DNA from: Paracoccus aminophilus JCM 7686
Lineage (GTDB): Bacteria > Pseudomonadota > Alphaproteobacteria > Rhodobacterales > Rhodobacteraceae
Direction: 5' to 3'
Assembly: GCF_000444995.1 (NCBI RefSeq)
Contig: NC_022041.1
Location: 532,001-596,000, forward strand
Length of the DNA stretch: 64,000 nt
The notes below the pieces were generated by a model. It did no database searches, was not told the DNA's origin, and saw only the letters and a list, made by a program, of their open reading frames with translations. Shown one piece after another: positions 1 to 64,000 of this stretch (position 1 is its first letter; every line of letters starts with the position of its first letter). Both the position numbers and the translations under genes were made by a program.

Positions 1-215
1 ATTACGAGGATATTCTGGCGCTTTACGGCACCGAACTGGGCGCCCGCGTCGCGCGAAAGCATCTCGGCTGGTATGCCGAGGAGGCCCACGCGCCGAACCG
101 GGCCGAGCTGTTGCGCGCGCCAAGTGCGGATGCCGCCCGCGCCGCGATCCGCGCGGGTTTTGCCGATGCGCCGGGGCAGGGCACCGTCACCGCTGACGAC
201 AGCGCCCCATCATGA
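1..215 (+). CDS. dusB: tRNA-dihydrouridine synthase, C-terminal fragment (DusB/NifR3)
   Basis: This is a partial gene cut by the left edge of the window. The frame from base 3 is open to a TGA at 213-215 and encodes about 70 residues. These include an ARKHLGWY motif typical of the C-terminal helical domain of DusB, a flavoenzyme that reduces uridine in tRNA. Its stop codon overlaps the ntrB start (ATGA at 212-215), so the two are probably translationally coupled. The dusB(nifR3)-ntrB-ntrC order is the known arrangement in Rhodobacter, which supports the call. The catalytic TIM barrel lies outside the window. Confidence 0.85.
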   Translation, partial: YEDILALYGTELGARVARKHLGWYAEEAHAPNRAELLRAPSADAARAAIRAGFADAPGQGTVTADDSAPS

Positions 216-1333
216 GCGCCCCCTTCATTCCCGCAGAGATCGGGCCCAATTGGTCACGTCTGCCGCTTCCCGCGCTGATCATCGACGCAGAGGGGCGGAT
301 CGCGGGAATGAACGATCTGGCCGAGCCTTTCCTGAATCTCTCGTCGCGCTCGGCCTTGGGGCAGGAACTTGAGGGCGCGCAAATGCAGATGCGGCTGCGC
401 ATCGTGCCGCCTCTGGCGCCGTTGATCGCGCGGGCGCGGGACGGCCATGACGCGCTGACCCGACCCGGGCTGCGGTTTGAGATCGGCGACCGCGCCGGTG
501 GGCACAGCGACCACAGCGCGACGGTCCATCTGGGCCCGGTCGCCAGCCCCGCGGGCAGCGTGATGGTGCTGATCGCGCCGGATGGCTCGGCGCGGCTGGG
601 GCAGGGAGTCGCGGTGCGCTCTGCGGCGCGGGCGGCGATTGGCATGGCCGATATGCTGGCCCATGAGATCAAGAACCCGCTGGCAGGCATTAGGGGCGCG
701 GCGCAGCTTCTGGCGATGAACCTGCCCGACAGCGACCGCGATTTGGCCGATCTGATCGTCGAGGAATCGCGCCGCATCGTCGCGCTGCTTGAGCAGGTCG
801 AGCGGTTCGGCGACACCTCCGCGCCCCGGCTGGCCCCGGTCAATGTCCATGACGTGCTCGAACGCGTGCGCCAATCGGCCTCGGTCGGTTTCGCGCGGGA
901 TCTGCGGATCGTCACCGATTACGACCCCTCGCTGCCGCCCGCCTTGGCCGATGCCGATCAATTGGTGCAGGTCTGCATGAATCTGGTCAAGAACGCCGCC
1001 GAGGCGCTTTTGCGCGCGAGCCAAATCGAGGGCCGGACTGATGGCACCATCCGGCTGCGCAGCTTTTACGACGGCACTTTGCGGCTTTCCCCCTCAGCCG
1101 CGCATCCGGGCGGGCAATCGCTGCCGCTCCAGATCGAGATCGAGGATGACGGCCCCGGTATCCCGGAGGCGATTGCCGACCAGATCTTCGAGCCTTTCGT
1201 CTCGGGCCGCGAGAACGGGACCGGGCTTGGCCTCGCGCTCGTCAGCAAGATCCTGAGCGATCACGGCGCCTGGCTGCATGTCGACTCGCGCCCCGGCCGC
1301 ACCACTTTCCGCATTTCCCTGCCCAAAGCCTGA
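212..1333 (+). CDS. ntrB: nitrogen regulation sensor histidine kinase NtrB
   Basis: A cytoplasmic sensor kinase of 373 residues that phosphorylates NtrC under nitrogen limitation. No membrane segment is seen. An N-terminal PAS-like region (about residues 15-125) precedes the dimerisation/phosphorylation helix with HEIKNPLAG, the phospho-acceptor being His151. The ATPase domain shows the N box (NLVKNAAEAL), G1 (DDGPGIP) and G2 (GTGLGLAL). The start overlaps the dusB stop by four bases, and ntrC follows after 10 bp. In this family the phosphatase/kinase balance is set by PII (GlnB) protein; that is family knowledge, not visible here. Confidence 0.95.
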   Translation: MSAPFIPAEIGPNWSRLPLPALIIDAEGRIAGMNDLAEPFLNLSSRSALGQELEGAQMQMRLRIVPPLAPLIARARDGHDALTRPGLRFEIGDRAGGHSDHSATVHLGPVASPAGSVMVLIAPDGSARLGQGVAVRSAARAAIGMADMLAHEIKNPLAGIRGAAQLLAMNLPDSDRDLADLIVEESRRIVALLEQVERFGDTSAPRLAPVNVHDVLERVRQSASVGFARDLRIVTDYDPSLPPALADADQLVQVCMNLVKNAAEALLRASQIEGRTDGTIRLRSFYDGTLRLSPSAAHPGGQSLPLQIEIEDDGPGIPEAIADQIFEPFVSGRENGTGLGLALVSKILSDHGAWLHVDSRPGRTTFRISLPKA

Positions 1334-1343
1334 GGAGCCCGCC

Positions 1344-2792
1344 ATGGACGGAACCGTTCTGATCGCCGACGACGACCGCACCATCCGCACCGTGCTGACG
1401 CAGGCGCTGACGCGGGCGGGCTGTCGGGTCCATGCGACAGGCAGTCTTGGCCAATTGCTGAAATGGGTCGAGGAAGGGCGCGGCGATCTGGTCATCACCG
1501 ATGTGATGATGCCCGATGGCAATGGCATCGACACGATCCCCGCGATCCGCAAATTGCGCCCCGATCTGCCGGTGATCGTGATCTCGGCGCAGAACACCAT
1601 CGTGACCGCGATCCGCGCGACCGAGGCCGAGGCCTTCGACTATCTGCCGAAGCCCTTCGATCTGCCCGATCTGATGACGCGTTCGGGTGAGGCCTTGGCG
1701 CGGCGTCCGAAGCTGCGGCGTCCCGAGGCCGAGCCCGCCCCGATGGTGAGCGATCCGACGCTGCCGCTGATCGGGCAGGCGCCCGCGATGCAGGTGCTGT
1801 TTCGCATGGTCGCGCGCGTGCTCAATGCCGATCTCGCGGTTATCATCGCGGGCGAGCCGGGCGCGGGCAAGACCACCGTCGCTCATTCCTTCCACGATTT
1901 TTCCGATCGCAAGGGGCAGGGCGTTGCGATCCTGACCTCGGCCGATCCGGGCGAAGAGGCGATCCGGCAGGCCGGGCTTCGCGCGCGCGGCGGCACGCTG
2001 CTGATCGAAGACCCGGCCTCCTTCGAGCCCGCGGCTCAGGCGCGGCTGATCGGCTTTATCGAAAGCTGGGAAAGCGGCTCGGACCGCGCTCATGCGCCGC
2101 GGCTGATCTCGACCACCGGGCCCGAGCCGCAAAACGATGTCGCGCAGGGCCGGTTGCGCGCCGATCTCTACTATCGGCTGGCCGGGGTGACGCTGACGGT
2201 GCCGCCGCTGCGGGCGCGGGTCGATGACATCCCGCCGCTGGCGCGCCATCTGCTTGCCCGCGCCGCCGAGCAGGGCCTGCCCCAGCGCAGTCTCTCGGAG
2301 GGCGCGATGGCACTGGTGCGCGCCTATGCGTTCCCGGGCAACATTCGCGAGCTGGAAAACCTGATGCGCCGGCTTGCGCTGACCGCCGCTGGGGCCGAGA
2401 TCACCGCAAGCGAGGTCGAGGCCATTCTGGCCCAAGGCGCGCCAGCCTTCGCGCTGGCGGGGCAGGGGCGCAGCACCGCCCAGCCTGTAGCAGAACCCGC
2501 TTTGTCGCGCGCCGTGATCCGCAGCCCAGAGCCCGGCGCATCACCGCTCTCGCAATCGGTCGAGATGCATTTGCAGCGCTATTTCGATCTGCACGGCGAC
2601 CAGCTGCCGCCGCCCGGCCTTTATGACCGCATCATGCAAGAGGTCGAGCGTCCGCTTTTGGAGCTCGCGCTCGATGCGACCGGGGGCAATCAGCTAAAGT
2701 GCGCCGATCTTCTGGGCATAAATCGCAATACCCTGCGCAAGAAGCTCACCGAACTTAATATCGAGGTGACAAGACGCCGCAAGCTGATGTAA
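1344..2792 (+). CDS. ntrC: nitrogen response regulator NtrC, sigma54-independent type
   Basis: A 482-residue enhancer-binding-type response regulator. I place the start at ATG 1344, preceded by GAGGAG, rather than at upstream in-frame starts inside ntrB. The receiver domain carries DDD at 9-11 and the phosphorylation site Asp53 (VITDVMMPDG). The AAA+ domain begins around residue 140, with Walker A GEPGAGKT near 170-177. The C-terminus is a Fis-type helix-turn-helix. The GAFTGA loop that contacts sigma54 is absent: after the Walker A region the protein goes straight to RARGGTLLIEDP. R. capsulatus NtrC has the same deletion and works with sigma70 polymerase, so the same is inferred here. Confidence 0.95.
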   Translation: MDGTVLIADDDRTIRTVLTQALTRAGCRVHATGSLGQLLKWVEEGRGDLVITDVMMPDGNGIDTIPAIRKLRPDLPVIVISAQNTIVTAIRATEAEAFDYLPKPFDLPDLMTRSGEALARRPKLRRPEAEPAPMVSDPTLPLIGQAPAMQVLFRMVARVLNADLAVIIAGEPGAGKTTVAHSFHDFSDRKGQGVAILTSADPGEEAIRQAGLRARGGTLLIEDPASFEPAAQARLIGFIESWESGSDRAHAPRLISTTGPEPQNDVAQGRLRADLYYRLAGVTLTVPPLRARVDDIPPLARHLLARAAEQGLPQRSLSEGAMALVRAYAFPGNIRELENLMRRLALTAAGAEITASEVEAILAQGAPAFALAGQGRSTAQPVAEPALSRAVIRSPEPGASPLSQSVEMHLQRYFDLHGDQLPPPGLYDRIMQEVERPLLELALDATGGNQLKCADLLGINRNTLRKKLTELNIEVTRRRKLM

Positions 2793-2873
2793 AACCGCCA
2801 CAGATGGCCGCGAAACAGTCGCATTGAGGCCACAACTTAACCGCGTATAGCGGGACAGACCGCGAGAAACGCG

Positions 2874-5165
2874 GTGGCGGAGACGGAACAGTTGACGGGA
2901 ACGTTGTCGAAACGAACCTGGGCCCGGCTGGAGCGCCTGCGGCGCCAGCGGAAGCTTCAGAACTTCTCGGCGGTCGGATTGGCCGTCCTTGGCCCTATTC
3001 TGGCTGCCGTGACTTTCTTTGTCATGGGCGAGATCGGGCGCGAACATACCAGCCAGTCGGTGCTGCGGCTGGTGCTGCTGGCCGACCTTATCTATCTGAT
3101 TTTGCTGACAGGTCTTGTCGCGGCGCGCATGGTGCAGATCGTCGCGGCGCGGCGCAAATCGGCCGCCGGATCGCGGCTCCACATGCGGCTTGTCGGCGTC
3201 TTTGCCGCGGTCGCGCTGATCCCGACCGTGCTGGTCGCGATCTTTGCCGGGCTCACCTTCACCATCGGTCTTGAGGGCTGGTTCTCGGGCCGGGTGCAAT
3301 CGGTGGTCTCGAGCTCGCTGGCCGCCGCCGAGGCCTATCAGGACGAGCATCGCCGCGATCTGACGAATGACGCCCAGCTGCTCGGCGATGCGTTGAAACA
3401 GGCGGCGCGGGCCAATCCGATGCTGGATGATGGCGAGCTGCGCGTGCTTCTGGGGCAGGGCCAACCGCTGATCCAGCGCGGCCTGCGCGAGGCCTATGTC
3501 ATTGACGGACGCGGCACGATCCGCGCGCGCGGCGAGCGCAGCTATCAATTCTGGTATGAGCAGCCCACGCCCGAGGAATTCGACGAGGCCAGCTCGAAAG
3601 GGCTCGTGCTGATCGAGGATTGGCCGAACAACGAATTCCGCGCGCTGGTGCCCTTGCCGCCTCTGGCTGACCGCTTCCTTTATGTCACCCGCGATGTCGA
3701 TGGCAAACTGCTGGGGCTCTTGGACGACACCCGCCAGACTGTTGGCGAATATCAGCGGCTTGAACAGGAACGCGGTCGGGTTCTCTTTGAGTTTTCCCTG
3801 CTTTATCTGGGCTTTGCGCTGCTTCTGGTCGCGGCGGCGATCTGGCTGGGGCTGTGGTTCGCTGAACGGCTCTCGCGCCCGATCGGGCGTCTGGCCGAGG
3901 CCTCGGAACAGGTCGGCGAGGGCAATCTCGATCTTCAGATCCCCGAGCCCGATACCGGCGACGAAATCCAGACGCTCGGCCAGTCCTTCAACCGCATGAC
4001 CCGTCAGCTCAAGGCGCAGCGCGTCGAGCTGATGGAGTTTTACAGCGCCGCCGAAGGCCAGCGCCGGCTGTTCGATTCCGTGCTGTCGTCGGTGACGGCT
4101 GGGGTGATCGGGCTTGATGCGGCGGGCGAGATCGATTTCCTCAACCGGTCCGCGACGCGTCTCGTCGGGCTCGACCCGAACCGCGACATTGACCGGCCTC
4201 TGGCCGAGGCGGTGCCCGAATTCGCGCCGCTGTTCGAGCGGTTGTCGCAGGGCCAGACCGTCTCGGAAATCGTGCAGGATGAAATCCGCATGTCGCGCGG
4301 CGGCCAGATTGAAAGCCTGCTGGTGCGCATGGCGATGCGGCGCAGCGAGGCGGGCGATGTCGAAGGCTATGTCGTCACATTCGACGATGTGACCGAACTG
4401 GTCGGCGCGCAGCGTATGGCCGCCTGGGGCGATGTCGCGCGCCGGGTCGCCCATGAGATCAAGAACCCGCTGACCCCGATCCAGCTTTCGGCTGAGCGCA
4501 TCAAGCGCAAGTTTTCCAAGGTCGCGGGAGATGATCTCGATGCGCTTGAGCAATATACCGGCGTCATCATCCGCCAGACCAATGATCTGCGCCGGATCGT
4601 CGATGAATTCTCGCGCTTTGCCCGGATGCCAGAGCCCGATCGCAAGGAAACCGATCTGGCGAAGCTGTTGCGCGAGGCGGTGGTGATCCAGCATGACGCG
4701 CTGCATGGTTCGGTCTTGACCGAGATCCCGGACACGCCGGTCAAGGTCGATTGCGATCCCGGCATGATGAATCAGGTCTTCACCAATCTGCTGAAAAACG
4801 CGGGCGAGGCGGTCGATGAATTCGCGCCGAACGCGCCCGAGGGCTGGGCTCCGGTCATCCGCGTCTCGCTCGAGACCGCGCCCGATGCGGTCACGGTGCG
4901 GATCATCGACAACGGCCCGGGCCTTCCCGAAGACCGTGGCCGCTTGTTCGAGCCCTATGTCACGATGAAGCCCGGCGGAACCGGGCTCGGCCTCCCGATC
5001 GTGAAGAAGATCGTCGAGGAACACGGCGGTAGCCTGACCCTCACCGATGCGCCTGACGGACAGGGCGCGATGGCTGAGGTCCGGTTGCTGAAGGAAAGAC
5101 AGGCCGTGCGGATGGCGAACCGTCGGCAAAACAACAACAAACCCGAGCAGGAAACAATAAAATGA
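2874..5165 (+). CDS. ntrY: sensor histidine kinase NtrY
   Basis: A 763-residue membrane kinase starting at GTG 2874. It has hydrophobic segments near residues 38-56, 62-82, 105-128 and about 305-325, and a long extracytoplasmic loop between the last two. A HAMP region, a PAS region and the catalytic core with HEIKNPLTPIQL follow (phospho-acceptor His527), then NLLKNAGEAV and GTGLGLPIV ATP-binding motifs. NtrY partners NtrX in nitrogen and redox regulation in alphaproteobacteria. The stop overlaps the ntrX start (ATGA at 5162-5165), which couples the pair. An 81-bp gap separates it from ntrC. Confidence 0.94.
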   Translation: MAETEQLTGTLSKRTWARLERLRRQRKLQNFSAVGLAVLGPILAAVTFFVMGEIGREHTSQSVLRLVLLADLIYLILLTGLVAARMVQIVAARRKSAAGSRLHMRLVGVFAAVALIPTVLVAIFAGLTFTIGLEGWFSGRVQSVVSSSLAAAEAYQDEHRRDLTNDAQLLGDALKQAARANPMLDDGELRVLLGQGQPLIQRGLREAYVIDGRGTIRARGERSYQFWYEQPTPEEFDEASSKGLVLIEDWPNNEFRALVPLPPLADRFLYVTRDVDGKLLGLLDDTRQTVGEYQRLEQERGRVLFEFSLLYLGFALLLVAAAIWLGLWFAERLSRPIGRLAEASEQVGEGNLDLQIPEPDTGDEIQTLGQSFNRMTRQLKAQRVELMEFYSAAEGQRRLFDSVLSSVTAGVIGLDAAGEIDFLNRSATRLVGLDPNRDIDRPLAEAVPEFAPLFERLSQGQTVSEIVQDEIRMSRGGQIESLLVRMAMRRSEAGDVEGYVVTFDDVTELVGAQRMAAWGDVARRVAHEIKNPLTPIQLSAERIKRKFSKVAGDDLDALEQYTGVIIRQTNDLRRIVDEFSRFARMPEPDRKETDLAKLLREAVVIQHDALHGSVLTEIPDTPVKVDCDPGMMNQVFTNLLKNAGEAVDEFAPNAPEGWAPVIRVSLETAPDAVTVRIIDNGPGLPEDRGRLFEPYVTMKPGGTGLGLPIVKKIVEEHGGSLTLTDAPDGQGAMAEVRLLKERQAVRMANRRQNNNKPEQETIK

Positions 5166-6550
5166 GCGATATTCTGATTGTCGACGACGAAAAGGACATC
5201 CGCGAACTCATCTCGGATATCCTGCAAGACGAGGGCTTCGCGACCCGCATGGCCGCGAACTCCGACCAAGCGATTGCCGAGCTCAATACCGAAGAGCCGT
5301 CGCTGATGATCCTCGATATCTGGCTGAAGGACAGCAAGATGGATGGGATCGACATTCTCAAACAGGTCAAGCGCAACAACCCCGATGTGCCGGTGGTGAT
5401 CATTTCCGGTCACGGCAATATCGAGATCGCGGTTGCCGCGATCAAACAGGGCGCTTACGACTTTATCGAAAAACCCTTTAATATCGACCAGTTGATGGTT
5501 GTCATCAGCCGCGCGCTGGAAGCCAACCGCTTGCGCCGCGAGAATGCCAGCCTCAAGCGCGGCGACAGCAAGACTGCGGAAATGCTGGGCGGCTCGACCT
5601 CGTTCAAACGGTTGCGCGACAATCTCGACAAGGTCGCGAAATCGAATGGCCGGGTCATGCTGACCGGCGAGCCCGGCGTCGGCAAAGAGCTGGCGGCGCG
5701 CTATATCCACGCCCAATCCCCGCGCGTGACCGAGCCTTTCGTCGTCGTCTCTTCGGCCACGATCGAGCCCGAGCGCATGGAAGAGGTGCTTTTTGGCCGC
5801 GAGACGCCCGAACGCGGCATCGAGGTCGGTCTTCTTGAGCAAGCCCATGGCGGCGTGATCTATTTCGACGAGGTCGCCGATATGCCGCTTGGCACCCAGC
5901 CGAAGCTCTTGCGCGTGCTGACCGAGCAGCAATTCACTCGCTCGGGCGGGACCGACAAGGTCCGGGTCGATCTGCGCGTAATCTCCTCGACGAACCGCGA
6001 TCTGACGGTGGAAATCGCCACTGGCCGGTTCCGCCAGGAGCTCTATGACCGCCTGAACGTCGTGCCGATTGCCGTGCCCGCGCTCTCGGACCGGCGCGAG
6101 GATATTCCGGTTCTGGCCGAATATTTCATCGAGCAGTTCAACGCGACGCAAAGCCTGCCCCTGCGCGAATTGCCCGAGGAAACCGTGGCTGCGCTTCAGG
6201 CGATGCGCTGGCCGGGCAATATCCGCCAGCTGCGCAATGTCATCGAGCGGATCCTGATCCTCGGCGAGGGCACCGGCCCGATCCAGCCGGCCGAGCTTGA
6301 GACGCAGAATGGCGGCTCGGAAAACGGCGATGTGCTGGCTTTGGGGCCGCAAATCACCTCGCTGGCGCTGCGCGATGCGCGCGAACTTTTCGAGCGCGAA
6401 TATCTTCTGGCGCAAATCAACCGTTTTGGTGGCAATATCAGCCGGACCGCTCAATTCGTGGGGATGGAGCGCAGCGCGCTGCATCGCAAGCTGAAATCTC
6501 TGGGCGTCGTCGGCGGGGTCCGGGTCGAGGATGAGCTTGTCGGTCACTGA
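5162..6550 (+). CDS. ntrX: nitrogen assimilation response regulator NtrX
   Basis: A 462-residue response regulator: receiver domain (DDE at 8-10, phospho-acceptor Asp52 in LDIWLKD), AAA+ domain with Walker A GEPGVGKE, and a C-terminal Fis-type helix-turn-helix (NISRTAQFVGMERSALHRKL). Where sigma54 activators read LFGxExGAFTGA, this protein reads LFGRETPERGIEVGLLEQA, so the sigma54-contact loop is missing. It probably acts as a conventional activator or repressor rather than a sigma54 remodeler. A clear intrinsic terminator follows at 6559-6590 and ends the ntr unit. Confidence 0.94.
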   Translation: MSDILIVDDEKDIRELISDILQDEGFATRMAANSDQAIAELNTEEPSLMILDIWLKDSKMDGIDILKQVKRNNPDVPVVIISGHGNIEIAVAAIKQGAYDFIEKPFNIDQLMVVISRALEANRLRRENASLKRGDSKTAEMLGGSTSFKRLRDNLDKVAKSNGRVMLTGEPGVGKELAARYIHAQSPRVTEPFVVVSSATIEPERMEEVLFGRETPERGIEVGLLEQAHGGVIYFDEVADMPLGTQPKLLRVLTEQQFTRSGGTDKVRVDLRVISSTNRDLTVEIATGRFRQELYDRLNVVPIAVPALSDRREDIPVLAEYFIEQFNATQSLPLRELPEETVAALQAMRWPGNIRQLRNVIERILILGEGTGPIQPAELETQNGGSENGDVLALGPQITSLALRDARELFEREYLLAQINRFGGNISRTAQFVGMERSALHRKLKSLGVVGGVRVEDELVGH

Positions 6551-6558
6551 CCGAGGAG

Positions 6559-6590
6559 GCGCCACCCACACGGTGGCGCTTTGCCTCTTT
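6559..6590 (+). terminator. intrinsic terminator after ntrX
   Basis: A perfect 8-bp stem (GCGCCACC / GGTGGCGC) with a five-base loop is followed by a T-rich tract (TTTGCCTCTTTT). It lies 8 bp after the ntrX stop and marks the end of the ntr operon. Confidence 0.8.
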
Positions 6591-6610
6591 TGCGCCGAAC
6601 GGAGACCGGC

Positions 6611-7012
6611 ATGGATCTGACTTTCTTCACGCCCTATATGCTCAGCCTGTTGCGGATCATGGTCGGGCTTTTGTTCCTCAGCCACGGCACCGCCAAGGTG
6701 CTGGGCTTTCCGAAATGGGACGAGCGTCCGGCGGTCCTGTCGATCTATTGGGTGGCGGGCCTCTTCGAGCTGGTGCTCGGCACCTTCCTGACCATCGGGC
6801 TCTTCTCGCGTCAGGCGGCCTTCGTCGCTTCGGGCGTGGCGGCCTTCGCCTATTTCATCGGCCATGCCCGCAAGAGCTTCTATCCGTTCCTGAACGGCGG
6901 CGAGGCGGCGGTTCTGTTTTGCTTTGTCTTCCTCTATCTGGTCTTTTCGGGACCGGGGCCGATCAGCGTCGATGCGTTGATCGGGCTTTTCAGCTCCTCC
7001 ACGACGCAATAG
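6611..7012 (+). CDS. DoxX family integral membrane protein
   Basis: A 133-residue protein with four predicted membrane helices (around residues 7-27, 44-66, 72-90 and 100-122). It contains the LRIMVGLLFLSHGTAKV opening and the W(V)AGLFELVLG segment typical of the DoxX/YphA family. ATG 6611 is preceded by GGAG at 6601-6604; an earlier in-frame TTG would fall inside the terminator, so I reject it. The family is loosely linked to redox and membrane functions, and no specific substrate can be assigned. It sits between the ntrX terminator and trkA, 24 bp upstream of trkA. Confidence 0.8.
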   Translation: MDLTFFTPYMLSLLRIMVGLLFLSHGTAKVLGFPKWDERPAVLSIYWVAGLFELVLGTFLTIGLFSRQAAFVASGVAAFAYFIGHARKSFYPFLNGGEAAVLFCFVFLYLVFSGPGPISVDALIGLFSSSTTQ

Positions 7013-7036
7013 CCGCGCTCAAGCACCGGACGGGAC

Positions 7037-8413
7037 ATGAAGATCATCATCTGCGGGGCCGGTCAGGTTGGCTGGAACATTGCGCGCCATCTGTCGAATG
7101 AGCGCAATGATGTGACCATCATCGACACCAGCCCCGAGCTGATCCGCCGCGCCACCGATGCGCTGGATGTGCAGGGCGTCACCGGCTTTGCCAGCCATCC
7201 CGATGTGCTCGACCGGGCCGGGGCGCGCGATGCCGATCTGGTCATCGCCGCGACCCATTCGGATGAGGTCAATATGGTGACCTGTCAGGTCGCCCATTCG
7301 GTCTTTCAGGTGCCGCGCAAGATCGCGCGGCTGCGTTCTCCGGCCTATCTCGATGCGATCTATTCGAGCCTTTACCGCACCGACCACTTGCCGATCGACG
7401 TGGTCATCAGCCCGGAGCGCGAGGTTGCGCGCGCGGTGTTGCAGCGCCTGTCCGCGCCCTCGACCTTTGACGCCGAGACCTTCCTTGATGGCAAGTTGCA
7501 GCTTCTGGGCATCGTGCTCGAGGCCGATTGCGCGGCGCTGAACACGCCTTTGCGTCAGCTCGACGAGATGTTTCCCTCGCTCAACGCCATCGTGGTCGGC
7601 GTGCGCCGCAATGGCAAGCTGATCGCGCCCGATCCGGGCGATCAGCTTTTCGCGGGCGATCAGATCTATATCTGCGCGCTGATGTCGGATGTCGAACGCA
7701 CGCTCGAAATCTTCGGCAAGCCGCCGGAAAAGCAGGAACGCGTCGTCATCATCGGCGCGGGTCTGGTCGGGCTTTCGGTCGCACAAGAGCTGGAGCGCCG
7801 CCCCGAGCGCATTCGCACCCGTCTGATCGAGCGTGACCGCTCGCGCGCCGAAGAGGCCGCGGATGAACTGGACCGCACCATCGTGTTGCATGGCGACGGG
7901 CTTTCGGCCGAGCTGCTCGACGAGGCCGGGGTCGCCCGCGCCGATGCGGTTGTCGCGGTGACCGAGGATGACAAGACGAATATCCTCGCCGGGGTGCGCG
8001 CCAAACAGGCGGGGGCGAAGCTTGCGATCTCGCTGGTCAATGACCCGACCATGATGCCCTTGATGAGCGCGCTCGACATCGACGCCTTCATCAACCCGCG
8101 CGCCACCACCGTCTCGACGATCCTGCGCCATGTCCGTCATGGCCGGGTGCGCGACATCTATTCCATCGGTGACGCCGAGGCCGAGGTGATCGAAGCGCAG
8201 GTGCTTTCGACCTCGCCGATTTCCGGCCGGGCGGTGCGCGATATCGACTTCCCAGAAGGCGCGCTGCTGGGCGCGGTGCAAAAGGGCGACAAGGTCTTGA
8301 AACCCCATGGCAATCTGCGCATCGAAGAGGGCGATATCGTCGTCATTTTCGCGCTCGCCAAGGATGTCGCCGAGGTGGACCGCCTGCTTCAGGTCTCGAT
8401 CGACTTTTTCTGA
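7037..8413 (+). CDS. trkA: Trk potassium uptake regulatory subunit TrkA
   Basis: A 458-residue cytoplasmic NAD-binding subunit that gates the TrkH potassium channel. It has two RCK repeats, each a TrkA_N Rossmann fold (IICGAGQVGWNIARHL at the N-terminus and VVIIGAGLVGLSVAQEL near residue 235) followed by a TrkA_C domain. The GxGxxG motif and the acidic residue ending the second beta strand are present in both halves, as expected for NAD(H) binding. It is followed 14 bp later by trkH, so the pair is co-transcribed. Placing trkAH behind ntrYX is common in alphaproteobacteria. Confidence 0.96.
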   Translation: MKIIICGAGQVGWNIARHLSNERNDVTIIDTSPELIRRATDALDVQGVTGFASHPDVLDRAGARDADLVIAATHSDEVNMVTCQVAHSVFQVPRKIARLRSPAYLDAIYSSLYRTDHLPIDVVISPEREVARAVLQRLSAPSTFDAETFLDGKLQLLGIVLEADCAALNTPLRQLDEMFPSLNAIVVGVRRNGKLIAPDPGDQLFAGDQIYICALMSDVERTLEIFGKPPEKQERVVIIGAGLVGLSVAQELERRPERIRTRLIERDRSRAEEAADELDRTIVLHGDGLSAELLDEAGVARADAVVAVTEDDKTNILAGVRAKQAGAKLAISLVNDPTMMPLMSALDIDAFINPRATTVSTILRHVRHGRVRDIYSIGDAEAEVIEAQVLSTSPISGRAVRDIDFPEGALLGAVQKGDKVLKPHGNLRIEEGDIVVIFALAKDVAEVDRLLQVSIDFF

Positions 8414-8427
8414 CGGAGGCGCGCGGG

Positions 8428-10053
8428 ATGACCATTCTCAACCGCCTGCCGCTTCTGGTGATCCTTGCCGGGATCGGCACGGCCCTGATGCTGATCCCGG
8501 CGAGCTATGCCGCGGTTTTGGGGCAGGAAAAGCTCGCCGATATCTTCCGCATGTCGGCCTTGGTGCTGATGGTGCTGATCGTCGTGACTGGCATCGCCAG
8601 CGCCGCCGCGCCGCGCGGCGACACCACGCGCACGCTTTTGCTGACGGTGATCGGGGTGATGACCATCCTGCCCGCGCTTTTTGCCGTGCCGGTGATGGTC
8701 GCGCTGCCCGATACCGGCTTTTTCAACGCCTGGTGGGAGATGGTCTCTTGCCTGACCACCACCGGCGCCTCGCTTTACTCCCCCGACCGCGTCGCCGAGC
8801 CGCTGCATCTGTGGCGCGGTATCGTCGGCTGGATGGGCGGGCTCTTCATCCTCGCCTCGGCCACCGCGATCCTCGCGCCCTTGCGCATCGGCGGTTTCGA
8901 GCTGATGTCGGATGCTTATGGTGAGGACAGCCGCAGGCAACGCGCAGCCGCCCGCGCCGGAGGCCGTGCGAGCGGACAGAGCTTTTCCTCCTCCCCCGCC
9001 TTCAACACCGAGCTCATCGATCCGGTCAGCCGGGTCTTGCGCATCGGCAAGACCGTGCTGCCGATCTATGCCGTGCTGACGCTGGCATTGTGGATCATCC
9101 TTCTGATGCTGGGCGATCCCGGCCTTGTCGCGCTGATGCGAGCGATGGGCACGATCTCGACCAGCGGGATCACGCCTCTGGGCGCGGGCACCGGGCAATA
9201 TAGCGGGCTTGGCGGCGAGGTCGTGGTCGTGCTTTTCATGCTGCCCGCGCTGTCGCGCCGGTTCTGGCCGGGCGGGGGCGAGCTGCGCGCAAGCGAGCTC
9301 TGGCGCGACGACCCAGAGCTGCGGCTGGCGGCTCTGGTGGTTCTCGGCGTGGCTTTCGTGCTGTTCGCGCGCCATTTCATCGGCGCAGTCGAGATCAGCC
9401 GCAACCAGCCGGAGGATCTGCGCTCGAGCTTCGACAGCGCGCTGGTCGCAGGCTGGGGCGGGCTTTTCAATGCGCTGAGCTATCTCACCACCACCGGCTG
9501 GAACTCGGGCTCTTGGCAGGGCGCGCGCAGTTGGTCGGGGCTGACCTCGCCGGGGCTGATCCTCGCGGGGCTGGCCATGATGGGCGGAGGGGTCGCGACG
9601 GCGGCGGGGGGCGTGAAGCTTTTGCGGATCTATGCGCTTCTTGCTCATGCCGAGCGCGAGATGGAAAAGCTGATCCATCCGAATTCCGTCGCGGGCGGGG
9701 GCCGGATGGCGCGGCGGCTGCGCACCGAGGGCGCGTTTCTCGCCTTCATCTTCTTCATGCTGTTCGCGATCTCGATTGCCGTGGTCGTCGCGCTGATCTC
9801 GCTGCAACGGATCGAGTTCGAAAGCGCGACCATTCTGGCGGTCTCGGCGCTCACGAACACCGGCCCGCTCGCCGGCGCGATCCCGCTGACGCCGACCTTC
9901 GAGGGCAGCGCGGGGGCTGCTGGCGCGCCTTGGGCGGGCTGGGCCGGGCTGCCGGATTTCACCAAGGCGGTGCTTGCGGGCGCGATGATTGTCGGGCGGA
10001 TCGAGACACTTGCGATCCTCGCGCTCTTCAACCCCGAAATCTGGCGGCGTTGA
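8428..10053 (+). CDS. trkH: Trk potassium uptake channel subunit TrkH
   Basis: A 541-residue inner-membrane protein of the SKT/TrkH superfamily. The four selectivity-filter loops can be seen as SCLTTTGASLYS, GTISTSGITPLG, SYLTTTGWNSG and SALTNTGPLAG, each with the conserved glycine. The N-terminus starts with a hydrophobic helix (about residues 8-30). ATG 8428 is preceded by GGAGG. An insert of about 20 residues near 170-190 (RRQRAAARAGGRASGQ region) is charged and probably cytoplasmic. It forms the K+ uptake system with TrkA. Confidence 0.95.
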   Translation: MTILNRLPLLVILAGIGTALMLIPASYAAVLGQEKLADIFRMSALVLMVLIVVTGIASAAAPRGDTTRTLLLTVIGVMTILPALFAVPVMVALPDTGFFNAWWEMVSCLTTTGASLYSPDRVAEPLHLWRGIVGWMGGLFILASATAILAPLRIGGFELMSDAYGEDSRRQRAAARAGGRASGQSFSSSPAFNTELIDPVSRVLRIGKTVLPIYAVLTLALWIILLMLGDPGLVALMRAMGTISTSGITPLGAGTGQYSGLGGEVVVVLFMLPALSRRFWPGGGELRASELWRDDPELRLAALVVLGVAFVLFARHFIGAVEISRNQPEDLRSSFDSALVAGWGGLFNALSYLTTTGWNSGSWQGARSWSGLTSPGLILAGLAMMGGGVATAAGGVKLLRIYALLAHAEREMEKLIHPNSVAGGGRMARRLRTEGAFLAFIFFMLFAISIAVVVALISLQRIEFESATILAVSALTNTGPLAGAIPLTPTFEGSAGAAGAPWAGWAGLPDFTKAVLAGAMIVGRIETLAILALFNPEIWRR

Positions 10054-10160
10054 TTTGAGGTCACGCATTTTGTTTGACTGATACAGCCCGCCTTGCAAGG
10101 CTGGATTGGCTAACGTAGATGTTCACAAAACAAAACCAAGAATCCGGGAGGGTGTCATTC

Positions 10161-10394
10161 ATGGCCGGTGACAAGCAAAATCTGCAAGACGCATTTCTGA
10201 ACCATGTGCGCAAAGCCAAGGTTCCGGTCACGATCTTCCTGATCAACGGCGTCAAATTGCAGGGTGTCATCACCTGGTTTGACAATTTCTGTGTGCTTTT
10301 GCGTCGTGATGGCCAATCGCAACTGGTCTACAAACATGCGATCTCGACGATCATGCCGGGCCAGCCGATCAGCCTTTACGAAGGCGAGGACTGA
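10161..10394 (+). CDS. hfq: RNA chaperone Hfq
   Basis: A 77-residue Sm-like hexameric RNA chaperone that pairs small RNAs with mRNAs. It has the Sm1 motif (VFL-type: [19 protein letters not shown]) and the Sm2 signature YKHAISTI. I chose ATG 10161 because GGGAGGGT sits about 8 bases upstream and [14 protein letters not shown] is the typical alphaproteobacterial N-terminus; an upstream in-frame ATG at 10119 would add 14 atypical residues. It ends directly against hflX with no spacer, the conserved hfq-hflX pairing. Confidence 0.97.
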
Positions 10395-11702
10395 TTGTCC
10401 GACAATAACGAGACGCGGGCCCTGCCGACGCGGGCCTATGTCCTCCATCCCGATCTGGGAAATTCGCGCACCCGCCGCTCGCCCGAGCTTGCGCTTGAGG
10501 AGGCGGTGGCGCTGGCCCATGCTCTTCCCGCGATCACCGTCGAGGGGGCCGAGGTCGTTCGCCTGCGCACGCCCGAGGCCGGGATGCTCTTTTCCAAGGG
10601 CAAGCGCGAAGAGGTCGCCCAGCATCTGAAGGCCGTCGCCGATGGCGAAGGCGCAGAGCTGGTCCTGATCGACGGGCCGGTCACCCCGGTGCAGCAGCGC
10701 AATCTGGAAAAGGAATGGGGGGTCAAGATCCTTGACCGCACCGGCCTGATCCTCGAAATTTTCGCCGACCGCGCCCAGACCCGGGAAGGCGTCTTGCAGG
10801 TCGAGCTGGCCGCTTTGGCCTATCAGCGCACCCGGCTGGTCCGCGCCTGGACCCACCTCGAGCGTCAGCGCGGCGGGCTTGGCTTCGTCGGCGGCCCCGG
10901 CGAGACCCAGATCGAGGCCGACCGTCGCGCCATTGATGAGCAGATGACGCGCCTGCGCAGGCAGCTGGAAAAGGTCGTGCGCACGCGCGAGCTGCACCGG
11001 CGCTCGCGCGCGAAGGTGCCCTATCCAATCGTGGCGCTGGTTGGCTATACCAACGCCGGAAAATCGACACTGTTCAATAAGTTGACCGGGGCCGAGGTCG
11101 TGGCGAAAGATCAGCTTTTCGCGACGCTAGACCCGACGATGCGCCAGATGCGGCTGCCCTCGGGGCGCAGGGTGATCTTGTCGGATACGGTGGGTTTCAT
11201 CTCGGATCTGCCGCACGAGCTGGTCGCGGCCTTCCGCGCCACGCTGGAAGAGGTGCTGGAAGCCGATCTGATCCTGCATGTCCGCGACATCAGCCATCCC
11301 GAGACCGAAGAGCAAGCGGGCGATGTCGGCGAGATCCTCGACGGGCTTGGCGTTGACGAGGATGTCGCGCTGATCGAGGTCTGGAACAAGATCGACGCAC
11401 TCGGCCCCGAAACCCGCGCCGCGCTGTTGCGCACCGATGCGCGGACCGAAGGGGTGCAGGCGGTCAGCGCGCTCTCGGGCGAGGGGATCGACGCGCTGTT
11501 GCAAACGGTCGATAGCGTGCTGACCAAGGCGCTCGACGATCCGATCCATGACTCGGTGGTCGAGCTTTCGCATGGCGACGGCCGCCGCCGCGCCTGGCTG
11601 CATGAGCAAGGCGTGGTGACGAGCGAGCGCCCGACCGCAAGCGGCGTGCGGCTGCAAGTGCGCTGGACCGAGCGTCAGGAAAACACGTTTAACGCGCTTT
11701 GA
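10395..11702 (+). CDS. hflX: GTPase HflX
   Basis: A 435-residue ribosome-associated GTPase that splits stalled ribosomes in related bacteria. The HflX N-terminal domain carries the glycine-rich segment ERQRGGLGFVGGPGETQIE. The G domain begins with the G1 motif GYTNAGKST at 217-225, and shows DTVGFI (G3) and NKID (G4). The start is a TTG immediately after the hfq TGA. No separate ribosome site is evident, so translation is probably coupled to hfq. A weak GC hairpin follows the stop, at the junction with the convergent kinase gene. Confidence 0.95.
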   Translation: MSDNNETRALPTRAYVLHPDLGNSRTRRSPELALEEAVALAHALPAITVEGAEVVRLRTPEAGMLFSKGKREEVAQHLKAVADGEGAELVLIDGPVTPVQQRNLEKEWGVKILDRTGLILEIFADRAQTREGVLQVELAALAYQRTRLVRAWTHLERQRGGLGFVGGPGETQIEADRRAIDEQMTRLRRQLEKVVRTRELHRRSRAKVPYPIVALVGYTNAGKSTLFNKLTGAEVVAKDQLFATLDPTMRQMRLPSGRRVILSDTVGFISDLPHELVAAFRATLEEVLEADLILHVRDISHPETEEQAGDVGEILDGLGVDEDVALIEVWNKIDALGPETRAALLRTDARTEGVQAVSALSGEGIDALLQTVDSVLTKALDDPIHDSVVELSHGDGRRRAWLHEQGVVTSERPTASGVRLQVRWTERQENTFNAL

Positions 11703-11726
11703 AGGCGCGCCCTTTCGGGGGCGTGC

Positions 11727-12662
11727 TCAGGGCTGCCCGCGCGCAAGCTCATCCGCCCAAGGCGGATTGGCGCCACTGCGCGAGACGGTGAGCGCGGCGG
11801 CTTTGATGCCAAGCGTCAAAGCCGCGCGCAGGTTGGTCTCATTAAGCGCGATCTGACCCGGCGCGGCCCCCCTTCGCCCCAGCGCGCCCGACTGGCGGAG
11901 CGCGGCCAGCACGCCCGCATTGAACGTATCGCCCGCGCCAATCGTATCCGCGACCTCAACCGGCTGCGCGGGCAGGCTGAGACAGCCGCCCGCCCACCAG
12001 ACCTCGGCCCCCGCCGCGCCGAGCGTGCGGAAGATCGCCTTCGGGCCTTTCGCCAGAAGCGAGGTCATCAGCTCTTCGGGGGGCGTATCGGGCCAGAGCC
12101 AGTCGATATCGTCCTGCGACAGTTTCACCAGATCCGCGAGCGCGATCAGCCGATCTAGTCTGGCGCGGTAGCTGGGTATTTCCGTGATGAAGAAAGGGCG
12201 GATGTTGGGATCGATCATCACCGGGATCCCGAGGGCATGAGCACATTCTGCGAGGGTCTCGATCGTGGTGCCGCAGGGCTCGGGGACGAGGCTGATGCCG
12301 CCGATGAAGAGGGCGGCGGTGCTCGCGGGCAGCACGGGGAGGTCGCTTTGCGCGAAGAGGCGCCCGGCCGAGCCCTCATCATAGAAGGAATAGCGCGCCT
12401 CGGTCCCCGTCAGGGTGACGAAGGCGAGCGTGGTGGGGCGGTCGGTGCGCGGGCAGAGGCGGGTCTCGACCCCGGCGGTATGAAGGGGGGCGAGCAGCGC
12501 CTCCCCGAAAGGGTCGGTCGAGATCGGCCAAAGATAGGCGGTGGGCTCGGCCATGCGGCCCAAGGCGATGGCGGTGTTATAGACCGCGCCGCCGGGCAGC
12601 GGCGTGAAGCCCGTGGGCGAGGGCACCATGTCGATCAGCGATTCGCCTGCGCAGAGGATCAT
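11727..12662 (-). CDS. PfkB-family carbohydrate kinase (fructokinase-like)
   Basis: A 311-residue ribokinase/PfkB-fold sugar kinase. The N-terminal motif GGAVYNTAIALGRM and the C-terminal anion-hole signature DTIGAGDTFNAGVLAAL, with the catalytic Asp in GAGD, are both present. Length and motifs suit fructokinase, but the sugar cannot be fixed from sequence. It starts 10 bp after the zinc-ribbon gene and is probably the last gene of the telA unit. Its role there is unclear, and it may simply have been appended. It converges with hflX across a 24-bp gap. Confidence 0.85.
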   Translation of the reverse strand: MILCAGESLIDMVPSPTGFTPLPGGAVYNTAIALGRMAEPTAYLWPISTDPFGEALLAPLHTAGVETRLCPRTDRPTTLAFVTLTGTEARYSFYDEGSAGRLFAQSDLPVLPASTAALFIGGISLVPEPCGTTIETLAECAHALGIPVMIDPNIRPFFITEIPSYRARLDRLIALADLVKLSQDDIDWLWPDTPPEELMTSLLAKGPKAIFRTLGAAGAEVWWAGGCLSLPAQPVEVADTIGAGDTFNAGVLAALRQSGALGRRGAAPGQIALNETNLRAALTLGIKAAALTVSRSGANPPWADELARGQP

Positions 12663-12672
12663 CGGCGCGGGC

Positions 12673-13959
12673 TCATGGCGCAGGGGGCTGGGCGCGCGCC
12701 GGGAGCTCGAGCGTGATCGCGGCGGCGGTCGTCTCGGGCTCGGCGCTGCGCGCTTGGGTCGCGAGCATCACACCGGCGACGAGGATCAGGCCGAGCAGGA
12801 TGGCGAAGGCGATCTTCCAGATCGAATAGGGCCGCTCGCCCTGCACCCGACCGGACTGGCCGTTGACCACGAAGCGGTAGGAGGTGTTGTTGTAGCGATA
12901 GGCGGCGGTCCAGACCGGCAGCATGATATGTTTGAAGGTCTCGCTCGAGAAATCCGATTGCAGCGTCTCGATGCGTTGGACATTGCCGCCGATGTCGCGG
13001 CGCGCATCCATCGCAATCACCCCTGCCATTTCCTCGCGCGCGATCTGATGGCCATCCGAGAGCGCGATCGTATAGCCCTCGGCCATGAAGCCCGCGAGAT
13101 ATTCCGGGCGGTAGCTCGCGAGATGCGAGAGGTCCCAAGGCGCGAGCGCATCGGTAATCCGGCGCGGCAGCGAGCTCGAGGCCAGGACCAGCACGTCGTT
13201 GAAATGGCGCGAGATTCTGCCGCTGACCGAGGTCCAGCGGATTTTCTGGACCTGACGCGGGACCTGCTGGCGCTTGCCGTTGACCTCCATCGTCACCCAT
13301 TCGGTCTCGTAGTAATAATCCCCGCGCTGGCCGGAATAGACCGAGCGGCTGTCGGCGTCGAAGGTCCAGAAGGGCGAGTAGATCCCGCTCATCCGTCGCC
13401 CGCGCTTGGCATAGGCGGTGAGCCCCGAAGGCGCGAACCACAGCCCTTTCATCCAGGCGTCGAGTGCGGTGCGCGCCTGTGCCTCGGTGATGAGGAAGGG
13501 CAGCACGCCTTGCGGTTTTAGCTGTCGCGAGATGCCGGTGTCGGTCACCACCGGGGTGGCGCAGAAGGGGCAGGTCGAGGCGGTTTGCTCGGATGTGACC
13601 TCGATCTTCGCGCCGCAATTCGGGCAGGAGAGCGTCTTGATCTGTTCGGTCAGGTCGCTGTTCTGGTCAAGCCGCAGGCCCTTTTCGAGCGGGATTTCTT
13701 CAAGCTCGGGGGCTTTGCGACCGGCGTCCCATTGGATGGCGCGGCCGGTTTGGCCGCCGGTCTCCGGGTCGTCGCGAATGGCCTCATCGCCCCAGGGGCC
13801 GCCGGTCGATTGCCGGGCCGGGGCCCGCGCGGGGCCGGGGCCGATGTCCTGGACATGGCCGCAATAGGGGCAGGTGAGCTTTTGCTGGCCGGGCGAGAAG
13901 GCGAGGCTCGCGCCGCAATTGTCGCAGGGATAGCGGTATTCGGTCGGAGGCGTGGGCAT
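12673..13959 (-). CDS. double zinc-ribbon membrane-anchored protein (YdjG-like)
   Basis: A 428-residue protein with two N-terminal zinc ribbons (CDNCGASL...CPYCG about residues 13-34 and CPNCGAKI...CPFC about 111-132). A long beta-rich central domain contains YYYET and FDADSR segments, and one C-terminal transmembrane helix spans about 383-400. Such proteins are often misannotated as 'primosomal protein N-like' because of the ribbons; no helicase motif is present. Next to an SPFH/GYF_2 gene and a telA gene, it resembles B. subtilis YdjG of the ydjFGHI envelope-stress operon. Biochemical function is unknown. Confidence 0.75.
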   Translation of the reverse strand: MPTPPTEYRYPCDNCGASLAFSPGQQKLTCPYCGHVQDIGPGPARAPARQSTGGPWGDEAIRDDPETGGQTGRAIQWDAGRKAPELEEIPLEKGLRLDQNSDLTEQIKTLSCPNCGAKIEVTSEQTASTCPFCATPVVTDTGISRQLKPQGVLPFLITEAQARTALDAWMKGLWFAPSGLTAYAKRGRRMSGIYSPFWTFDADSRSVYSGQRGDYYYETEWVTMEVNGKRQQVPRQVQKIRWTSVSGRISRHFNDVLVLASSSLPRRITDALAPWDLSHLASYRPEYLAGFMAEGYTIALSDGHQIAREEMAGVIAMDARRDIGGNVQRIETLQSDFSSETFKHIMLPVWTAAYRYNNTSYRFVVNGQSGRVQGERPYSIWKIAFAILLGLILVAGVMLATQARSAEPETTAAAITLELPARAQPPAP

Positions 13960-14015
13960 GGGGATGGCCGGGCGAGAGGGGACGGCGTCAGGCGGCCGTC
14001 CCGCAGGGCAAGGGA

Positions 14016-15194
14016 TCAGGCGCCGGTTTTCGGCGCGGGCGGAACCGGAGGCAGCGGCGGCGGTGTCGCGGCAAAGAGCCGGGCGAGCTCGGCGATCTCA
14101 TGCGCGGGCTGCCAGCCGTCCTGACCGGGGGTCCAGACGAGGGTGTCGCGGGTGAGGCGGCCTTCGCCTTGCAGCCGCTCGAGCTCGGTGGGCGCGAAGG
14201 GGCCGCTGGCCTGACCGTCGAGCGCGAGATGCCAGACCTTGGCGGGCTGGGGGATCGGCGGCGGGGTGACGGCGGTCGAAGGGGGCTGGGCTGGCGGTTG
14301 GGCGGGTGGCGTTGCAGGCTGGGGCGCGGCGCCCCATGAGCCTTGCAGCATCCCGCCAGCCATGCCCATGCCCATTGCGGCGCCCATGCCGGCGCCGAGG
14401 CCCGCGCCCATGCCGCCGGGCTGGGTCGAGGCGTTCAGCATCGCCTCGGAGGCGGCATATTGGCCAAAGCGGTTCAGATCGCCGACGATGCCCATCGAGG
14501 TGCGCTTGTCGAGCATCTTTTCCACCTCATCGGGCAGGCTGATGTTCTCGATATAGAATTCGGGCAGGGTGAGGCCGTATTGGCTGATCGTCGGCGCGAT
14601 GGCCTTGGCGACCAGACCGCCGAGCTCTTGCGTATTGCCCGCCATGTCGAGCACCGGGATGCCCGAACCTGCGATCATGCGGGAAAACTCTTGCACGATG
14701 ATGTTGCGCAGCTGGTCGCTGATGTCATCGCTGGTGAAATGGCCGTCGGTGCCCACGATCTCGCGCATGAAGACGGCGGGATCGGTCACGCGCATCGAAT
14801 AGGTGCCGAAGGCGCGAAGGCGGACCGGGCCGAATTCCGGGTCGCGCAGGATGATCGGATTTTTCGTGCCCCATTTCAGATCGTTGAAGCGGGTGGTGTT
14901 GACGAAATAGATTTCCGACTTGAAGGGCGAGCGGAAGCCGTGATCCCAGTGCTGAAGCCGGGTCAGGATCGGCATGTTGTTGGTTTCGAGCATGTAAAGG
15001 CCCGGACCGAAGACATCGGCGAGCTGGCCTTCATGGATGAAGACCGCCGCCTGACCTTCGCGCACGGTCAGCTTCGCGCCGTATTTGATCGCATGGCCGA
15101 CGGTCGGGAAGCGGTAGACCATCGTGTCGCGGGTGTCGTCGGTCCATTCGATGACATCGATGAACTCGCCGGACAGGAAATCGAAAATGGCCAT
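14016..15194 (-). CDS. SPFH-domain protein with C-terminal GYF_2 domain (YdjI-like)
   Basis: A 392-residue protein. Residues about 25-245 form an SPFH/Band-7-like domain (VREGQAAVFIHEGQLADVFGPG opening) with a helical stalk. A Gly/Met-rich stretch follows at about 262-290, then a Pro-rich linker. A GYF_2 domain lies at about 320-368 (WHLALDGQASGPF...WTPGQDGWQPA). This matches the 'virion core protein/YdjI' family, which assembles on membranes with PspA- or TelA-linked partners. ATG 15194 has GAGGA just upstream. No signal peptide or membrane helix is seen, so membrane attachment would need its neighbours. Confidence 0.82.
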   Translation of the reverse strand: MAIFDFLSGEFIDVIEWTDDTRDTMVYRFPTVGHAIKYGAKLTVREGQAAVFIHEGQLADVFGPGLYMLETNNMPILTRLQHWDHGFRSPFKSEIYFVNTTRFNDLKWGTKNPIILRDPEFGPVRLRAFGTYSMRVTDPAVFMREIVGTDGHFTSDDISDQLRNIIVQEFSRMIAGSGIPVLDMAGNTQELGGLVAKAIAPTISQYGLTLPEFYIENISLPDEVEKMLDKRTSMGIVGDLNRFGQYAASEAMLNASTQPGGMGAGLGAGMGAAMGMGMAGGMLQGSWGAAPQPATPPAQPPAQPPSTAVTPPPIPQPAKVWHLALDGQASGPFAPTELERLQGEGRLTRDTLVWTPGQDGWQPAHEIAELARLFAATPPPLPPVPPAPKTGA

Positions 15195-15284
15195 GGGGTC
15201 CTCGCAAGGGGCTGGGCGGATGCCCGTCAGACGGATAAGCCTTCCCGGACCTGCGGGGTTCCGTCAAGGTCCGGGGCGCTTGGT

Positions 15285-16391
15285 TCAGCTTGCGCCAGCC
15301 GCGGTGGCGACAAGCGCGGGCGTGTTCTGATATTCGGCGGCAAGCAGCTCTGTGGCGATCTGGGTCAGGACCGGGCGGGCTTCGGCCTCGGACATGCCGG
15401 GGCGCAGGCGCGGATCATAGAGCATTTTCAGCAGCAGCTCGTCATGGCGGGTCAGAAGCGCGAATTCCTCGTCATCATTGAAGATCGAGGGGCGCGCGGT
15501 CGGGCTGTCATTGGCCAGACCCAGCCCCTGCGACAATTCTTCGTGATAGCACGAGATCCGCATCTTCTGCGGCAGCTCCGAACGGATCAGCGCCACGGCC
15601 TGCACATAATGCGCCGATTTGCCGCGCGAATAGGCGAAGACCGTGCAGTAGTTCTGCGGCGCGAGATCGGCCAGGGCCTGCACATCCGCCGCAGGAATGC
15701 CCGGCACCAGCGCATTGAGGCGCGGCCCGAAGGCGCGGCGCTCGTCTTCCGAGAGGATCAGGACGTGGAAATTGCCCTGACCTTCGGTGACCGAGACCGG
15801 ATGGCCCGAGACCTGTTGCAGCCGTGAAGCATAGGCCGCGATATCCTTGCGATCGCGGGCGCGCTGGACCGGGTTGACCGAGGCGCCATAGGTGATGTCC
15901 ATGCGCACCGGCACTTCCCAGCGGCGCAAGGGCGCGGGGGTGGCGCGGGGGATGAGCTTGCCGCCCTCGCGGCTATATTCGTCGTAAAGCGCGACCTCGA
16001 CGAAATTGTTGACCAGCTGCTCGACCGTCAGAGGTCCAAGCGCGCTGCCGTCATCGGTGCGCATCTTGCCCTTTTGCAGCAGGGCATCCTGAATATTGGC
16101 CAGATAGCCGCGCATGTTCTGGCTGGCCGGGGTGGCCGCAGCCGCTTGGGCGGCGGCATTCGCGGCCTTGGTGTCGGCGGCGCGCTGACGGCGCAAGGCG
16201 GCCTTATCGAGCGCGGTCGTATTCGGGCGCGGAGCGGGGGCGGCCGCGGTGATCGGCGCACTGGCCGTCGTCGCGGGATTGTCAGAGCAGGCCGAGACCA
16301 GCGCCACGCCAAGGCAGGCGGCGATCAGGGAGGGGCGGAGCCTGCCGGCGCGAACCGGCAGGGCCAAAGGCAGGGAGAGAGTCTGGGTCAC
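15285..16391 (-). CDS. DUF2927 lipoprotein
   Basis: A 368-residue predicted lipoprotein. A hydrophobic signal ending in the lipobox LVSAC puts the modified Cys at 35, followed by an Ala-rich linker to about residue 95. The C-terminal DUF2927 domain carries the family signature SCYHEELSQGLGLANDS (Cys281, His283, Glu284) and a trailing FNDDEEFALLTRHDELLL. The start is a GTG overlapping the telA stop (GTGA at 16388-16391), so it is coupled to telA. Function is unknown. The HEELSQ stretch resembles a degenerate metallopeptidase motif without a second His. Confidence 0.8.
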   Translation of the reverse strand: MTQTLSLPLALPVRAGRLRPSLIAACLGVALVSACSDNPATTASAPITAAAPAPRPNTTALDKAALRRQRAADTKAANAAAQAAAATPASQNMRGYLANIQDALLQKGKMRTDDGSALGPLTVEQLVNNFVEVALYDEYSREGGKLIPRATPAPLRRWEVPVRMDITYGASVNPVQRARDRKDIAAYASRLQQVSGHPVSVTEGQGNFHVLILSEDERRAFGPRLNALVPGIPAADVQALADLAPQNYCTVFAYSRGKSAHYVQAVALIRSELPQKMRISCYHEELSQGLGLANDSPTARPSIFNDDEEFALLTRHDELLLKMLYDPRLRPGMSEAEARPVLTQIATELLAAEYQNTPALVATAAGAS

Positions 16392-17590
16392 GATCGCGAA
16401 TTGCCCGCGTTTTGAGGGATTTGGCGTGCCTGAGAGGCGGAGAGGGTTTTCTTGAGCTCGGCCTCCATCGCCTGCAGATCCTGCTCGGCGGCGGCGCGGC
16501 GGGTCTTGCCTTCATCGGCGATGCGCAGGCTGTCCTCGATCGTCGCGATCAGCTCGGCATTGGCGGTCTTGACCGCTTCGATGTCGAAGACGCCGCGCTC
16601 CATCTGGGTGCGGATGGTCTGGTTCGCCTGACGCAGGTTCTTGGCATTGGCGGTCAGCAGATCATTGGTCAGATCGTTGGCCTGTTTCACCGCCTGCGCC
16701 GCTTCCGACGACCGCTGGATGGTCACCGCCTGCGCCAGCTGGGTTTCCCACAGCGGCACGGTATTGACCAAGGTCGAGTTGATCTTGGTGACCAGCGACT
16801 TGTCGTTTTCCTGAACCAGCCGGATCGAGGGCAGCGATTGCATCGTCACCTGACGGGTCAGCTTGAGATCATGGACGCGGCGTTCCAGATCGTCGCGGGC
16901 CGAGCGCAGATCGCGCAGCTCTTGCGCGCCCATCACCTGTTCGTTTTCCGGCAGGGCCTGAATGGCGGCTTCCTTGGCCGGGATCTCGGTCGTGTCGATT
17001 TCCTTCAGCTTTTCCTCGCCCGCCGCGATGTAAAGCGCGAGCTCGTCATAGAAGGCCAAGGTGCGGTCATAGAGCACATCAAGCGATTTGATGTCCTTCA
17101 AAAGCGTGTGCTGGTGCTGGTCGAGATCCATCGAGATCTTGTCGATCTGGCTTTGCACATTCTCGTAATTGGCAACGAATTTCGCGAAGGGCGCGGCGCG
17201 GCCGGTCAGACGCTCCCACCAGCTGCGCTGGCGGCGCACATCGAGTTCCGAGGCGGAAAAGCCGCGGATGGTCGAGACGATGCTGCGCAGGGATTCACCC
17301 GCCGGGCCGACATCCTTGTTCTTCACATCGGCGAGCATCGCCTGGCTGATCTCTTGCAGCTCATTTTGCGCGCGCGCGCCGAAATGAATGATCGAGCCGG
17401 TGTCCTTCATGTCGAGCTCGGAAATGCGTCTGCGGATTTCCTCGGCAGCGGGTAGATCGGCCTTGGCGAGCGGGACGACCTCGGTCGACGGCTCGGGCAG
17501 GATGGTGGCGGTGACGTTCTGGATTTCGTCAAGCGCGGCCTGAGCGTTGCGCTGCGTTTCGGTGGTCATCCGATTGTTCCCTTCTGCCAT
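16388..17590 (-). CDS. telA: toxic anion resistance protein TelA family
   Basis: About 400 residues, largely helical, with the TelA domain through most of its length (SWWERLTGRAAPFAKFVANYENVQSQIDKI core). I use the Met at 17590 (MAEGNNRM); a start at 17569 (MTTETQ) or an upstream one at 17605 is possible. TelA was first linked to tellurite resistance, but the family is now seen as part of membrane/envelope stress modules with SPFH and PspA proteins. It is the first gene of the five-gene minus-strand unit and is divergent from fabF across about 150 bp. Confidence 0.87.
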   Translation of the reverse strand: MAEGNNRMTTETQRNAQAALDEIQNVTATILPEPSTEVVPLAKADLPAAEEIRRRISELDMKDTGSIIHFGARAQNELQEISQAMLADVKNKDVGPAGESLRSIVSTIRGFSASELDVRRQRSWWERLTGRAAPFAKFVANYENVQSQIDKISMDLDQHQHTLLKDIKSLDVLYDRTLAFYDELALYIAAGEEKLKEIDTTEIPAKEAAIQALPENEQVMGAQELRDLRSARDDLERRVHDLKLTRQVTMQSLPSIRLVQENDKSLVTKINSTLVNTVPLWETQLAQAVTIQRSSEAAQAVKQANDLTNDLLTANAKNLRQANQTIRTQMERGVFDIEAVKTANAELIATIEDSLRIADEGKTRRAAAEQDLQAMEAELKKTLSASQARQIPQNAGNSRS

Positions 17591-17741
17591 AAGCGGCCCA
17601 AACAATAGGCCGAATCAACGTCAGTTCAACGACAGGGCGCAAGCGAAAAGTTTGGTGTTGCGCTCTTGCCGCCGCCTCGACGTTGCGCGCCCACGGGCTC
17701 ACGTGTAGAAACTGCGGATCGAACCGCAGGAAGGAACACTA

Positions 17742-19004
17742 ATGCGCAGAGTAGTCGTCACCGGTCTGGGGATGGTCACACCGCTGGCCTCGGGCGTCGA
17801 GGAAACCTGGACCAGACTTCTGGCCGGCGAATCCGGGGCGGGTCCGATTACCCGTTTTGACGCGAAAGACGTCGTGACGAAATATGCCTGCGAGATTCCG
17901 TATGGCGACGGCACTGAGGGCACGTTCAATCCCGACGATTGGATGGAGCCGAAAGACCGCCGCAAGGTCGATGATTTCATTCTTTACGGCATGGCCGCCG
18001 CGACGCAGGCCGTGCGCGATTCCGGCTGGGAGCCCCAGACCGAGGAAGAGAAAGAGCGCACCGGCGTTCTGATCGGCTCGGGCATTGGCGGGCTGAATTC
18101 CATCGCGGAAACCGCCGTGCTGATCAAGGAACGCGGCCCGAAGCGGGTGTCGCCCTTCTTCATCCCGGGCGCGCTGATCAACCTCGTCTCGGGCCAGGTT
18201 TCGATCCGTTTCGGCTTCAAAGGCCCGAACCATGCAGTTGTGACCGCCTGTTCGACCGGCGCCCATGCGATTGGCGATGCGGCGCGTTTGATCATGTGGG
18301 GCGACGCCGATGTCATGGTCGCAGGCGGCACGGAATCGCCGATCTGCGAAATCGGCATCGCGGGTTTCAACGCTTGCAAGGCGCTCTCGACCGCGCGCGG
18401 CGACGAGCCGAGCAAAGCCAGCCGCCCCTGGGACGGCGACCGTGACGGGTTCGTCATGGGCGAAGGCGCGGGCGTCGTCGTGCTCGAAGAATACGAGCAC
18501 GCCAAAGCACGCGGCGCCAAGATCTATGCCGAGGTGCTGGGCTATGGCCTGACGGGCGATGCCTATCACATCACCGCGCCCTCGGATGACGGCGATGGCG
18601 GCTTCCGCTCGATGCAGGCGGCGCTGAAGCGTGCCGGGATCGAACCGGGTCAGCTTGACTACATCAACGCGCATGGCACCTCGACCATGGCCGATACGAT
18701 CGAGCTGGGCGCGGTCGAGCGGATGCTGGGCGATGACGCTAAAAATGTCGTGATGTCGTCGACGAAATCCTCGATCGGCCACCTTCTGGGCGCTGCCGGG
18801 GCGGTTGAGGCGATTTTCTGCATTCTCGCGATTCGCGACCAGATCTGCCCGCCGACGATCAACCTCGATGCGCCGGCGCGGGAAACTCCGGTCGATCTGG
18901 CCGCGAATGCCGCCGTGCGTCGCAAGGTTGATTATGTGCTCTCGAACAGCTTCGGCTTTGGCGGCACCAATGCCAGCCTTGTCCTTGGCAGGGTTGCAGA
19001 CTGA
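17742..19004 (+). CDS. fabF: 3-oxoacyl-ACP synthase II (beta-ketoacyl-ACP synthase, KAS II)
   Basis: A 420-residue condensing enzyme that elongates fatty acids with malonyl-ACP. The active-site triad is visible: Cys170 in TACSTGAHAIGDA, His in NAHGTSTM, and Lys/His in SSTKSSIGHLLGAAG. The C-terminal NSFGFGGTNASL loop is also present. ATG 17742 is preceded by AGGAAGGA. Unlike many genomes, acpP is not directly upstream; the divergent telA gene is. The stop overlaps the mltG ATG by one base (TGATG), so the two are coupled. Confidence 0.96.
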   Translation: MRRVVVTGLGMVTPLASGVEETWTRLLAGESGAGPITRFDAKDVVTKYACEIPYGDGTEGTFNPDDWMEPKDRRKVDDFILYGMAAATQAVRDSGWEPQTEEEKERTGVLIGSGIGGLNSIAETAVLIKERGPKRVSPFFIPGALINLVSGQVSIRFGFKGPNHAVVTACSTGAHAIGDAARLIMWGDADVMVAGGTESPICEIGIAGFNACKALSTARGDEPSKASRPWDGDRDGFVMGEGAGVVVLEEYEHAKARGAKIYAEVLGYGLTGDAYHITAPSDDGDGGFRSMQAALKRAGIEPGQLDYINAHGTSTMADTIELGAVERMLGDDAKNVVMSSTKSSIGHLLGAAGAVEAIFCILAIRDQICPPTINLDAPARETPVDLAANAAVRRKVDYVLSNSFGFGGTNASLVLGRVAD

Positions 19005-20185
19005 TGTGGCGTAACCTGGCGTCCAACCTGCTGACCCTTCTGGTCTTGGCGCTCGTCGCCGCGGCCGGAGCGATTGCCTGGGCCAAACATGCGTATGTCG
19101 CGGAAGGCCCAAGCAAGATTCAGGCCTGTGTGCAGGTTCCGCCGGGGGCAAGTCTCAGCGCGGTCAGCCAAAGGCTGGCCGAGCAGGGCGTTGTGTCCAA
19201 TGCCTATATCTTCCGCGCCGGGGCCGATTATTCGGGCAAGGCGCGGGATTTGAAATATGGCTCGTATCTTGTGCCCGCGGGCGTGAGCATGGAGCAGGTC
19301 GCGGCGATGATCACCGCAGGCGGGCCGAGCACCTGCGGCACCGAAGTGACCTTGCGCATCGGTGTGCGCGAGAACTCGATCCTTCTGCGCGACATGGACC
19401 CGGCGACGGGGCAATATGCCGAGCTGATGAAATACGATCCCGCCACCATGCCCGAGCCGGTGGGCATCGCCAATGCGGTCGAAAAGCCCGACGCCCGTCT
19501 GCGCATCACCATCGCCGAGGGCGTGACCAGCTGGCAGATCGTCGAAGGGTTGAAAGCGGCCTCGTTTCTTGCGGGCGATGTTGCGAAGATCCCGGCCGAG
19601 GGCTCGCTCGCGCCCGATACCTATGAGGTCAAGAAGGACGACGCTCGGCAGGCTCTGCTGGACGCGATGGCGAACAAGCAGTCGGTGATCTTGCAAAACG
19701 CCTGGGACGGCCGCGCGCCGGATCTGCCTTACAAGACGCCCGCCGAGGCTTTGGTCATGGCCTCGATCGTCGAGAAGGAAACCGGGGTCGCCGCCGAGCG
19801 TCCGGTCGTCGCCTCGGTTTTCGTGAACCGGCTCAATCAGGGCATGAAGCTCGAGACCGACCCGACGGTGATCTATGGCGTGACCAAGGGGCAGGCGGTG
19901 CTTGATCGCGGGCTGCGCCGGTCCGAGCTGCGCACGCGCACGGCCTATAACACCTATGTCATCCAAGGCCTGCCGCCGACGCCGATCGCCAATCCGGGCA
20001 AAGCCGCCATCGAGGCGACGCTGCATCCGGCGGCGACGGATTACATCTTCTTCGTGGCTGACGGCACGGGCGGTCATGCCTTTGGCCGCACGCTGGAAGA
20101 GCATAACGCCAATGTCGCGCGTTGGCGCGAGATCGAGGCGCAGCAGGGCCAGCCCACCGACAGCCCGGTGCAAGGCGCGAATTGA
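19004..20185 (+). CDS. mltG: endolytic murein transglycosylase MltG
   Basis: A 393-residue inner-membrane lytic transglycosylase (YceG family) that cuts nascent glycan strands and sets their length. A signal anchor at about residues 9-28 is followed by a LysM-like subdomain (PPGASLSAVSQRLAEQGVV). The catalytic domain contains ASIVEKETG with catalytic Glu about 257, and the family motif DPTVIYG. The fabF-mltG pair is commonly seen in alphaproteobacteria. A strong terminator follows. Confidence 0.94.
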   Translation: MWRNLASNLLTLLVLALVAAAGAIAWAKHAYVAEGPSKIQACVQVPPGASLSAVSQRLAEQGVVSNAYIFRAGADYSGKARDLKYGSYLVPAGVSMEQVAAMITAGGPSTCGTEVTLRIGVRENSILLRDMDPATGQYAELMKYDPATMPEPVGIANAVEKPDARLRITIAEGVTSWQIVEGLKAASFLAGDVAKIPAEGSLAPDTYEVKKDDARQALLDAMANKQSVILQNAWDGRAPDLPYKTPAEALVMASIVEKETGVAAERPVVASVFVNRLNQGMKLETDPTVIYGVTKGQAVLDRGLRRSELRTRTAYNTYVIQGLPPTPIANPGKAAIEATLHPAATDYIFFVADGTGGHAFGRTLEEHNANVARWREIEAQQGQPTDSPVQGAN

Positions 20186-20226
20186 GGCGGAAACCGGGCT
20201 GGTCCCGGTGACTTCGCGATGTCGAC

Positions 20227-20262
20227 AAAGGCCCGGACCCCGTGATGGTCCGGGCCTTTTTT
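20227..20262 (+). terminator. intrinsic terminator after mltG
   Basis: A long stem (AAGGCCCGGACC pairing with GGTCCGGGCCTT, loop of about 7 bases) runs into a T tract. It isolates the fabF-mltG transcript from the GTA cluster that begins downstream. Confidence 0.9.
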
Positions 20263-20348
20263 ATGCGGATTCGCGGGGTGATTCCCGTGGAACAGGCAGG
20301 CTGCGCAACAGCTGGGATGCAGCGCCCGCAAGCAGTGTTGCGTCATTT

Positions 20349-20375
20349 AGGTATTTGAAATGATGAATAAATACC
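20349..20375 (+). repeat. dispersed GGTATTT element, copy A
   Basis: The sequence GGTATTT...ATGATGAA lies downstream of mltG in the same orientation. Here the core also forms an inverted repeat (GGTATTT / AAATACC, 12-base loop). It belongs to a set of related short elements seen at seven places in the window. It lies about 30 bp upstream of the candidate GTA promoter, in the otherwise gene-free stretch 20263-20537. Confidence 0.45.
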
Positions 20376-20405
20376 ATGTTGCACCGCCTCGCACCGCTGA
20401 AAACT

Positions 20406-20434
20406 TTGACTTGGCGAACGGTCGAAAGTAGATT
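20406..20434 (+). promoter_or_regulatory. candidate sigma70-type promoter of the GTA cluster
   Basis: TTGACT (20406-20411), a 17-bp spacer and TAGATT (20429-20434) lie 104 bp upstream of the first GTA gene. It is the best match in the 20263-20537 gap. In R. capsulatus the GTA promoter is activated by GafA; whether that factor acts here is inference. Confidence 0.45.
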
Positions 20435-20459
20435 TTAGACATGCTGGGAGAAATGGGCG

Positions 20460-20492
20460 AGCGGCCGGGTCACTGACCTTGGGCCGCTTTTT
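20460..20492 (+). terminator. terminator-like hairpin in the GTA leader
   Basis: AGCGGCC (20460-20466) pairs perfectly with GGCCGCT (20482-20488), followed directly by TTTT. The structure lies between the candidate promoter and the first GTA gene, with no reading frame in between. It could act as an attenuator that must be overcome for cluster expression, or end a short leader RNA. Confidence 0.5.
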
Positions 20493-20537
20493 CATGGCTC
20501 GCTCGTGCGGACAGGCACCGAGGGCAGGGCAGCACGC

Positions 20538-20903
20538 ATGACAATGACTTTCGATCCGGGGGCCATGCCCTTGGGAGAACCGGTCGGCCAGAGCGCCGCA
20601 ACCGGCGAGGCCGCGATGGATGTGGTGAGCATCGCGGATGAGTTGTTCCATTCATTCGCCTCGGATCTGACGCGGCTCAGGCTGCGCATTCAGGCCGGGG
20701 CCACTGACGACATCAAGGAAAGCGCCAAGCTTGTCCGCGACCTGCGGGCGGCGACGCAGCTTGTTCTGGAAGAGAGGAACCGCGTTGACAAGTTACGCAA
20801 GGACGCTGCCGGAAGCGTCGGGGGCGGGGCTCTCGACCTTGACGCGGCACGAGATGAAATCGGGCGCAGGCTGGCTCGCCTCCGCCGAGCCTCAGGAGGT
20901 TGA
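20538..20903 (+). CDS. GTA gene 1: small terminase-like protein
   Basis: About 121 residues, start ATG 20538 (an in-frame ATG at 20544 is equally possible). The middle and end are helical and charged (ELFHSFASDLTRLRLRI, LRDLRAATQLVLEERNRVDKLRK). Position directly before the large terminase, and size, match RcGTA g1, which acts as the small terminase of GTA packaging. It overlaps gene 2 extensively in another frame. It has no recognisable DNA-binding motif, in keeping with GTAs packaging DNA without sequence specificity. Confidence 0.72.
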   Translation: MTMTFDPGAMPLGEPVGQSAATGEAAMDVVSIADELFHSFASDLTRLRLRIQAGATDDIKESAKLVRDLRAATQLVLEERNRVDKLRKDAAGSVGGGALDLDAARDEIGRRLARLRRASGG

Positions 20904-22194
20904 CGCTTTTCTGGGGGGCTTGTCGGACAATGCTCTGGCAAGCCTGCCCTGGCTGTTCGATTTCTGGGCGCTGCCGCATCAGCTGCCGCCCGAGGGGGAT
21001 TGGAAGAGCTGGGTGATCATGGGCGGGCGCGGTGCGGGCAAGACCCGCGCCGGGTCCGAATGGGTGCGTCGGCAGGTCGAGGGGGCAAGCGCCGACGCAC
21101 CCGGGCGGGCAAAGCGCGTGGCTTTGGTCGCCGAGACCTTCGATCAGGGCCGCGATGTGATGGTCTTTGGCGATTCCGGGATCATCGCTTGCTCTCCGCC
21201 CGATCGTCGTCCGATCTGGGAGGCGGGGCGGCGCCGGTTGGTCTGGCCGAATGGCGCGGTGGCGCAGGTCTTTTCCGCCCATGAGCCCGAGGCATTGCGC
21301 GGGCCGCAATTCGATGCGGCCTGGGTCGATGAGCTCGCGAAGTGGAAGAAGGCAGAAGAGACCTGGGACATGCTGCAATTCGCATTGCGTCTGGGCGAGC
21401 ATCCTCAGCAGGTCATCACGACGACGCCGAAGAATGTCGGCGTCTTGAAGGCGATCTTGCGCAATCCCTCGACGGTCGCGACCCATGCGCCCACTGAAGC
21501 GAACCGGGCCTATCTGGCCGAGAGCTTTCTGGCCGAAGTGCAGGCGCGATATGCGGGCACGCGGCTGGGGCGGCAGGAGCTCGAGGGGGTGCTGCTTGAG
21601 GATATCGAGGGCGCGCTCTGGACGACGGCGATGATCGAGGGGGCGCGGGTAGAGGCCGCGCCTGCGCTGGATCGGATTGTCGTGGCGGTCGATCCTTCGG
21701 TGACGGGCGGCAAGGCGAGCGATGCCTGCGGGATTGTCGTCGCGGGCGTCGTCACGGCGGGCGCGCCGCAGGAGTGGCGGGCCTATGTGCTTGAGGATGC
21801 AACGGTGCGGGGCGGGCCTTCGGATTGGGCGCGGGCGGCGATTGCAGCCATGGCGCGGCATGGTGCCGAGCGGCTGGTCGCTGAGGTCAATCAGGGCGGC
21901 GATCTGGTTGAGAGTGTCATTCGCCAGATCGATCCTTTGGTGCCCTTCCGCGCCTTGCGCGCGGGCCGCGGCAAGGGGCTGCGCGCCGAGCCGGTTGCGG
22001 CTTTGTATGAGCAGGGCCGCGTCCGGCATCTGCGCGGTCTGGGCGCGCTCGAGGATCAGATGTGTCGCATGACCGTGCGGGGCTTTGAGGGCAAGGGCTC
22101 TCCTGACCGGGTCGATGCTCTGGTCTGGGCCATCCATGAGCTGATGATCGAGCCTGCGGGCAGTTTCCGGCGACCGCAGGTACGCGGGCTTTAG
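20785..22194 (+). CDS. GTA gene 2: large terminase (packaging ATPase/nuclease)
   Basis: About 469 residues. I chose the TTG at 20785 because AGAGAGGA sits 6-8 bases upstream; ATG 20854 is the alternative. Walker A is GGRGAGKT (about 80-87), Walker B is AAWVDELAKW, and the C-terminal RNase H-like nuclease has VVAVDPSVTGG and the acidic DRVDALVWAIHEL. It packages host DNA into the GTA head and is the RcGTA g2 homologue. The start lies over 100 bp inside gene 1, implying strong translational coupling. Confidence 0.93.
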   Translation: MTSYARTLPEASGAGLSTLTRHEMKSGAGWLASAEPQEVDAFLGGLSDNALASLPWLFDFWALPHQLPPEGDWKSWVIMGGRGAGKTRAGSEWVRRQVEGASADAPGRAKRVALVAETFDQGRDVMVFGDSGIIACSPPDRRPIWEAGRRRLVWPNGAVAQVFSAHEPEALRGPQFDAAWVDELAKWKKAEETWDMLQFALRLGEHPQQVITTTPKNVGVLKAILRNPSTVATHAPTEANRAYLAESFLAEVQARYAGTRLGRQELEGVLLEDIEGALWTTAMIEGARVEAAPALDRIVVAVDPSVTGGKASDACGIVVAGVVTAGAPQEWRAYVLEDATVRGGPSDWARAAIAAMARHGAERLVAEVNQGGDLVESVIRQIDPLVPFRALRAGRGKGLRAEPVAALYEQGRVRHLRGLGALEDQMCRMTVRGFEGKGSPDRVDALVWAIHELMIEPAGSFRRPQVRGL

Positions 22195-22212
22195 CTTCGG
22201 TCGTTTCGGGAG

Positions 22213-22263
22213 GCCGGGGGCTGCGCGCCCCCGGACCCTGCGGGATATTTCGGCATGAAAGAC
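22213..22263 (+). repeat. dispersed hairpin + GGGATATTT element, copy D (inside GTA cluster)
   Basis: A GC hairpin (CCGGGGGC...GCCCCCGG, 22214-22234) is followed by CGGGATATTTCGGCATGAAAG. The same arrangement is found after purS and after the DUF1476 gene. It fills much of the 143-bp gap between GTA genes 2 and 3, an unusual place for a possible terminator. Confidence 0.6.
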
Positions 22264-22337
22264 GGGGTGGATGTCCGCGGATGTCCCTCGAGGGTCGCGG
22301 GTGTCGCGGCCCTTTTTCTTTGCAAGAGGAGGGACGG

Positions 22338-23522
22338 ATGGGATTTTCATGGTTCGGGCGTGGGGCCAAGGCCGCGGGCATTCCCGAGAGCAAGGTGAGC
22401 GCCACCGGGCGGATTGTGGCGATGGCAGCGGGATCGGGGCGGGTCGTGTGGTCTCCGCGTGATACGGGCTCGATGGTGCGGCAGGGGTTCATCGGCAATC
22501 CGGTCGGCTTTCGCGCGGTCAAGCTGATCGCGGAAGCGGCGGCGGCGGTGCCTTTGCTCTGTCAGGATCGCGAGAGCCGCTATGACACACATCCGGTTCT
22601 GGATCTGCTCCGCCGTCCCAATCCGGGGCAAGGGCGGGCGGAGCTGTTCGAGGCCTTGTTCGGTCAGATGCTGCTGAGCGGGAACGGTTATCTTGAGGCA
22701 GTGGGCGAGGGCGCGAAGGGGTTGCCTTCGGAGCTGCATGTGCTGCGCTCGGATCGGATGAGCATTGTCGCGGGCGAGGATGGTTGGCCGATTGCCTTTG
22801 ATTATGCGGTGGGCGGGCGCAAGCATCGTTTTGACATGACGGGGTCTCCGGATCCGATTTGCCATATCCGCAGCTTTCATCCTTTGGACGATCATTATGG
22901 GCTGTCGCCGATGCAGGCGGCGGCGGTGGCGGTGGATGTGCATAATTCGGCCTCGAGCTGGTCGAAGGCGCTTTTGGACAATGCCGCGCGGCCCTCGGGA
23001 GCGATTGTCTATAAGGGCGCGGATGGGCAGGGGAGTCTCTCGCCCGATCAATATGACCGGCTGGTGAGCGAGATGGAGATCCATCATCAGGGTGCGCGCA
23101 ACGCCGGGCGGCCGATGCTGCTCGAGGGCGGGCTTGATTGGAAGCCCATGGGGTTCTCGCCCTCGGATATGGAGTTTCACGAGACGAAACTTGCGGCTTC
23201 GCGCGAGATTGCCATCGCCTTTGGCGTGCCGCCGATGATCCTCGGGATTCCGGGGGATGCGACCTATGCCAATTATGCCGAGGCCAACCGCGCTTTTTAC
23301 CGGCTGACCGTGCTGCCACTGGCCACGCGGGTTGCGGCGGCGGTGGCTTGGTGGCTCTCGGAGCATCTGGGCGTCGAGGTCGATCTGCGGCCCGATCCCG
23401 ATCAGGTGCCCGCCTTGGCCGAAGAGCGCGATCAGCATTGGCGGCGGGTCGATCAGGCAAGCTTCCTGACGGTTGCGGAAAAGCGCGTGGCGCTGGGCCT
23501 GCCGCCTCTGGCCGAGGGCTGA
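22338..23522 (+). CDS. GTA gene 3: portal protein
   Basis: A 394-residue HK97-family portal protein (dodecameric gateway for DNA). The family's typical segments are present: SGNGYLEAVGEG, the HIRSFHPLDDHYGLSPMQAA stretch, and the C-terminal KLAASREIAIAFGVPPMILGIPGD. ATG 22338 is preceded by AGGAGGG. It is the RcGTA g3 homologue, separated from gene 2 by the hairpin element and followed 3 bp later by gene 3.5. Confidence 0.93.
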   Translation: MGFSWFGRGAKAAGIPESKVSATGRIVAMAAGSGRVVWSPRDTGSMVRQGFIGNPVGFRAVKLIAEAAAAVPLLCQDRESRYDTHPVLDLLRRPNPGQGRAELFEALFGQMLLSGNGYLEAVGEGAKGLPSELHVLRSDRMSIVAGEDGWPIAFDYAVGGRKHRFDMTGSPDPICHIRSFHPLDDHYGLSPMQAAAVAVDVHNSASSWSKALLDNAARPSGAIVYKGADGQGSLSPDQYDRLVSEMEIHHQGARNAGRPMLLEGGLDWKPMGFSPSDMEFHETKLAASREIAIAFGVPPMILGIPGDATYANYAEANRAFYRLTVLPLATRVAAAVAWWLSEHLGVEVDLRPDPDQVPALAEERDQHWRRVDQASFLTVAEKRVALGLPPLAEG

Positions 23523-23525
23523 GGC

Positions 23526-23759
23526 ATGGAGGGCTCGCGTTTCGTCAAGGAGCCTTTCGGCTGGCAGGACCAGCGGTTCGAGACGCAGGAGCGGATCATG
23601 GCATTGCAGTTTCAGCAGGTCGAGCGGCGGCTCGAACGCATCGAGGCCTTGATTGAGGGCCTCGAGCGGCGGCTGTGGATGACGGTTTACGGGGTCGTTG
23701 CGGTCATCCTGACGCAAGCGGTGCAGTCGATCCTGCAATTTAGCCCGAAAGGAGGATGA
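23526..23759 (+). CDS. GTA gene 3.5: small head-formation protein (rcc01685 family)
   Basis: A 77-residue protein: a short coiled-coil-like region (QFQQVERRLERIEALIEGLERRL without its ends) followed by one hydrophobic helix (LWMTVYGVVAVILTQAV). Its place between portal and protease matches RcGTA g3.5, which is needed for head formation. The start codon is ATG 23526. The membrane-helix-like tail could suggest holin-like behaviour, but by position and size the head role is favoured. Confidence 0.75.
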   Translation: MEGSRFVKEPFGWQDQRFETQERIMALQFQQVERRLERIEALIEGLERRLWMTVYGVVAVILTQAVQSILQFSPKGG

Positions 23760-23760
23760 G

Positions 23761-24294
23761 ATGAATTCAGGCGATTACGGGCTTGAGATGAAGTTTCTGG
23801 GGGCTCAGGGTCTCAAGACCGAGGGCGCCGAGATCGAGGGCTATGCGAGCCTTTTTGGCTTGAGCGATCAGGGCGGCGATATCGTTCGCGCCGGGGCTTT
23901 CGCGGCCTCGCTGGCGCGGCTGGCCGCCAAGGGCGACCGAGTGCGGATGCTGTGGCAGCATGATCCCTCGCGCCCCATCGGGGTCTGGGACGAGATCCGC
24001 GAGGATGGTCGTGGCCTTTGGGTCAAGGGCCGGCTTTTGCCCGAGATCGCCCAAGCGCGCGAGGCGATTGCGCTGATCGAGGCGGGCGCGATTGATGGGC
24101 TCTCGATCGGTTATCGCACGATTTCGGCCGAGCGCGACGGTAAGGGGCGCCGCCTTTTGACCGAGGTCGAGCTGTGGGAGGTGTCTCTGGTCACGTTCCC
24201 GATGCTGCCTGACGCCCGCGTTGGGCGCAAATCAGAGGATTTGGCTTTGGCCGCCGCCTTCCGCGCGGGTGCCGAGGCTTTGCGTCAGGGCTGA
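23761..24294 (+). CDS. GTA gene 4: prohead protease
   Basis: A 177-residue HK97-type serine protease (peptidase U35 family) that trims the capsid protein during head maturation. The catalytic His67 is in WQHDPSRPIG and Ser115 in DGLSIGYR. ATG 23761 follows the gene 3.5 stop by one base, with GGAGGATG upstream. The gene 5 ATG lies 36 bp downstream. Confidence 0.92.
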   Translation: MNSGDYGLEMKFLGAQGLKTEGAEIEGYASLFGLSDQGGDIVRAGAFAASLARLAAKGDRVRMLWQHDPSRPIGVWDEIREDGRGLWVKGRLLPEIAQAREAIALIEAGAIDGLSIGYRTISAERDGKGRRLLTEVELWEVSLVTFPMLPDARVGRKSEDLALAAAFRAGAEALRQG

Positions 24295-24330
24295 GGCCCG
24301 GCGCGTCACGTTTCACCATCAAGGGAGAGG

Positions 24331-25497
24331 ATGATGACCGAGGTGAAAGCCACGGCCGGGACAGACATGCCCGGCGATCTGGCGCGAGAGGTTCTGGGGT
24401 TCGTCGGTGAACTCAAGGCCTTTCGCAAAGACATTCAGGATCAACTTGTGAAGCAGGAAGAACGCATGAACATGATCGACCGCAAGACCGCCCTTCGTGG
24501 CCGCGCCCCTTTGTCGACCCGCGCCGAGGTCGAAGTGCCGCATCAAAAGGCGTTCAACGCCTATCTGCGCCACGGCGATGATGACGGGCTGCGTGGCCTT
24601 GTCATCGAGGAAAAGGGCATGACCACCGTGAGCGACGGCGGTTTTCTTGCCGCGCCGCAGGTGTCCTTGCAGGTCCAGGAGGGGCTCGCGGCCAAGGTCT
24701 CGCTGCGTGCCGTCGCCAATGTCGTGACCGTGGAATCGGCGGCCTATGAGGTGCTGGTCGACAAGGGCAATATCGGCTCTGGCTGGGCGGCGGAAACCGT
24801 GCTGACCGAGACTGATACGCCGACCGTCGAGCGTGTCGTGATCCCGGTCCATGAGCTTTCGGCCATGCCCAAGGCCAGCCAGCGCCTGCTCGATGATGCG
24901 GCTTTCGATATCGAGGGCTGGCTCGCGGGCCGGATCGCCGAGAAATTCGCCCGCGCCGAGGCCGCGGCCTTCATCAACGGCGACGGCGTGAACAAGCCGA
25001 AGGGCCTGCTGACCTATCCGTCGGCGCCTTACAAGACCGCGACCGCCAGCCAGATCGGCACGGTGGCCTCGGGCGCGCTGGGCGATTTCGACTCGGCGGC
25101 TCCGGGTGGGGCGCTGATCGATCTCGTCTATGCGCTGGGTGCCGAATACCGCGCCAATGCGAGCTTTGTCATGAACTCGAAAACCGCGGCGGCGGTGCGC
25201 AAGATGCGTGACAGCGATGGCCGTTTCATCTGGGCGGATTCGCTGGCGGCCGGTCAGCCCGCGCAGCTTCTGGGCTATCCCGTCCTGATCTGCGAGGACA
25301 TGCCGGATATCGCGGCGGATGCCAAGGCGATCGCCTTTGGTGACTTCCATGCCGCTTACACGATCGTCGAGCGTCCGGATCTGCGCGTGCTGCGCGACCC
25401 CTTCTCGGCCAAGCCGCATGTTCTCTTCTATGCGACCAAGCGTGTTGGCGGTGGTCTGACCGAGCCGCGCGCCGTCAAGCTCATGCGCTTCGCCTGA
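24331..25497 (+). CDS. GTA gene 5: major capsid protein (HK97 fold)
   Basis: A 388-residue HK97-fold capsid protein. The N-terminal delta-like scaffold region (helical, residues about 15-55) precedes the mature domain. The mature domain begins near ALRGRAPLSTRAEVEVPHQKAF and contains the conserved TVSDGGFLAAPQVS and INGDGVNKPKGLL motifs. Gene 4 is expected to remove the N-terminus. ATG 24331 has GGGAGAGG just upstream; a second ATG follows directly. It is the RcGTA g5 homologue. Confidence 0.95.
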   Translation: MMTEVKATAGTDMPGDLAREVLGFVGELKAFRKDIQDQLVKQEERMNMIDRKTALRGRAPLSTRAEVEVPHQKAFNAYLRHGDDDGLRGLVIEEKGMTTVSDGGFLAAPQVSLQVQEGLAAKVSLRAVANVVTVESAAYEVLVDKGNIGSGWAAETVLTETDTPTVERVVIPVHELSAMPKASQRLLDDAAFDIEGWLAGRIAEKFARAEAAAFINGDGVNKPKGLLTYPSAPYKTATASQIGTVASGALGDFDSAAPGGALIDLVYALGAEYRANASFVMNSKTAAAVRKMRDSDGRFIWADSLAAGQPAQLLGYPVLICEDMPDIAADAKAIAFGDFHAAYTIVERPDLRVLRDPFSAKPHVLFYATKRVGGGLTEPRAVKLMRFA

Positions 25498-25509
25498 TTT
25501 CCGGGCGAA

Positions 25510-25584
25510 GGGGGCGCCGCGCGTGCTCTGCCGATCCGGCATTGCAACTGTCCGCGCGTGCGACGGCAGGCGGCGCGCGCCCCC
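25510..25584 (+). other. long GC-rich inverted repeat between GTA genes 5 and 6
   Basis: GGGGGCGC (25510-25517) can pair with GCGCCCCC (25577-25584), enclosing a GC-rich loop of about 59 bases with GCGCGTGC segments that allow further pairing. It lies in the 129-bp gap right after the capsid gene. It may limit read-through or protect the abundant capsid mRNA. No reading frame with coding character was found in the gap. Confidence 0.4.
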
Positions 25585-25626
25585 GCTTGAGCTCGAGCGA
25601 ACGCATCACGACATCGGAGGATCGCA

Positions 25627-26241
25627 ATGTTGCTAGTCGAAGAAACAGCGCCCCCCGCCGGGGCGCTGCCGGTTTTGCTGTTCCGCGACCATCTGCGGCT
25701 GGGCTCGGGATTTGCCGGGGCAGGTGAGGCGGCCGAGGAGGTGGCGCTGGCAGGCTACCTGCGCGCGGCGATTGCCACGATCGAGGCGCGGACCGGCAAG
25801 GTGCTCTTGCGCCGCCGCTTCCGGCTTCAGCTGGAGGATTGGCGCGAGGATGAGGGCCAGCCCTTGCCGCTGGCGCCGGTGAACGCGCTTGGCGCCGTCA
25901 CGGTAAGCGACGGCGCGGGTACGGCCTATCCGGTCGCGCCAGAGCTGCTGCGGCTCGTGCCCGATCACCACCGGCCGCGCCTGATCGCGCGCTCGGGCTT
26001 TCTGCCGCTTATTCCGGCGGGCGGCTTTGTCACCGTGATCTTCACGGCGGGCTTTGGCGACAGCTGGGACGAGGTTCCGGCTGATCTCGCCCAGGCGGTG
26101 CTGCTGCTGGCCACGCGCTATTTCGAGGAGCGCAGCTTTGACGAGGCCACGCCTGCCTTGCCGCAGGCGGTCAGCGCGCTGATCGAGCGCTGGCGGCTGG
26201 TTCGGGTGCTGGCCGGTCGCGGCGGGAGAGCTCGCGGATGA
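25627..26241 (+). CDS. GTA gene 6: head-tail connector (gp6-like adaptor)
   Basis: A 204-residue head-tail connector. The N-terminal half has the usual helical GYLRAAIATIEARTGKVLLRR segment of gp6-like adaptors, and the C-terminal half has PADLAQAVLLLATRYFEER. ATG 25627 is preceded by CGGAGG. It docks below the portal ring. Its end overlaps the gene 7 start by four bases (ATGA). Confidence 0.87.
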   Translation: MLLVEETAPPAGALPVLLFRDHLRLGSGFAGAGEAAEEVALAGYLRAAIATIEARTGKVLLRRRFRLQLEDWREDEGQPLPLAPVNALGAVTVSDGAGTAYPVAPELLRLVPDHHRPRLIARSGFLPLIPAGGFVTVIFTAGFGDSWDEVPADLAQAVLLLATRYFEERSFDEATPALPQAVSALIERWRLVRVLAGRGGRARG

Positions 26242-26576
26242 GCGCGCCACGGTTGAATGTCGCGCTGGTCCTGGAAACCGCCGACCGCGTGCCGGACGGG
26301 CTCGGCGGGTTCCGCACGGTTTGGCGCGCCGAGGGACGGCTTTGGGCCGAGATGAAGGCGGGCGTCGGCACCGAGAGCTTTGCCGAGGTCGGGCCGAAAA
26401 GCGTGGTGCGCTGGCAGATCACCCTGCGCGCGGCCCCTGCCGGAGATCCGCGCCGGCCCCGCGCCGGTCAGCGCTTCCGGCTGGGCGAGCGCATCCTGCG
26501 CATTCTGGCGGTGGCGGAACGCGATGCGACCGGGCGCTGGCTTGGCTGCCTCGCCCAAGAGGAGGGACAGGCATGA
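26238..26576 (+). CDS. GTA gene 7: head closure / stopper protein
   Basis: A 112-residue protein of the phage head-tail joining (SPP1 gp16-like) family. It has a beta-barrel pattern with WAEMKAGVG, VRWQITLRAAP and GERILRILAV strands. It forms the stopper ring between adaptor and tail. It overlaps gene 6 and gene 8 by four bases on each side, so the three are translated together. Confidence 0.85.
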   Translation: MSAPRLNVALVLETADRVPDGLGGFRTVWRAEGRLWAEMKAGVGTESFAEVGPKSVVRWQITLRAAPAGDPRRPRAGQRFRLGERILRILAVAERDATGRWLGCLAQEEGQA

Positions 26577-26992
26577 GCTATCAGGCTTCGGTCGCGCTGC
26601 AGGGCGCGCTTTATCAGGCGCTGCGGGCGGATGCGCCTTTGGCAGAGCTGATCGGCGATGCGGTCTATGACGCGATGCCGGTCACGCCGCCCGCCGGGAC
26701 CTATGTCTCGCTTGGGCCCGAAGAGGTGCGCGACGCCAGCGACGCGACCGCGAAAGGCTCCGAGCATGATGTCGTGATCTCGGTCCTGTCGGGCAGCGAT
26801 GAAAGCGGCGGTTTCGGTGAGGTGAAAGAGGCCGCTGCGCGGATTGCCGAGCTCTTGGGAACGGCGGCGCTGGTGCTTGGCCATGGCCGGCTGGTGGGAA
26901 TGTGGTTCCAGCGCGCGAAGGCGCGGCGGGTGGAAACCGGGGCGGGGCGGCGGATCGATCTGACCTTCCGCGCCCGCATTGATCTGGGTTGA
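26573..26992 (+). CDS. GTA gene 8: tail terminator (DUF3168)
   Basis: A 139-residue DUF3168 protein. I place the start at ATG 26573 (MSYQASVALQGALYQAL), with GAGGAGGGA upstream; a longer frame starting earlier runs through gene 7 and is rejected. The family has a lambda gpU-like fold that closes the tail tube at the head end. It is the RcGTA g8 homologue and lies 12 bp before the major tail protein gene. Confidence 0.87.
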   Translation: MSYQASVALQGALYQALRADAPLAELIGDAVYDAMPVTPPAGTYVSLGPEEVRDASDATAKGSEHDVVISVLSGSDESGGFGEVKEAAARIAELLGTAALVLGHGRLVGMWFQRAKARRVETGAGRRIDLTFRARIDLG

Positions 26993-27004
26993 GGAGAGAG
27001 AAAC

Positions 27005-27418
27005 ATGGCAGTTCAGAACGGGCGCGACCTGCTGATCAAGATGGACATGACCGGCAACGGCCAGTTCGAGACCATCGCCGGGCTGCGCGCCTCGCGGATC
27101 TCGTTCAATGCCGAGACGGTCGATGTCACGAGCCTCGAAAGCGAGGGGCGTTGGCGCGAGCTTTTGGCCGGGGCGGGCGTGCGCTCGGCCTCGATCTCGG
27201 GCTCGGGGGTGTTTCGCGACGACACCACCGACGAGCGCGCGCGACAGGTCTTTTTCGATGGCGAGATCCCGCGTTTTCAGGTGGTGATCCCGGACTTTGG
27301 CACGGTCGAAGGGCCGTTTCAGGTCACCGCGCTGGAATATGCGGGCAGCCATAATGGCGAGGCGACCTATGAGCTGACCCTGGCCAGCGCGGGCGCGCTT
27401 TTGTTCGTGGCGCTGTGA
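27005..27418 (+). CDS. GTA gene 9: major tail tube protein
   Basis: A 137-residue tail tube protein of the TP901-1/RcGTA type. Features include MAVQNGRDLLIKMD, VDVTSLES, and strand-rich segments with conserved glycines (SISGSGVFRDD). Hexamers stack to form the tube. ATG 27005 is preceded by GAGGAGAG. The stop overlaps the gene 10 ATG (TGATG). Confidence 0.92.
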   Translation: MAVQNGRDLLIKMDMTGNGQFETIAGLRASRISFNAETVDVTSLESEGRWRELLAGAGVRSASISGSGVFRDDTTDERARQVFFDGEIPRFQVVIPDFGTVEGPFQVTALEYAGSHNGEATYELTLASAGALLFVAL

Positions 27419-27735
27419 TGGCCAATGCGAAAGCCGGAGAGGTCGCCCTTTGGGTCGACGGCAAGCGCCATGTCGCGAAACTGACCTTGGGCGCGCTCGC
27501 GGAGCTGGAAGAGGCTCTGGGCGCGACCAGCCTGATCGCTTTGGTCGAACGCTTCGAGACCGGCGCCTTTGCCAGCCGCGACGTGCTGGCGGTTCTGGCG
27601 GCGGGGTTGCGTGGTGGTGGCGGGGCGGGCGAGGAGCTTGCGCTGCACCATGCCGAGATCCGGGGCGGGCCGATGGGCGCGGCGCGGGTCGCGGCCGAGC
27701 TCTTGGCGCGTGCCTTTCGCGTGCCAGAGCAATGA
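27418..27735 (+). CDS. GTA gene 10: tail assembly chaperone-like protein
   Basis: A 105-residue protein (MANAKAGEVALWVDG start) with a small beta-rich N-terminus and a helical C-terminus (LGALAELEEALGA, LLARAF). It is the homologue of RcGTA g10, placed between tail tube and tape measure where siphoviruses encode tail assembly chaperones. A GTG three bases earlier is also in frame. It overlaps gene 10.1 by four bases (ATGA). Confidence 0.82.
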   Translation: MANAKAGEVALWVDGKRHVAKLTLGALAELEEALGATSLIALVERFETGAFASRDVLAVLAAGLRGGGGAGEELALHHAEIRGGPMGAARVAAELLARAFRVPEQ

Positions 27736-28019
27736 GCGGGGTGGCGACGGAGGCGGGCGTCGCGGGGCTCGACTGGCCCGGGCTCTTGCGCGTCGGGCTG
27801 GGGCCGCCCGCCAAGGGTGGGCTTGGTCTGAGCCCCGCCGAATTCTGGGCTCTGACCCCGGCCGAGCTTGCGCTGATGCTGGGGGTTTCGCCTGACACCG
27901 GCGCGATGACTCGCGACCGGCTGGCTGCGCTGGCGGCCCGTTTTCCCGACCGGAAACCTGACGACCGGAAACCTGAGGATCTGAGGCCAGCGGGCGGCGG
28001 CGCGCCCCGGCAGCTATGA
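27732..28019 (+). CDS. GTA gene 10.1: tail assembly chaperone (rcc01693 family)
   Basis: A 95-residue protein with the segment GLGLSPAEFWALTPAEL, typical of small tail assembly chaperones encoded just before the tape measure. ATG 27732 overlaps the gene 10 stop. Near the C-terminus a 15-bp tandem repeat (GACCGGAAACCTGAx, twice at about 27948-27977) encodes DRKPDDRKPE and makes the tail of this protein low-complexity. Phages often make the second chaperone by frameshift; here it is a separate overlapping gene. Confidence 0.8.
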   Translation: MSGVATEAGVAGLDWPGLLRVGLGPPAKGGLGLSPAEFWALTPAELALMLGVSPDTGAMTRDRLAALAARFPDRKPDDRKPEDLRPAGGGAPRQL

Positions 28020-28029
28020 AAGGAGGCCC

Positions 28030-28698
28030 GTGGTGGCGAGCAAGGACGGATTTGATCCGCTGGACGAGGGACCGACCAGCCCGGCAGGCGCAAGCGCGGC
28101 CAATCGCGAGGTTGCGGCGCTGGATGCCGAGCTTGCGCGGCTGCGCCAGTCGATGGTCTTCACCAGCCGCGAGGTCGGCAATCTGACCTCGGGCATCGGC
28201 GGCGGGCTGCGGCGCGCCTTCGAGGGGCTGGTATTTGACGGGCTGAAGCTCAGCGATGCGCTCAAGGGCGTGGCAGCGAGCATTGCCGAAAGCGTGTTCT
28301 CGGTCGCGATGAAGCCGGTCGAGCAGGCGTTCGCGGGGGCGATTGCACAGGGCATGAACGGGCTTGTCTCGGGCGCGCTGCCCTTTGCCAAGGGCGGGGC
28401 CTTTGCGCAGGGGCGGGTCATGCCCTTCGCTTTGGGCGGCGTCGTCACGCAACCGACCAGCTTTCCGATGCGCGGCGCGACCGGGCTGATGGGCGAGGCC
28501 GGGCCCGAGGCGATCATGCCGCTCCGGCGCGGCGCAGACGGGCGGCTGGGCGTGGCCTCGAGCGGGGGCGGAGCGGGGCGCGGCGTCAATGTCACGATCA
28601 ATGTCTCGACCCCCGATGTCGCAGGCTTTCAACGCAGCCAAAGCCAGATTGCCGCCCAGATGGGACGGCTGCTGGCGCGTGGCGAAAGGAACGGCTGA
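28030..28698 (+). CDS. GTA gene 11: tape measure protein
   Basis: About 222 residues, start GTG 28030 (or 28033) with AGGAGG upstream. The N-terminal helical heptad-like region (AALDAELARLRQSMVF) is followed by a hydrophobic/Gly stretch and the motif FPMRGATGLMGEAGPEAIMPL, found at the C-terminus of many tape measure proteins. Siphophage tape measures usually exceed 600 residues. The short length fits the very short tail of RcGTA particles. Confidence 0.87.
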   Translation: MVASKDGFDPLDEGPTSPAGASAANREVAALDAELARLRQSMVFTSREVGNLTSGIGGGLRRAFEGLVFDGLKLSDALKGVAASIAESVFSVAMKPVEQAFAGAIAQGMNGLVSGALPFAKGGAFAQGRVMPFALGGVVTQPTSFPMRGATGLMGEAGPEAIMPLRRGADGRLGVASSGGGAGRGVNVTINVSTPDVAGFQRSQSQIAAQMGRLLARGERNG

Positions 28699-28700
28699 CC

Positions 28701-29333
28701 ATGGCATTTCACGAAATCAGATTTCCCGCGAACCTCTCTTTCGGGTCGGTCGGCGGGCCTGAGCGGCGCACCGAGATCGTGGCTCTGGTCAACGGCCATG
28801 AGGAGCGCCGCACGCCCTGGGCCCATTCGCGTCGTCGCTATGACGCGGGGCTCGGGCTGCGCTCGCTCGAGGATGTGGCCGAGCTCATCGCGTTTTTCGA
28901 GGCGCGCGCCGGGCAGCTTCACGGCTTTCGCTGGAAGGATTGGGCGGATTTCAAAAGCGGTCTGCCGAAAGACGCACCGCATTTTCAGGACCAGCTTCTG
29001 GGCTATGGCGATGCGCGCCAGACCGAGTTTCAGCTGGTGAAGGCCTATGTTTCGGGGCCGGGGCGCTATCTGCGCCCGGTGCTCAAGCCGGTCGCGGGCT
29101 CTGTCGTCATGGGGATCGGCACCGATGACATGCGCGAAGGCGTCGATTTCAGCGTCAACACCGAGACCGGCATCATCACCTTCAACGCGCCTCCGGGCAA
29201 GGGGGCGGCGGTGACGGCGGGCTTTGAATTCGACGTGCCGGTGCGGTTTGACACCGACCATATCGCGGTCTCGGTCGCTTCGTTCCGCGCAGGCGATCTG
29301 CCGCAGGTGCCGATCATCGAGGTGCGGCTATGA
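28701..29333 (+). CDS. GTA gene 12: distal tail protein (DUF2460)
   Basis: A 210-residue DUF2460 protein. The family motif FFEARAGQLHGFRWKDWADFKSG is present, as is the DHIAVSVASFRAGDLPQVPIIEVRL end. It forms the distal tail ring that joins tube and baseplate hub. The stop overlaps the gene 13 ATG by four bases. Confidence 0.92.
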   Translation: MAFHEIRFPANLSFGSVGGPERRTEIVALVNGHEERRTPWAHSRRRYDAGLGLRSLEDVAELIAFFEARAGQLHGFRWKDWADFKSGLPKDAPHFQDQLLGYGDARQTEFQLVKAYVSGPGRYLRPVLKPVAGSVVMGIGTDDMREGVDFSVNTETGIITFNAPPGKGAAVTAGFEFDVPVRFDTDHIAVSVASFRAGDLPQVPIIEVRL

Positions 29334-30163
29334 TGGCCGAGCGCATGGCGCGGGCCTGGTCGGTCACGCGCAAGGACGGGCTGGTGCTTGGCTTTACCGA
29401 CCACGACCGCCCGCTGGTTTTTGGCGGTTTGCGCTTTCGCCCCGACACGGGTCTGAGCGCGCGCGCCGTTGTGCAGGGGGCGGGGCTTTCGGTCGATAAT
29501 ACCGAAGCCATCGGGCTTTTGAGCGATGATGCGATCACCGAGATCGACCTGATGGCCGGTCGCTGGGACGGCGCCGAGGTGCGTCTGTGGGAACTCGACT
29601 GGGCCCAGCTTGCCGACCGGCGGCTGGTCTTTCGCGGGCATCTGGGCGAGATCTCGCGCGCGGGAGCCGGGTTTCGCGCCGAGTTGCGCGGCCTGTCCGA
29701 GCCGCTCAACCGCCCTCAAGGCCGGGTCTATCATCCACGCTGTTCGGCCGCTTTGGGGGATCGGCTGTGCAAGGTCGATCTGGACCGGCCCGGCTATTTC
29801 GCCGAGGGGCGCGTGGTTTCGGACGATGAAGGGCTGCGGTTCCAGCTGGACGGGATCGAGGCGCAGGAGCCGGGCTGGTTCGAGCGCGGGCAACTGCTGG
29901 TCCTGTCGGGTCCGGCCGAGGGCTTGAGTGGCGTGATCAAGAACGATCTCGCCCCCGGTGTCACGCGCCGCGATGTCGAGCTCTGGGCCGCCTTGGGCAT
30001 TCGTCCCGAGGCCGGAGACCGCATTCGCCTGATCGCCGGTTGCGACAAGCGGGCCGAGACCTGTCGGCTCAAATTCGCGAACCATCTGAATTTCCGGGGC
30101 TTTCCGCATCTGCCCGCCGAAGATTGGCTGATCGCACCTCAGGCGACGCCGGTGCGGCGATGA
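29330..30163 (+). CDS. GTA gene 13: baseplate hub protein (DUF2163 / BR0599 family)
   Basis: A 277-residue protein with the N-terminal DUF2163 region (TRKDGLVLGFTDHDRPL) and the C-terminal BR0599-type region (GCDKRAETCRLKFAN, NFRGFPHLP). Four cysteines are in two pairs (YHPRCSAALGDRLC and GCDKRAETC). The RcGTA hub has been described as carrying an iron-sulfur cluster, and this spacing would allow it; that is inference here. It overlaps gene 12 and gene 14 by four bases each. Confidence 0.9.
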   Translation: MMAERMARAWSVTRKDGLVLGFTDHDRPLVFGGLRFRPDTGLSARAVVQGAGLSVDNTEAIGLLSDDAITEIDLMAGRWDGAEVRLWELDWAQLADRRLVFRGHLGEISRAGAGFRAELRGLSEPLNRPQGRVYHPRCSAALGDRLCKVDLDRPGYFAEGRVVSDDEGLRFQLDGIEAQEPGWFERGQLLVLSGPAEGLSGVIKNDLAPGVTRRDVELWAALGIRPEAGDRIRLIAGCDKRAETCRLKFANHLNFRGFPHLPAEDWLIAPQATPVRR

Positions 30164-30615
30164 CGCCGGATCTGGGGAGAGCGGATGTGGTGGCCGAGGC
30201 GCGGCGCTGGATCGGCACGCCCTATGTCCATCAGGGCTCGGTTTGCGGCGCGGGGGCGGATTGCCTTGGCCTGATCCGGGGCATCTGGCGCGCGCTTCAT
30301 GGCCACGAGCCCGAGGCTTTGCCCGCCTATACGCCCGATTGGGGCGAGCTTGGGCAGGGTGAACTCGGGCGGAGCGAGCTCTTGCTGGCCGGGCTCATGC
30401 GCCATCTGCGCCCGGCCGGGCGGGAAGCTCTGGGCGATGTGCTGGTGTTTCGCATGAGGACCGGCGCGATTGCCAAACATCTGGGACTGCTCACCCAAAC
30501 CGGCGCGGGCGCGCGCTTCGTCCATGCCTATGACCGGCATGGCGTGGTCGAAAGCCCGCTCTCGGGCCCGTGGCGGGCGCGGATCGCGGCACGCTTCATC
30601 TTTCCGCCGCTTTAG
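30160..30615 (+). CDS. GTA gene 14: NlpC/P60 cell-wall peptidase
   Basis: A 151-residue NlpC/P60-fold peptidase. The catalytic Cys35 is in GADCLGLIRGIW, the His is in AKHLGLLT, and a polar third residue follows in FVHAYDRHGV. It is predicted to open peptidoglycan during DNA delivery from the tail tip. ATG 30160 overlaps the gene 13 stop. It is the RcGTA g14 homologue. Confidence 0.9.
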   Translation: MTPDLGRADVVAEARRWIGTPYVHQGSVCGAGADCLGLIRGIWRALHGHEPEALPAYTPDWGELGQGELGRSELLLAGLMRHLRPAGREALGDVLVFRMRTGAIAKHLGLLTQTGAGARFVHAYDRHGVVESPLSGPWRARIAARFIFPPL

Positions 30616-30638
30616 CATTTCACGAAAGGACCAATCTC

Positions 30639-33600
30639 ATGGCGACGATACTTCTGGCAGCGGCAGGGGCCTCGATTGGCGCGGGATTTGGCGGCGCGGT
30701 GCTGGGCCTCTCGGGCGCGGTGATCGGGCGCGCCGTCGGGGCGACGGTGGGCCATATCATCGATCAGCGCCTGCTCGGGCAGGGCTCGAAAGCGGTCGAG
30801 ACCGGGCGCATCGACCGCATGCGCATCCAGACCGCTGGCGAGGGCACGCCGGTTGCGCGCCTCTGGGGTCAGATGCGGATGCCGGGCCATGTCATCTGGG
30901 CCGCGCCTCTGGTCGAGACGCGCAAGACGCAGGGCGGCGGCAAGGGCTCGGGCCCGCGCGTGACCGAAGTGGGCTATCGGTTGAGCTTTGCCGTGGCGCT
31001 TTGCGAGGGGCCGATCCTCGGCATCGGCCGGATCTGGGCGGATGGCGAAGAGGTCTCGCCCGATGATTTCGACCTGCGCGTCTATCGCGGCTCGGAAAGC
31101 CAGATGCCCGATCCGGTGATTGCCGCGATCGAGGGCGAGGCGGCTCCGGCCTATCGCGGCATTGCCTATGTCGTGCTGGAGGATCTGGCGCTCGAGCGCT
31201 GGGGCAATCGCGTGCCGCAGCTGAGTTTTGAGGTTCTGCGCGCCGCCAAGGGCGGGCGCGGTCTGTCGCGCGAGGTCGAGGCGGTCGCGCTGATCCCGGC
31301 GACCGGGGAATATGCGCTGGCCACGACTGCGGTGAGCTATGATCTGGGCGAAGGCGAGGTTCAGGTCGTGAACCAGAACCTGCCTGCGGGCGTCACCGAT
31401 CTGGGCAACTCGCTGCGCAGCCTGCGGCGCGAACTGCCGCGCGTGGGCTCTGTCTCGCTGGTGGTTGGCTGGTTTGGCGATGACCTGCGCGTCGGCCAGT
31501 GCAAGCTGCGTCCGAAGGTCGAGGATGTCAGGCGCGAGGGCCATGAGATGGCCTGGCGCGCGGGCGGGATCGGGCGCGGGGCGGCTCAGGAAGTGGCGCG
31601 GGTCAATGACCGTCCGATCTATGGCGGCACCCCAGCCGATGGCGCGGTGATCGAGGCCTTGCGCGCGATTGCGGCAGGCGGGCAAAAGGCGGTCTTCTAT
31701 CCGTTCATCCTGATGGAGCAGCTTGCGGGCAATGCGCGCCCCGATCCCTGGAGCGGCGCGCCTCATCAGCCGGTCATGCCCTGGCGCGGGCGCATCACCA
31801 GCTCAATCGCGGCGGGTCGCGCGGGCAGTCCCGATGGCACGGCGCAGGCGGCGGCAGAGGTCGCGGCCTTTTTCGGCACCGCAAAGCCCGGTGATTTTTC
31901 ACGCGCGGGCGGCGGCGTCCATTACAGCGGGCCCGAGGAATGGTCCTATCGCCGCTTCATCCTGCATTATGCGCATCTCTGCGCCGAGGCGGGCGGCATT
32001 GATGCCTTCCTGATCGGCTCGGAGATGATCGGGCTGACGCAGATCCGGGGCGCGGGCCACAGCTTTCCAGCCGTGGCCGCCTTGCGGGCGCTTGCGGCGG
32101 ATGTGCGCGGGATTTTGGGCGAGAGCGTCAAGATCGGCTATGCGGCGGATTGGTCCGAATATTTCGGCTATCAACCGGGCGGCGGCGATGTGCATTTCCA
32201 CCTCGACCCGCTTTGGGCCGATGAGAATATCGATTTCGTCGGGATCGACAATTACATGCCGCTGTCGGATTGGCGCGAGGGCGAGGATCATCTCGACGCC
32301 GGTTGGCGCCGCATCACCAACCCGGATTACCTCAAGGCCAATGTCGCGGGTGGCGAGGGCTATGACTGGTATTACGCCCGCGATGAGGATCGGCTGGCAC
32401 AGCTGCGCAGCCCGATCAGCGATGGCGCTTATGATGAGGCATGGGTCTGGCGCTACAAGGATATCCGCAACTGGTGGGCGAACCCCCATCACGACCGGAT
32501 CGGTGGCATCCGCAAGGCGCAACCGACCGCTTGGGTGCCGGGCACGAAGCCGGTCTGGTTCACGGAAATGGGCTGCGCCGCGCTTGATCTTGGCACCAAC
32601 CAGCCGAACAAGTTCCTCGATGCGATGAGCTCGGAATCGCAGCTGCCCCATTTCTCGCAAGGGCGGCGCGATGATGTCATGCAGGCGGCCTATATCCGCG
32701 CGATGACAGAGTTCTGGGGCGATCCGGCCAACAATCCTGCGCGACCGGCCTTTGGCCGCACCGGGGCGGGGCGGATGATCGACATGAGCCGCGCCCATGT
32801 CTGGTGTTGGGATGCGCGGCCCTATCCGGCCTTTCCCGGGCGCGGGGATCTGTGGTCGGACGGCGCGGCTTGGGAACGCGGCCATTGGCTGAACGGACGT
32901 GCCTCGGTGGTGCCTCTGGCGGATGTCGTGGCCGAGATCTGCCGCGAGGCCGGTGTCGCGAGCTTTGATGTGAGCGGGCTTTCCGGTCTCGTGCGCGGCT
33001 ATGTGCCGGGCGGTGGCGACAGCGGGCGCGCGGCCTTGCAGCCCTTGATGCTCGCGCATGGCTTTGATGCGGTTGAGCGCGACGGCAGTCTGCGCTTTCA
33101 GATGCGCGATGCCCGCGTCGCTGCTGAGATCGGGCTGGATGATCTGGCGCTTGCCGATCAGGTCAGTGGGATCGAGGCTTTGCGCGCTGCCGATGCCGAA
33201 ATCTCGGGCCGGATGCGCGTCACCCATATCGAGGCGGGCGCCGATTATGCCGCCTCGACCGCCGAGACCATGCTGCCGGGCGGCGAGTTTGCCAGGGTTT
33301 CGGGCAGCGAGCTTGCCATGGCGCTGACCCGGCCCGAGGGGCGGGCGATGGCCGAGCGTTGGCTCTCCGAGGCGGTGATCGCGCGCGACAGCCTGCGCTT
33401 CGCCCTACCGCCCTCGCGGGCCGAGCTTGGGCCGGGCGATGTCTTGCGCGTCGATGAAGGCAAGGGCGAGGCCCGGCGGTGGCGGATCGACCGGGTGGAA
33501 CGAGGCGCGGCCCAGATCATCGAGGCGGTCCGGGTCGAGCCGGGCGTCTACCGCGCGGCGCGCAGCTCGGAGATCACGCATCCGGTTCGTGCCTATAGTC

Positions 33601-34529
33601 CGGCAATCCCGCTTTGGCCGGTCTTTCTCGATCTGCCGCTGCTCAGGGGCGACGAGGTGCCCCATGCGCCGCATCTTGCGGTGACGGCGACGCCCTGGCC
33701 GGGGCAGGCGGCGGTCTGGATGTCGGAGGAGGCCCTGGGCGGCTATCAGCTGAACTGCCGCGTGCCGCTGCGCTCGGTCATGGGGCGCACGGTGACGCCG
33801 CTTGGCCGGGCGCGGCCGGGGGTCTGGGACCGTGGCCCGGCCCTGCGGCTGCGTATGAAGGGCGGCCAATTGAAATCCGCGACTGCGAAGGCGCTGATGG
33901 CGGGGGCCAACCTTCTGGCGATCGGCGATGGCACGCCGGAAGGCTGGGAGCTGTTGCAATTCGCCGAAGCGCGGCTGATTGCGCCCAATCTGTGGGAGAT
34001 CGGCCTGCGCTTGCGCGGGCAGGCGGGCACGGATGCCTTCATGCCCGATGTCTGGCCCGCGGGCAGTCTGGTCGTGCTGCTGGACGGCGCGGCGGTGCAG
34101 GTCGATCTGGCACCGAGCGCGCGCAATCAGTCGCGGCATTGGCGGATCGGACCGGCGCTGCGCGGACCCGATGACCCGAGCTACCGCCATCAGCAACAGG
34201 CGTTCCGGGGCGCGGGTCTGCGCCCGCTCTCGCCGTGCCACCTTCGCCTTGAGGGACTGGAGGCGCGCTGGTTGCGGCGTGGTCGGATCGCGGCCGATGG
34301 CTGGGACGGCCCGGATATCCCGCTTGGCGAGGCCCGCGAGCGCTATCTGGCGCGGCTGGTCCGGGACGGGCGTGTGCTGGGGCAGGAGGTCCTGTCCGAG
34401 CCGCGCTGGTCGATCCCGCAAACCCTGTGGTCCGCCGCATTAGGTGGCGGACCCTTCACGCTCGAAGTCGCTCAATTGTCCGATGAATTCGGCCCGGGCC
34501 CCTTTGTCAGGAGAGACATCCATGTCTGA
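30639..34529 (+). CDS. GTA gene 15: baseplate megatron / host-specificity protein
   Basis: A 1296-residue protein starting at ATG 30639 (MATILLAAAGASIGAG) with GAAAGGA upstream. The N-terminus is hydrophobic and Gly-rich (about 3-40), resembling a pore-forming segment. A TIM-barrel-like domain (GTA_TIM, about 430-700: AWVWRYKDIRNWW, KPVWFTEMGC) and a phage-tail domain (about 780-950) follow. It is the central tail-tip protein through which DNA passes. The frame is intact. It overlaps the DUF2793 gene by eight bases. Confidence 0.93.
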   Translation: MATILLAAAGASIGAGFGGAVLGLSGAVIGRAVGATVGHIIDQRLLGQGSKAVETGRIDRMRIQTAGEGTPVARLWGQMRMPGHVIWAAPLVETRKTQGGGKGSGPRVTEVGYRLSFAVALCEGPILGIGRIWADGEEVSPDDFDLRVYRGSESQMPDPVIAAIEGEAAPAYRGIAYVVLEDLALERWGNRVPQLSFEVLRAAKGGRGLSREVEAVALIPATGEYALATTAVSYDLGEGEVQVVNQNLPAGVTDLGNSLRSLRRELPRVGSVSLVVGWFGDDLRVGQCKLRPKVEDVRREGHEMAWRAGGIGRGAAQEVARVNDRPIYGGTPADGAVIEALRAIAAGGQKAVFYPFILMEQLAGNARPDPWSGAPHQPVMPWRGRITSSIAAGRAGSPDGTAQAAAEVAAFFGTAKPGDFSRAGGGVHYSGPEEWSYRRFILHYAHLCAEAGGIDAFLIGSEMIGLTQIRGAGHSFPAVAALRALAADVRGILGESVKIGYAADWSEYFGYQPGGGDVHFHLDPLWADENIDFVGIDNYMPLSDWREGEDHLDAGWRRITNPDYLKANVAGGEGYDWYYARDEDRLAQLRSPISDGAYDEAWVWRYKDIRNWWANPHHDRIGGIRKAQPTAWVPGTKPVWFTEMGCAALDLGTNQPNKFLDAMSSESQLPHFSQGRRDDVMQAAYIRAMTEFWGDPANNPARPAFGRTGAGRMIDMSRAHVWCWDARPYPAFPGRGDLWSDGAAWERGHWLNGRASVVPLADVVAEICREAGVASFDVSGLSGLVRGYVPGGGDSGRAALQPLMLAHGFDAVERDGSLRFQMRDARVAAEIGLDDLALADQVSGIEALRAADAEISGRMRVTHIEAGADYAASTAETMLPGGEFARVSGSELAMALTRPEGRAMAERWLSEAVIARDSLRFALPPSRAELGPGDVLRVDEGKGEARRWRIDRVERGAAQIIEAVRVEPGVYRAARSSEITHPVRAYSPAIPLWPVFLDLPLLRGDEVPHAPHLAVTATPWPGQAAVWMSEEALGGYQLNCRVPLRSVMGRTVTPLGRARPGVWDRGPALRLRMKGGQLKSATAKALMAGANLLAIGDGTPEGWELLQFAEARLIAPNLWEIGLRLRGQAGTDAFMPDVWPAGSLVVLLDGAAVQVDLAPSARNQSRHWRIGPALRGPDDPSYRHQQQAFRGAGLRPLSPCHLRLEGLEARWLRRGRIAADGWDGPDIPLGEARERYLARLVRDGRVLGQEVLSEPRWSIPQTLWSAALGGGPFTLEVAQLSDEFGPGPFVRRDIHV

Positions 34530-35235
34530 GAACGAGACCTCGAACCTCGCCTTGCCGCTGCTTTTGCCCGCTCAGGCGCAAAAGCATGTCACGGTCAATG
34601 ACGCGCTGCTGCGGCTCGACGGGATGGTCGATCTGGTCCTGCAAAGCCTCAGCCGCACGCAGCCTCCGGCGGGGGTGGTTGACGGCATGTGCTGGGGCGT
34701 GCCGCCAGGCGCGGTCAACGCTTGGGAGGGGCGCGGCGGTCAGATCGCTATCGGCGCGAATGGCGGCTGGGTCTTTGTCACGCCGCGTCTCGGTAGCCGC
34801 GCCTATATCGCGGATCAGGGCGTGCCCGCCATCCATGACGGCGCTCTGTGGGTGCCGGGCGCGCTGAACATGGGCGCGTTCGGCTCGGGGTTGATTGCGA
34901 TGCAGGCCAGCGACGAGGTCACGCTGACTGCGGGGGCCTCGAAGGAAGCGACATTGAGCATTCCGGCCGGGGTCATGGTCATCGGGGTGACCGCGCGCGT
35001 CACGCAGGCGCTGACAGGCACGCTCACGAGCTGGCGGCTGGGCACGGCGGGGGCCGAGAACCGCTTTGGCGACGGGCTGGGCAAGGGGCTCGGGTCCTGG
35101 GGGCGCGGGATCTTGTCGCAGCCGATGACCTATTGGGATGCCGCGCCGCTGCGGCTGACCGCGACGGGGGGCAATTTCGCGGCGGGCAAGGTCCGACTGG
35201 TCGCCCATTGGCTGGAGCTGCGCATCCCGAATTGA
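34522..35235 (+). CDS. DUF2793 protein, putative GTA tail fibre
   Basis: A 237-residue DUF2793 protein. It opens with NLALPLLLPAQAQKHVTVND, the hallmark of the family, then RLDGMVDLVLQSLS and a beta-rich C-terminus. In R. capsulatus the tail fibre of the GTA contains DUF2793 and is encoded far from the main cluster. Here such a gene overlaps gene 15 by eight bases, so it is co-expressed. A receptor-binding role is likely but inferred. Confidence 0.75.
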   Translation: MSENETSNLALPLLLPAQAQKHVTVNDALLRLDGMVDLVLQSLSRTQPPAGVVDGMCWGVPPGAVNAWEGRGGQIAIGANGGWVFVTPRLGSRAYIADQGVPAIHDGALWVPGALNMGAFGSGLIAMQASDEVTLTAGASKEATLSIPAGVMVIGVTARVTQALTGTLTSWRLGTAGAENRFGDGLGKGLGSWGRGILSQPMTYWDAAPLRLTATGGNFAAGKVRLVAHWLELRIPN

Positions 35236-35300
35236 GCCCGCTCTTTCCGCGCCCGTCCGAATTCGGTAAACTTGTTTCAAACAAGGACGGGTGCTGCGCC

Positions 35301-36137
35301 ATGAACATGCAAAAAATGGATGTCCTGTCATCTCTGAGGTCAGGAAAGCCGCAAGACGAGTTCTGGGACCAGATCCAATGTGAGGCGCGCGTGGCAGTGG
35401 CAGATGAGCCGCTGCTGGGCGCGCTGATCCATGCGGGCCTGCTTCACCATGCAAGCTTCGAGGCCGCATTGGCCTATCGCTTCTCGTTGAAGCTGGCCTC
35501 GGGCGAGATGAGCGAGCAGATCCTGCGCGAAATCGCCGACAGTGCTTTTGCCAATGCGTCCGAGATTTCCATCGCCGCACGCGCGGATGTCGAGGCGGTG
35601 TTCGAGCGCGATCCGGCCACTCACCGCCGGATGCAGCCAATCCTGTTCTTCAAGGGGTTTCAGGCACTTCAGGCCTACCGCATCGCTCATTGGCTGTGGC
35701 AACAAGAGCGGCGTGATCTGGCCTATTTTGTCCAGATGCGGTGCTCGGAAGTCTTTGGCGTCGACATCCATCCCGGCGCGCGGATCGGCAAAGGCATTAT
35801 GATCGACCATGCCCATTCCATCGTCATCGGCGAGACTGCGGTGGTCGGAGATGATGTCTCGATGCTGCATTCCGTGACGCTTGGCGGGACCGGCAAGGAC
35901 GATGGCGACCGCCATCCGAAGATCGGAAACGGCGTGCTGATCGGGGCCGGGGCCAAGGTGCTCGGGAATATCAAGATCGGCAATCACAGCCGGATCGCGG
36001 CGGGCTCGGTCGTCCTCGGCGACGTGCCGCCCGGCAAGACCGTGGCTGGCGTGCCTGCGCGAATCGTCGGGGATGCGGGTTGCGCCGATCCCTCGAATAC
36101 GATGAACCAGCTGCTTGGCCACGACGATCTGTTCTGA
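35301..36137 (+). CDS. cysE: serine O-acetyltransferase
   Basis: A 278-residue first enzyme of cysteine biosynthesis (serine + acetyl-CoA to O-acetylserine). The helical N-terminal domain (DEFWDQIQCEARVAVADEPLLG) is followed by left-handed beta-helix hexapeptide repeats: GVDIHPGARIGKGIMIDHA, containing the catalytic His158 region, and VGDDVSMLHSVTLGGTGK. ATG 35301 is chosen; ATGs at 35307 and 35316 are alternatives. It is a single gene just after the GTA block and converges with pyrD. Confidence 0.94.
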   Translation: MNMQKMDVLSSLRSGKPQDEFWDQIQCEARVAVADEPLLGALIHAGLLHHASFEAALAYRFSLKLASGEMSEQILREIADSAFANASEISIAARADVEAVFERDPATHRRMQPILFFKGFQALQAYRIAHWLWQQERRDLAYFVQMRCSEVFGVDIHPGARIGKGIMIDHAHSIVIGETAVVGDDVSMLHSVTLGGTGKDDGDRHPKIGNGVLIGAGAKVLGNIKIGNHSRIAAGSVVLGDVPPGKTVAGVPARIVGDAGCADPSNTMNQLLGHDDLF

Positions 36138-36161
36138 GATCTGATCTAAGGCGAAAGTCAT

Positions 36162-36183
36162 GGCGCGCGACGGATCGCGCGCC
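36162..36183. terminator. perfect hairpin between cysE and pyrD
   Basis: GGCGCGCGA and TCGCGCGCC form a perfect 9-bp stem with a CGGA loop between two convergent genes. No clear T tract follows on either strand, so termination is possible but not certain. Confidence 0.45.
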
Positions 36184-36190
36184 AAAGCGG

Positions 36191-37261
36191 TCAAAGCCAG
36201 TCGTTGACGCCGCTGCCGACGAGTTCGGGCAAGGTCAGTTTTTCCTCGGTCAGACGGTCGTCGAGCTCTTTCAGAATGCGGCCGACCAACGAAAAACCCT
36301 GATAGATCAGCGCCGAATAGATCTGGAGCGCGGTCGCTCCGGCCCGCAGCTTCTGCCAGGCATCATCAGAAGAGGTAATGCCGCCGACGCCGATCAGCGG
36401 AATCTCTCCGCCGGTCTGATGGTAGAGCCGGGCGAGCACGGTGGTGGCGCGCTCGAACAGCGGTGCGCCGGACATGCCGCCCGCCTCGCGCGCCTGCAGA
36501 TCGGTCAGCCCTTTGCGCGACAGAGTCGTATTGGTCGCGATGATCGCGTCGATGCGCGCATTGAGCGCGACCGCGGCAATGTCGCGGATGCCGGCATCAT
36601 CGAGATCGGGTGCGATCTTGATGAAGACCGGCGGACGGCGTTTGAGACGATCGCGCGCGGCCAGCACTCCGTCGAGCAGCGCCGCAAGCGCCTCGGGGCC
36701 CTGCAGGTCGCGCAGCTTTTCGGTGTTCGGGGACGACACGTTGACGGTCACAAAGTCCGCATATTCGCCAGCCTGTCGCACGACTTCGGCAAAGTCACCG
36801 GCACGGTCGGCGCTGTCCTTGTTCGCGCCGATGTTGAGACCGACCGGCACGCCCTCGGGATAGCGGTTCGCCCGCGCGGCCAGCCGCTCGGCAATCGCGG
36901 CGACGCCTTCATTGTTGAAACCGAAGCGGTTGATGATCGCGCTTTCGGTCGTTAGCCGGAAGAGCCGCGGCTTGGGATTGCCCGGTTGGGGGCGGGGCGT
37001 CGCCGCGCCGACCTCGATAAAGCCGAAGCCCGCGCCCATCAGCGCCTTGAGCGCGCGCGCGTTCTTGTCATAGCCCGCTGCAAGCCCAAGCGGATTGGCA
37101 AGCGAGAGGCCGGCAATCGAGGTGCGCAGCCGCTCGGTCCCGAAGGGGACACCGGGAAGCGGCACCAGACCCGTGGCGAGGGCCTTGATCGACAGATCAT
37201 GCGCGCGTTCGGGCTTGAGGCGGTGCAGCGCCGTCATCCCCAGCTTCTCGATCAGATTCAT
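36191..37261 (-). CDS. pyrD: dihydroorotate dehydrogenase (quinone), class 2
   Basis: A 356-residue membrane-associated flavoenzyme of pyrimidine synthesis. The N-terminal amphipathic part ([21 protein letters not shown]) marks class 2. The TIM barrel has the catalytic Ser region [27 protein letters not shown], and [15 protein letters not shown] for FMN phosphate binding. Its ATG overlaps the upstream DUF952 gene stop by four bases. Confidence 0.95.
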
Positions 37262-37590
37262 GCAAGCTCTCCGGTCTGATGACCATCAGGTCCGAGCGGC
37301 AGGGGACGGGCCCAGAGCACATCCGCCGCCAGCAGTTCGCGGTAAAGATGCGGGAAGAGCGCGCCGCCGCGCGACACCTCCCATTTCAGGGGGGCGAGCG
37401 TCTCGGATTCGAGCGCCAGCAGGTGCAATCCCTCTTCGCCCGCGAAATGCTTGGCAAGCGTGCTCGCAAGCTGCTCGGCGGTCGAGATGTGGATATAGCC
37501 ATCGGCCAGATCGACCGGGGCGCCCCAGGTGCGGCCCGCTTCGACAAAGGACCGATATTCGGTTTCGCGGAAGACTTTATAGATCAGCAT
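37258..37590 (-). CDS. DUF952 family protein
   Basis: A 110-residue protein with the DUF952 signature: [14 protein letters not shown] at the start, [12 protein letters not shown] in the middle and [13 protein letters not shown] near the end. The start is taken as the Met at 37590; a longer frame reaching 37824 has no family similarity and a basic, low-complexity N-terminus. Function is unknown, though the fold resembles ADP-ribosyltransferase-related proteins. It is coupled to pyrD by a four-base overlap. Confidence 0.82.
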
Positions 37591-37835
37591 GGCCGTTTCT
37601 TGCGCCCGAGGGCCGAAAGGGTCAAGCGTGCGATGCGCTTTGCGCGCCCGGCGTTGACGTTTTTTCCGTGCGGGCGTAAGGCCAAGAGCATGACACGCTT
37701 GGTGACCCTTTCCACGGCACTTTATTACCCGCTGCCCTGAGCAGCGGCTGAACTCGTCTTGCCCGCTGCCTTTTGGCCAGCGGATGCAGATCGAGCCTTG
37801 CATGACCTCTGGCCCCGTTTTCAAGGATCCGGATC

Positions 37836-38621
37836 ATGCTCTCCTCTCTCCCCTCTGTCTGTATCATCGGCTTTGGAGCCTTTGGCGCGCTCGCAGCCGA
37901 GCTGCTTGCGCCGCATGTCGCGGTCTCAGTCATCGACCCCGCGCCCGAGGCGCAGGCGCGTCTACGCGCTGAGGGGCTTGGCGCGACCGAGCTTGCCGGG
38001 CTGGCCGAGGTCGATCTCGTGTTGCTGGCGGTGCCGGTGCCCGCGTTGGCGAGCTGCCTGCGCGAGATAGCGCCCCATCTGCGCGCGGGGCAGATCGTGA
38101 TCGACACCTGTTCGATCAAGGAGGAGCCCGCCCGGCTCATGCGCGATCTCTTGCCCGAATTCGTCGAGATCCTGCCGACCCATCCGATGTTCGGCCCGGC
38201 CAGCGCGCGCAGCGGCATCGCCGGATTGCAGATCGTGCTCTGCCCCGAAGGCGGCGACGGCTGGCGCCCGATCGCGGCTTTTCTGCGCCGCGCGCTTGGC
38301 CTGAGCGTGCGGCGGGCCACGCCTGTCGAGCATGACCGCCAGGCCGCCGTCACGCAGGGCCTGACCCATCTGCTGGCCCGCGCTTTCGGCGAGCTTGGCC
38401 CCAGACCCGCGCTGCGCACGCGCACCTTCGAGATGCTGCTCGCCGCGCTGGATCTGGTGCGCAATGATGCCGCCGAGGTCTATGACGCGGTCACCCTCGG
38501 CAACCCGCATTTCGCCCCGGCGCGCGATCGGCTGATTGCGGCTCTGCTCGCGGGCTCCCCGCAGAAAGACGCCGCCCCGCAGAAAGGTGAACATCTCCCC
38601 GGGGCGATTTCCGCCGAGTAA
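37836..38621 (+). CDS. prephenate/arogenate dehydrogenase family protein (TyrA-like)
   Basis: A 261-residue NAD(P)-dependent dehydrogenase. The Rossmann motif IIGFGAFGALAAE is at the N-terminus, VIDTCSIKEEPARLM and PTHPMFGPASA carry the substrate-site His, and EHDRQAAVTQGLTHLLARAFG matches the helical dimerisation domain. It should oxidise prephenate or arogenate towards tyrosine; the substrate is not distinguishable from sequence. ATG 37836 follows a 245-bp gap in which I see no gene. Confidence 0.85.
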   Translation: MLSSLPSVCIIGFGAFGALAAELLAPHVAVSVIDPAPEAQARLRAEGLGATELAGLAEVDLVLLAVPVPALASCLREIAPHLRAGQIVIDTCSIKEEPARLMRDLLPEFVEILPTHPMFGPASARSGIAGLQIVLCPEGGDGWRPIAAFLRRALGLSVRRATPVEHDRQAAVTQGLTHLLARAFGELGPRPALRTRTFEMLLAALDLVRNDAAEVYDAVTLGNPHFAPARDRLIAALLAGSPQKDAAPQKGEHLPGAISAE

Positions 38622-38692
38622 GATTGACCCGCGCCGAGGCTTCGCTCAATCTGCGCGAGGCAGGTAAAACATCCGGTTAGATGGGGTTCAAA

Positions 38693-40366
38693 ATGAAACG
38701 CTGGTTCCTGATTTCGGCGGCGGCCGTCGCGCTTTCGACAGGCACGGCTTGGGCCGATTACACGTTGCATGTCCTGCATCTGAACGATTTCCACAGCCGC
38801 GTCGAATCGATCAACAAATTTGACAGCACCTGCGAGGCCGAGGCGGAGGCGAATGGCGAGTGCTTTGGCGGGATCGCGCGGCTGGCCAGCAAGGTGCGCG
38901 AGCTGCGCGATCAGCTGAAAGCCGAGGGCCAGAATGTCATTCTGCTCGATGCGGGCGATCAGTATCAAGGCAGCCTGTTTTATTCGACCTACAAGGGCAA
39001 GGATACGGTCGAGTTCATGAACGAGCTTGGCTTTGACGCCATGGCCGTCGGCAACCACGAATTCGACGACGGGCCGGATGGGCTTGCGGTGCTGGCGGGC
39101 GGTGCCAAATTTCCGGTGATCTCGGGCAATATCGATGTCTCGGGCTCTGAGGCCTTGCAGGGCAAGGTGAAGGAGATGGCGACGCTCGAGGTTGGCGGCC
39201 AGAAAATCGGCGTGATCTCTGCGCTCGCGACCGATACGCCCGAGACCTCGTCGCCCGGTGACAAGGTGGTTTTCCGCGACGATCTCGAAAGCCTCAAGGC
39301 CGATGTCGACACGCTGAAGGCCGAGGGCGTGACCAAGATCCTCGCCTTGACCCATGTCGGCTATAAGCGCGATCAAGAGATCGCTCAGGATGTCGCGGGC
39401 CTCTCGGCGGTGATCGGCGGGCACAGCCATACGCTGCTCGGGCCGATGGAGGGCGCGCAGGGGCCCTATCCGACCTTGGTGAAAAACCCCAATGGCGCCG
39501 AGATCCCGGTCGTGACCTCTTACGCTTACGGCAAATATCTGGGCCATCTCGTCCTGACCTGGGACGACAAGGGCAAGCTGATCAAGGCCGAGGGCGAGCC
39601 GATCTTGCTCGATCATTCGGTCGTGCCCGATGCCCAGATCGCGGCCCGGGTCAAGGAATTGTCTGCGCCGATTGACGAGCTGAAGAAGAAGGTTGTGGCC
39701 GAAATCGCTGCCCCCATCGACGCCGATCGCAAAGTCTGCCGTCAGCAGGAATGCGAGATGGGCAATGTTGTCGCCAATGCCATGCTGGACCGGGTGCGCG
39801 ATCAGGGCGTGGTCATCGCGATCGAGAATGGCGGCGGTCTGCGCGCCTCGATCGGGGCGGGCAAGGTGACGCGCGGCGCGGTGCTCAGCGTTCTGCCGTT
39901 CCAGAATACGCTCTCGACCTTCGAGCTCAAAGGCGTCGACCTGATCGCCGCGCTTGAAAACGGCGCCAGCCAATATGAGGAGGGGGCCGGGCGTTTCGCG
40001 CAGGTGGCGGGGCTGAAATATAAACTCGATCCCAATGCCCGCAGCGGCAGCCGGATCAGCGATGTTCAGGTCAAACAGGGCGGGAATTGGGTGCCGATCG
40101 ACCCCACCGCGACCTATGGCGTGGTCTCGAACAACTATCTGCGCGCGGGCGGGGACGGCTACAAGATCTTCGAGACCAATGCGATCAACGCCTATGATTT
40201 CGGCCCGGATCTCGCCGATGTGCTGACCGATTATCTGGCCAAGCAGGGGCCGGGTTATAAGCCGGTGCTCGATGGGCGCATTACCGTCAAGCCGCTGGTC
40301 ACCCCGGAGCCTGAGGCGAAACCCGAGGCGGCCACCGGCGAAACCGCGCCCAAGCCTGCGCCGTAA
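38693..40366 (+). CDS. periplasmic 5'-nucleotidase / cyclic phosphodiesterase
   Basis: About 557 residues, with a signal peptide ending in TAWA before D (start ATG 38693; ATG 38681 would add MGFK). The metallophosphatase domain shows LHLNDFHSR, DAGDQYQGS, GNHEFDDG and GGHSHTLLG. The C-terminal nucleotidase domain has IENGGGLRASI and SNNYLRAGGDGY for substrate binding. The end is a Pro/Glu/Ala-rich tail. It probably scavenges nucleotides in the periplasm. Confidence 0.92.
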   Translation: MKRWFLISAAAVALSTGTAWADYTLHVLHLNDFHSRVESINKFDSTCEAEAEANGECFGGIARLASKVRELRDQLKAEGQNVILLDAGDQYQGSLFYSTYKGKDTVEFMNELGFDAMAVGNHEFDDGPDGLAVLAGGAKFPVISGNIDVSGSEALQGKVKEMATLEVGGQKIGVISALATDTPETSSPGDKVVFRDDLESLKADVDTLKAEGVTKILALTHVGYKRDQEIAQDVAGLSAVIGGHSHTLLGPMEGAQGPYPTLVKNPNGAEIPVVTSYAYGKYLGHLVLTWDDKGKLIKAEGEPILLDHSVVPDAQIAARVKELSAPIDELKKKVVAEIAAPIDADRKVCRQQECEMGNVVANAMLDRVRDQGVVIAIENGGGLRASIGAGKVTRGAVLSVLPFQNTLSTFELKGVDLIAALENGASQYEEGAGRFAQVAGLKYKLDPNARSGSRISDVQVKQGGNWVPIDPTATYGVVSNNYLRAGGDGYKIFETNAINAYDFGPDLADVLTDYLAKQGPGYKPVLDGRITVKPLVTPEPEAKPEAATGETAPKPAP

Positions 40367-40374
40367 TCTGGGGC

Positions 40375-41511
40375 TCAGGCCGCGGGGGCGACAAATCGGC
40401 GGCGCTGACGCAGATGGCGCGAGACAAGCTCACGGCCCTCGCGTCCGCCAAGAAGCGGGCGCAGCGCGGGGTCCGGGCGGATGAGATCGGGGAAAATCGC
40501 GCGGATCTCACGCAGCGCAGCGGGGCCGAGGCTGGCGAGTGCCTCTGCGCCGAGATGCAGCGATTCCGTCCAGCATCCCTCGGAGAGCACAAGCTCGTGG
40601 CGCTCGAAAAGCAGGTGAAAATAGCTGACCCCGTCGCGGGCCCTTGCGACCTCGATGCCTGGCACGCCAAGCAGATGTTTCGCGGCCAGCAGCACCTCAT
40701 CTGCCGCAAACATCCGCGCTGCAATCTCCGAGCGAAGCAGCACGCGATGTTGTGGTGAGACGGAGAGGTCGCGGGCAGGCGTGCCGTCACCCAAGGCCCC
40801 GGCGCGGATGCGGATCGGGCGCAGATGCGGTTGAAGGTCGAGGCGCAACCCGCAAAGCGTGGCGCCGCCGATCCAGCGCAAGGGTTGCAGCCCATTGTCG
40901 CGGGTCAGGATGAGATCGCCCGCGCGAAGCTCTTCGACCAAGCGCGGCCCCCAAAGCGTTTCGATCCGCGTGCCGCGGGTGAAACAGGCGGCAGCCGATG
41001 GCCAGTAGGGCGTCGCGGAATTGGTCGAGGTGACCGAATATTTTGCGGAAAATTTGAAGCTTGCCGTCGGATCGAACACCGGCAGGGTGACGACGCCTGC
41101 AACAACTTTCGGCACCGGAAAGATCAGCACTGACGAGCCATCGCCCAACAAAGAGGGTGCCGCCTGATTTGGCGAACCTTGCAGCGGGAAGATCACCCGA
41201 AACTCATTGCCCGCAGCGTCCCTGATGACCGAGCCGAGATAGTTTGAAAGCTGGATCCCGGCGCGGGCGATCGTTCCGTCATTGCCGATTGCTGTGTCCG
41301 AGACCAGCTTTTGCTGAGTCGAGGACGGATAGCCCTCAGTCGACGTGACCATGCCGAACTGGTCGTCGTCGTCTTCGACCGTCAGCTTGCCGATCTGGGC
41401 GGTGGCAAAGCTGATGCTGGTTCGGTTGAAGAAGGGCCGGAGCTCATCCACTCCGCTCGATCCGACCGGGACCGGGGTCGTGAAGGTGACCATCAGGATC
41501 TGATACTTCAT
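40375..41511 (-). CDS. Hint-domain protein
   Basis: About 378 residues. The N-terminal ~170 residues are beta-rich with no recognised domain. A Hint (Hedgehog/intein-type) domain follows: CFTRGTRIETLWG with Cys176 at the potential splice junction, LRAGDLILTRDNGLQPLRWIG, and SVSPQHRVLL. Such proteins are frequent in Rhodobacterales and are often secreted. The start may be ATG 41511 or GTG 41526. The upstream DNA is AT-rich and holds CtrA-type boxes, unlike its neighbours. Autocleavage is possible but not shown. Confidence 0.8.
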   Translation of the reverse strand: MKYQILMVTFTTPVPVGSSGVDELRPFFNRTSISFATAQIGKLTVEDDDDQFGMVTSTEGYPSSTQQKLVSDTAIGNDGTIARAGIQLSNYLGSVIRDAAGNEFRVIFPLQGSPNQAAPSLLGDGSSVLIFPVPKVVAGVVTLPVFDPTASFKFSAKYSVTSTNSATPYWPSAAACFTRGTRIETLWGPRLVEELRAGDLILTRDNGLQPLRWIGGATLCGLRLDLQPHLRPIRIRAGALGDGTPARDLSVSPQHRVLLRSEIAARMFAADEVLLAAKHLLGVPGIEVARARDGVSYFHLLFERHELVLSEGCWTESLHLGAEALASLGPAALREIRAIFPDLIRPDPALRPLLGGREGRELVSRHLRQRRRFVAPAA

Positions 41512-41621
41512 CGACGAATAACACAATCAATGGTTGACATTGATTTAACATCTCAACTTCAGGTCGAATCGTCAGTATTTTCCGAGAATTCTAAGAGTTT
41601 CGGCTAAGGTTGAGTTGTATT

Positions 41622-41656
41622 TTAACAACATTAACAATGTGTTAACCTGAAATTAA
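41622..41656 (-). promoter_or_regulatory. tandem CtrA-type binding boxes upstream of the Hint gene
   Basis: Read on the minus strand, four TTAA tetramers occur at 41653, 41642, 41631 and 41622, spaced 11, 11 and 9 bp. The first pair is TTAATTTCAGGTTAAC, an exact TTAA-N7-TTAAC CtrA consensus, and the next, TTAACACATTGTTAA, also has N7 spacing. They lie about 110-145 bp upstream of the Hint gene in an AT-rich tract. CtrA control is inferred. Confidence 0.6.
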
Positions 41657-42030
41657 CCTATTTCTGCGTCGCCCGATGCAGACAGCCCCGCTGCGTCACC
41701 CGATTCCAGCTCTGCCTCAAGAAACCGTTCAAAATCATCAAGATCGACCGGATCGAACTGGCCAAAGCCTTGCATCCAGATCGAGGCCGAGCGCAGCCCG
41801 TCCGGCTGAAGCATACACCAGATGATGCGACCGCGCCGCTCTTGGCGGATCAATCCGGCATTGGCCAGAACCAAAAGATGCTTCGAAATCGCCGCCAGAC
41901 TCATCTCGAACGGGCCCGCGACATCGGTCACGGCCATATCATCCTCGAGCAACATGCCAAGGATGGCGCGGCGCGTTGGGTCGGCGAGCGCGGCGAAAAT
42001 CTGGTCGAGCGAAGCGGTCGGAAGGGTCAT
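41653..42030 (-). CDS. ArsR-family transcriptional regulator
   Basis: A 125-residue winged-helix repressor, start ATG 42030. It has LADPTRRAILGMLLEDDMAVTDVAGPF, then the recognition helix MSLAAISKHLLVLANAGLI and RRGRIIWCML wing. The subgroup usually pairs with SRPBCC (AHSA1) or other small proteins; none is adjacent here. No arsenic-type metal-binding Cys pair is seen. A palindromic operator lies 10 bp before the start, suggesting autoregulation. It ends 141 bp before the Hint gene, and its TAA falls inside the first CtrA-type box. Confidence 0.87.
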   Translation of the reverse strand: MTLPTASLDQIFAALADPTRRAILGMLLEDDMAVTDVAGPFEMSLAAISKHLLVLANAGLIRQERRGRIIWCMLQPDGLRSASIWMQGFGQFDPVDLDDFERFLEAELESGDAAGLSASGDAEIG

Positions 42031-42039
42031 TTGCCTATG

Positions 42040-42057
42040 TTCAACTGTCTGGTTGAA
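42040..42057 (-). promoter_or_regulatory. palindromic operator of the ArsR-type gene
   Basis: TTCAACTGTCTGGTTGAA contains perfect 6-bp arms (TTCAAC / GTTGAA) around a 6-bp centre, 10 bp upstream of the regulator's start codon. The position and CAAC-N6-GTTG form suit an autoregulatory site of this repressor class. Confidence 0.6.
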
Positions 42058-42127
42058 TATGCCGGGCGGGGCAGGGGAAGCGCAAGGGGCCCGTTGGTCG
42101 CAGAGAGGTGTTGAAATATTTCGTTTA

Positions 42128-42143
42128 AATACAGTCGATTGTA
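42128..42143. promoter_or_regulatory. ATACA-TCGA-TGTAT palindrome upstream of atpI
   Basis: ATACAGTCGATTGTAT is palindromic at 14 of 16 positions and lies 15 bp upstream of the candidate atp -35 element, in the divergent region between the ArsR gene and the atp operon. It could bind a regulator of either gene; no family can be named. Confidence 0.3.
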
Positions 42144-42158
42144 TCGAGATCACGCGCG

Positions 42159-42187
42159 CTTGACTCACGGTGCCTCGCCACCTATCA
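42159..42187 (+). promoter_or_regulatory. candidate promoter of the F0 ATPase operon
   Basis: TTGACT (42159-42164), a 17-bp spacer and TATCAA (42182-42187) lie about 30 bp before the atpI start. This is a good sigma70-type match and leaves a short leader. Confidence 0.5.
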
Positions 42188-42217
42188 ACACGCCAACAGA
42201 GTCAGGGAGCGAAAGCT

Positions 42218-42562
42218 TTGGCGGACCCCGAAAGAAGCGAGGCCGAGAAGGCCCGTGATGCGGAGCGGCTGCAAGAGCTTGAGGCCCGGCTGCGGGACAA
42301 GGGTGTCGGTGCGGCGCCCTCGCGCGCGGAAGACCATTTTAGTCAGGCGAATATGGCCTGGCGGATGGTGACGGAGCTGGTGGCCGGTTTGGTCCTTGGT
42401 TTCGGAATAGGATACGGGCTCGACAAGCTGCTTGGCACCATGCCGATCATGCTGGTCATCTTCGTTCTGGTCGGTCTGGTGGCTGGCGTGAAGACGATGA
42501 TGCGGACGGCCGCAGAAATTGGAAAGAAGCCGGGGCAGTCCGGCGACCACGAGGGTGAATGA
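42218..42562 (+). CDS. atpI: F0F1 ATP synthase assembly protein AtpI
   Basis: About 114 residues starting at TTG 42218, with AGGGAG upstream. An earlier in-frame start would lie in or before the promoter and is rejected. A charged N-terminal region ([18 protein letters not shown]) is followed by two membrane helices ([16 protein letters not shown] and [14 protein letters not shown]). AtpI helps assemble the c-ring. The atpB start overlaps its stop. Confidence 0.88.
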
Positions 42563-43314
42563 CGATGGCGACAGAAGAACACGGCGGCGGTTTGAGCTTC
42601 CATCCGATGGATCAGTTCATCGTCAAGCCGCTCTTTGGTAATGGCGAAGTTCACTGGTACACGCCCACCAACGCGACCTTGTGGCTGGCGCTGACCGTTC
42701 TGGCGATTATCGCGCTTCTGGTCGTCGGCACCCGTGGCCGCGCGATCGTCCCGAGCCGCGTTCAGTCGACTGGCGAGCTGATGTACGGCATGGTCCACAA
42801 GATGCTGGAAGACATCACCGGCAAGGATGGGCTGAAGTACTTCCCCTATGTGATGACGCTCTTCTGCTTCATCCTCTTCGCCAATGGCCTCGCTCTTCTG
42901 CCGAAATCCTTCTCGACCACCTCGCATATCGCCGTCACGGCGGTTCTTGCCATCGCGGTCTTCCTCGGCGTCACCATTCTGGGCTTCGTCAAGAACGGCA
43001 CCCATTTCCTCGGCCTCTTCTGGGTCAAGTCGGCACCGCTCGCTCTGCGTCCGGTTCTGGCCGTGATCGAGCTGATCTCCTACTTCGTTCGCCCGGTCAG
43101 CCACTCCATCCGTCTTGCAGGCAACATCATGGCCGGCCACGCAGTTATGAAAGTGTTCGCCGCTTTCGCCGCCGTGCTCGCCATCGCGCCGCTGTCGGTT
43201 CTCGCCATTGTCGCGGTCTATGCGCTTGAAGTCATGGTGGTCGTCATTCAGGCCTATGTCTTCACCATCCTGACCTGCGTCTATCTGAAGGACGCGCTGC
43301 ATCCTGGCCACTAA
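42559..43314 (+). CDS. atpB: ATP synthase F0 subunit a
   Basis: A 251-residue membrane subunit that forms the proton half-channels. It has several hydrophobic helices and the conserved [16 protein letters not shown] stretch with the essential Arg facing the c-ring, plus the terminal [23 protein letters not shown] 42559 overlaps the atpI stop; ATG 42565 has better spacing to GAGGG. It is followed by atpE after 62 bp. Confidence 0.94.
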
Positions 43315-43376
43315 GGCCGGGACAGCAGGACGGTTCTCTCTCTTTCAACCCTTTCCAAGCCTCAAGGAGCATCAAC

Positions 43377-43610
43377 ATGGAAAACCTGGGTCAACTCGGT
43401 CAGTACCTCGGCGCGGGCCTCGCTTGCATCGGTATGGCCGGCGCTGCCATCGGTGTGGGCAACGTTGCTGGCAACTACCTCTCGGGCGCCCTGCGCAACC
43501 CGTCGGCAGCTGCTTCGCAAACCGCTACGCTGTTCATCGGCATGGCCTTCGCCGAAGCTCTGGGGATCTTCTCGTTCCTCGTCGCTCTGCTGCTGCTGTT
43601 CGCAGTCTGA
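43377..43610 (+). CDS. atpE: ATP synthase F0 subunit c
   Basis: A 77-residue two-helix hairpin. The first helix is glycine-rich ([19 protein letters not shown]), the loop is ALRNPSA, and the second helix carries the ion-binding carboxylate Glu60 ([10 protein letters not shown]). The Glu is consistent with a proton-translocating ring. CAAGGAG precedes the ATG. Its codon use is strongly biased, as expected for a highly translated gene. Confidence 0.95.
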
Positions 43611-43686
43611 TCCTTTGCCATCCTTGCGGTTGGGTGGGGGCGTGATGCGCCCACCCGATTGTGAAACGACCGGCATGGGGTAGGAT

Positions 43687-44322
43687 ATGTTCAGCCTGTT
43701 ACAAGCGGCCGCCGAAACCGCGGTCCAAGAATCTGAAACGGTGTCGATCACCGAATCCGCAGACGCCGCACATGCTGCTGGCGCTGCTGTGGATGCCGCT
43801 GCAGCTCACGGCGCTGCGGCAGCCCCCGGGATGCCGCAGCTTGACGTGACCACCTATGGCAACCTGATCTTCTGGTTGGTTGTCGCTCTGGTGGTGATCT
43901 ACTGGGCGCTCTCGCGGATTGCGCTTCCGCGCATCGGCGGCGTCCTGGCCGATCGTCAGTCCGCCATCACCGGCGATCTGATGTCAGCCGAGGAATTCAA
44001 GCAGAAGGCCAAAGAGGCCGGAGCTGCCTATGACAAGGCGCTTGCGGATGCCCGGTCTGAAGCGCAGAAAATCGTCGCGGCCAACAAGGCTGAGATCCAA
44101 AAGGAGCTCGATGCGGCCATCGCTCATGCTGATGCCGAAATCGCAGCCCGTGCTGGGGAATCGGAAAAGCGCATTGGCGAGATCCGTGCCTCGGCTCTGG
44201 ACGATGCCCGCACCGTCGCGCGCGATGTCACGGAAGAGCTCGTGCGTACCTTTGGCGGCAGCGCCGATCAGGCCGCGGTGGCTCAGGCCGTCGACCAGCG
44301 TCTGAAGGGGAATGTGCAATGA
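43687..44322 (+). CDS. atpX: ATP synthase F0 subunit b'
   Basis: A 211-residue peripheral-stalk subunit. An unusual Ala/His-rich N-terminal extension (about residues 1-50) precedes the membrane helix (about 57-75: [16 protein letters not shown]) and a long helical dimerisation arm. The b' gene beside b is typical of phototrophic bacteria and Rhodobacterales. It overlaps atpF by four bases (ATGA at 44319-44322). Confidence 0.9.
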
Positions 44323-44873
44323 AACGTTTGAGCGTTCTTCTGGCTCTGATCGCCAGCCCCGCTTTCGCGGCTTCGGGTCCGTTCTTCTCGCTGCGCAACA
44401 CCGACTTCGTGGTGTTGATCTCGTTCCTGGTCTTCATCGGCATCCTGCTTTATTTCAAGGTGCCGTCGATCATCGGGAAGCTGCTCGACAAGCGTGCTGA
44501 AGGGATCCGCAACGATCTCGCCGAGGCCCGCCGTCTGCGCGAAGAAGCTCAGGAGATCTATGCCTCCTATGAGCGTCGTCAGCGCGAAGTCAGCGTCCAG
44601 GCCGATGAGATCGTCGCCAATGCCAAGCGCGAGGCGACCCTGCAGGCCGAAAAGGCGAAGGAAGACCTCAAGGTCTCGATCGCCCGCCGCCTGAAGGCTG
44701 CCGAAGAGCAGATTGCTGGCGCCGAAAGCGATGCGGTTCGCGCCGTTCGTGATCGTGCCGTGCAGGTTGCTGTCGCTGCTGCTGCCGAGATCCTGCAACA
44801 GCAGGGCACCGCGGCTGACCGCAGCGCAGGCATCGACAAAGCGATCGACGATGTCGCCCGCCGCCTGAACTGA
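44319..44873 (+). CDS. atpF: ATP synthase F0 subunit b
   Basis: A 184-residue subunit with an N-terminal hydrophobic signal-like stretch ([17 protein letters not shown]), a membrane helix ([16 protein letters not shown]), and a long charged helix ([20 protein letters not shown] region) that pairs with b'. It is the last gene of the F0 operon; the F1 genes are not in this window. A terminator follows at 44896. Confidence 0.93.
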
Positions 44874-44895
44874 GCTGGCGCAAGCTAACAGATTG

Positions 44896-44925
44896 GCCCT
44901 CACTCCCTCGGAGTGGGGGCTTTTT
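44896..44925 (+). terminator. intrinsic terminator of the F0 operon
   Basis: GCCCTCACTCC pairs with GGAGTGGGGGC around a CTC loop (one G-T pair), followed directly by TTTTT. It lies 22 bp after the atpF stop. Confidence 0.85.
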
Positions 44926-44930
44926 CATAT

Positions 44931-45395
44931 TCAGGCCGAGGGCTCGCCGGGCTGCCAGTGATAAAAGATCACCGGATGGCCGCCGCGCGGATGGGTGTCT
45001 TCGCGCAGCACGCTCAGACCCGCGCGCTCATAGAAGCGCCGCGCCCGGGTGTTCGTCGCCGAGGTCAGCAGGGTGAAGCCCTCAGGCATGTCGCGAAAGG
45101 CGAGCGCGATCAGCGCCGGGCCAATGCCAAGGCCACGCGCCTCGGGGCGCAGAAACAGCTCGGCCAGCACCTTTTCAGAAGGCTTCAGCGCGATGAAGCC
45201 GAGGATCTGATCGCGGCTTTCGGCCAAAGTCACCTGCCACGCGGGCAGTTCGGCCGCGACGCGGGCATTCAAGGTTTCGCGGCTGGGCATGATCGGTGCG
45301 CCGACGCCCGGCAGGCTCGCGCTGATATGCCAGATCTCGGCAATGGTTGCGGCATCCTCGGGCAGGGCCGGGCGCAGCGAGAAGGTCGGGTTCAT
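44931..45395 (-). CDS. GNAT-family N-acetyltransferase
   Basis: About 154 residues from the Met at 45395 (MNPTFSLRPALPEDAATIAEIW); Mets at 45407 and 45422 are alternatives. The acetyl-CoA site is seen as ELFLRPEARGLGIGPALIALAF, and the ATNTRARRFYERAGL motif is the usual C-terminal signature. The substrate is unknown. It lies downstream of the OmpA-like gene's terminator and so is probably transcribed separately. Confidence 0.85.
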   Translation of the reverse strand: MNPTFSLRPALPEDAATIAEIWHISASLPGVGAPIMPSRETLNARVAAELPAWQVTLAESRDQILGFIALKPSEKVLAELFLRPEARGLGIGPALIALAFRDMPEGFTLLTSATNTRARRFYERAGLSVLREDTHPRGGHPVIFYHWQPGEPSA

Positions 45396-45422
45396 GTCAC
45401 TGGGCATTGCTTTGGGGTCCAT

Positions 45423-45453
45423 GAAAAAGGCCGGAGCGTTTCCGCCCCGGCCC
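45423..45453 (-). terminator. intrinsic terminator of the OmpA-like gene
   Basis: On the minus strand, GGCCGG...GCG-GAAA-CGC...CCGGCC forms a stable stem-loop with a GNRA-type tetraloop, followed by TTTTT. It lies 24 bp after the OmpA-like stop. Confidence 0.85.
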
Positions 45454-45476
45454 GATCTGCCCATCTGATCTGACGA

Positions 45477-46118
45477 TTATTTCGTCGGATAGATGTTGAT
45501 CTCGACGCGCCGGTTCTGGGCGCGGCCCGCGACGGTGTCGTTCGAAGCGACCGGCTGAGCCGCACCGCGACCAACGGTGGCAAGGCGCCCTTGCGCAACG
45601 CCAGCGGCGGTGAGGATGCCCGCGACCGAACGCGCACGACGCTCGGACAGGTCCTGGTTATAGGCCTGCGAGCCGGTCGAATCGGTGTGACCGATGACCT
45701 GGATCGTCGAGTTCGGATATTGCGTCAGGTTGCGACCGATCGTGTAGAGATCGTTCTGGCCCGCAGCGCCGACCGCGGCCGAATCCGTCGCGAAGAGCGC
45801 CGATTCCGGCATGATCACCGACAGGTAGTTACCGCGGTTCACGATCTGGATGTTCGGGTTGGTGATCTGCTGCTTCAGCGCCTTTTCCTGCTGGTCGAGC
45901 ATCGAGCCGCCGATTGCGCCAATGGCGGTGCCAAGCAGCGCGCCCTTGACGGCGGTCTCTTTGTTCTTGCCCGCGCCGATCAGGCCACCGACCACGGCAC
46001 CGGCAATGGCGCCCTGTTCGGTCTTGTTGATCTGGCGAGGCTGACCATTGATGTCGGCGCAGGCACCGAGGGCGAACACACCCGTGGTGGCGGCAAGCAG
46101 CGCAATGCGGGTCTTCAT
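45477..46118 (-). CDS. OmpA-family lipoprotein
   Basis: A 213-residue outer-membrane lipoprotein. The lipobox ALGAC sets Cys20. A glycine-zipper region (about 37-75: AIAGAVVGGLIGAGK, GALLGTAIGAIGG) is followed by an OmpA C-terminal peptidoglycan-binding domain with GHTDSTGSQAYNQDLSERRA. It resembles the YiaD/Pal-like group and probably links outer membrane to cell wall. A half-site GTTAAC sits just upstream of the start. Confidence 0.9.
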   Translation of the reverse strand: MKTRIALLAATTGVFALGACADINGQPRQINKTEQGAIAGAVVGGLIGAGKNKETAVKGALLGTAIGAIGGSMLDQQEKALKQQITNPNIQIVNRGNYLSVIMPESALFATDSAAVGAAGQNDLYTIGRNLTQYPNSTIQVIGHTDSTGSQAYNQDLSERRARSVAGILTAAGVAQGRLATVGRGAAQPVASNDTVAGRAQNRRVEINIYPTK

Positions 46119-46280
46119 TCGTTAACCTTTCCTTGGAGGCAGCGCACTGCCCTTGCTGAGATCTCGGGCGCGGTGGAGAGCTGTCATAAGCCGGACCACA
46201 CGCGCGTGAGGTAAAAACACCGCAAGCCTGTCATAGGTTCCCGCTAAGTGCCAGAGTGCAAAGCAAGTTGGCCGCGCGGC

Positions 46281-46877
46281 TCAGCGCCCTGTGATCGCCA
46301 GAGGCGCCAAAACGGCGCCTTCCCGCGCAAGCAAGATCCGCTTGATCGATTCGCCCCAGTGGTAATTGCCAATCTTGCCGCCACGGAGGGTCACACGGTG
46401 GCAGGGCACCGCCCAGGACACCGGGTTCTGCCCGACGGCGGTGCCAACCGCGCGCACCGCGCCGGGTTGACCGATCATATCGGCAATATCGCCATAGCTC
46501 GCGAGCTCGCCGAAATGGATGTCCAGAAGCGCGCGCCAGACCTTCATCTGGAACTCGGTCCCGACCAGACGGACCCGGATCTCGCCGCCGCCAGAGATCA
46601 GCGCGGTGATAGCGGCTTGCAGCGCCTCGGGAGCCTCGACATAGCGGGCGCGGGGCCAACGGGCGCGCAGATCGGCGCGGACCTCGTCCTCGGACATCTC
46701 GCCGATCATGCCAAGCGCCCAGAGCGTGCCCTCGCCGCCGATCGCGATGACCGGGCCGATTGGCGTCTCGAAACGGCCGATGCACAAAAGCGCGCCACGA
46801 TCATCATCGGGCACCGTCACGACCACGACTTGCAGGCCGGGCTCGGGGAGAGGCAGCGAAAAGAGCGTTCTCGTCAT
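46281..46877 (-). CDS. ogt: methylated-DNA-[protein]-cysteine S-methyltransferase
   Basis: A 198-residue alkyltransferase that removes methyl groups from O6-methylguanine to its own cysteine. The start is taken at 46877 (MTRTLFSLPL); a longer frame lacks family support. The acceptor Cys159 lies in SWAVPCHRVTLRGGKIGNYHWG, preceded by the helix-turn-helix with FQMKVWRALLDIHFGELASYGDIA. It has no Ada DNA-binding domain. It diverges from nth, another DNA repair gene. Confidence 0.9.
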   Translation of the reverse strand: MTRTLFSLPLPEPGLQVVVVTVPDDDRGALLCIGRFETPIGPVIAIGGEGTLWALGMIGEMSEDEVRADLRARWPRARYVEAPEALQAAITALISGGGEIRVRLVGTEFQMKVWRALLDIHFGELASYGDIADMIGQPGAVRAVGTAVGQNPVSWAVPCHRVTLRGGKIGNYHWGESIKRILLAREGAVLAPLAITGR

Positions 46878-46967
46878 GGCATCCTCACGTTTCGTTAAGC
46901 CAATTCCCACCGAGGCGCGGTGGTTCCCTGTCGGGTGCTTGCGTCCTGGGGCGCGGCAAGGCATCAG

Positions 46968-47642
46968 ATGAACATGACAAAAGCCAGTGCATCCCGTCTA
47001 CCCCCGGCTCTGCCCTATGCCACACAGGTCGCCTTCTTTTCGCGCCTGCGTGAGAGCAATCCGCATCCGGTGACCGAGCTTCATTACTCCAATGCCTTCA
47101 CGCTTCTGGTGGCGGTCGCTTTGTCGGCGCAGGCGACCGATGTCGGCGTGAACAAGGCGACAAAGGCGTTGTTTGAGCAGGTGACGGCGCCGCAGCAGAT
47201 GCTGGATCTGGGGCTTGAGGGGCTGACCGAACATATCAAGACCATCGGCCTTTTCCGGCAGAAGGCCAAGAATGTCATGGCGCTGTCGAAGATCCTCGTT
47301 GAGGAATACGGCGGCGAGGTGCCGACCTCGCGCGCGGCCTTGATGCTGTTGCCCGGTGTCGGGCGCAAGACCGCCAATGTCGTGCTGAACTCGCTGTTCC
47401 ATATCCCCGCGCAGGCGGTCGATACCCATATCTTCCGGCTCGGCAACCGCACCCAGATCGCGCCGGGCCGCGATGTCGATCAGGTCGAGCGCGCGATTGA
47501 GGACAATGTTCCCGCTGAATTTCAACAGGATGCCCATCACTGGCTGATCCTGCATGGCCGCTATATCTGTCAGGCAAAACGCCCACGCTGCGCGGTTTGC
47601 ATCGTGGCCGATCTCTGTCCCTATGAGGAGAAGACCATATGA
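46968..47642 (+). CDS. nth: endonuclease III
   Basis: A 224-residue DNA glycosylase/AP-lyase for oxidised pyrimidines. The HhH motif LPGVGRKTANVVL contains the catalytic Lys, and VDTHIFR the catalytic Asp. The [4Fe-4S] loop C-X6-C-X2-C-X5-C spans Cys201-Cys217. ATG 46968 is preferred over upstream in-frame starts. It overlaps adenosine kinase by four bases (ATGA at 47639-47642). Confidence 0.95.
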   Translation: MNMTKASASRLPPALPYATQVAFFSRLRESNPHPVTELHYSNAFTLLVAVALSAQATDVGVNKATKALFEQVTAPQQMLDLGLEGLTEHIKTIGLFRQKAKNVMALSKILVEEYGGEVPTSRAALMLLPGVGRKTANVVLNSLFHIPAQAVDTHIFRLGNRTQIAPGRDVDQVERAIEDNVPAEFQQDAHHWLILHGRYICQAKRPRCAVCIVADLCPYEEKTI

Positions 47643-48640
47643 CCACCCCCTATGTGATTGGCATCGGCAATGCCGTCATGGATGTGATCGCCGCGACTGA
47701 AGACGAGTCGCTGGCACGTCTGGGCATCGAAAAGGGGATCATGCAGCTGATCGACCGCGACCGTTCGGAGCTTCTGACTGCGGCTCAGGCTGAGGGCGGG
47801 ACCCATCCGCGTCTGGCGCCGGGCGGCTCGGTCGCGAATACGCTCGCCGGGATCGGGATGTTGGGGCTGAAGACCGCCTTCATCGGGCGCGTCGCCGCCG
47901 ATGCGCTTGGCCTGTCCTATGCCGAACAGACCGAGGCGCAGGGCACGGTTTTCGTCAATCCTCCGGTGGGCGGCGAGGTCGATCCGACCTCGCGTTCGAT
48001 CATCTTCGTGACGCCGGATGGCGAGCGCTCGATGAACACCTATCTGGGCATCTCGGCAGAGCTGGACGAGGAAGACGTGAACCCGGCGGTCTTTTCCGGT
48101 GCGGGCTGGCTGTTTCTGGAAGGTTATCTCTTCGATAAGCCCAAGGGCAAATCGGCCTTCCTCAAGGCGGCTCAGGCCTGTCACGCGGCGGGCGGGCAGG
48201 CGGGGATCGCGCTGTCGGATCCGTTCTGCGTCGATCGCCACCGCGCGGATTTCCGCAAACTCGTCGCCGGGCCGATGGATTATGTGATCGGCAATACCCA
48301 TGAATGGACCTCGCTTTACCAGACCGAGGATCTCGAAAGCGCGCTGGCTCAGGCGCGCGCCGATTGCGGTCTGGTGATCTGCACCCGCTCGGGCGAGGAT
48401 GCGATCCTGATCCGCGGTGAGGAGCGCGTTTTAGCCCCGGTCCACAAGATCGTCCCGGTCGATGCAACCGGCGCTGGCGATCAATTCGCCGCCGGGCTGA
48501 TCTATGGTCTGGCGACCGGCGCTTCGCTGGCGGCGGCGGGGCGCATGGCCTGCATCGCGGCCTCTGAGGTCATCAGCCATGTCGGCCCGCGTCCCGAACG
48601 CGATCTGCGCGAGGATTTCCGCGCCGAAGGGCTGATCTGA
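47639..48640 (+). CDS. adenosine kinase (PfkB family)
   Basis: A 333-residue sugar kinase. The opening GIGNAVMDVIA, the substrate motif GGSVANTLAGIGMLG and the ATP-site signature PVDATGAGDQFAAGLIYG are all typical of alphaproteobacterial adenosine kinases. It recycles adenosine to AMP. Its coupling to nth suggests co-expression. The dispersed hairpin element copy B follows. Confidence 0.87.
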   Translation: MTTPYVIGIGNAVMDVIAATEDESLARLGIEKGIMQLIDRDRSELLTAAQAEGGTHPRLAPGGSVANTLAGIGMLGLKTAFIGRVAADALGLSYAEQTEAQGTVFVNPPVGGEVDPTSRSIIFVTPDGERSMNTYLGISAELDEEDVNPAVFSGAGWLFLEGYLFDKPKGKSAFLKAAQACHAAGGQAGIALSDPFCVDRHRADFRKLVAGPMDYVIGNTHEWTSLYQTEDLESALAQARADCGLVICTRSGEDAILIRGEERVLAPVHKIVPVDATGAGDQFAAGLIYGLATGASLAAAGRMACIAASEVISHVGPRPERDLREDFRAEGLI

Positions 48641-48670
48641 GCGGCGCTGAGCTGCTGCGCCAAAAGAAAC

Positions 48671-48718
48671 GGGGGGCTTTGCGCCCCCCGAACCCCCTGC
48701 AAGGTATTTAAGTCAGAA
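48671..48718 (+). repeat. dispersed hairpin + GGTATTT element, copy B
   Basis: A hairpin (GGGGGGC...GCCCCCC, 48671-48689) is followed by AACCCCCTGCAAGGTATTTAAG. It lies after adenosine kinase in the same orientation, between convergent genes, and could serve as a terminator. Confidence 0.55.
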
Positions 48719-48732
48719 CGAAGCGGGCCGGA

Positions 48733-50919
48733 TCAGGCGGCTGCTTTCTGAGCGCCGAAGCGGCCATAGAAGCTTTCGCCTTTTGCCGCCATCTCGCGCA
48801 GGAGGCGCGGCGGGGTGAAGCGGTTGCCGTATTTCGCCGCGAGATCATCGGCGATGGCCGTCGCGCGTTCCGCGCCCAGCATGTCGAGCCAGCTGAAGGG
48901 GCCACCGCTCCAGGGCGCAAAGCCCCAGCCGAGGATCGCGCCGACATCGCCCTCGCGGATGTCTTCGAGGACGCCTTCTTCGAGTGCGCGGACGGCTTCG
49001 AGTGACTGGATGAACATCAGCCGGTTCTGGATGTCGGTGAAGCTTGGCTGGTCCTTGGAGACCGGCCATTCGGTGGCGAGGCCCGCCCAGAAGTCGATGC
49101 GTTTGCCCTTGTCGTCATAGTCGTAGAAGCCAGCCTTGGCCTTGCGGCCGAGACGGCCCTGATCGGCCATGCGGAAGACGACCTCATCGACCTCGCCGTC
49201 GGGATAGGCATCGCCCATCGCCGCGCGCGTGGCCTTGGCGATTTTCACGCCGAGATCGATCGAGGTTTCATCGACGAGTTGCAGCGGCCCGAGCGGCATC
49301 CCCATCATCTTGGCGGCGTTTTCGATCAGCACCGGATCGACGCCTTCGGCCACCATGCGCATCCCTTCGTTGAGATAGGGGATGATGCAGCGATTGGCAT
49401 AGAAGAAGCGCGCGTCATTGACGACGATCGGTGTCTTCTTGATCTGACGCACGAAATCCAGTGCTTTCGCGACCGCGCGGGGGCCGGTTTCTTTGCCCTT
49501 GATGATTTCGACCAGCAGCATCTTGTCGACGGGCGAGAAGAAGTGGATGCCGATGAATTGCTCAGGGCGGGCGCTGGCTTTCGCGAGGTTCGAGATCGGC
49601 AGGGTCGAGGTATTGGTCGCGAAGATCGCCTCCTGGGGCAGGACGGCTTCAGCTTTCGCGGTGACCTCGGCCTTGATGGCGGGGTCTTCGAAGACGGCCT
49701 CGACCAGCAGATCGCAATCTTTCAGCGCGGCATAATCGGTGGTTGCGGTGATGCGCGCGAGAACCTCGGCCTTCTTCTCTTCGGTCGATTTGCGGCGCGA
49801 GATCGCCTTGTCGAGAAGATCGGCAGAATGGGACTTCCCGCGATCGGCGGCCTCTTGCTGGGCGTCGATCAGCACGACCTCGATCCCGGCCATGGCCGAG
49901 ACATAGGCAATGCCCGCGCCCATCATGCCCGCGCCGAGGATGCCGACTTTCTTAACGGTCTGATCCGGCTCTGCCGGGCGGTTTGCGCCTTTTTCGAGCG
50001 CCTCTTTGTTGATGAAAAGCGAGCGGATCATCGCGGTCGAGGAGGGGTTCAGGAGCACATTGGTGAACCAACGCGCCTCGATCTTGAGCGCGGTGTCGAA
50101 GGGCACGAGCGCGCCCTCATAGACTGCCGACAAGAGCGCCTTGGCCGCCGGATAGACGCCGAGCGTCTTGCCATGCACCATGGCCGAGGCACCGACAAAG
50201 GTCATGAAACCCGCCGGATTATAGGGCGCGCCGCCGGGCATCTTGTAGCCCTTGGCGTCCCAGGGCTTGACCAGATCGGCCTCACCCGCCTGCAAGACCC
50301 AAGCGCGCGCGGCCTCGACCGGATCGGCCACGACCTCATCGACGATGCCATTGGCCTTGGCGCCTTTCGGGTCCGACAGCTTGCCTTCGAGCAGCAGGGG
50401 CGCCGCGGCCATCACGCCCAGCTTGCGCACGAGACGCGTGGTGCCGCCGCCGCCGGGGAAAATGCCGACCATGATCTCGGGCAGGCCGATCTTGGCCTTG
50501 GGATTGTCGGCAGCAAAGACGCGATGCGTGGCCAGCGGCAGCTCGACCCCGATCCCCAAAGCCGTGCCGGGCAGGGCCGCCGCAATCGGCTTGCCGCCCT
50601 TCTTGGTCTTGGGGTCCATACCCGCAAGCTCGATCTTGCGCAGCAGGTGATGGAGGCTCATCACGCCGTCAAAGACGCCCTGCGCCCCGCCCGTGTCCTT
50701 CAGACCCGCGATGACGTTCAGATCCATCCCGCCGGCGAAATCCTTCTTGCCCGAGGTGATGACGATGCCCTTCACGGCCTGATCGGCCAGAGCATCGTCG
50801 ATCAGCGCATTGAGATCGGCGGCCCCGGTCATCGAGAGCACGTTCATGGATTTCGAGGGCACATCCCAGGTGATGATCGCGACGCCATCGGCGTCTTTCT
50901 TCATGGTGAAATCGGTCAT
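48733..50919 (-). CDS. fadJ: fatty-acid oxidation complex alpha subunit (enoyl-CoA hydratase / 3-hydroxyacyl-CoA dehydrogenase)
   Basis: A 728-residue bifunctional enzyme. The N-terminal crotonase domain has GIVITSGKKDFAGGMDLN and PGGGGTTRLVRKLG. The central NAD-binding domain starts with VGILGAGMMGAGIAYVSAMAG (about 330-345), and the dehydrogenase tail has GIHFFSPVDKMLLVEIIKG. It carries out beta-oxidation hydration and dehydrogenation. The symbol could equally be fadB. It follows the thiolase gene by 14 bp as the last gene of its unit. Confidence 0.93.
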   Translation of the reverse strand: MTDFTMKKDADGVAIITWDVPSKSMNVLSMTGAADLNALIDDALADQAVKGIVITSGKKDFAGGMDLNVIAGLKDTGGAQGVFDGVMSLHHLLRKIELAGMDPKTKKGGKPIAAALPGTALGIGVELPLATHRVFAADNPKAKIGLPEIMVGIFPGGGGTTRLVRKLGVMAAAPLLLEGKLSDPKGAKANGIVDEVVADPVEAARAWVLQAGEADLVKPWDAKGYKMPGGAPYNPAGFMTFVGASAMVHGKTLGVYPAAKALLSAVYEGALVPFDTALKIEARWFTNVLLNPSSTAMIRSLFINKEALEKGANRPAEPDQTVKKVGILGAGMMGAGIAYVSAMAGIEVVLIDAQQEAADRGKSHSADLLDKAISRRKSTEEKKAEVLARITATTDYAALKDCDLLVEAVFEDPAIKAEVTAKAEAVLPQEAIFATNTSTLPISNLAKASARPEQFIGIHFFSPVDKMLLVEIIKGKETGPRAVAKALDFVRQIKKTPIVVNDARFFYANRCIIPYLNEGMRMVAEGVDPVLIENAAKMMGMPLGPLQLVDETSIDLGVKIAKATRAAMGDAYPDGEVDEVVFRMADQGRLGRKAKAGFYDYDDKGKRIDFWAGLATEWPVSKDQPSFTDIQNRLMFIQSLEAVRALEEGVLEDIREGDVGAILGWGFAPWSGGPFSWLDMLGAERATAIADDLAAKYGNRFTPPRLLREMAAKGESFYGRFGAQKAAA

Positions 50920-50933
50920 GGTCTTTGCTCCCC

Positions 50934-52145
50934 TCAGACGCGCTCGATGATGGTGGCGGCGCCCATGCCTGACGCCACGCAGAGCGTCGCAAGGCCGATG
51001 GTCTTGTCCTGCCGCTCGAGCTCGTCAAGCAGCGTGCCGATGATGATCGCGCCGGTCGCGCCAAGCGGATGGCCAAGCGCCATCGCGCCGCCATTGGCGT
51101 TGACCACGGCGGGATCGACCTCGAAGGCCTGCAGGAAGCGCAGGACGACGGCGGCGAAGGCCTCATTCACCTCGAAAAGGTCGATGTCCTTGATCGAGAG
51201 ACCCGACTCGCGCAGGATCTTTTCGGTGACCGGAACCGGGCCGGTCAGCATGATCGTCGGATCGGTGCCGATCTTGGCGGTGGCGCGAATGCGGGCGCGC
51301 GGCTTCAGCCCGTGCTTTTCGCCGAATTCCTTATTGCCGATCAGCACAGCCGCCGCGCCATCGACGATCCCCGAGGAGTTCCCGGCATGGTGAATGTGGT
51401 TGATCGCCTTGAGATGGGGATATTTCAGCATCGCCACCTTGTCGAAACCGGGCATGACCTCGCCCAGATCCTTGAAACTCGCCTTGAGCGCGCCAAGCGA
51501 TTCAAGCGTCGTGCCCGGGCGCGGATATTCGTCGTGATCGAGGATCACGAGCCCGTTCTGGTCAATCACCGGGACGATGGATTTGGCAAAACGCCCCTCG
51601 CTGATCGCCAAAGCGGCGCGGCGCTGGCTTTCGACGGCCAGAGCATCGGCCTCTTCGCGGGTAAAGCCGTATTCAGTCGCGATAATATCGGCCGAAATAC
51701 CCTGCGGCACGAAATAGGTCTTGAAGGTGAGGCTCGGGTCCACGGCAATCGCCGCGCCATCGCTGCCCATGGCGACGCGCCCCATCATCTCGACGCCACC
51801 GGCGATATAGCCAGCGCCCGCACCGCCCTTGATCTGGTTGGCGGCAAGGTTCACCGCCTCCATCCCGCTGGCGCAGAAGCGGTTGATCGAGAGGCCGGGA
51901 ATGGATTCGTCCAGATCCGAGGCCAGCACCGCCGAGCGCGCCAGACAGCCGCCTTGCTCCATGACCTGCGTGGCATTGCCCCAGATCACATCCTCGACCG
52001 CATGGCCTTCGAGCCCGTTGCGGGCCTTGACCGCGTTCAAAAGCCGCGCCGACAGAGCGACCGAGGAGACTTCATGCAGGCTGCCATCCGGGCGGCCCTT
52101 GCCGCGCGGCGTACGCGCGGCGTCATAGATATAAGCTTCGGTCAT
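50934..52145 (-). CDS. fadA: acetyl-CoA C-acyltransferase (beta-oxidation thiolase)
   Basis: A 403-residue thiolase cleaving 3-ketoacyl-CoA. The nucleophile Cys91 lies in SINRFCASGMEAVN, His in GGAMALGHPLGATGA and the second Cys in LCVASGMGAA. It partners the downstream fadJ-like gene. Its start overlaps the GST gene stop by four bases, so it is translated from the same message as that gene. Confidence 0.94.
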   Translation of the reverse strand: MTEAYIYDAARTPRGKGRPDGSLHEVSSVALSARLLNAVKARNGLEGHAVEDVIWGNATQVMEQGGCLARSAVLASDLDESIPGLSINRFCASGMEAVNLAANQIKGGAGAGYIAGGVEMMGRVAMGSDGAAIAVDPSLTFKTYFVPQGISADIIATEYGFTREEADALAVESQRRAALAISEGRFAKSIVPVIDQNGLVILDHDEYPRPGTTLESLGALKASFKDLGEVMPGFDKVAMLKYPHLKAINHIHHAGNSSGIVDGAAAVLIGNKEFGEKHGLKPRARIRATAKIGTDPTIMLTGPVPVTEKILRESGLSIKDIDLFEVNEAFAAVVLRFLQAFEVDPAVVNANGGAMALGHPLGATGAIIIGTLLDELERQDKTIGLATLCVASGMGAATIIERV

Positions 52146-52783
52146 TTTTCCTCCTTCGGCGCCCGGTCCGACGGATTGCCGGGCATCAGATCATAGGGGT
52201 GCTTCCAGCCGGGCAGGGCAGAGATCCGGTCGAGCCAGGCATCAATGCCCGGCCAGTCCGCCCGTGTGAAGCCGAAAGGCTCTGGGTAATATAGGTATCC
52301 GCAACAGGTGAAGTCAGCGATGCTGGGCGCATTTGCTGCAATCCAGTCGCGGCCGGTCAAATGTCGGTCAAGGACCCGATAGGCGTCTTTGAGGCGGGAG
52401 AGATTGAAGGCGATGACCTCGGCCGGACGCTTTTCGGGGCGCAGGAAGTTCATCAGAAAGCGCGTCGTGCCGATCATGCCCGAAAGCTTGTGATTGTCCC
52501 AAAACATCCAGCGCAGGACCTCGTTGCGATCATCGGGCAGGAAACGACCGGTCTTCTCGGCGATATGCAGCTGGATCACCGAAGATTGCGTGAGCGTCAG
52601 ATCGCCCTCGCGAAAAACCGGCGCTTCCGCCATCTCATTGAGATTGCGATAAGCCTCGCCCCGCGCCTCGCCGCCGAAGAAATCGACAAAGACCGGCCGC
52701 CAGTCATAGCCCGCAAGCTCCAGCGTCAGCGCCGCCTTGTAGGAATGCCCTGATTCGCCAAAACAGAAGAGTTGTGCGGTCAC
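52142..52783 (-). CDS. glutathione S-transferase family protein
   Basis: A 213-residue protein with a thioredoxin-like N-terminal domain (LFCFGESGHSYKAALTLELAGYDW, EAPVFREGDLTLTQSSVIQLHIAEKTG) and an all-helical C-terminal domain. The ESGHS segment sits where the catalytic Ser/Cys/Tyr is expected. Its operon with thiolase and FadJ suggests a role in detoxifying or handling acyl intermediates; that is inference. It is the first gene of the fad unit. Confidence 0.85.
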   Translation of the reverse strand: MTAQLFCFGESGHSYKAALTLELAGYDWRPVFVDFFGGEARGEAYRNLNEMAEAPVFREGDLTLTQSSVIQLHIAEKTGRFLPDDRNEVLRWMFWDNHKLSGMIGTTRFLMNFLRPEKRPAEVIAFNLSRLKDAYRVLDRHLTGRDWIAANAPSIADFTCCGYLYYPEPFGFTRADWPGIDAWLDRISALPGWKHPYDLMPGNPSDRAPKEEK

Positions 52784-52814
52784 GATCTGTCCTTTCCCGA
52801 TCTCATCTTGCGTC

Positions 52815-52851
52815 CTTCTGACAGAAGATGGGTATTTTTATGATGAAGAAA
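52815..52851 (+). repeat. dispersed GGTATTT element, copy C
   Basis: A small hairpin (CTTCT-GAC-AGAAG, 52815-52827) is followed by GGGTATTTTTATGATGAAGAAA. This copy lies upstream of the GST gene, reads on the plus strand, and points toward copy G, so the 303-bp gap 52784-53086 carries a convergent pair. No gene was seen in the gap. Confidence 0.5.
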
Positions 52852-52932
52852 GCGCGGCGTAAGGAAATCTTAAATCCTCTGTGCGAGCCTCGATCTTGCG
52901 GTACAGGCTGGGGAGCCGATGACCGCTGATGG

Positions 52933-52992
52933 AGAAAGCTCCGGTTCGGTGCCGGGTCCACGGATCACGCCCCGGACCGGAGCAGCTTTCTT
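52933..52992. terminator. large hairpin downstream of the acyl-CoA dehydrogenase gene
   Basis: AGAAAGCTCCGGT on the left pairs with ACCGGAGC-AGCTTTCT on the right with one bulged base, and inner CCGGG/CCCGG segments can extend the stem. T-rich flanks occur on both sides. It may end transcription of the acyl-CoA dehydrogenase operon on the minus strand. Confidence 0.6.
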
Positions 52993-53021
52993 TATCACGA
53001 AAATACCCCCGCCGGAGGCGG
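52984..53021 (-). repeat. dispersed GGTATTT element, copy G
   Basis: On the minus strand, a hairpin (CCGCC-TCC-GGCGG) runs into GGGGTATTTTCGTGATAAAG. It lies downstream of the acyl-CoA dehydrogenase gene in the gene's orientation and overlaps the edge of the large hairpin at 52933-52992. Confidence 0.5.
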
Positions 53022-53086
53022 CTCGGCCTGTCCGCCCGGACCGAGGGTGCCCGAAGGCCTGCCTCAGCGCGGGCGGGGAGGGCGGA

Positions 53087-54865
53087 TCAGAATTGATCCG
53101 CTGCAAGAGACATGACGGGCTCTGCGCCGGATTCGATCCGGGCAAGATGCGTGCGCGTGATCGGCAGCTGTCGCTTCATATAATAGCGCCCGGTTGCGAG
53201 TTTCGTCTCGTAGAAATCGCGTTCCGAACTTCCTGCATCCAGCGCTTTCTGAGCGGCCACGGCCATCCGGCTCCACATCAGGCCGAAGGCGACATGGCCG
53301 AAGAGATGGAGGAAATCGTTCGAGCCGGAAAGCGCGGCATTGGGATCCTTCATCGCATTTTGCAGGAAATAGGCGGCCGCCGCTTGCAGGTCTTTCGAGG
53401 CGGATTTCAACGGATCGAGGAAATCGGCCTTGAGCGCGGCATTGCTTTCGTTGTCCTTGATCACGCCTTTGACCAGCTCGAAGAAGGCCATGATATGTTT
53501 GCCGCCGTCCGAGCCGAGCTTGCGGCCGACGAGATCGAGCGCCTGCACGCCATTGGCGCCTTCATAGATCATGGTGATACGGGCATCGCGGACGAACTGG
53601 GACATGCCCTGCTCCTCGATGAAGCCATGGCCGCCAAAGACCTGTTGCGCGAGGACCGTCGAATCAAAGCCTTTGTCGGTCAGGAAGCCTTTGATGACCG
53701 GGGTCAGCAGCGAGATCATGCCCTCGGCATCGGCGTCGCCCGTGAGATGGCTTTGATCATAAAGATGCGCGCCCCAGATCGCCAAGGCGCGCGCGCCCTC
53801 GACGAAGCTTTTCTGGTCGAGCAGGTTGCGGCGGATATCGGGGTGGACAATCAGCGGATCGGCCGGAAGCTGCGGATCGGCCGGGGTGGGCACGGCGCGG
53901 CCCTGCAGGCGATCACGCGCATAGATCGCCGCGTTCTGATAGGCGGCCGAGGCAATCGCATAGCCCTGAGCGCCGACGCCGATCCGCGCCTCGTTCATCA
54001 TGGTGAACATGGCGCGCATGCCCTTATGCAGTTCGCCGATCAGCCAGCCTTTCGCGCCGTCATAGTTCATCACGCAAGTGGCATTGCCGTGGATGCCCAT
54101 TTTCTCTTCGAGATTGCCGACCGAGACCGCATTGGCCGCGCCGAGGCGGCCCTCTTCGTCGACGAGGATCTTCGGCACGATGAAGAGGCTGATGCCGCGC
54201 GTGCCTTCGCCGCCGCCCGGCGCTTTGGCCAGCACGAGATGGATGATGTTTTCGGCCAGATCATGATCGCCCGCCGAGATGAAGATCTTCTGGCCGGTGA
54301 TCAGATAGCTGCCATCCTCCTGCGGCTCGGCCTTGGTGCGCAAGAGCCCGAGATCGGTGCCGCAATGGGGCTCGGTCAGGTTCATCGTGCCGGTCCATTC
54401 GCAGCTCGCGAGCCGCGGCAGGAAGAGCCGTTTTTGCGCCTCCGAACCATGGGTCTTGATCGCCGAATAAGCGCCATGGGTCAGGCCCGAATACATGTTG
54501 AAGGCCATGTTTGCGGCCAGAAACGGCTCGCCCGCGGCCAGTGCAATCGAATAGGGCAGGCCTTGGCCGCCATCTTCGACCGCGCAGTTGAGCGCGGTCC
54601 AGCCGCCCTCTTTCATCGCCTCCCAGGCCTTGTCGAAGCCTTTGGGGGTCGTGACCTTGCCATCCTTGAGCGTGCAGCCCTCGCGATCGCCAACTGCGTT
54701 CAGGGGCGCGAGCACGTCCGAGGCAAGTTTACCCGCGGCCTCGAGCACGGCTTGGGTGAAATCGGGGTCGAGCTCGTCATGGCCGGGCAGGCCACTGCCC
54801 GACAGGTTGAGGACCTCATGCAGCACGAACTGGGTGTCGCGGGTGGGCGCTGTATAAGTTGTCAT
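53087..54865 (-). CDS. acyl-CoA dehydrogenase (long type, DmdC-like)
   Basis: A 592-residue flavoenzyme, longer than classical acyl-CoA dehydrogenases (about 380-400) because of a C-terminal extension. Seen: [19 protein letters not shown] (FAD/substrate site), [23 protein letters not shown], and the catalytic Glu in [19 protein letters not shown]. The same architecture occurs in DmdC (methylmercaptopropionyl-CoA dehydrogenase) and related fatty acyl enzymes, so the substrate is open. Its start overlaps the MerR1 stop by four bases. Confidence 0.88.
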
Positions 54866-55278
54866 CTTTCCTCCAGTGACGTGGGCGCCGCCTGACCGGC
54901 TTTCAGCCGGGCGAGGGAGGCTTCCCCCTCGACGATCTGCTGGCGCAATTCGAGAATGGCCTGACCGAGTTCGGCCTGCTGGTTTTCCATGTCGGACAGC
55001 CGATCACGGGCGGTGGCCAAGGCGGTCTGAGTCTGGGCGAGGTTCTTGTCTTCGGGATTGTAAAGCTCAAGAATTTCGCGGATCTGATCGAGCGAGAAGC
55101 CGAACCGCTTGCCGCGTAGGATCAGTTTCAGCCGGGCACGATCGCTGCGGCTGTAAAGCCGCATCTGCCCTTTGCGCAGCGGTGAAATCAAAGCGCCGGC
55201 TTCATAGAAGCGCAGGGCGCGCGGCGTGACGCCGAAGGTTTCGCTCATTTCGCGAATGGTCATCAGGTCTTCGGACAT
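54862..55278 (-). CDS. MerR-family transcriptional regulator 1
   Basis: A 138-residue MerR-type activator/repressor. The N-terminal winged helix contains [23 protein letters not shown] and [22 protein letters not shown]; a long coiled coil follows. No metal-binding Cys are seen, so an organic or acyl-CoA effector is more likely. It is coupled to the acyl-CoA dehydrogenase gene by a four-base overlap and may control it, in the manner of LiuR-type regulators of acyl-CoA pathways. Confidence 0.88.
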
Positions 55279-55326
55279 CGCTGCTCTTTTCCCCGGCTGC
55301 GTGGTCTGAGATCAAACCTATATCAG

Positions 55327-55344
55327 CTTGACGTGCGCGTAAGG
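55327..55344. promoter_or_regulatory. candidate imperfect palindrome between the two MerR genes
   Basis: CTTGACGTGCGCGTAAGG is palindromic at 12 of 18 positions, with ACG...CGT arms as seen in LiuR-type sites. It lies about 50 bp upstream of MerR1. This is a weak call. Confidence 0.25.
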
Positions 55345-55381
55345 CAGAACGCTGCGTCACCGCTGGCGCCGGGGGCAGAGA

Positions 55382-55801
55382 TCAGGGCTCCTCAGGAGAG
55401 GCCGTAGGTTCGGCGGCGTCGGGCGCCATGGTTTCGAGCAGCTTTTGTGTCTCGTCGCGCAGCTCGCGCAACTCGCGCATCGTCACCTCAAGCTCGGCCT
55501 TTTGCTGGGCGAGCTGGTCGTATTGGCGATTGGCGAGGTCGATCCAGACGCGATATTGCTCTTGCGTGCCTTTCTGGCCGTAGATCAGCAGCCATTGGCG
55601 GATGTCTTCCAGCGAAAAGCCAAAGCGTCGGCCGCGCAGGATCAGCTTCATCCGGGCAAGTTCGCGCGGGCCGTAGAAGCGGCTGCGTCCGGATTTCCTA
55701 GGGTTCAGCAACTCGATATATTCGTAATAGCGCAGCGTCCGGGGTGTCACGTCAAAGCGCGAGCACATCTCCTTGAAGCTGATATAACCGTCATCAACCA
55801 T
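55382..55801 (-). CDS. MerR-family transcriptional regulator 2
   Basis: A 139-residue paralogue of the neighbouring regulator, sharing the patterns TPRTLRYYEYIELLNPRKSG and LARMKLILRGRRFGFSLEDI, with a divergent coiled coil and C-terminus. It lies 103 bp upstream in the same direction. Tandem paralogous MerR genes suggest duplication and possibly different effectors for the same fatty-acid genes. It has no Cys cluster for metal sensing. Confidence 0.87.
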   Translation of the reverse strand: MVDDGYISFKEMCSRFDVTPRTLRYYEYIELLNPRKSGRSRFYGPRELARMKLILRGRRFGFSLEDIRQWLLIYGQKGTQEQYRVWIDLANRQYDQLAQQKAELEVTMRELRELRDETQKLLETMAPDAAEPTASPEEP

Positions 55802-56033
55802 CAGACTTCTCTATAAAGGAATAGGGGAAAGCTAGCCGAGAGATTGTGTGAACTCAACCTTTTGCTCGTCCTTTCTGATCCGGGCTGTCTGACCCTGAAT
55901 CGGCGATCTTTTCGGTCTCATCTGGCCTGCTCCTCACGGCCGTCGCTTCGGGTTTTCTCATCTGGGCGGCGGCCCTTGTTCATGTCATCGTGACCAACTA
56001 ACCCTTGGTCACAGTCAGGACAGGTTCCCAGCC

Positions 56034-56477
56034 ATGCCAGAAACCGCGCCAGAAACCGCGCGAGCCCGCCAAAGCCGGATTGCCCGGCAGTTCATCGAGG
56101 CGATCCCGCATGCGCAGGCGCTTGGGATGCATCTCGACAGCGTAGGGCCCGAGGGCGCGGTGATTTCGATGCCCTGGGATGAACGCTTTATCGGCGATCT
56201 GCGTTCCCGCGTCATTCACGGCGGGGTGATTTCGGCGCTGATGGACACCTGCTGCGGCGCCGCCGTCATGGGGCATGAAAAGTCGATCAGCGCGACGGCG
56301 ACGATTGATCTGCGGATCGATTACATGCGCGCGGCGACACCCGGCCAGCGGCTGATCGCCCGGGCCAAATGCTATCACGTCACCCGCTCGGTCGCTTTCG
56401 TGCGCGCTTGGGCGATGGATGAGGATGAGAGCAATCCGGTCGCCACCGCCACCGCTGCCTTCACGGTGGAGGGCTGA
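56034..56477 (+). CDS. PaaI-type hotdog thioesterase 1
   Basis: A 147-residue single hotdog domain acyl-CoA thioesterase. The active-site helix region reads RVIHGGVISALMDTCCGAAVM, and the back strands ATIDLRIDYMRAATPGQRL, as in PaaI/YdiI-like enzymes. It lies 2 bp before a second thioesterase, in the same operon as a MATE gene. The substrate is unknown. Confidence 0.86.
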   Translation: MPETAPETARARQSRIARQFIEAIPHAQALGMHLDSVGPEGAVISMPWDERFIGDLRSRVIHGGVISALMDTCCGAAVMGHEKSISATATIDLRIDYMRAATPGQRLIARAKCYHVTRSVAFVRAWAMDEDESNPVATATAAFTVEG

Positions 56478-56479
56478 AC

Positions 56480-56995
56480 ATGGCCGAGCGCACCGGATCA
56501 CGCAACGAACCCTTGGGCGCGATCAAATCGCGCCGCGATGCGACCTTGAAAGCCATCGCCTCCTCGATGCCCTATGCCAATTGGCTCGGCATCTCCTTCG
56601 ACCGGCGCGGAGACGAGCTGACCGCCATCCTGCCCTTTGACGAAAAGACCATCGGCAATCCGATGCTGCCCGCTTTGCACGGCGGCGCGATCGCGGCCTT
56701 TCTCGAGGTGACTGCGGTGGTGGGCCTCGCCTGGCATCAGATCTGGGACGAGATGGAGGAAGGCCGCTTCGCGCCCGATGCCGCTTTGCCGGAACTGACG
56801 CCGCGCCTGCCCAAGACCATCGACTTCACGGTTGATTATCTGCGCTCGGGCCTGCCGCGCGACGCCTATGCGCGGGCGCGGGTGGTCCGCTCGGGGCGGC
56901 GCTACGCCAGCGTGCAGGTCGAGGCCTGGCAGGACAATCGCGACCGGCTCTTCGCGCAGGCGACCGGCCACTTCCTGATGCCGACCGAGCTCTGA
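56480..56995 (+). CDS. PaaI-type hotdog thioesterase 2
   Basis: A 171-residue hotdog protein with LPALHGGAIAAFLEVTAVVGLAW in the active-site helix and KTIDFTVDYLRSGLPRDAYA in the core strand. Compared with its neighbour it has an insert between helix and strand (WDEMEEGRFAPDAALPELT). The two probably form a heteromer or arose by duplication. It overlaps nothing, and the next gene starts one base later. Confidence 0.85.
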   Translation: MAERTGSRNEPLGAIKSRRDATLKAIASSMPYANWLGISFDRRGDELTAILPFDEKTIGNPMLPALHGGAIAAFLEVTAVVGLAWHQIWDEMEEGRFAPDAALPELTPRLPKTIDFTVDYLRSGLPRDAYARARVVRSGRRYASVQVEAWQDNRDRLFAQATGHFLMPTEL

Positions 56996-56996
56996 C

Positions 56997-58316
56997 ATGA
57001 GCGCGGGCCCCGTCGCCGGAGACCGCCTGAGCAATCGCCGCGTGCTCGCCATCGCCGGGCCAATCGTGCTCTCGAATGCCACGGTCCCGCTGCTCGGCGC
57101 GGTCAACACCGGCGTCATCGGCCAGCTTGGCCGGCCGGAGCTCTTGGGCGCGGTCGGGATCGGCGCGGTCATCCTCGCCTCGGTCTACTGGATCTTCGGC
57201 TTCTTGCGCATGGGCACCTCGGGGCTCGTCGCCCAGTCCCATGGCGCCGGAGACGAGGCCGCAGCCAGCGCCCATCTCGCCCGCGCGCTGGTGATCGGCG
57301 CTGTCGCGGGACTTGCGCTCATCCTCCTCCAGTTCCCGCTCTTCAGCGCGGCCTTCCGACTCGCCCCGGCCTCGCCCGAGGTCATCGAGGCCGCGCATCA
57401 CTATCTCTCGATCCGGATCTGGGGCGCGCCTGCCACCATCTCGCTCTATGCGATCACCGGCTGGCTCATCGCGATGGAGCGGACCCGCGCCGTCCTCGCG
57501 CTGCAACTCGTGATGAACGGGCTGAATATCCTGCTCGACATCTGGTTCGTCCTCGGCCTCGGCTGGGGCGTGCCGGGCGTGGCCGCCGCGACCCTGATCG
57601 CGGAATGGAGCGGCCTTGCCCTCGGCCTCTGGTTCGCCCGCGCCGCCATCGCGCGTGCCTTGCGCCAAAGCGGGCTCTTCGCGCGGCGAGAGCTCGACCG
57701 GCTCATCGGCGTCAATCGCGACATCCTGATCCGCTCGGTGCTCCTGCAAGGCAGCTTCACCACCTTCATGTTCATGGCCGCAGGCGAGGGCGATGTGACG
57801 CTCGCCGCCAATCAGGTCCTGCTGCAATTTCTCGAAATCACCGCCTATGGTCTCGACGGCTTCGCCTTTTCCGCCGAAACGCTGGTCGGTCAGGCCGTGG
57901 GCGCGCGCCGCCCCGACCGGCTACGCAGCGCCGCCGCGCTCACCATCCGCTGGGGCGTGATCGGCGCCGTCTTGATCAGCGCGGCCTTCCTGATCTTTGG
58001 CCCGAATATCATCGATCTGCTGACCACCTCGCCCGAGGTCCGCGCAGAGGCTCGCCACTATCTCCCCTGGCTCGTGCTTGGCCCGCTCATTGGCATCACC
58101 GGCTGGATGTTTGACGGCATTTTCATTGGCGCCACCCAGACCCGAGAGATGCGCAATGCCATGCTCCTATCGGTCGCGGTCTATGCGCTCCTCGTCCTCA
58201 CGCTGCCGCGCTTTCTCGGCAATCACGGGCTCTGGGCAGCGCTGACCGGGCTCAACCTGATGCGCGGGGCGACCATGGCCCTGCGCTACCCCAAAGTGAT
58301 CGCCGCCGCGCGCTGA
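56997..58316 (+). CDS. MATE-family efflux transporter
   Basis: A 439-residue, 12-helix membrane transporter of the DinF-like MATE group. The twofold repeat is seen in IAGPIVLSNATVPLLGAVNT at the N-terminus and in LLQFLEITAYGLDGFAFSAETLVGQAVGA in the second half. It likely exports cationic or toxic compounds using Na+ or H+. It starts one base after the thioesterase stop and ends the three-gene unit. Confidence 0.9.
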   Translation: MSAGPVAGDRLSNRRVLAIAGPIVLSNATVPLLGAVNTGVIGQLGRPELLGAVGIGAVILASVYWIFGFLRMGTSGLVAQSHGAGDEAAASAHLARALVIGAVAGLALILLQFPLFSAAFRLAPASPEVIEAAHHYLSIRIWGAPATISLYAITGWLIAMERTRAVLALQLVMNGLNILLDIWFVLGLGWGVPGVAAATLIAEWSGLALGLWFARAAIARALRQSGLFARRELDRLIGVNRDILIRSVLLQGSFTTFMFMAAGEGDVTLAANQVLLQFLEITAYGLDGFAFSAETLVGQAVGARRPDRLRSAAALTIRWGVIGAVLISAAFLIFGPNIIDLLTTSPEVRAEARHYLPWLVLGPLIGITGWMFDGIFIGATQTREMRNAMLLSVAVYALLVLTLPRFLGNHGLWAALTGLNLMRGATMALRYPKVIAAAR

Positions 58317-58344
58317 GCCCAAAGCCCGCCCGAAGATCTTTCCC

Positions 58345-58398
58345 GTCTTTCATGCGAAAATATCCCGGGGGAGTCCGCAGGACGGGGGCAGAGCCCCC
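58345..58398 (-). repeat. dispersed hairpin + GGGATATTT element, copy E
   Basis: Read on the minus strand: GGGGGCTCTGCCCCC (58384-58398), then CCCCCGGGATATTTTCGCATG and GAAAGAC. It is downstream of the DUF1476 gene in the gene's orientation and almost identical to copies D and F. Confidence 0.65.
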
Positions 58399-58425
58399 AT
58401 CCGCCGCGCCTCAGATCGCCGCGCC

Positions 58426-58740
58426 TCAGATCTCGGTCATGATCTGATCGCGCGCGGTCTGGCGCAGCTCCGCCATTTTCGCGCGGATTGCCGCGTCGTC
58501 GATCTGTCCCGACAGATCGGCGCTGATCTTGCGGAAGACATCTTCCTCGCCTGGTTCTGCGTAATCCGAAGTCACCACGCTCAGCGCATAAGAGCGCGCC
58601 TCATCGCCGCTTTTGCCCAGCAATCCCGCGGCCCATTCGCCGAGCAGGCGGTTGCGGCGGGCCTCGGCCTTGAAGACAAGGTCGGCATCATGGACGAATT
58701 TGGCCTCAAAAGCGTGTTCGCGATCATCAAAGGTCGTCAT
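58426..58740 (-). CDS. ATPase zeta subunit (DUF1476), F1-ATPase inhibitor
   Basis: A 104-residue helical protein of the DUF1476 family. In Paracoccus denitrificans the founding member is the zeta subunit that inhibits ATP hydrolysis by the F1FO complex. The N-terminal TTFDDREHAFEAKFVHDADL region corresponds to the inhibitory segment, and LGKSGDEARSYALSVV is a family motif. It is not in the atp operon but lies divergent from purC, as in other alphaproteobacteria. The inhibitory strength of the N-terminus varies between species, so function here is inferred. Confidence 0.88.
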   Translation of the reverse strand: MTTFDDREHAFEAKFVHDADLVFKAEARRNRLLGEWAAGLLGKSGDEARSYALSVVTSDYAEPGEEDVFRKISADLSGQIDDAAIRAKMAELRQTARDQIMTEI

Positions 58741-58961
58741 CCGGGTCTCCTCAGGTTTCGCCTTGGGTGTTTGACTTCGGGTCGCTGACTGCGGTTAGTT
58801 GATTGCGGGCGTTCGGCCACGGGATTTGCGCAGAGAAAGCGCGTCTCGTGCAGACCAGATATGAATATCCTGCCGCGAGCCCGCAAGCCTGTATTGCCGA
58901 GCCCACCCATTCTGGCCTATAGCGCCATTTGACACGCACTTGCTGACGGGAGACGCGCATC

Positions 58962-59726
58962 ATGGCACCACGGCGCAAGAAAATCTACGAAGGCAAGGCA
59001 AAGATCCTTTACGAAGGCACCGAGCCGGGCACGCTCATCCAGTATTTCAAGGATGATGCGACTGCATTCAATGCGCAGAAAAAGGCCACGATCGAAGGGA
59101 AGGGCGTGCTGAACAACCGCCTTTCCGAATATTTCATGCAGGGCCTGACCAATATCGGCGTGCCGAACCACTTCATCCGCCGCATCAATATGCGCGAGCA
59201 GTTGATCCGGCAGGTCGAGATCATCCCGCTTGAGGTGATCGTGCGCAACTTTGCCGCCGGTTCGATCGCGAAACGGCTGGGCATGGAAGAGGGCACGCCG
59301 CTGCCGCGTCCGATCGTCGAATATTCCTTCAAGAATGACGAGCTCGGCGATCCCTTCGTCTCGGAAGAATATATCATCGCTTTCGGCTGGGCCTCGCAGC
59401 AGGATCTCGACGATATCGTCAGCCTCGCTTTGCGGGTGAACGATTTCCTGTCGGGCGTCTTCTTCGGCGTCGGCATCAAGCTGATCGACTTCAAGATCGA
59501 GATCGGTCGGATCTGGGATGGCGATTTCATGCGCCTGATCGTCGCCGACGAGATCAGCCCCGACAGCTGCCGGCTCTGGGACGTCAAGACCGGGCAGAAG
59601 CTCGATAAAGACGTCTTCCGTCGCGATCTGGGCAGCCTCACGGATGCCTATACCGAAGTCGCTCGCCGGTTGGGCCTGATGCCCGCCAATACCACCAGCC
59701 TCACGAAGCCCACGCTGATCAACTGA
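58962..59726 (+). CDS. purC: phosphoribosylaminoimidazole-succinocarboxamide synthase
   Basis: A 254-residue SAICAR synthetase of purine synthesis. It shows [13 protein letters not shown] (ATP site), [20 protein letters not shown] and [14 protein letters not shown] (signature). GACGGGAG precedes the ATG. purS follows 11 bp later; purQ is not in view. A Pur-box or riboswitch was not recognised upstream. Confidence 0.96.
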
Positions 59727-59737
59727 AAGGCCCGTCC

Positions 59738-59977
59738 ATGAAAGCTCGCGTCACCATCATGCTGAAAGATGGCGTTCTCGATCCGCAAGGCGAGGCGGTT
59801 CGTCACGCGCTCGGCGGTCTCGGCTTTGCGGGCGTCAATGGCGTGCGTCAGGGCAAGGTGATCGAGCTGGATCTGGCCGCGACCGAAAAGGCCGGGGCCG
59901 AGGCCGAAGTGGCGCGCATGTGCGAAAGCCTGCTCGCCAATACGGTGATCGAGAAATATTCGGTCGAGATCCTCTGA
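59738..59977 (+). CDS. purS: phosphoribosylformylglycinamidine synthase subunit PurS
   Basis: A 79-residue small subunit that channels ammonia within the PurSQL complex. It has KARVTIMLKDGVLDPQGEAV at the start, GVNGVRQGKVIELDL and CESLLANTVIEKYSVEI at the end, all typical. purQ usually follows purS but here an unrelated LysR gene comes next, so the pur cluster is split. Confidence 0.95.
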   Translation: MKARVTIMLKDGVLDPQGEAVRHALGGLGFAGVNGVRQGKVIELDLAATEKAGAEAEVARMCESLLANTVIEKYSVEIL

Positions 59978-59990
59978 TTGCAGCGGGGTC

Positions 59991-60045
59991 GGGGGCGCTG
60001 CCCCCGGTCCTGCGGACCTCCCCCGGGATATTTCGGCATGAAAGA
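59991..60045 (+). repeat. dispersed hairpin + GGGATATTT element, copy F
   Basis: A hairpin (GGGGGCGCTGCCCCC) is followed by GGTCCTGCGGACCT, itself a small hairpin, then CCCCCGGGATATTTCGGCAT and GAAAGAC. It lies directly after purS in the same orientation and is likely to end its transcript. Confidence 0.65.
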
Positions 60046-60147
60046 CTGGGCCCGAAAGGACCGGGCCCGAAAAAACCGGGTGGGAGGCGACCTTTCTCTG
60101 ACCGAGGGAGGAATTGACGCGGCTCAGAATTCTGGCAGGCTCGCGCC

Positions 60148-61020
60148 ATGATTGATCGTCTCAATATGTTCATGGTTCTGGCGCGCGAAGAGCATTTCGG
60201 GCGCGCGGCCGAGGTTTTGGGGATTACCCAGCCGACACTGTCCTCGGCCATCCGGGCCTTGGAGGATCAGCTCGGCGTTCAGCTGGTCCGGCGCGGTTCG
60301 CGCTTTCAGGGGCTGACGCCCGAGGGCGAGCGGGTTCTGGGCTGGGCGCGCCGGATCGTTGCCGATGCCCGTGCGCTTCAGGCTGAGATGAAAGCCTCGC
60401 GCGAGGGGGTTTCGGGGCGGCTGCGCATCGGCGTCATTCCGACCGCCATGCCGCGGATTGCCGAGTTGACCGGGCCGTTTTTGCAGCGTCATCCGAATGC
60501 GGCGGTCTCGATCCTGTCGCGCTCCTCAGATGAGATCCGCGAAGAGATTGATGCGCTGGAGCTCGATGCCGGGGTGACTTATCTCGACAGCGAGCCTTTG
60601 GGGCGGGTCCAGACTCTGGCGCTTTACCGCGAGACCTATTGCCTGGTCGATCGCAGCGAGAGCGAGGGGCCGGTGAGCTGGGCCGAGGCGGCGCGGCGGC
60701 CCTTGTGCCTGCTGACGCCCGATATGCAGAACCGCCGCATTGTCATGCGCCATCTGACCGCCGCTGGGGTCGATACCGAGCCACGGGTCGAATCCACCTC
60801 GATGCTGGCCATTCTGGCGCATGTCGCGACCGGCGATTGGGCGGCGATTCTGCCGCAGGGTCTGGCGGAGGGTCTGCCCCTACCGCATGGCGTGCGGGCG
60901 CGGCCGTTGCAGGGTGAGGGCCATCTGGTTGGACTGGTCATTGCGGCGCGTGAGCCGCATCCTCCTTTGGTCGATGCTTTGCTCAAATCGCTGCGCTTGA
61001 TAGAGAAAGCCAATCAATGA
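60148..61020 (+). CDS. LysR-family transcriptional regulator
   Basis: A 290-residue LysR-type regulator. The winged helix reads FMVLAREEHFGRAAEVLGITQ and PTLSSAIRALEDQLGVQLV; the effector domain begins near residue 90 (GRLRIGVIPTAM). It sits 77 bp upstream of the formate dehydrogenase operon and in the same direction, not divergent. It is probably the regulator of fds genes, an inference from position. Confidence 0.9.
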   Translation: MIDRLNMFMVLAREEHFGRAAEVLGITQPTLSSAIRALEDQLGVQLVRRGSRFQGLTPEGERVLGWARRIVADARALQAEMKASREGVSGRLRIGVIPTAMPRIAELTGPFLQRHPNAAVSILSRSSDEIREEIDALELDAGVTYLDSEPLGRVQTLALYRETYCLVDRSESEGPVSWAEAARRPLCLLTPDMQNRRIVMRHLTAAGVDTEPRVESTSMLAILAHVATGDWAAILPQGLAEGLPLPHGVRARPLQGEGHLVGLVIAAREPHPPLVDALLKSLRLIEKANQ

Positions 61021-61027
61021 ACGGAAG

Positions 61028-61063
61028 ATTGCATTTGTAATGGCTATCAACGGGCCGTAATCT
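61028..61063 (+). promoter_or_regulatory. candidate LysR box and promoter before fdsG
   Basis: ATTGCATTTGTAAT (61028-61041) is a partial dyad of LysR T-N11-A type. It overlaps a weak -35 (TTGTAA, 61035-61040), which is followed after 17 bp by TAATCT (61058-61063). fdsG would start 35 bp downstream. Confidence 0.35.
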
Positions 61064-61097
61064 GATTTGAATGAGAATAGCCCGGAATGATCCAGCC

Positions 61098-61589
61098 ATG
61101 ACTCGAATGACGCCGCATGTGGCCTTCGACAAAGACGCAGAAGAGCATCTGAACAAGATCATCGCGCGCCATGTGGACCGCGAAGGTCCTTTGTTGCCGA
61201 TTTTGCACGATATTCAGGCGGATTGGGGCATGATCCCCGAAGCGGCCCAGCCCATTCTGGCGCAGGCATTGAATGTCACCCGCGCCGAGATTTACGGCGT
61301 CGTGAGCTTTTATCACGACTTTCGCGACCATCCGAGCGCGCCGCATGTGCTGCGTCTCTGCCGGGCGGAATCCTGTCAGTCGATGGGCGCGGACGAGCTC
61401 GCCGACCAGATCTGCAAGGCTTTGGGGATTTCCTGGCATGAGACGACGGCGGATGGCAAACTGACGCTGGAGCCGGTCTTTTGTCTGGGGCTTTGCGCTT
61501 GCGCGCCCTCGGCCGAGCTTGATGGCAAGCTGATCGGGCGGGCCAGCAAGGGCAAGATCGAACGGTTGGTGGCGGGGGTGCGCGCATGA
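61098..61589 (+). CDS. fdsG: NAD-dependent formate dehydrogenase gamma subunit
   Basis: About 163 residues, NuoE-like, holding one [2Fe-2S] cluster: the Cys pairs CRAESC and CLGLCAC. I chose ATG 61098 with CGGAAT upstream; 61071 and 61107 are alternatives. It is a soluble electron-transfer subunit of the Fds complex. It overlaps fdsB by four bases (ATGA). Confidence 0.92.
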   Translation: MTRMTPHVAFDKDAEEHLNKIIARHVDREGPLLPILHDIQADWGMIPEAAQPILAQALNVTRAEIYGVVSFYHDFRDHPSAPHVLRLCRAESCQSMGADELADQICKALGISWHETTADGKLTLEPVFCLGLCACAPSAELDGKLIGRASKGKIERLVAGVRA

Positions 61590-63148
61590 AGATCTATGTT
61601 CCGATTGATGCCGCCGCCCGTGCGCTTGGCTCCGATGAGGTTGCCGAGGCTTTGGCTGTTGCGCTGAAGGCGCAGGGCGTTGAGGCGCAGATCGTGCGCA
61701 ATGGCACGCGCGGCATGATCTGGCTGGAGCCGCTGGTCGAGGTTGATCTGGACGGCACCCGCGTCGGTTTCGGGCCCTTCGAGGTCGAGGACGTGCCCGC
61801 TCTGGTCGCCGAGATTGCTTCGGGTCTGACCGTCGAGAGCCGCCAGCATCCGCGCGCTTTGGGTCCGGTCGAAGAGCTGGACTGGATGAAGGGTCAGCAG
61901 CGTCTGACCTTCGCCCGCGTCGGCGTCATCGATCCGGTCGATATTCACGATTACGTCGCCCATGGCGGTCTCGCCGGGCTGAAAGCCGCAATTGCGGCGG
62001 GGCCGGAAAAGATCATCGAAGAGGTGATGGCTTCGGGTCTGCGCGGTCGCGGCGGTGCGGGTTTCCCGACCGCGATCAAGTGGAAGACCGTGGGCGGCGC
62101 CGCTGGCCCGCAGAAATACATCGTCTGCAATGCGGATGAGGGCGACTCGGGCAGCTTTGCCGACCGCATGCTGATGGAGGGCGATCCGCTCTGCCTGATC
62201 GAAGGCATGGCGATTGCTGGGGTCGCGGTTGGCGCGACCATGGGTTACGTCTATATCCGCAGCGAATATCCCGATGCGATCCGCGCGATGAATGACGCGA
62301 TCAAGGCCGGGCGCGAATATGGGATGCTGGGCAAGTCGATGCTCGGCTCGGACTACGCCTATGACATGGAGGTCCGCGTCGGTGCGGGCGCCTATGTCTG
62401 CGGCGAGGAAACCAGCCTGCTGAACAGCCTTGAAGGCAAGCGCGGCATCGTCCGCGCCAAGCCGCCGATCCCGGCTCTGGTCGGCTTCATGGGCCGTCCG
62501 ACCGTGGTCAACAACGTGCTGTCGCTGGGTGCGGTGCCGTGGATCCTCGAGCATGGCGGTGCGGCCTATGGCGCGCTTGGCATTGGCCGCTCGAAGGGCA
62601 CGATCCCGATCCAGATCGCGGGCAATGTCAAATTCGGCGGGCTTTACGAGGCCGCGTTTGGCATGAAGCTCGGTGACATCATTGATGTGATCGGCGGCGG
62701 CACGCTCTCGGGGCGTCCGGTCAAATTCGCGCAGGTCGGCGGCCCGCTTGGTGCCTATATCCCGGTCAAGAACTTCGACCTGCCCTTCGGCTATGAAGAG
62801 CTAGCGACGAAAGAGGGCCTCTTGGGCCATGCCGGGATCACGGTTTTCGACGACACCGCCGATTCGCTGAAACTCGCGCGGTTCGCGATGGAGTTCTGCG
62901 CGGTCGAGAGCTGCGGGAAATGCACGCCTTGCCGCATCGGCTCGACCCGGGGCGTCGAGACCATCGACCGCATCGCCGAGGGCGATGTCGAGGCGATCGA
63001 GATCCTGAAAGACCTGTGCAATACGATGAAATGGGGCTCGCTTTGTGCGCTGGGAGGCTTTGCGCCTTTCCCGGTCATGTCGCTTCTGACCCATTTCCCT
63101 GAAGATTTCACCAACCGGGGCCATGGCCGCAGGGAGGCAGCAGAATGA
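61586..63148 (+). CDS. fdsB: NAD-dependent formate dehydrogenase beta subunit
   Basis: A 520-residue NuoF-like diaphorase subunit binding FMN, NAD and a [4Fe-4S] cluster. Seen: an N-terminal thioredoxin-like part, GLRGRGGAGFPTAIKWKTV and CNADEGDSGSFADRM for NAD/FMN, GAGAYVCGEETSLLNSLEG, and ESCGKCTPCRIGSTRG with a later CNTMKWGSLC for the cluster. It hands electrons from formate to NAD+. It overlaps fdsA by four bases. Confidence 0.94.
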   Translation: MKIYVPIDAAARALGSDEVAEALAVALKAQGVEAQIVRNGTRGMIWLEPLVEVDLDGTRVGFGPFEVEDVPALVAEIASGLTVESRQHPRALGPVEELDWMKGQQRLTFARVGVIDPVDIHDYVAHGGLAGLKAAIAAGPEKIIEEVMASGLRGRGGAGFPTAIKWKTVGGAAGPQKYIVCNADEGDSGSFADRMLMEGDPLCLIEGMAIAGVAVGATMGYVYIRSEYPDAIRAMNDAIKAGREYGMLGKSMLGSDYAYDMEVRVGAGAYVCGEETSLLNSLEGKRGIVRAKPPIPALVGFMGRPTVVNNVLSLGAVPWILEHGGAAYGALGIGRSKGTIPIQIAGNVKFGGLYEAAFGMKLGDIIDVIGGGTLSGRPVKFAQVGGPLGAYIPVKNFDLPFGYEELATKEGLLGHAGITVFDDTADSLKLARFAMEFCAVESCGKCTPCRIGSTRGVETIDRIAEGDVEAIEILKDLCNTMKWGSLCALGGFAPFPVMSLLTHFPEDFTNRGHGRREAAE

Positions 63149-64000
63149 AAGACTTCATTATCCCCGCCAAGGACGATGGGCGCGACATGGGCACGCCTGC
63201 GGTCCGTTCGGATGTCATGGTCTCGCTGAAGATCGACGGCATTGCGGTGACGGTGCCCGCGGGCACCTCGGTGATGCGCGCAGCCGCGCAGGCCGGGATC
63301 ACCGTGCCGAAGCTCTGCGCGACCGACAATCTCGAGGCCTTCGGCTCGTGCCGGGTCTGCGTCGTTCAGGTTGACGGGATGCGCGGCACGCCGGCCTCCT
63401 GCACCACGCCGGTCTTTGAGGGCATGAATGTCCACACCCAGACCGACGATCTCTCGGCGATCCGTCGCGGGGTGATGGAGCTTTATATTTCGGACCACCC
63501 GCTCGACTGCCTGACCTGCGGCGCCAATGGCGATTGCGAGCTGCAGGACATGGCCGGTGCGGTCGGTCTGCGCGAAGTGCGCTACGATTCGGGCAAGAAC
63601 CACTTCGCCAAACGCTCGGCGGTGGGCACCAACCCGGAATGGCGTCCGAAAGACCAGTCGAACCCCTATTTCACCTTCGATCCGGCGAAATGTATCGTCT
63701 GCAACCGCTGCGTTCGCGCCTGCGAGGAAGTGCAAGGGACCTTTGCGCTGACCATCGAGGGCCGGGGCTTTGACAGCCGCGTCTCGCCGGGCCTTGGCTC
63801 GGACAGCTTCCTCAGCTCGGATTGCGTGAGCTGCGGCGCCTGCGTGCAGGCCTGCCCGACCGCCACGCTGATCGAGAACACCGTGCTCGATATCGGCACG
63901 CCCGATTATATCGTGAAAACCACCTGCGCCTATTGCGGCGTCGGCTGCTCGTTTGATGCGCATATGCGCGGCGAGGAAGTCGTCAAGATGGTGCCCTCGA
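63145..64000 (+). CDS. fdsA: NAD-dependent formate dehydrogenase alpha subunit, 5' part
   Basis: A partial gene, cut by the right edge; 285 residues are visible and there is no stop. The N-terminal ferredoxin-like [2Fe-2S] domain is followed by HPLDCLTCGANGDCELQ, the two-cluster segments CIVCNRCVRACEE and CVSCGACVQACPT, and the start of the molybdopterin domain (CAYCGVGCSFD). It oxidises formate to CO2 at a molybdenum centre. fdsC and fdsD are expected beyond the edge but are not seen. Confidence 0.94.
   Translation, partial: MKDFIIPAKDDGRDMGTPAVRSDVMVSLKIDGIAVTVPAGTSVMRAAAQAGITVPKLCATDNLEAFGSCRVCVVQVDGMRGTPASCTTPVFEGMNVHTQTDDLSAIRRGVMELYISDHPLDCLTCGANGDCELQDMAGAVGLREVRYDSGKNHFAKRSAVGTNPEWRPKDQSNPYFTFDPAKCIVCNRCVRACEEVQGTFALTIEGRGFDSRVSPGLGSDSFLSSDCVSCGACVQACPTATLIENTVLDIGTPDYIVKTTCAYCGVGCSFDAHMRGEEVVKMVPS

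Follow-up and report, generated by a model that had tools for sequence, protein, structure and literature searches.

GafZ of Caulobacter binds between the -35 and -10 elements of the GTA promoter, associates with the elongating RNA polymerase and bypasses terGTA, as reported by Tran and Le (2024; PMC11150451). In the same report GafZ resembles the C-terminus of Rhodobacter capsulatus GafA, GafA as a whole is similar to GafY plus GafZ, and GafA is suggested to have a possible unrecognised antitermination activity. A near-consensus -35 element rendered the Caulobacter promoter independent of GafYZ, at an about sixfold lower activity (PMC11150451). For R. capsulatus, only one of five probes was reported to be bound by GafA, that from 76 to 125 bp upstream of g1, which contains the -10 element and the RNA-seq start (Fogg 2019; PMC6363796). 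The C-terminal domain of GafA binds the promoter/start fragment and the N-terminal part binds specifically on either side of it (PMC9638019); a contact to the omega subunit of RNA polymerase and recruitment of the polymerase were described as well (Sherlock 2022; PMC9638019, as cited in PMC11150451). GafA has so far been described as a transcription activator of the archetypal GTA. A limited literature search yielded neither an assay of GafA antitermination nor a prior description of a GTA leader terminator; the word 'terminator' is absent from the main text of PMC6363796, and 'terminat' from that of PMC9638019. AlpA of Pseudomonas aeruginosa recognises GGGACG in the -35/-10 spacer and depends on a -10-like CACGAT at -1 to +5, in which A+1 and T+5 are essential (PMC9371919). 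AlpA bypasses the terminator tB, which lies immediately before alpB and whose first base is 54 nt downstream of the start (PMC7969949).

The window, a stretch of 64,000 nucleotides from Paracoccus aminophilus JCM 7686, contains an R. capsulatus-type GTA cluster with gene 1 (TerS in the R. capsulatus naming; PMC9638019), TerL, portal, protease, HK97-type capsid and later genes. A sequence-only reading of this DNA had described a promoter with its spacer, two stem arms, a T run and the ATG of gene 1; all of these were in place when the sequence was re-read. The features of the locus are:

19004..20185, + strand: YceG-like gene (PF02618, Pfam match), upstream of the leader
20227..20259, + strand: terminator-like hairpin behind the YceG-like gene (-25.1 kcal/mol, T-tail)
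20406..20411, + strand: -35 element TTGACT
20415..20420, + strand: spacer box CGAACG (consensus CGNRCG), candidate GafA binding element
20429..20434, + strand: -10 element TAGATT, after a 17-nt spacer
20440..20445, + strand: start-site hexamer CATGCT (consensus CANGCT), candidate -10-like sigma-dependent pause element
20447..20459, + strand: conserved leader box GGAGAAATGGGCG, part of which pairs with 20491-20500 as the outer stem
20460..20492, + strand: intrinsic terminator candidate, stem 20460-20466 (AGCGGCC) / 20482-20488 (GGCCGCT)
20467-20471 / 20475-20479, + strand: upper stem of the terminator candidate
20488-20492, + strand: T-tract of the terminator candidate, five T
20502..20522, + strand: second conserved leader hairpin CTCGTGC / GCACCGAG, upstream of gene 1
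20538..20903, + strand: GTA gene 1 (ATG 20538), no Pfam match, stop shared with the open reading frame 20505..20903
20731..22194, + strand: open frame of TerL (terminase large subunit; PF03237, PF17289), the true start may be further in
22290..22314, + strand: second terminator-like hairpin, with T-tract, in the TerL-portal gap
30570-34529: GTA_TIM/tail protein

From the spacing and from the R. capsulatus RNA-seq data, transcription is predicted to start at about 20440-20442. We consider it likely that this leader is an antitermination switch of the Q/AlpA type run by GafA, with termination, pausing, loading and read-through as predicted steps. A sigma70-type promoter (TTGAC-17-TAGAaT) would initiate near 20441, sigma region 2 would re-bind CANGCT as a -10-like element and the RNA polymerase would pause. 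GafA (DUF6456), seated on the CGNRCG box between -35 and -10, would load onto the paused polymerase, and the loaded enzyme would pass the +50 hairpin and T-tract as well as the terminator behind TerL, leading to expression of the cluster. Unloaded polymerase would halt at about +50 and leave a short leader RNA only. In Paracoccus and its relatives, a protein that allows the polymerase past this leader stop probably turns on the production of the phage-like GTA particles.

The region 20440-20500 folds with -28.6 kcal/mol (z -3.9; one of 200 shuffles was as good). Between 19000 and 36000 the terminator-like pattern was not in excess (13 occurrences against 12.8 expected), hence the single genome could not decide; promoter-like sites numbered 3 against 1.4 expected in the same interval. 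The hairpin gains its significance from its conservation among relatives. Eighty loci were fetched from public genomes via TerL, the best 56 by rank being Paracoccus records. One locus with only 229 nt upstream (L057) was dropped, and the other 79 together with the window formed the P set of 80 leaders, anchored by a regular expression for the leader box with up to 2 substitutions, which all 80 contain. This alignment across relatives, proposed as a check in the sequence-only reading, revealed hairpin and T-tract in every one of the 80 leaders, their end lying some 50 nt behind the predicted start. Both features were present in 74 of 2400 windows of 58 nt drawn at random from these loci, and in 127 of 895 dinucleotide shuffles. 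The layout was constant: TTGAC, a 17-nt spacer, TA...., 5-6 bases, CATGCT, GGGAGARRTGGGCAAG or close to it, hairpin, T-tract, gene 1. Most P leaders have a second hairpin, CTCGTG/CACGAG, between T-tract and gene 1. In the three-helix structure of outer stem, terminator stem and second hairpin, 96.8% of the cells are paired, compared with 41-67% in slid versions, and double changes occur in 6 of 18 pairs; none of 500 shuffles reached this covariation or the paired fraction. The structure topped all 500 shuffles on four of five measures, the pair-type count being reached by 2 of 500. Related sequences inflate covariation counts, therefore the spread across genomes and the turnover of the stem weigh more. 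RNAalifold on alignment A2 suggested, in addition, that the start hexamer pairs at long range with the second hairpin. Rfam had no match at gathering score in the window and none at E up to 1 in 20380-20560, and a riboswitch or other known RNA family was dismissed on this ground. A riboswitch or classical attenuator was also rejected with regard to space, about 18 nt lying between hexamer and stem, and no alternative pairing was evident by eye.

A covariance model of the leader (R1) was searched at E <= 0.01 against 149 family genomes, each from a different genus apart from one pair. It gave 89 matches in 87 of the 149 genomes; TerL was present in 135 (E <= 1e-60). Eighty-five of the 89 matches precede TerL on its strand by 157-512 nt, and one further match (G160) lies 84 nt from a contig end. 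Three matches away from TerL (G197:C233, G190:C36, G175:C18; E 0.002-0.006) were left out of the family leaders. The F set comprises 85 leaders, from the 86 genomes with a leader minus our own; 4 of them are identical to P leaders over 90 nt, so P and F are not fully independent. In its own genome the leader is the one significant R1 match, the next having an E value of 0.13. Among IMG/VR stretches carrying the leader-box pattern, TerL was found within 900 nt in 46 of 48. A class-level search matched 4 of 240 genomes: our own, two of the same family (G269, G154) and G464. The match in G464 was taken as false, since it lies inside an AraC-like frame (by eye) and the genome is absent from the 51 with TerL (E <= 1e-80). 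A clear leader was absent in 32 of the 135 TerL genomes, i.e., the 49 without a near R1 match minus 17 described below, and this counts against the switch. Some GTA clusters are decayed.

The upstream DNA of these 49 TerL genomes was scanned with a promoter-and-start matrix that holds no hairpin information. Seventeen leaders scored above 15, a cut chosen after the scores had been seen, while the best of 49 antisense controls reached -3.0; at the script cut of -10.0, 25 loci pass, 15 of them with a hairpin. Between +14 and +72, 14 of the 17 carry hairpin and T-tract, and most of these stems differ from that of Paracoccus. The other three miss the hairpin pattern by an A before the T run (L156), the lack of a T-tract (L164) or a fold of -9.5 (L168). 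Overall, a GC-rich stem followed directly by a T-tract, the sequence signature of an intrinsic (Rho-independent) terminator, stands between promoter and first gene, as in switches of the Q/AlpA type, in 173 of 179 leaders (80/80 P, 82/85 F, 11/14 diverged). The 85 F and 14 diverged leaders in this count came from the structure-aware model, the 80 P and 17 matrix-found leaders being the less biased sets; the 14 belong to the 49 loci, all of which entered the matrix scan. Selection as a terminator best accounts for a structure that persists, with T's following it, while its letters change. In G269 (L327), hairpin GCGGCC..GGCCGC and five T are kept and neither TTGAC promoter nor box is recognisable, which counts against the switch. 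The matrix was also applied to 29 class-level TerL loci (29 of the 50 besides our own, 28 of them outside the family). Positive scores outside the family were 18.1 (L329), 9.6 (L350) and 0.8 (L333), with antisense controls up to -0.6; inspection by eye of the following 75 nt showed no T-tract hairpin in any of these three. L327, the sole family locus among the 29, scored -13.2 at the place of its R1 match.

Several loci of the family are rearranged. In G067 (L145, L150; G067:C7) the cluster is interrupted soon after gene 1 begins, by what looks like a mobile element (by eye); the promoter is kept and the 5' arm of the hairpin is degraded, a single observation that fits a loss of selection. In one genome of the genus (L151; G082:C18) the leader now immediately precedes a protease remnant and the capsid gene, an arrangement that a deletion would leave. 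TerL matches end at residue 202-203 in ten of the 149 family genomes, with the frames continuing (436-878 aa). In G169 (Pfam; tblastn), G203 and G142 (tblastn), TerL up to about residue 202 is fused in frame to GTA TIM/tail from about 657-663; the cluster has collapsed, and the leader still precedes the TerL-tail chimera (L356, 454-2964, minus strand; L357; L137).

All 80 P leaders have TTGAC at 34 or 35 nt ahead of the hexamer, and 82 of 85 family leaders contain it. Among leaders of the two commonest spacings, the spacer box CGNRCG begins 9 nt downstream of the first T of TTGAC in 67 of the 80 P and 57 of the 79 F leaders, with G in the second place in 92-100% and C in the fifth in 96-100% across three tabulated groups. 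The AlpA site GGGACG occurs in 4 of 179 GTA spacers. The promoter and box pattern is found exactly only here in our own genome; with one mismatch allowed it is no commoner than the reversed control (2 against 3), and this counts against the switch. A recurrent CAACCnnnGGTTTAG-like stretch was seen by eye just upstream of the -35 element in many of the loci L002-L081, among those listed; it could be a site of the GafA N-terminus or of IHF. The hexamer reads CATGCT in 36, CAAGCT in 33, CACGCT in 5 and CAGGCT in 4 of the 85 family leaders, besides rarer forms. Its A2, G4 and T6 are kept in 85 of 85 and ATG, by T3, in 38; this conservation is biased by the search model, which was derived mainly from CATGCT leaders, yet T3 is nearly as strong in that model (78/80) and was lost in family leaders. 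In the full set of 179 leaders, 177 retain A2 and T6 and 123 retain ATG. Because A2 and T6 persist while ATG is lost, the hexamer is not a start codon. The conserved A and T are the bases that sigma reads in a -10 element. The hexamer sequence fits a -10-like pause element of the Q/AlpA type, at which pausing is predicted.

Orthologous data exist for R. capsulatus. In the leader of strain SP108 (L073, with the g1 start taken as ATGGACATG), the span reported to be bound by GafA holds the spacer box at -120, the -10 element at -106 and the hexamer at -95, most of TTGAC (-129) lying outside. It ends one base before the hairpin arm (-75), and the T-tract runs from -51. The conserved CGNRCG box within the published fragment bound by the C-terminal domain is thus a candidate GafA site. 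A transcription start behind the T run (20492) had been named as one finding that would speak against a leader terminator; in this orthologous leader the reported start lies in the probe 76-125 bp upstream of g1, ahead of the hairpin (PMC6363796).

Our own genome encodes one DUF6456 protein, a frame of 428 aa whose N-terminal HTH match is weak and below cut-off, and through it a GafY/GafZ homologue is present. The DUF6456 search also matches Caulobacter vibrioides, and we take R. capsulatus GafA and GafZ to carry this domain. Of the 149 family genomes 137 encode DUF6456, and all 8 same-genus genomes whose TerL is missing or broken retain it, so the co-occurrence does not link gafA to the leader and was set aside as uninformative. 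In two of these 8 genomes, with broken clusters (G021:C58, G067:C9), the DUF6456 frame is short, at 203 and 286 aa; the remaining six have 350-423 aa. This looks like a decaying N-terminus.

A T-tract hairpin follows TerL within 240 nt in 68 of 80 loci, against 25 of 240 mononucleotide shuffles; hairpins anywhere in the 240 nt were counted, and one of 81 sources was dropped for length. R. capsulatus (L073) also has a T-tract hairpin between TerL and portal. The two further hairpins inside the cluster at 22213 and 25510, which the sequence-only reading had cited as in keeping with its idea, have no T-tract behind them (by eye) and are not supported as terminators. Its main inference, a leader terminator requiring antitermination, is strongly supported by the comparison: the position of the terminator outlasts the turnover of the stem sequence, and the promoter carries matches to the other two cis-elements of the Q/AlpA type.

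The hairpin could be a working terminator although GafA only activates initiation via omega; it would then merely cut leaky expression, with read-through resulting from strong initiation or translation coupling. The reported contact of GafA to omega and the recruitment of RNA polymerase (PMC9638019) agree with this. Initiation control alone would leak, however, because a near-consensus -35 freed the Caulobacter promoter from GafYZ, and such a TTGAC stands in 80/80 P and 82/85 family leaders. The spacer box, the start hexamer and the hairpin behind TerL moreover fit a processive antiterminator, and we regard initiation control by itself as unlikely, though the strongest of the competitors. A 5' mRNA stabiliser, a processing site or a translational structure of g1 would account for an outer stem that encloses the T-tract and for a second hairpin adjoining g1, both conserved with covariation. 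A stabiliser needs no T-tract, yet one follows directly in the 173 leaders and was kept where the stem had been replaced, which makes such a role improbable.

Ribosome-mediated attenuation would place the hairpin under the control of a leaderless leader peptide from 20441 (ATG CTG GGA GAA ...). The sequence-only reading had noted the lack of a leader reading frame; literally, a frame of 11 codons starts at 20441, and the statement holds in so far as its ATG is not conserved. Of the 80 P leaders 78 have an ATG at the predicted start, 32 of them with a frame of 10-14 codons, but the frame lengths scatter from under 10 to over 42 codons, and only 38 of the 85 family leaders have the ATG while A2, G4 and T6 of the hexamer are kept. 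There being no conserved leader reading frame, the leader peptide was rejected and attenuation appears very improbable. Still less credit, next to none, is given to the idea that the hairpin ends the upstream yceG-like gene: it shares the intergenic region, but lies downstream of the GTA promoter, and the gene has its own hairpin (20227-20259). A separate upstream hairpin is found in 47 of 80 P loci and missing in 33; position and separate hairpin led us to reject this candidate.

Some observations count against the antitermination switch as well. The conservation of leader box and outer stem exceeds the demands of a bare terminator. The omega route of GafA (Sherlock 2022), set against the omega-independent AlpA, also counts against the switch, likewise the binding of N-terminal GafA on both sides of the C-terminal site. 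Also unfavourable is that GafZ, according to Tran and Le (PMC11150451), is without structural likeness to Q or AlpA. More tentatively, and with slightly less than even confidence, the proposal may be extended to the Rhodobacteraceae: GTAs of the R. capsulatus type would be run like a lambdoid late operon, the promoter firing without GafA and the polymerase stopping at about +50 in nearly all cells, with a small leader RNA as product. GafA would represent a new, DUF6456-based class of Q-like antiterminators that gives the few producing cells their full-length transcripts. Leader box, outer stem and second hairpin would together form a new RNA element aiding the loading of GafA/Nus. This would explain the silence of a near-consensus promoter in most cells. 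For GafA the leader offers a concrete cis-target of antitermination, with single-base predictions for the spacer box, A2 and T6 of the hexamer, the stem and the T-tract.

Among the known systems, Caulobacter crescentus has its GafZ site in the -35/-10 spacer, the place of the candidate GafA box here, and GafZ bypasses terminators in the GTA cluster. It differs by three 150-bp terGTA repeats after the first gene and by a degenerate -35 element (PMC11150451), whereas the Paracoccus cluster has one compact hairpin before gene 1, a near-consensus -35 element and a T-tract hairpin behind TerL. Repeats like terGTA after the first gene were not found in the window, where gene 1 (to 20903) overlaps the TerL frame (from 20731) and leaves no room. 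For the BaGTA of Bartonella, the title of Korotaev et al. (eLife 2025) states that antitermination integrates the expression of GTA loci. The late promoter and tR' of phage Q systems have a binding element in the -35/-10 spacer, a -10-like pause and a terminator before the late genes (PMC6606751), the binding sequence being another one. AlpA/alpB shows the same combination of an antiterminator site in the spacer, a -10-like element at the start site and a terminator before the first gene, and also controls a lysis programme in a subset of cells (PMC7969949, PMC9371919). AlpA needs no omega, in contrast to GafA, which works through omega and is a putative antiterminator. We know of no relation between GafA and AlpA. 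If the proposed switch is true, the GTAs of about 100 genera (86 + 17 of 149 genomes) would join the phage late operons and the AlpA lysis switch.
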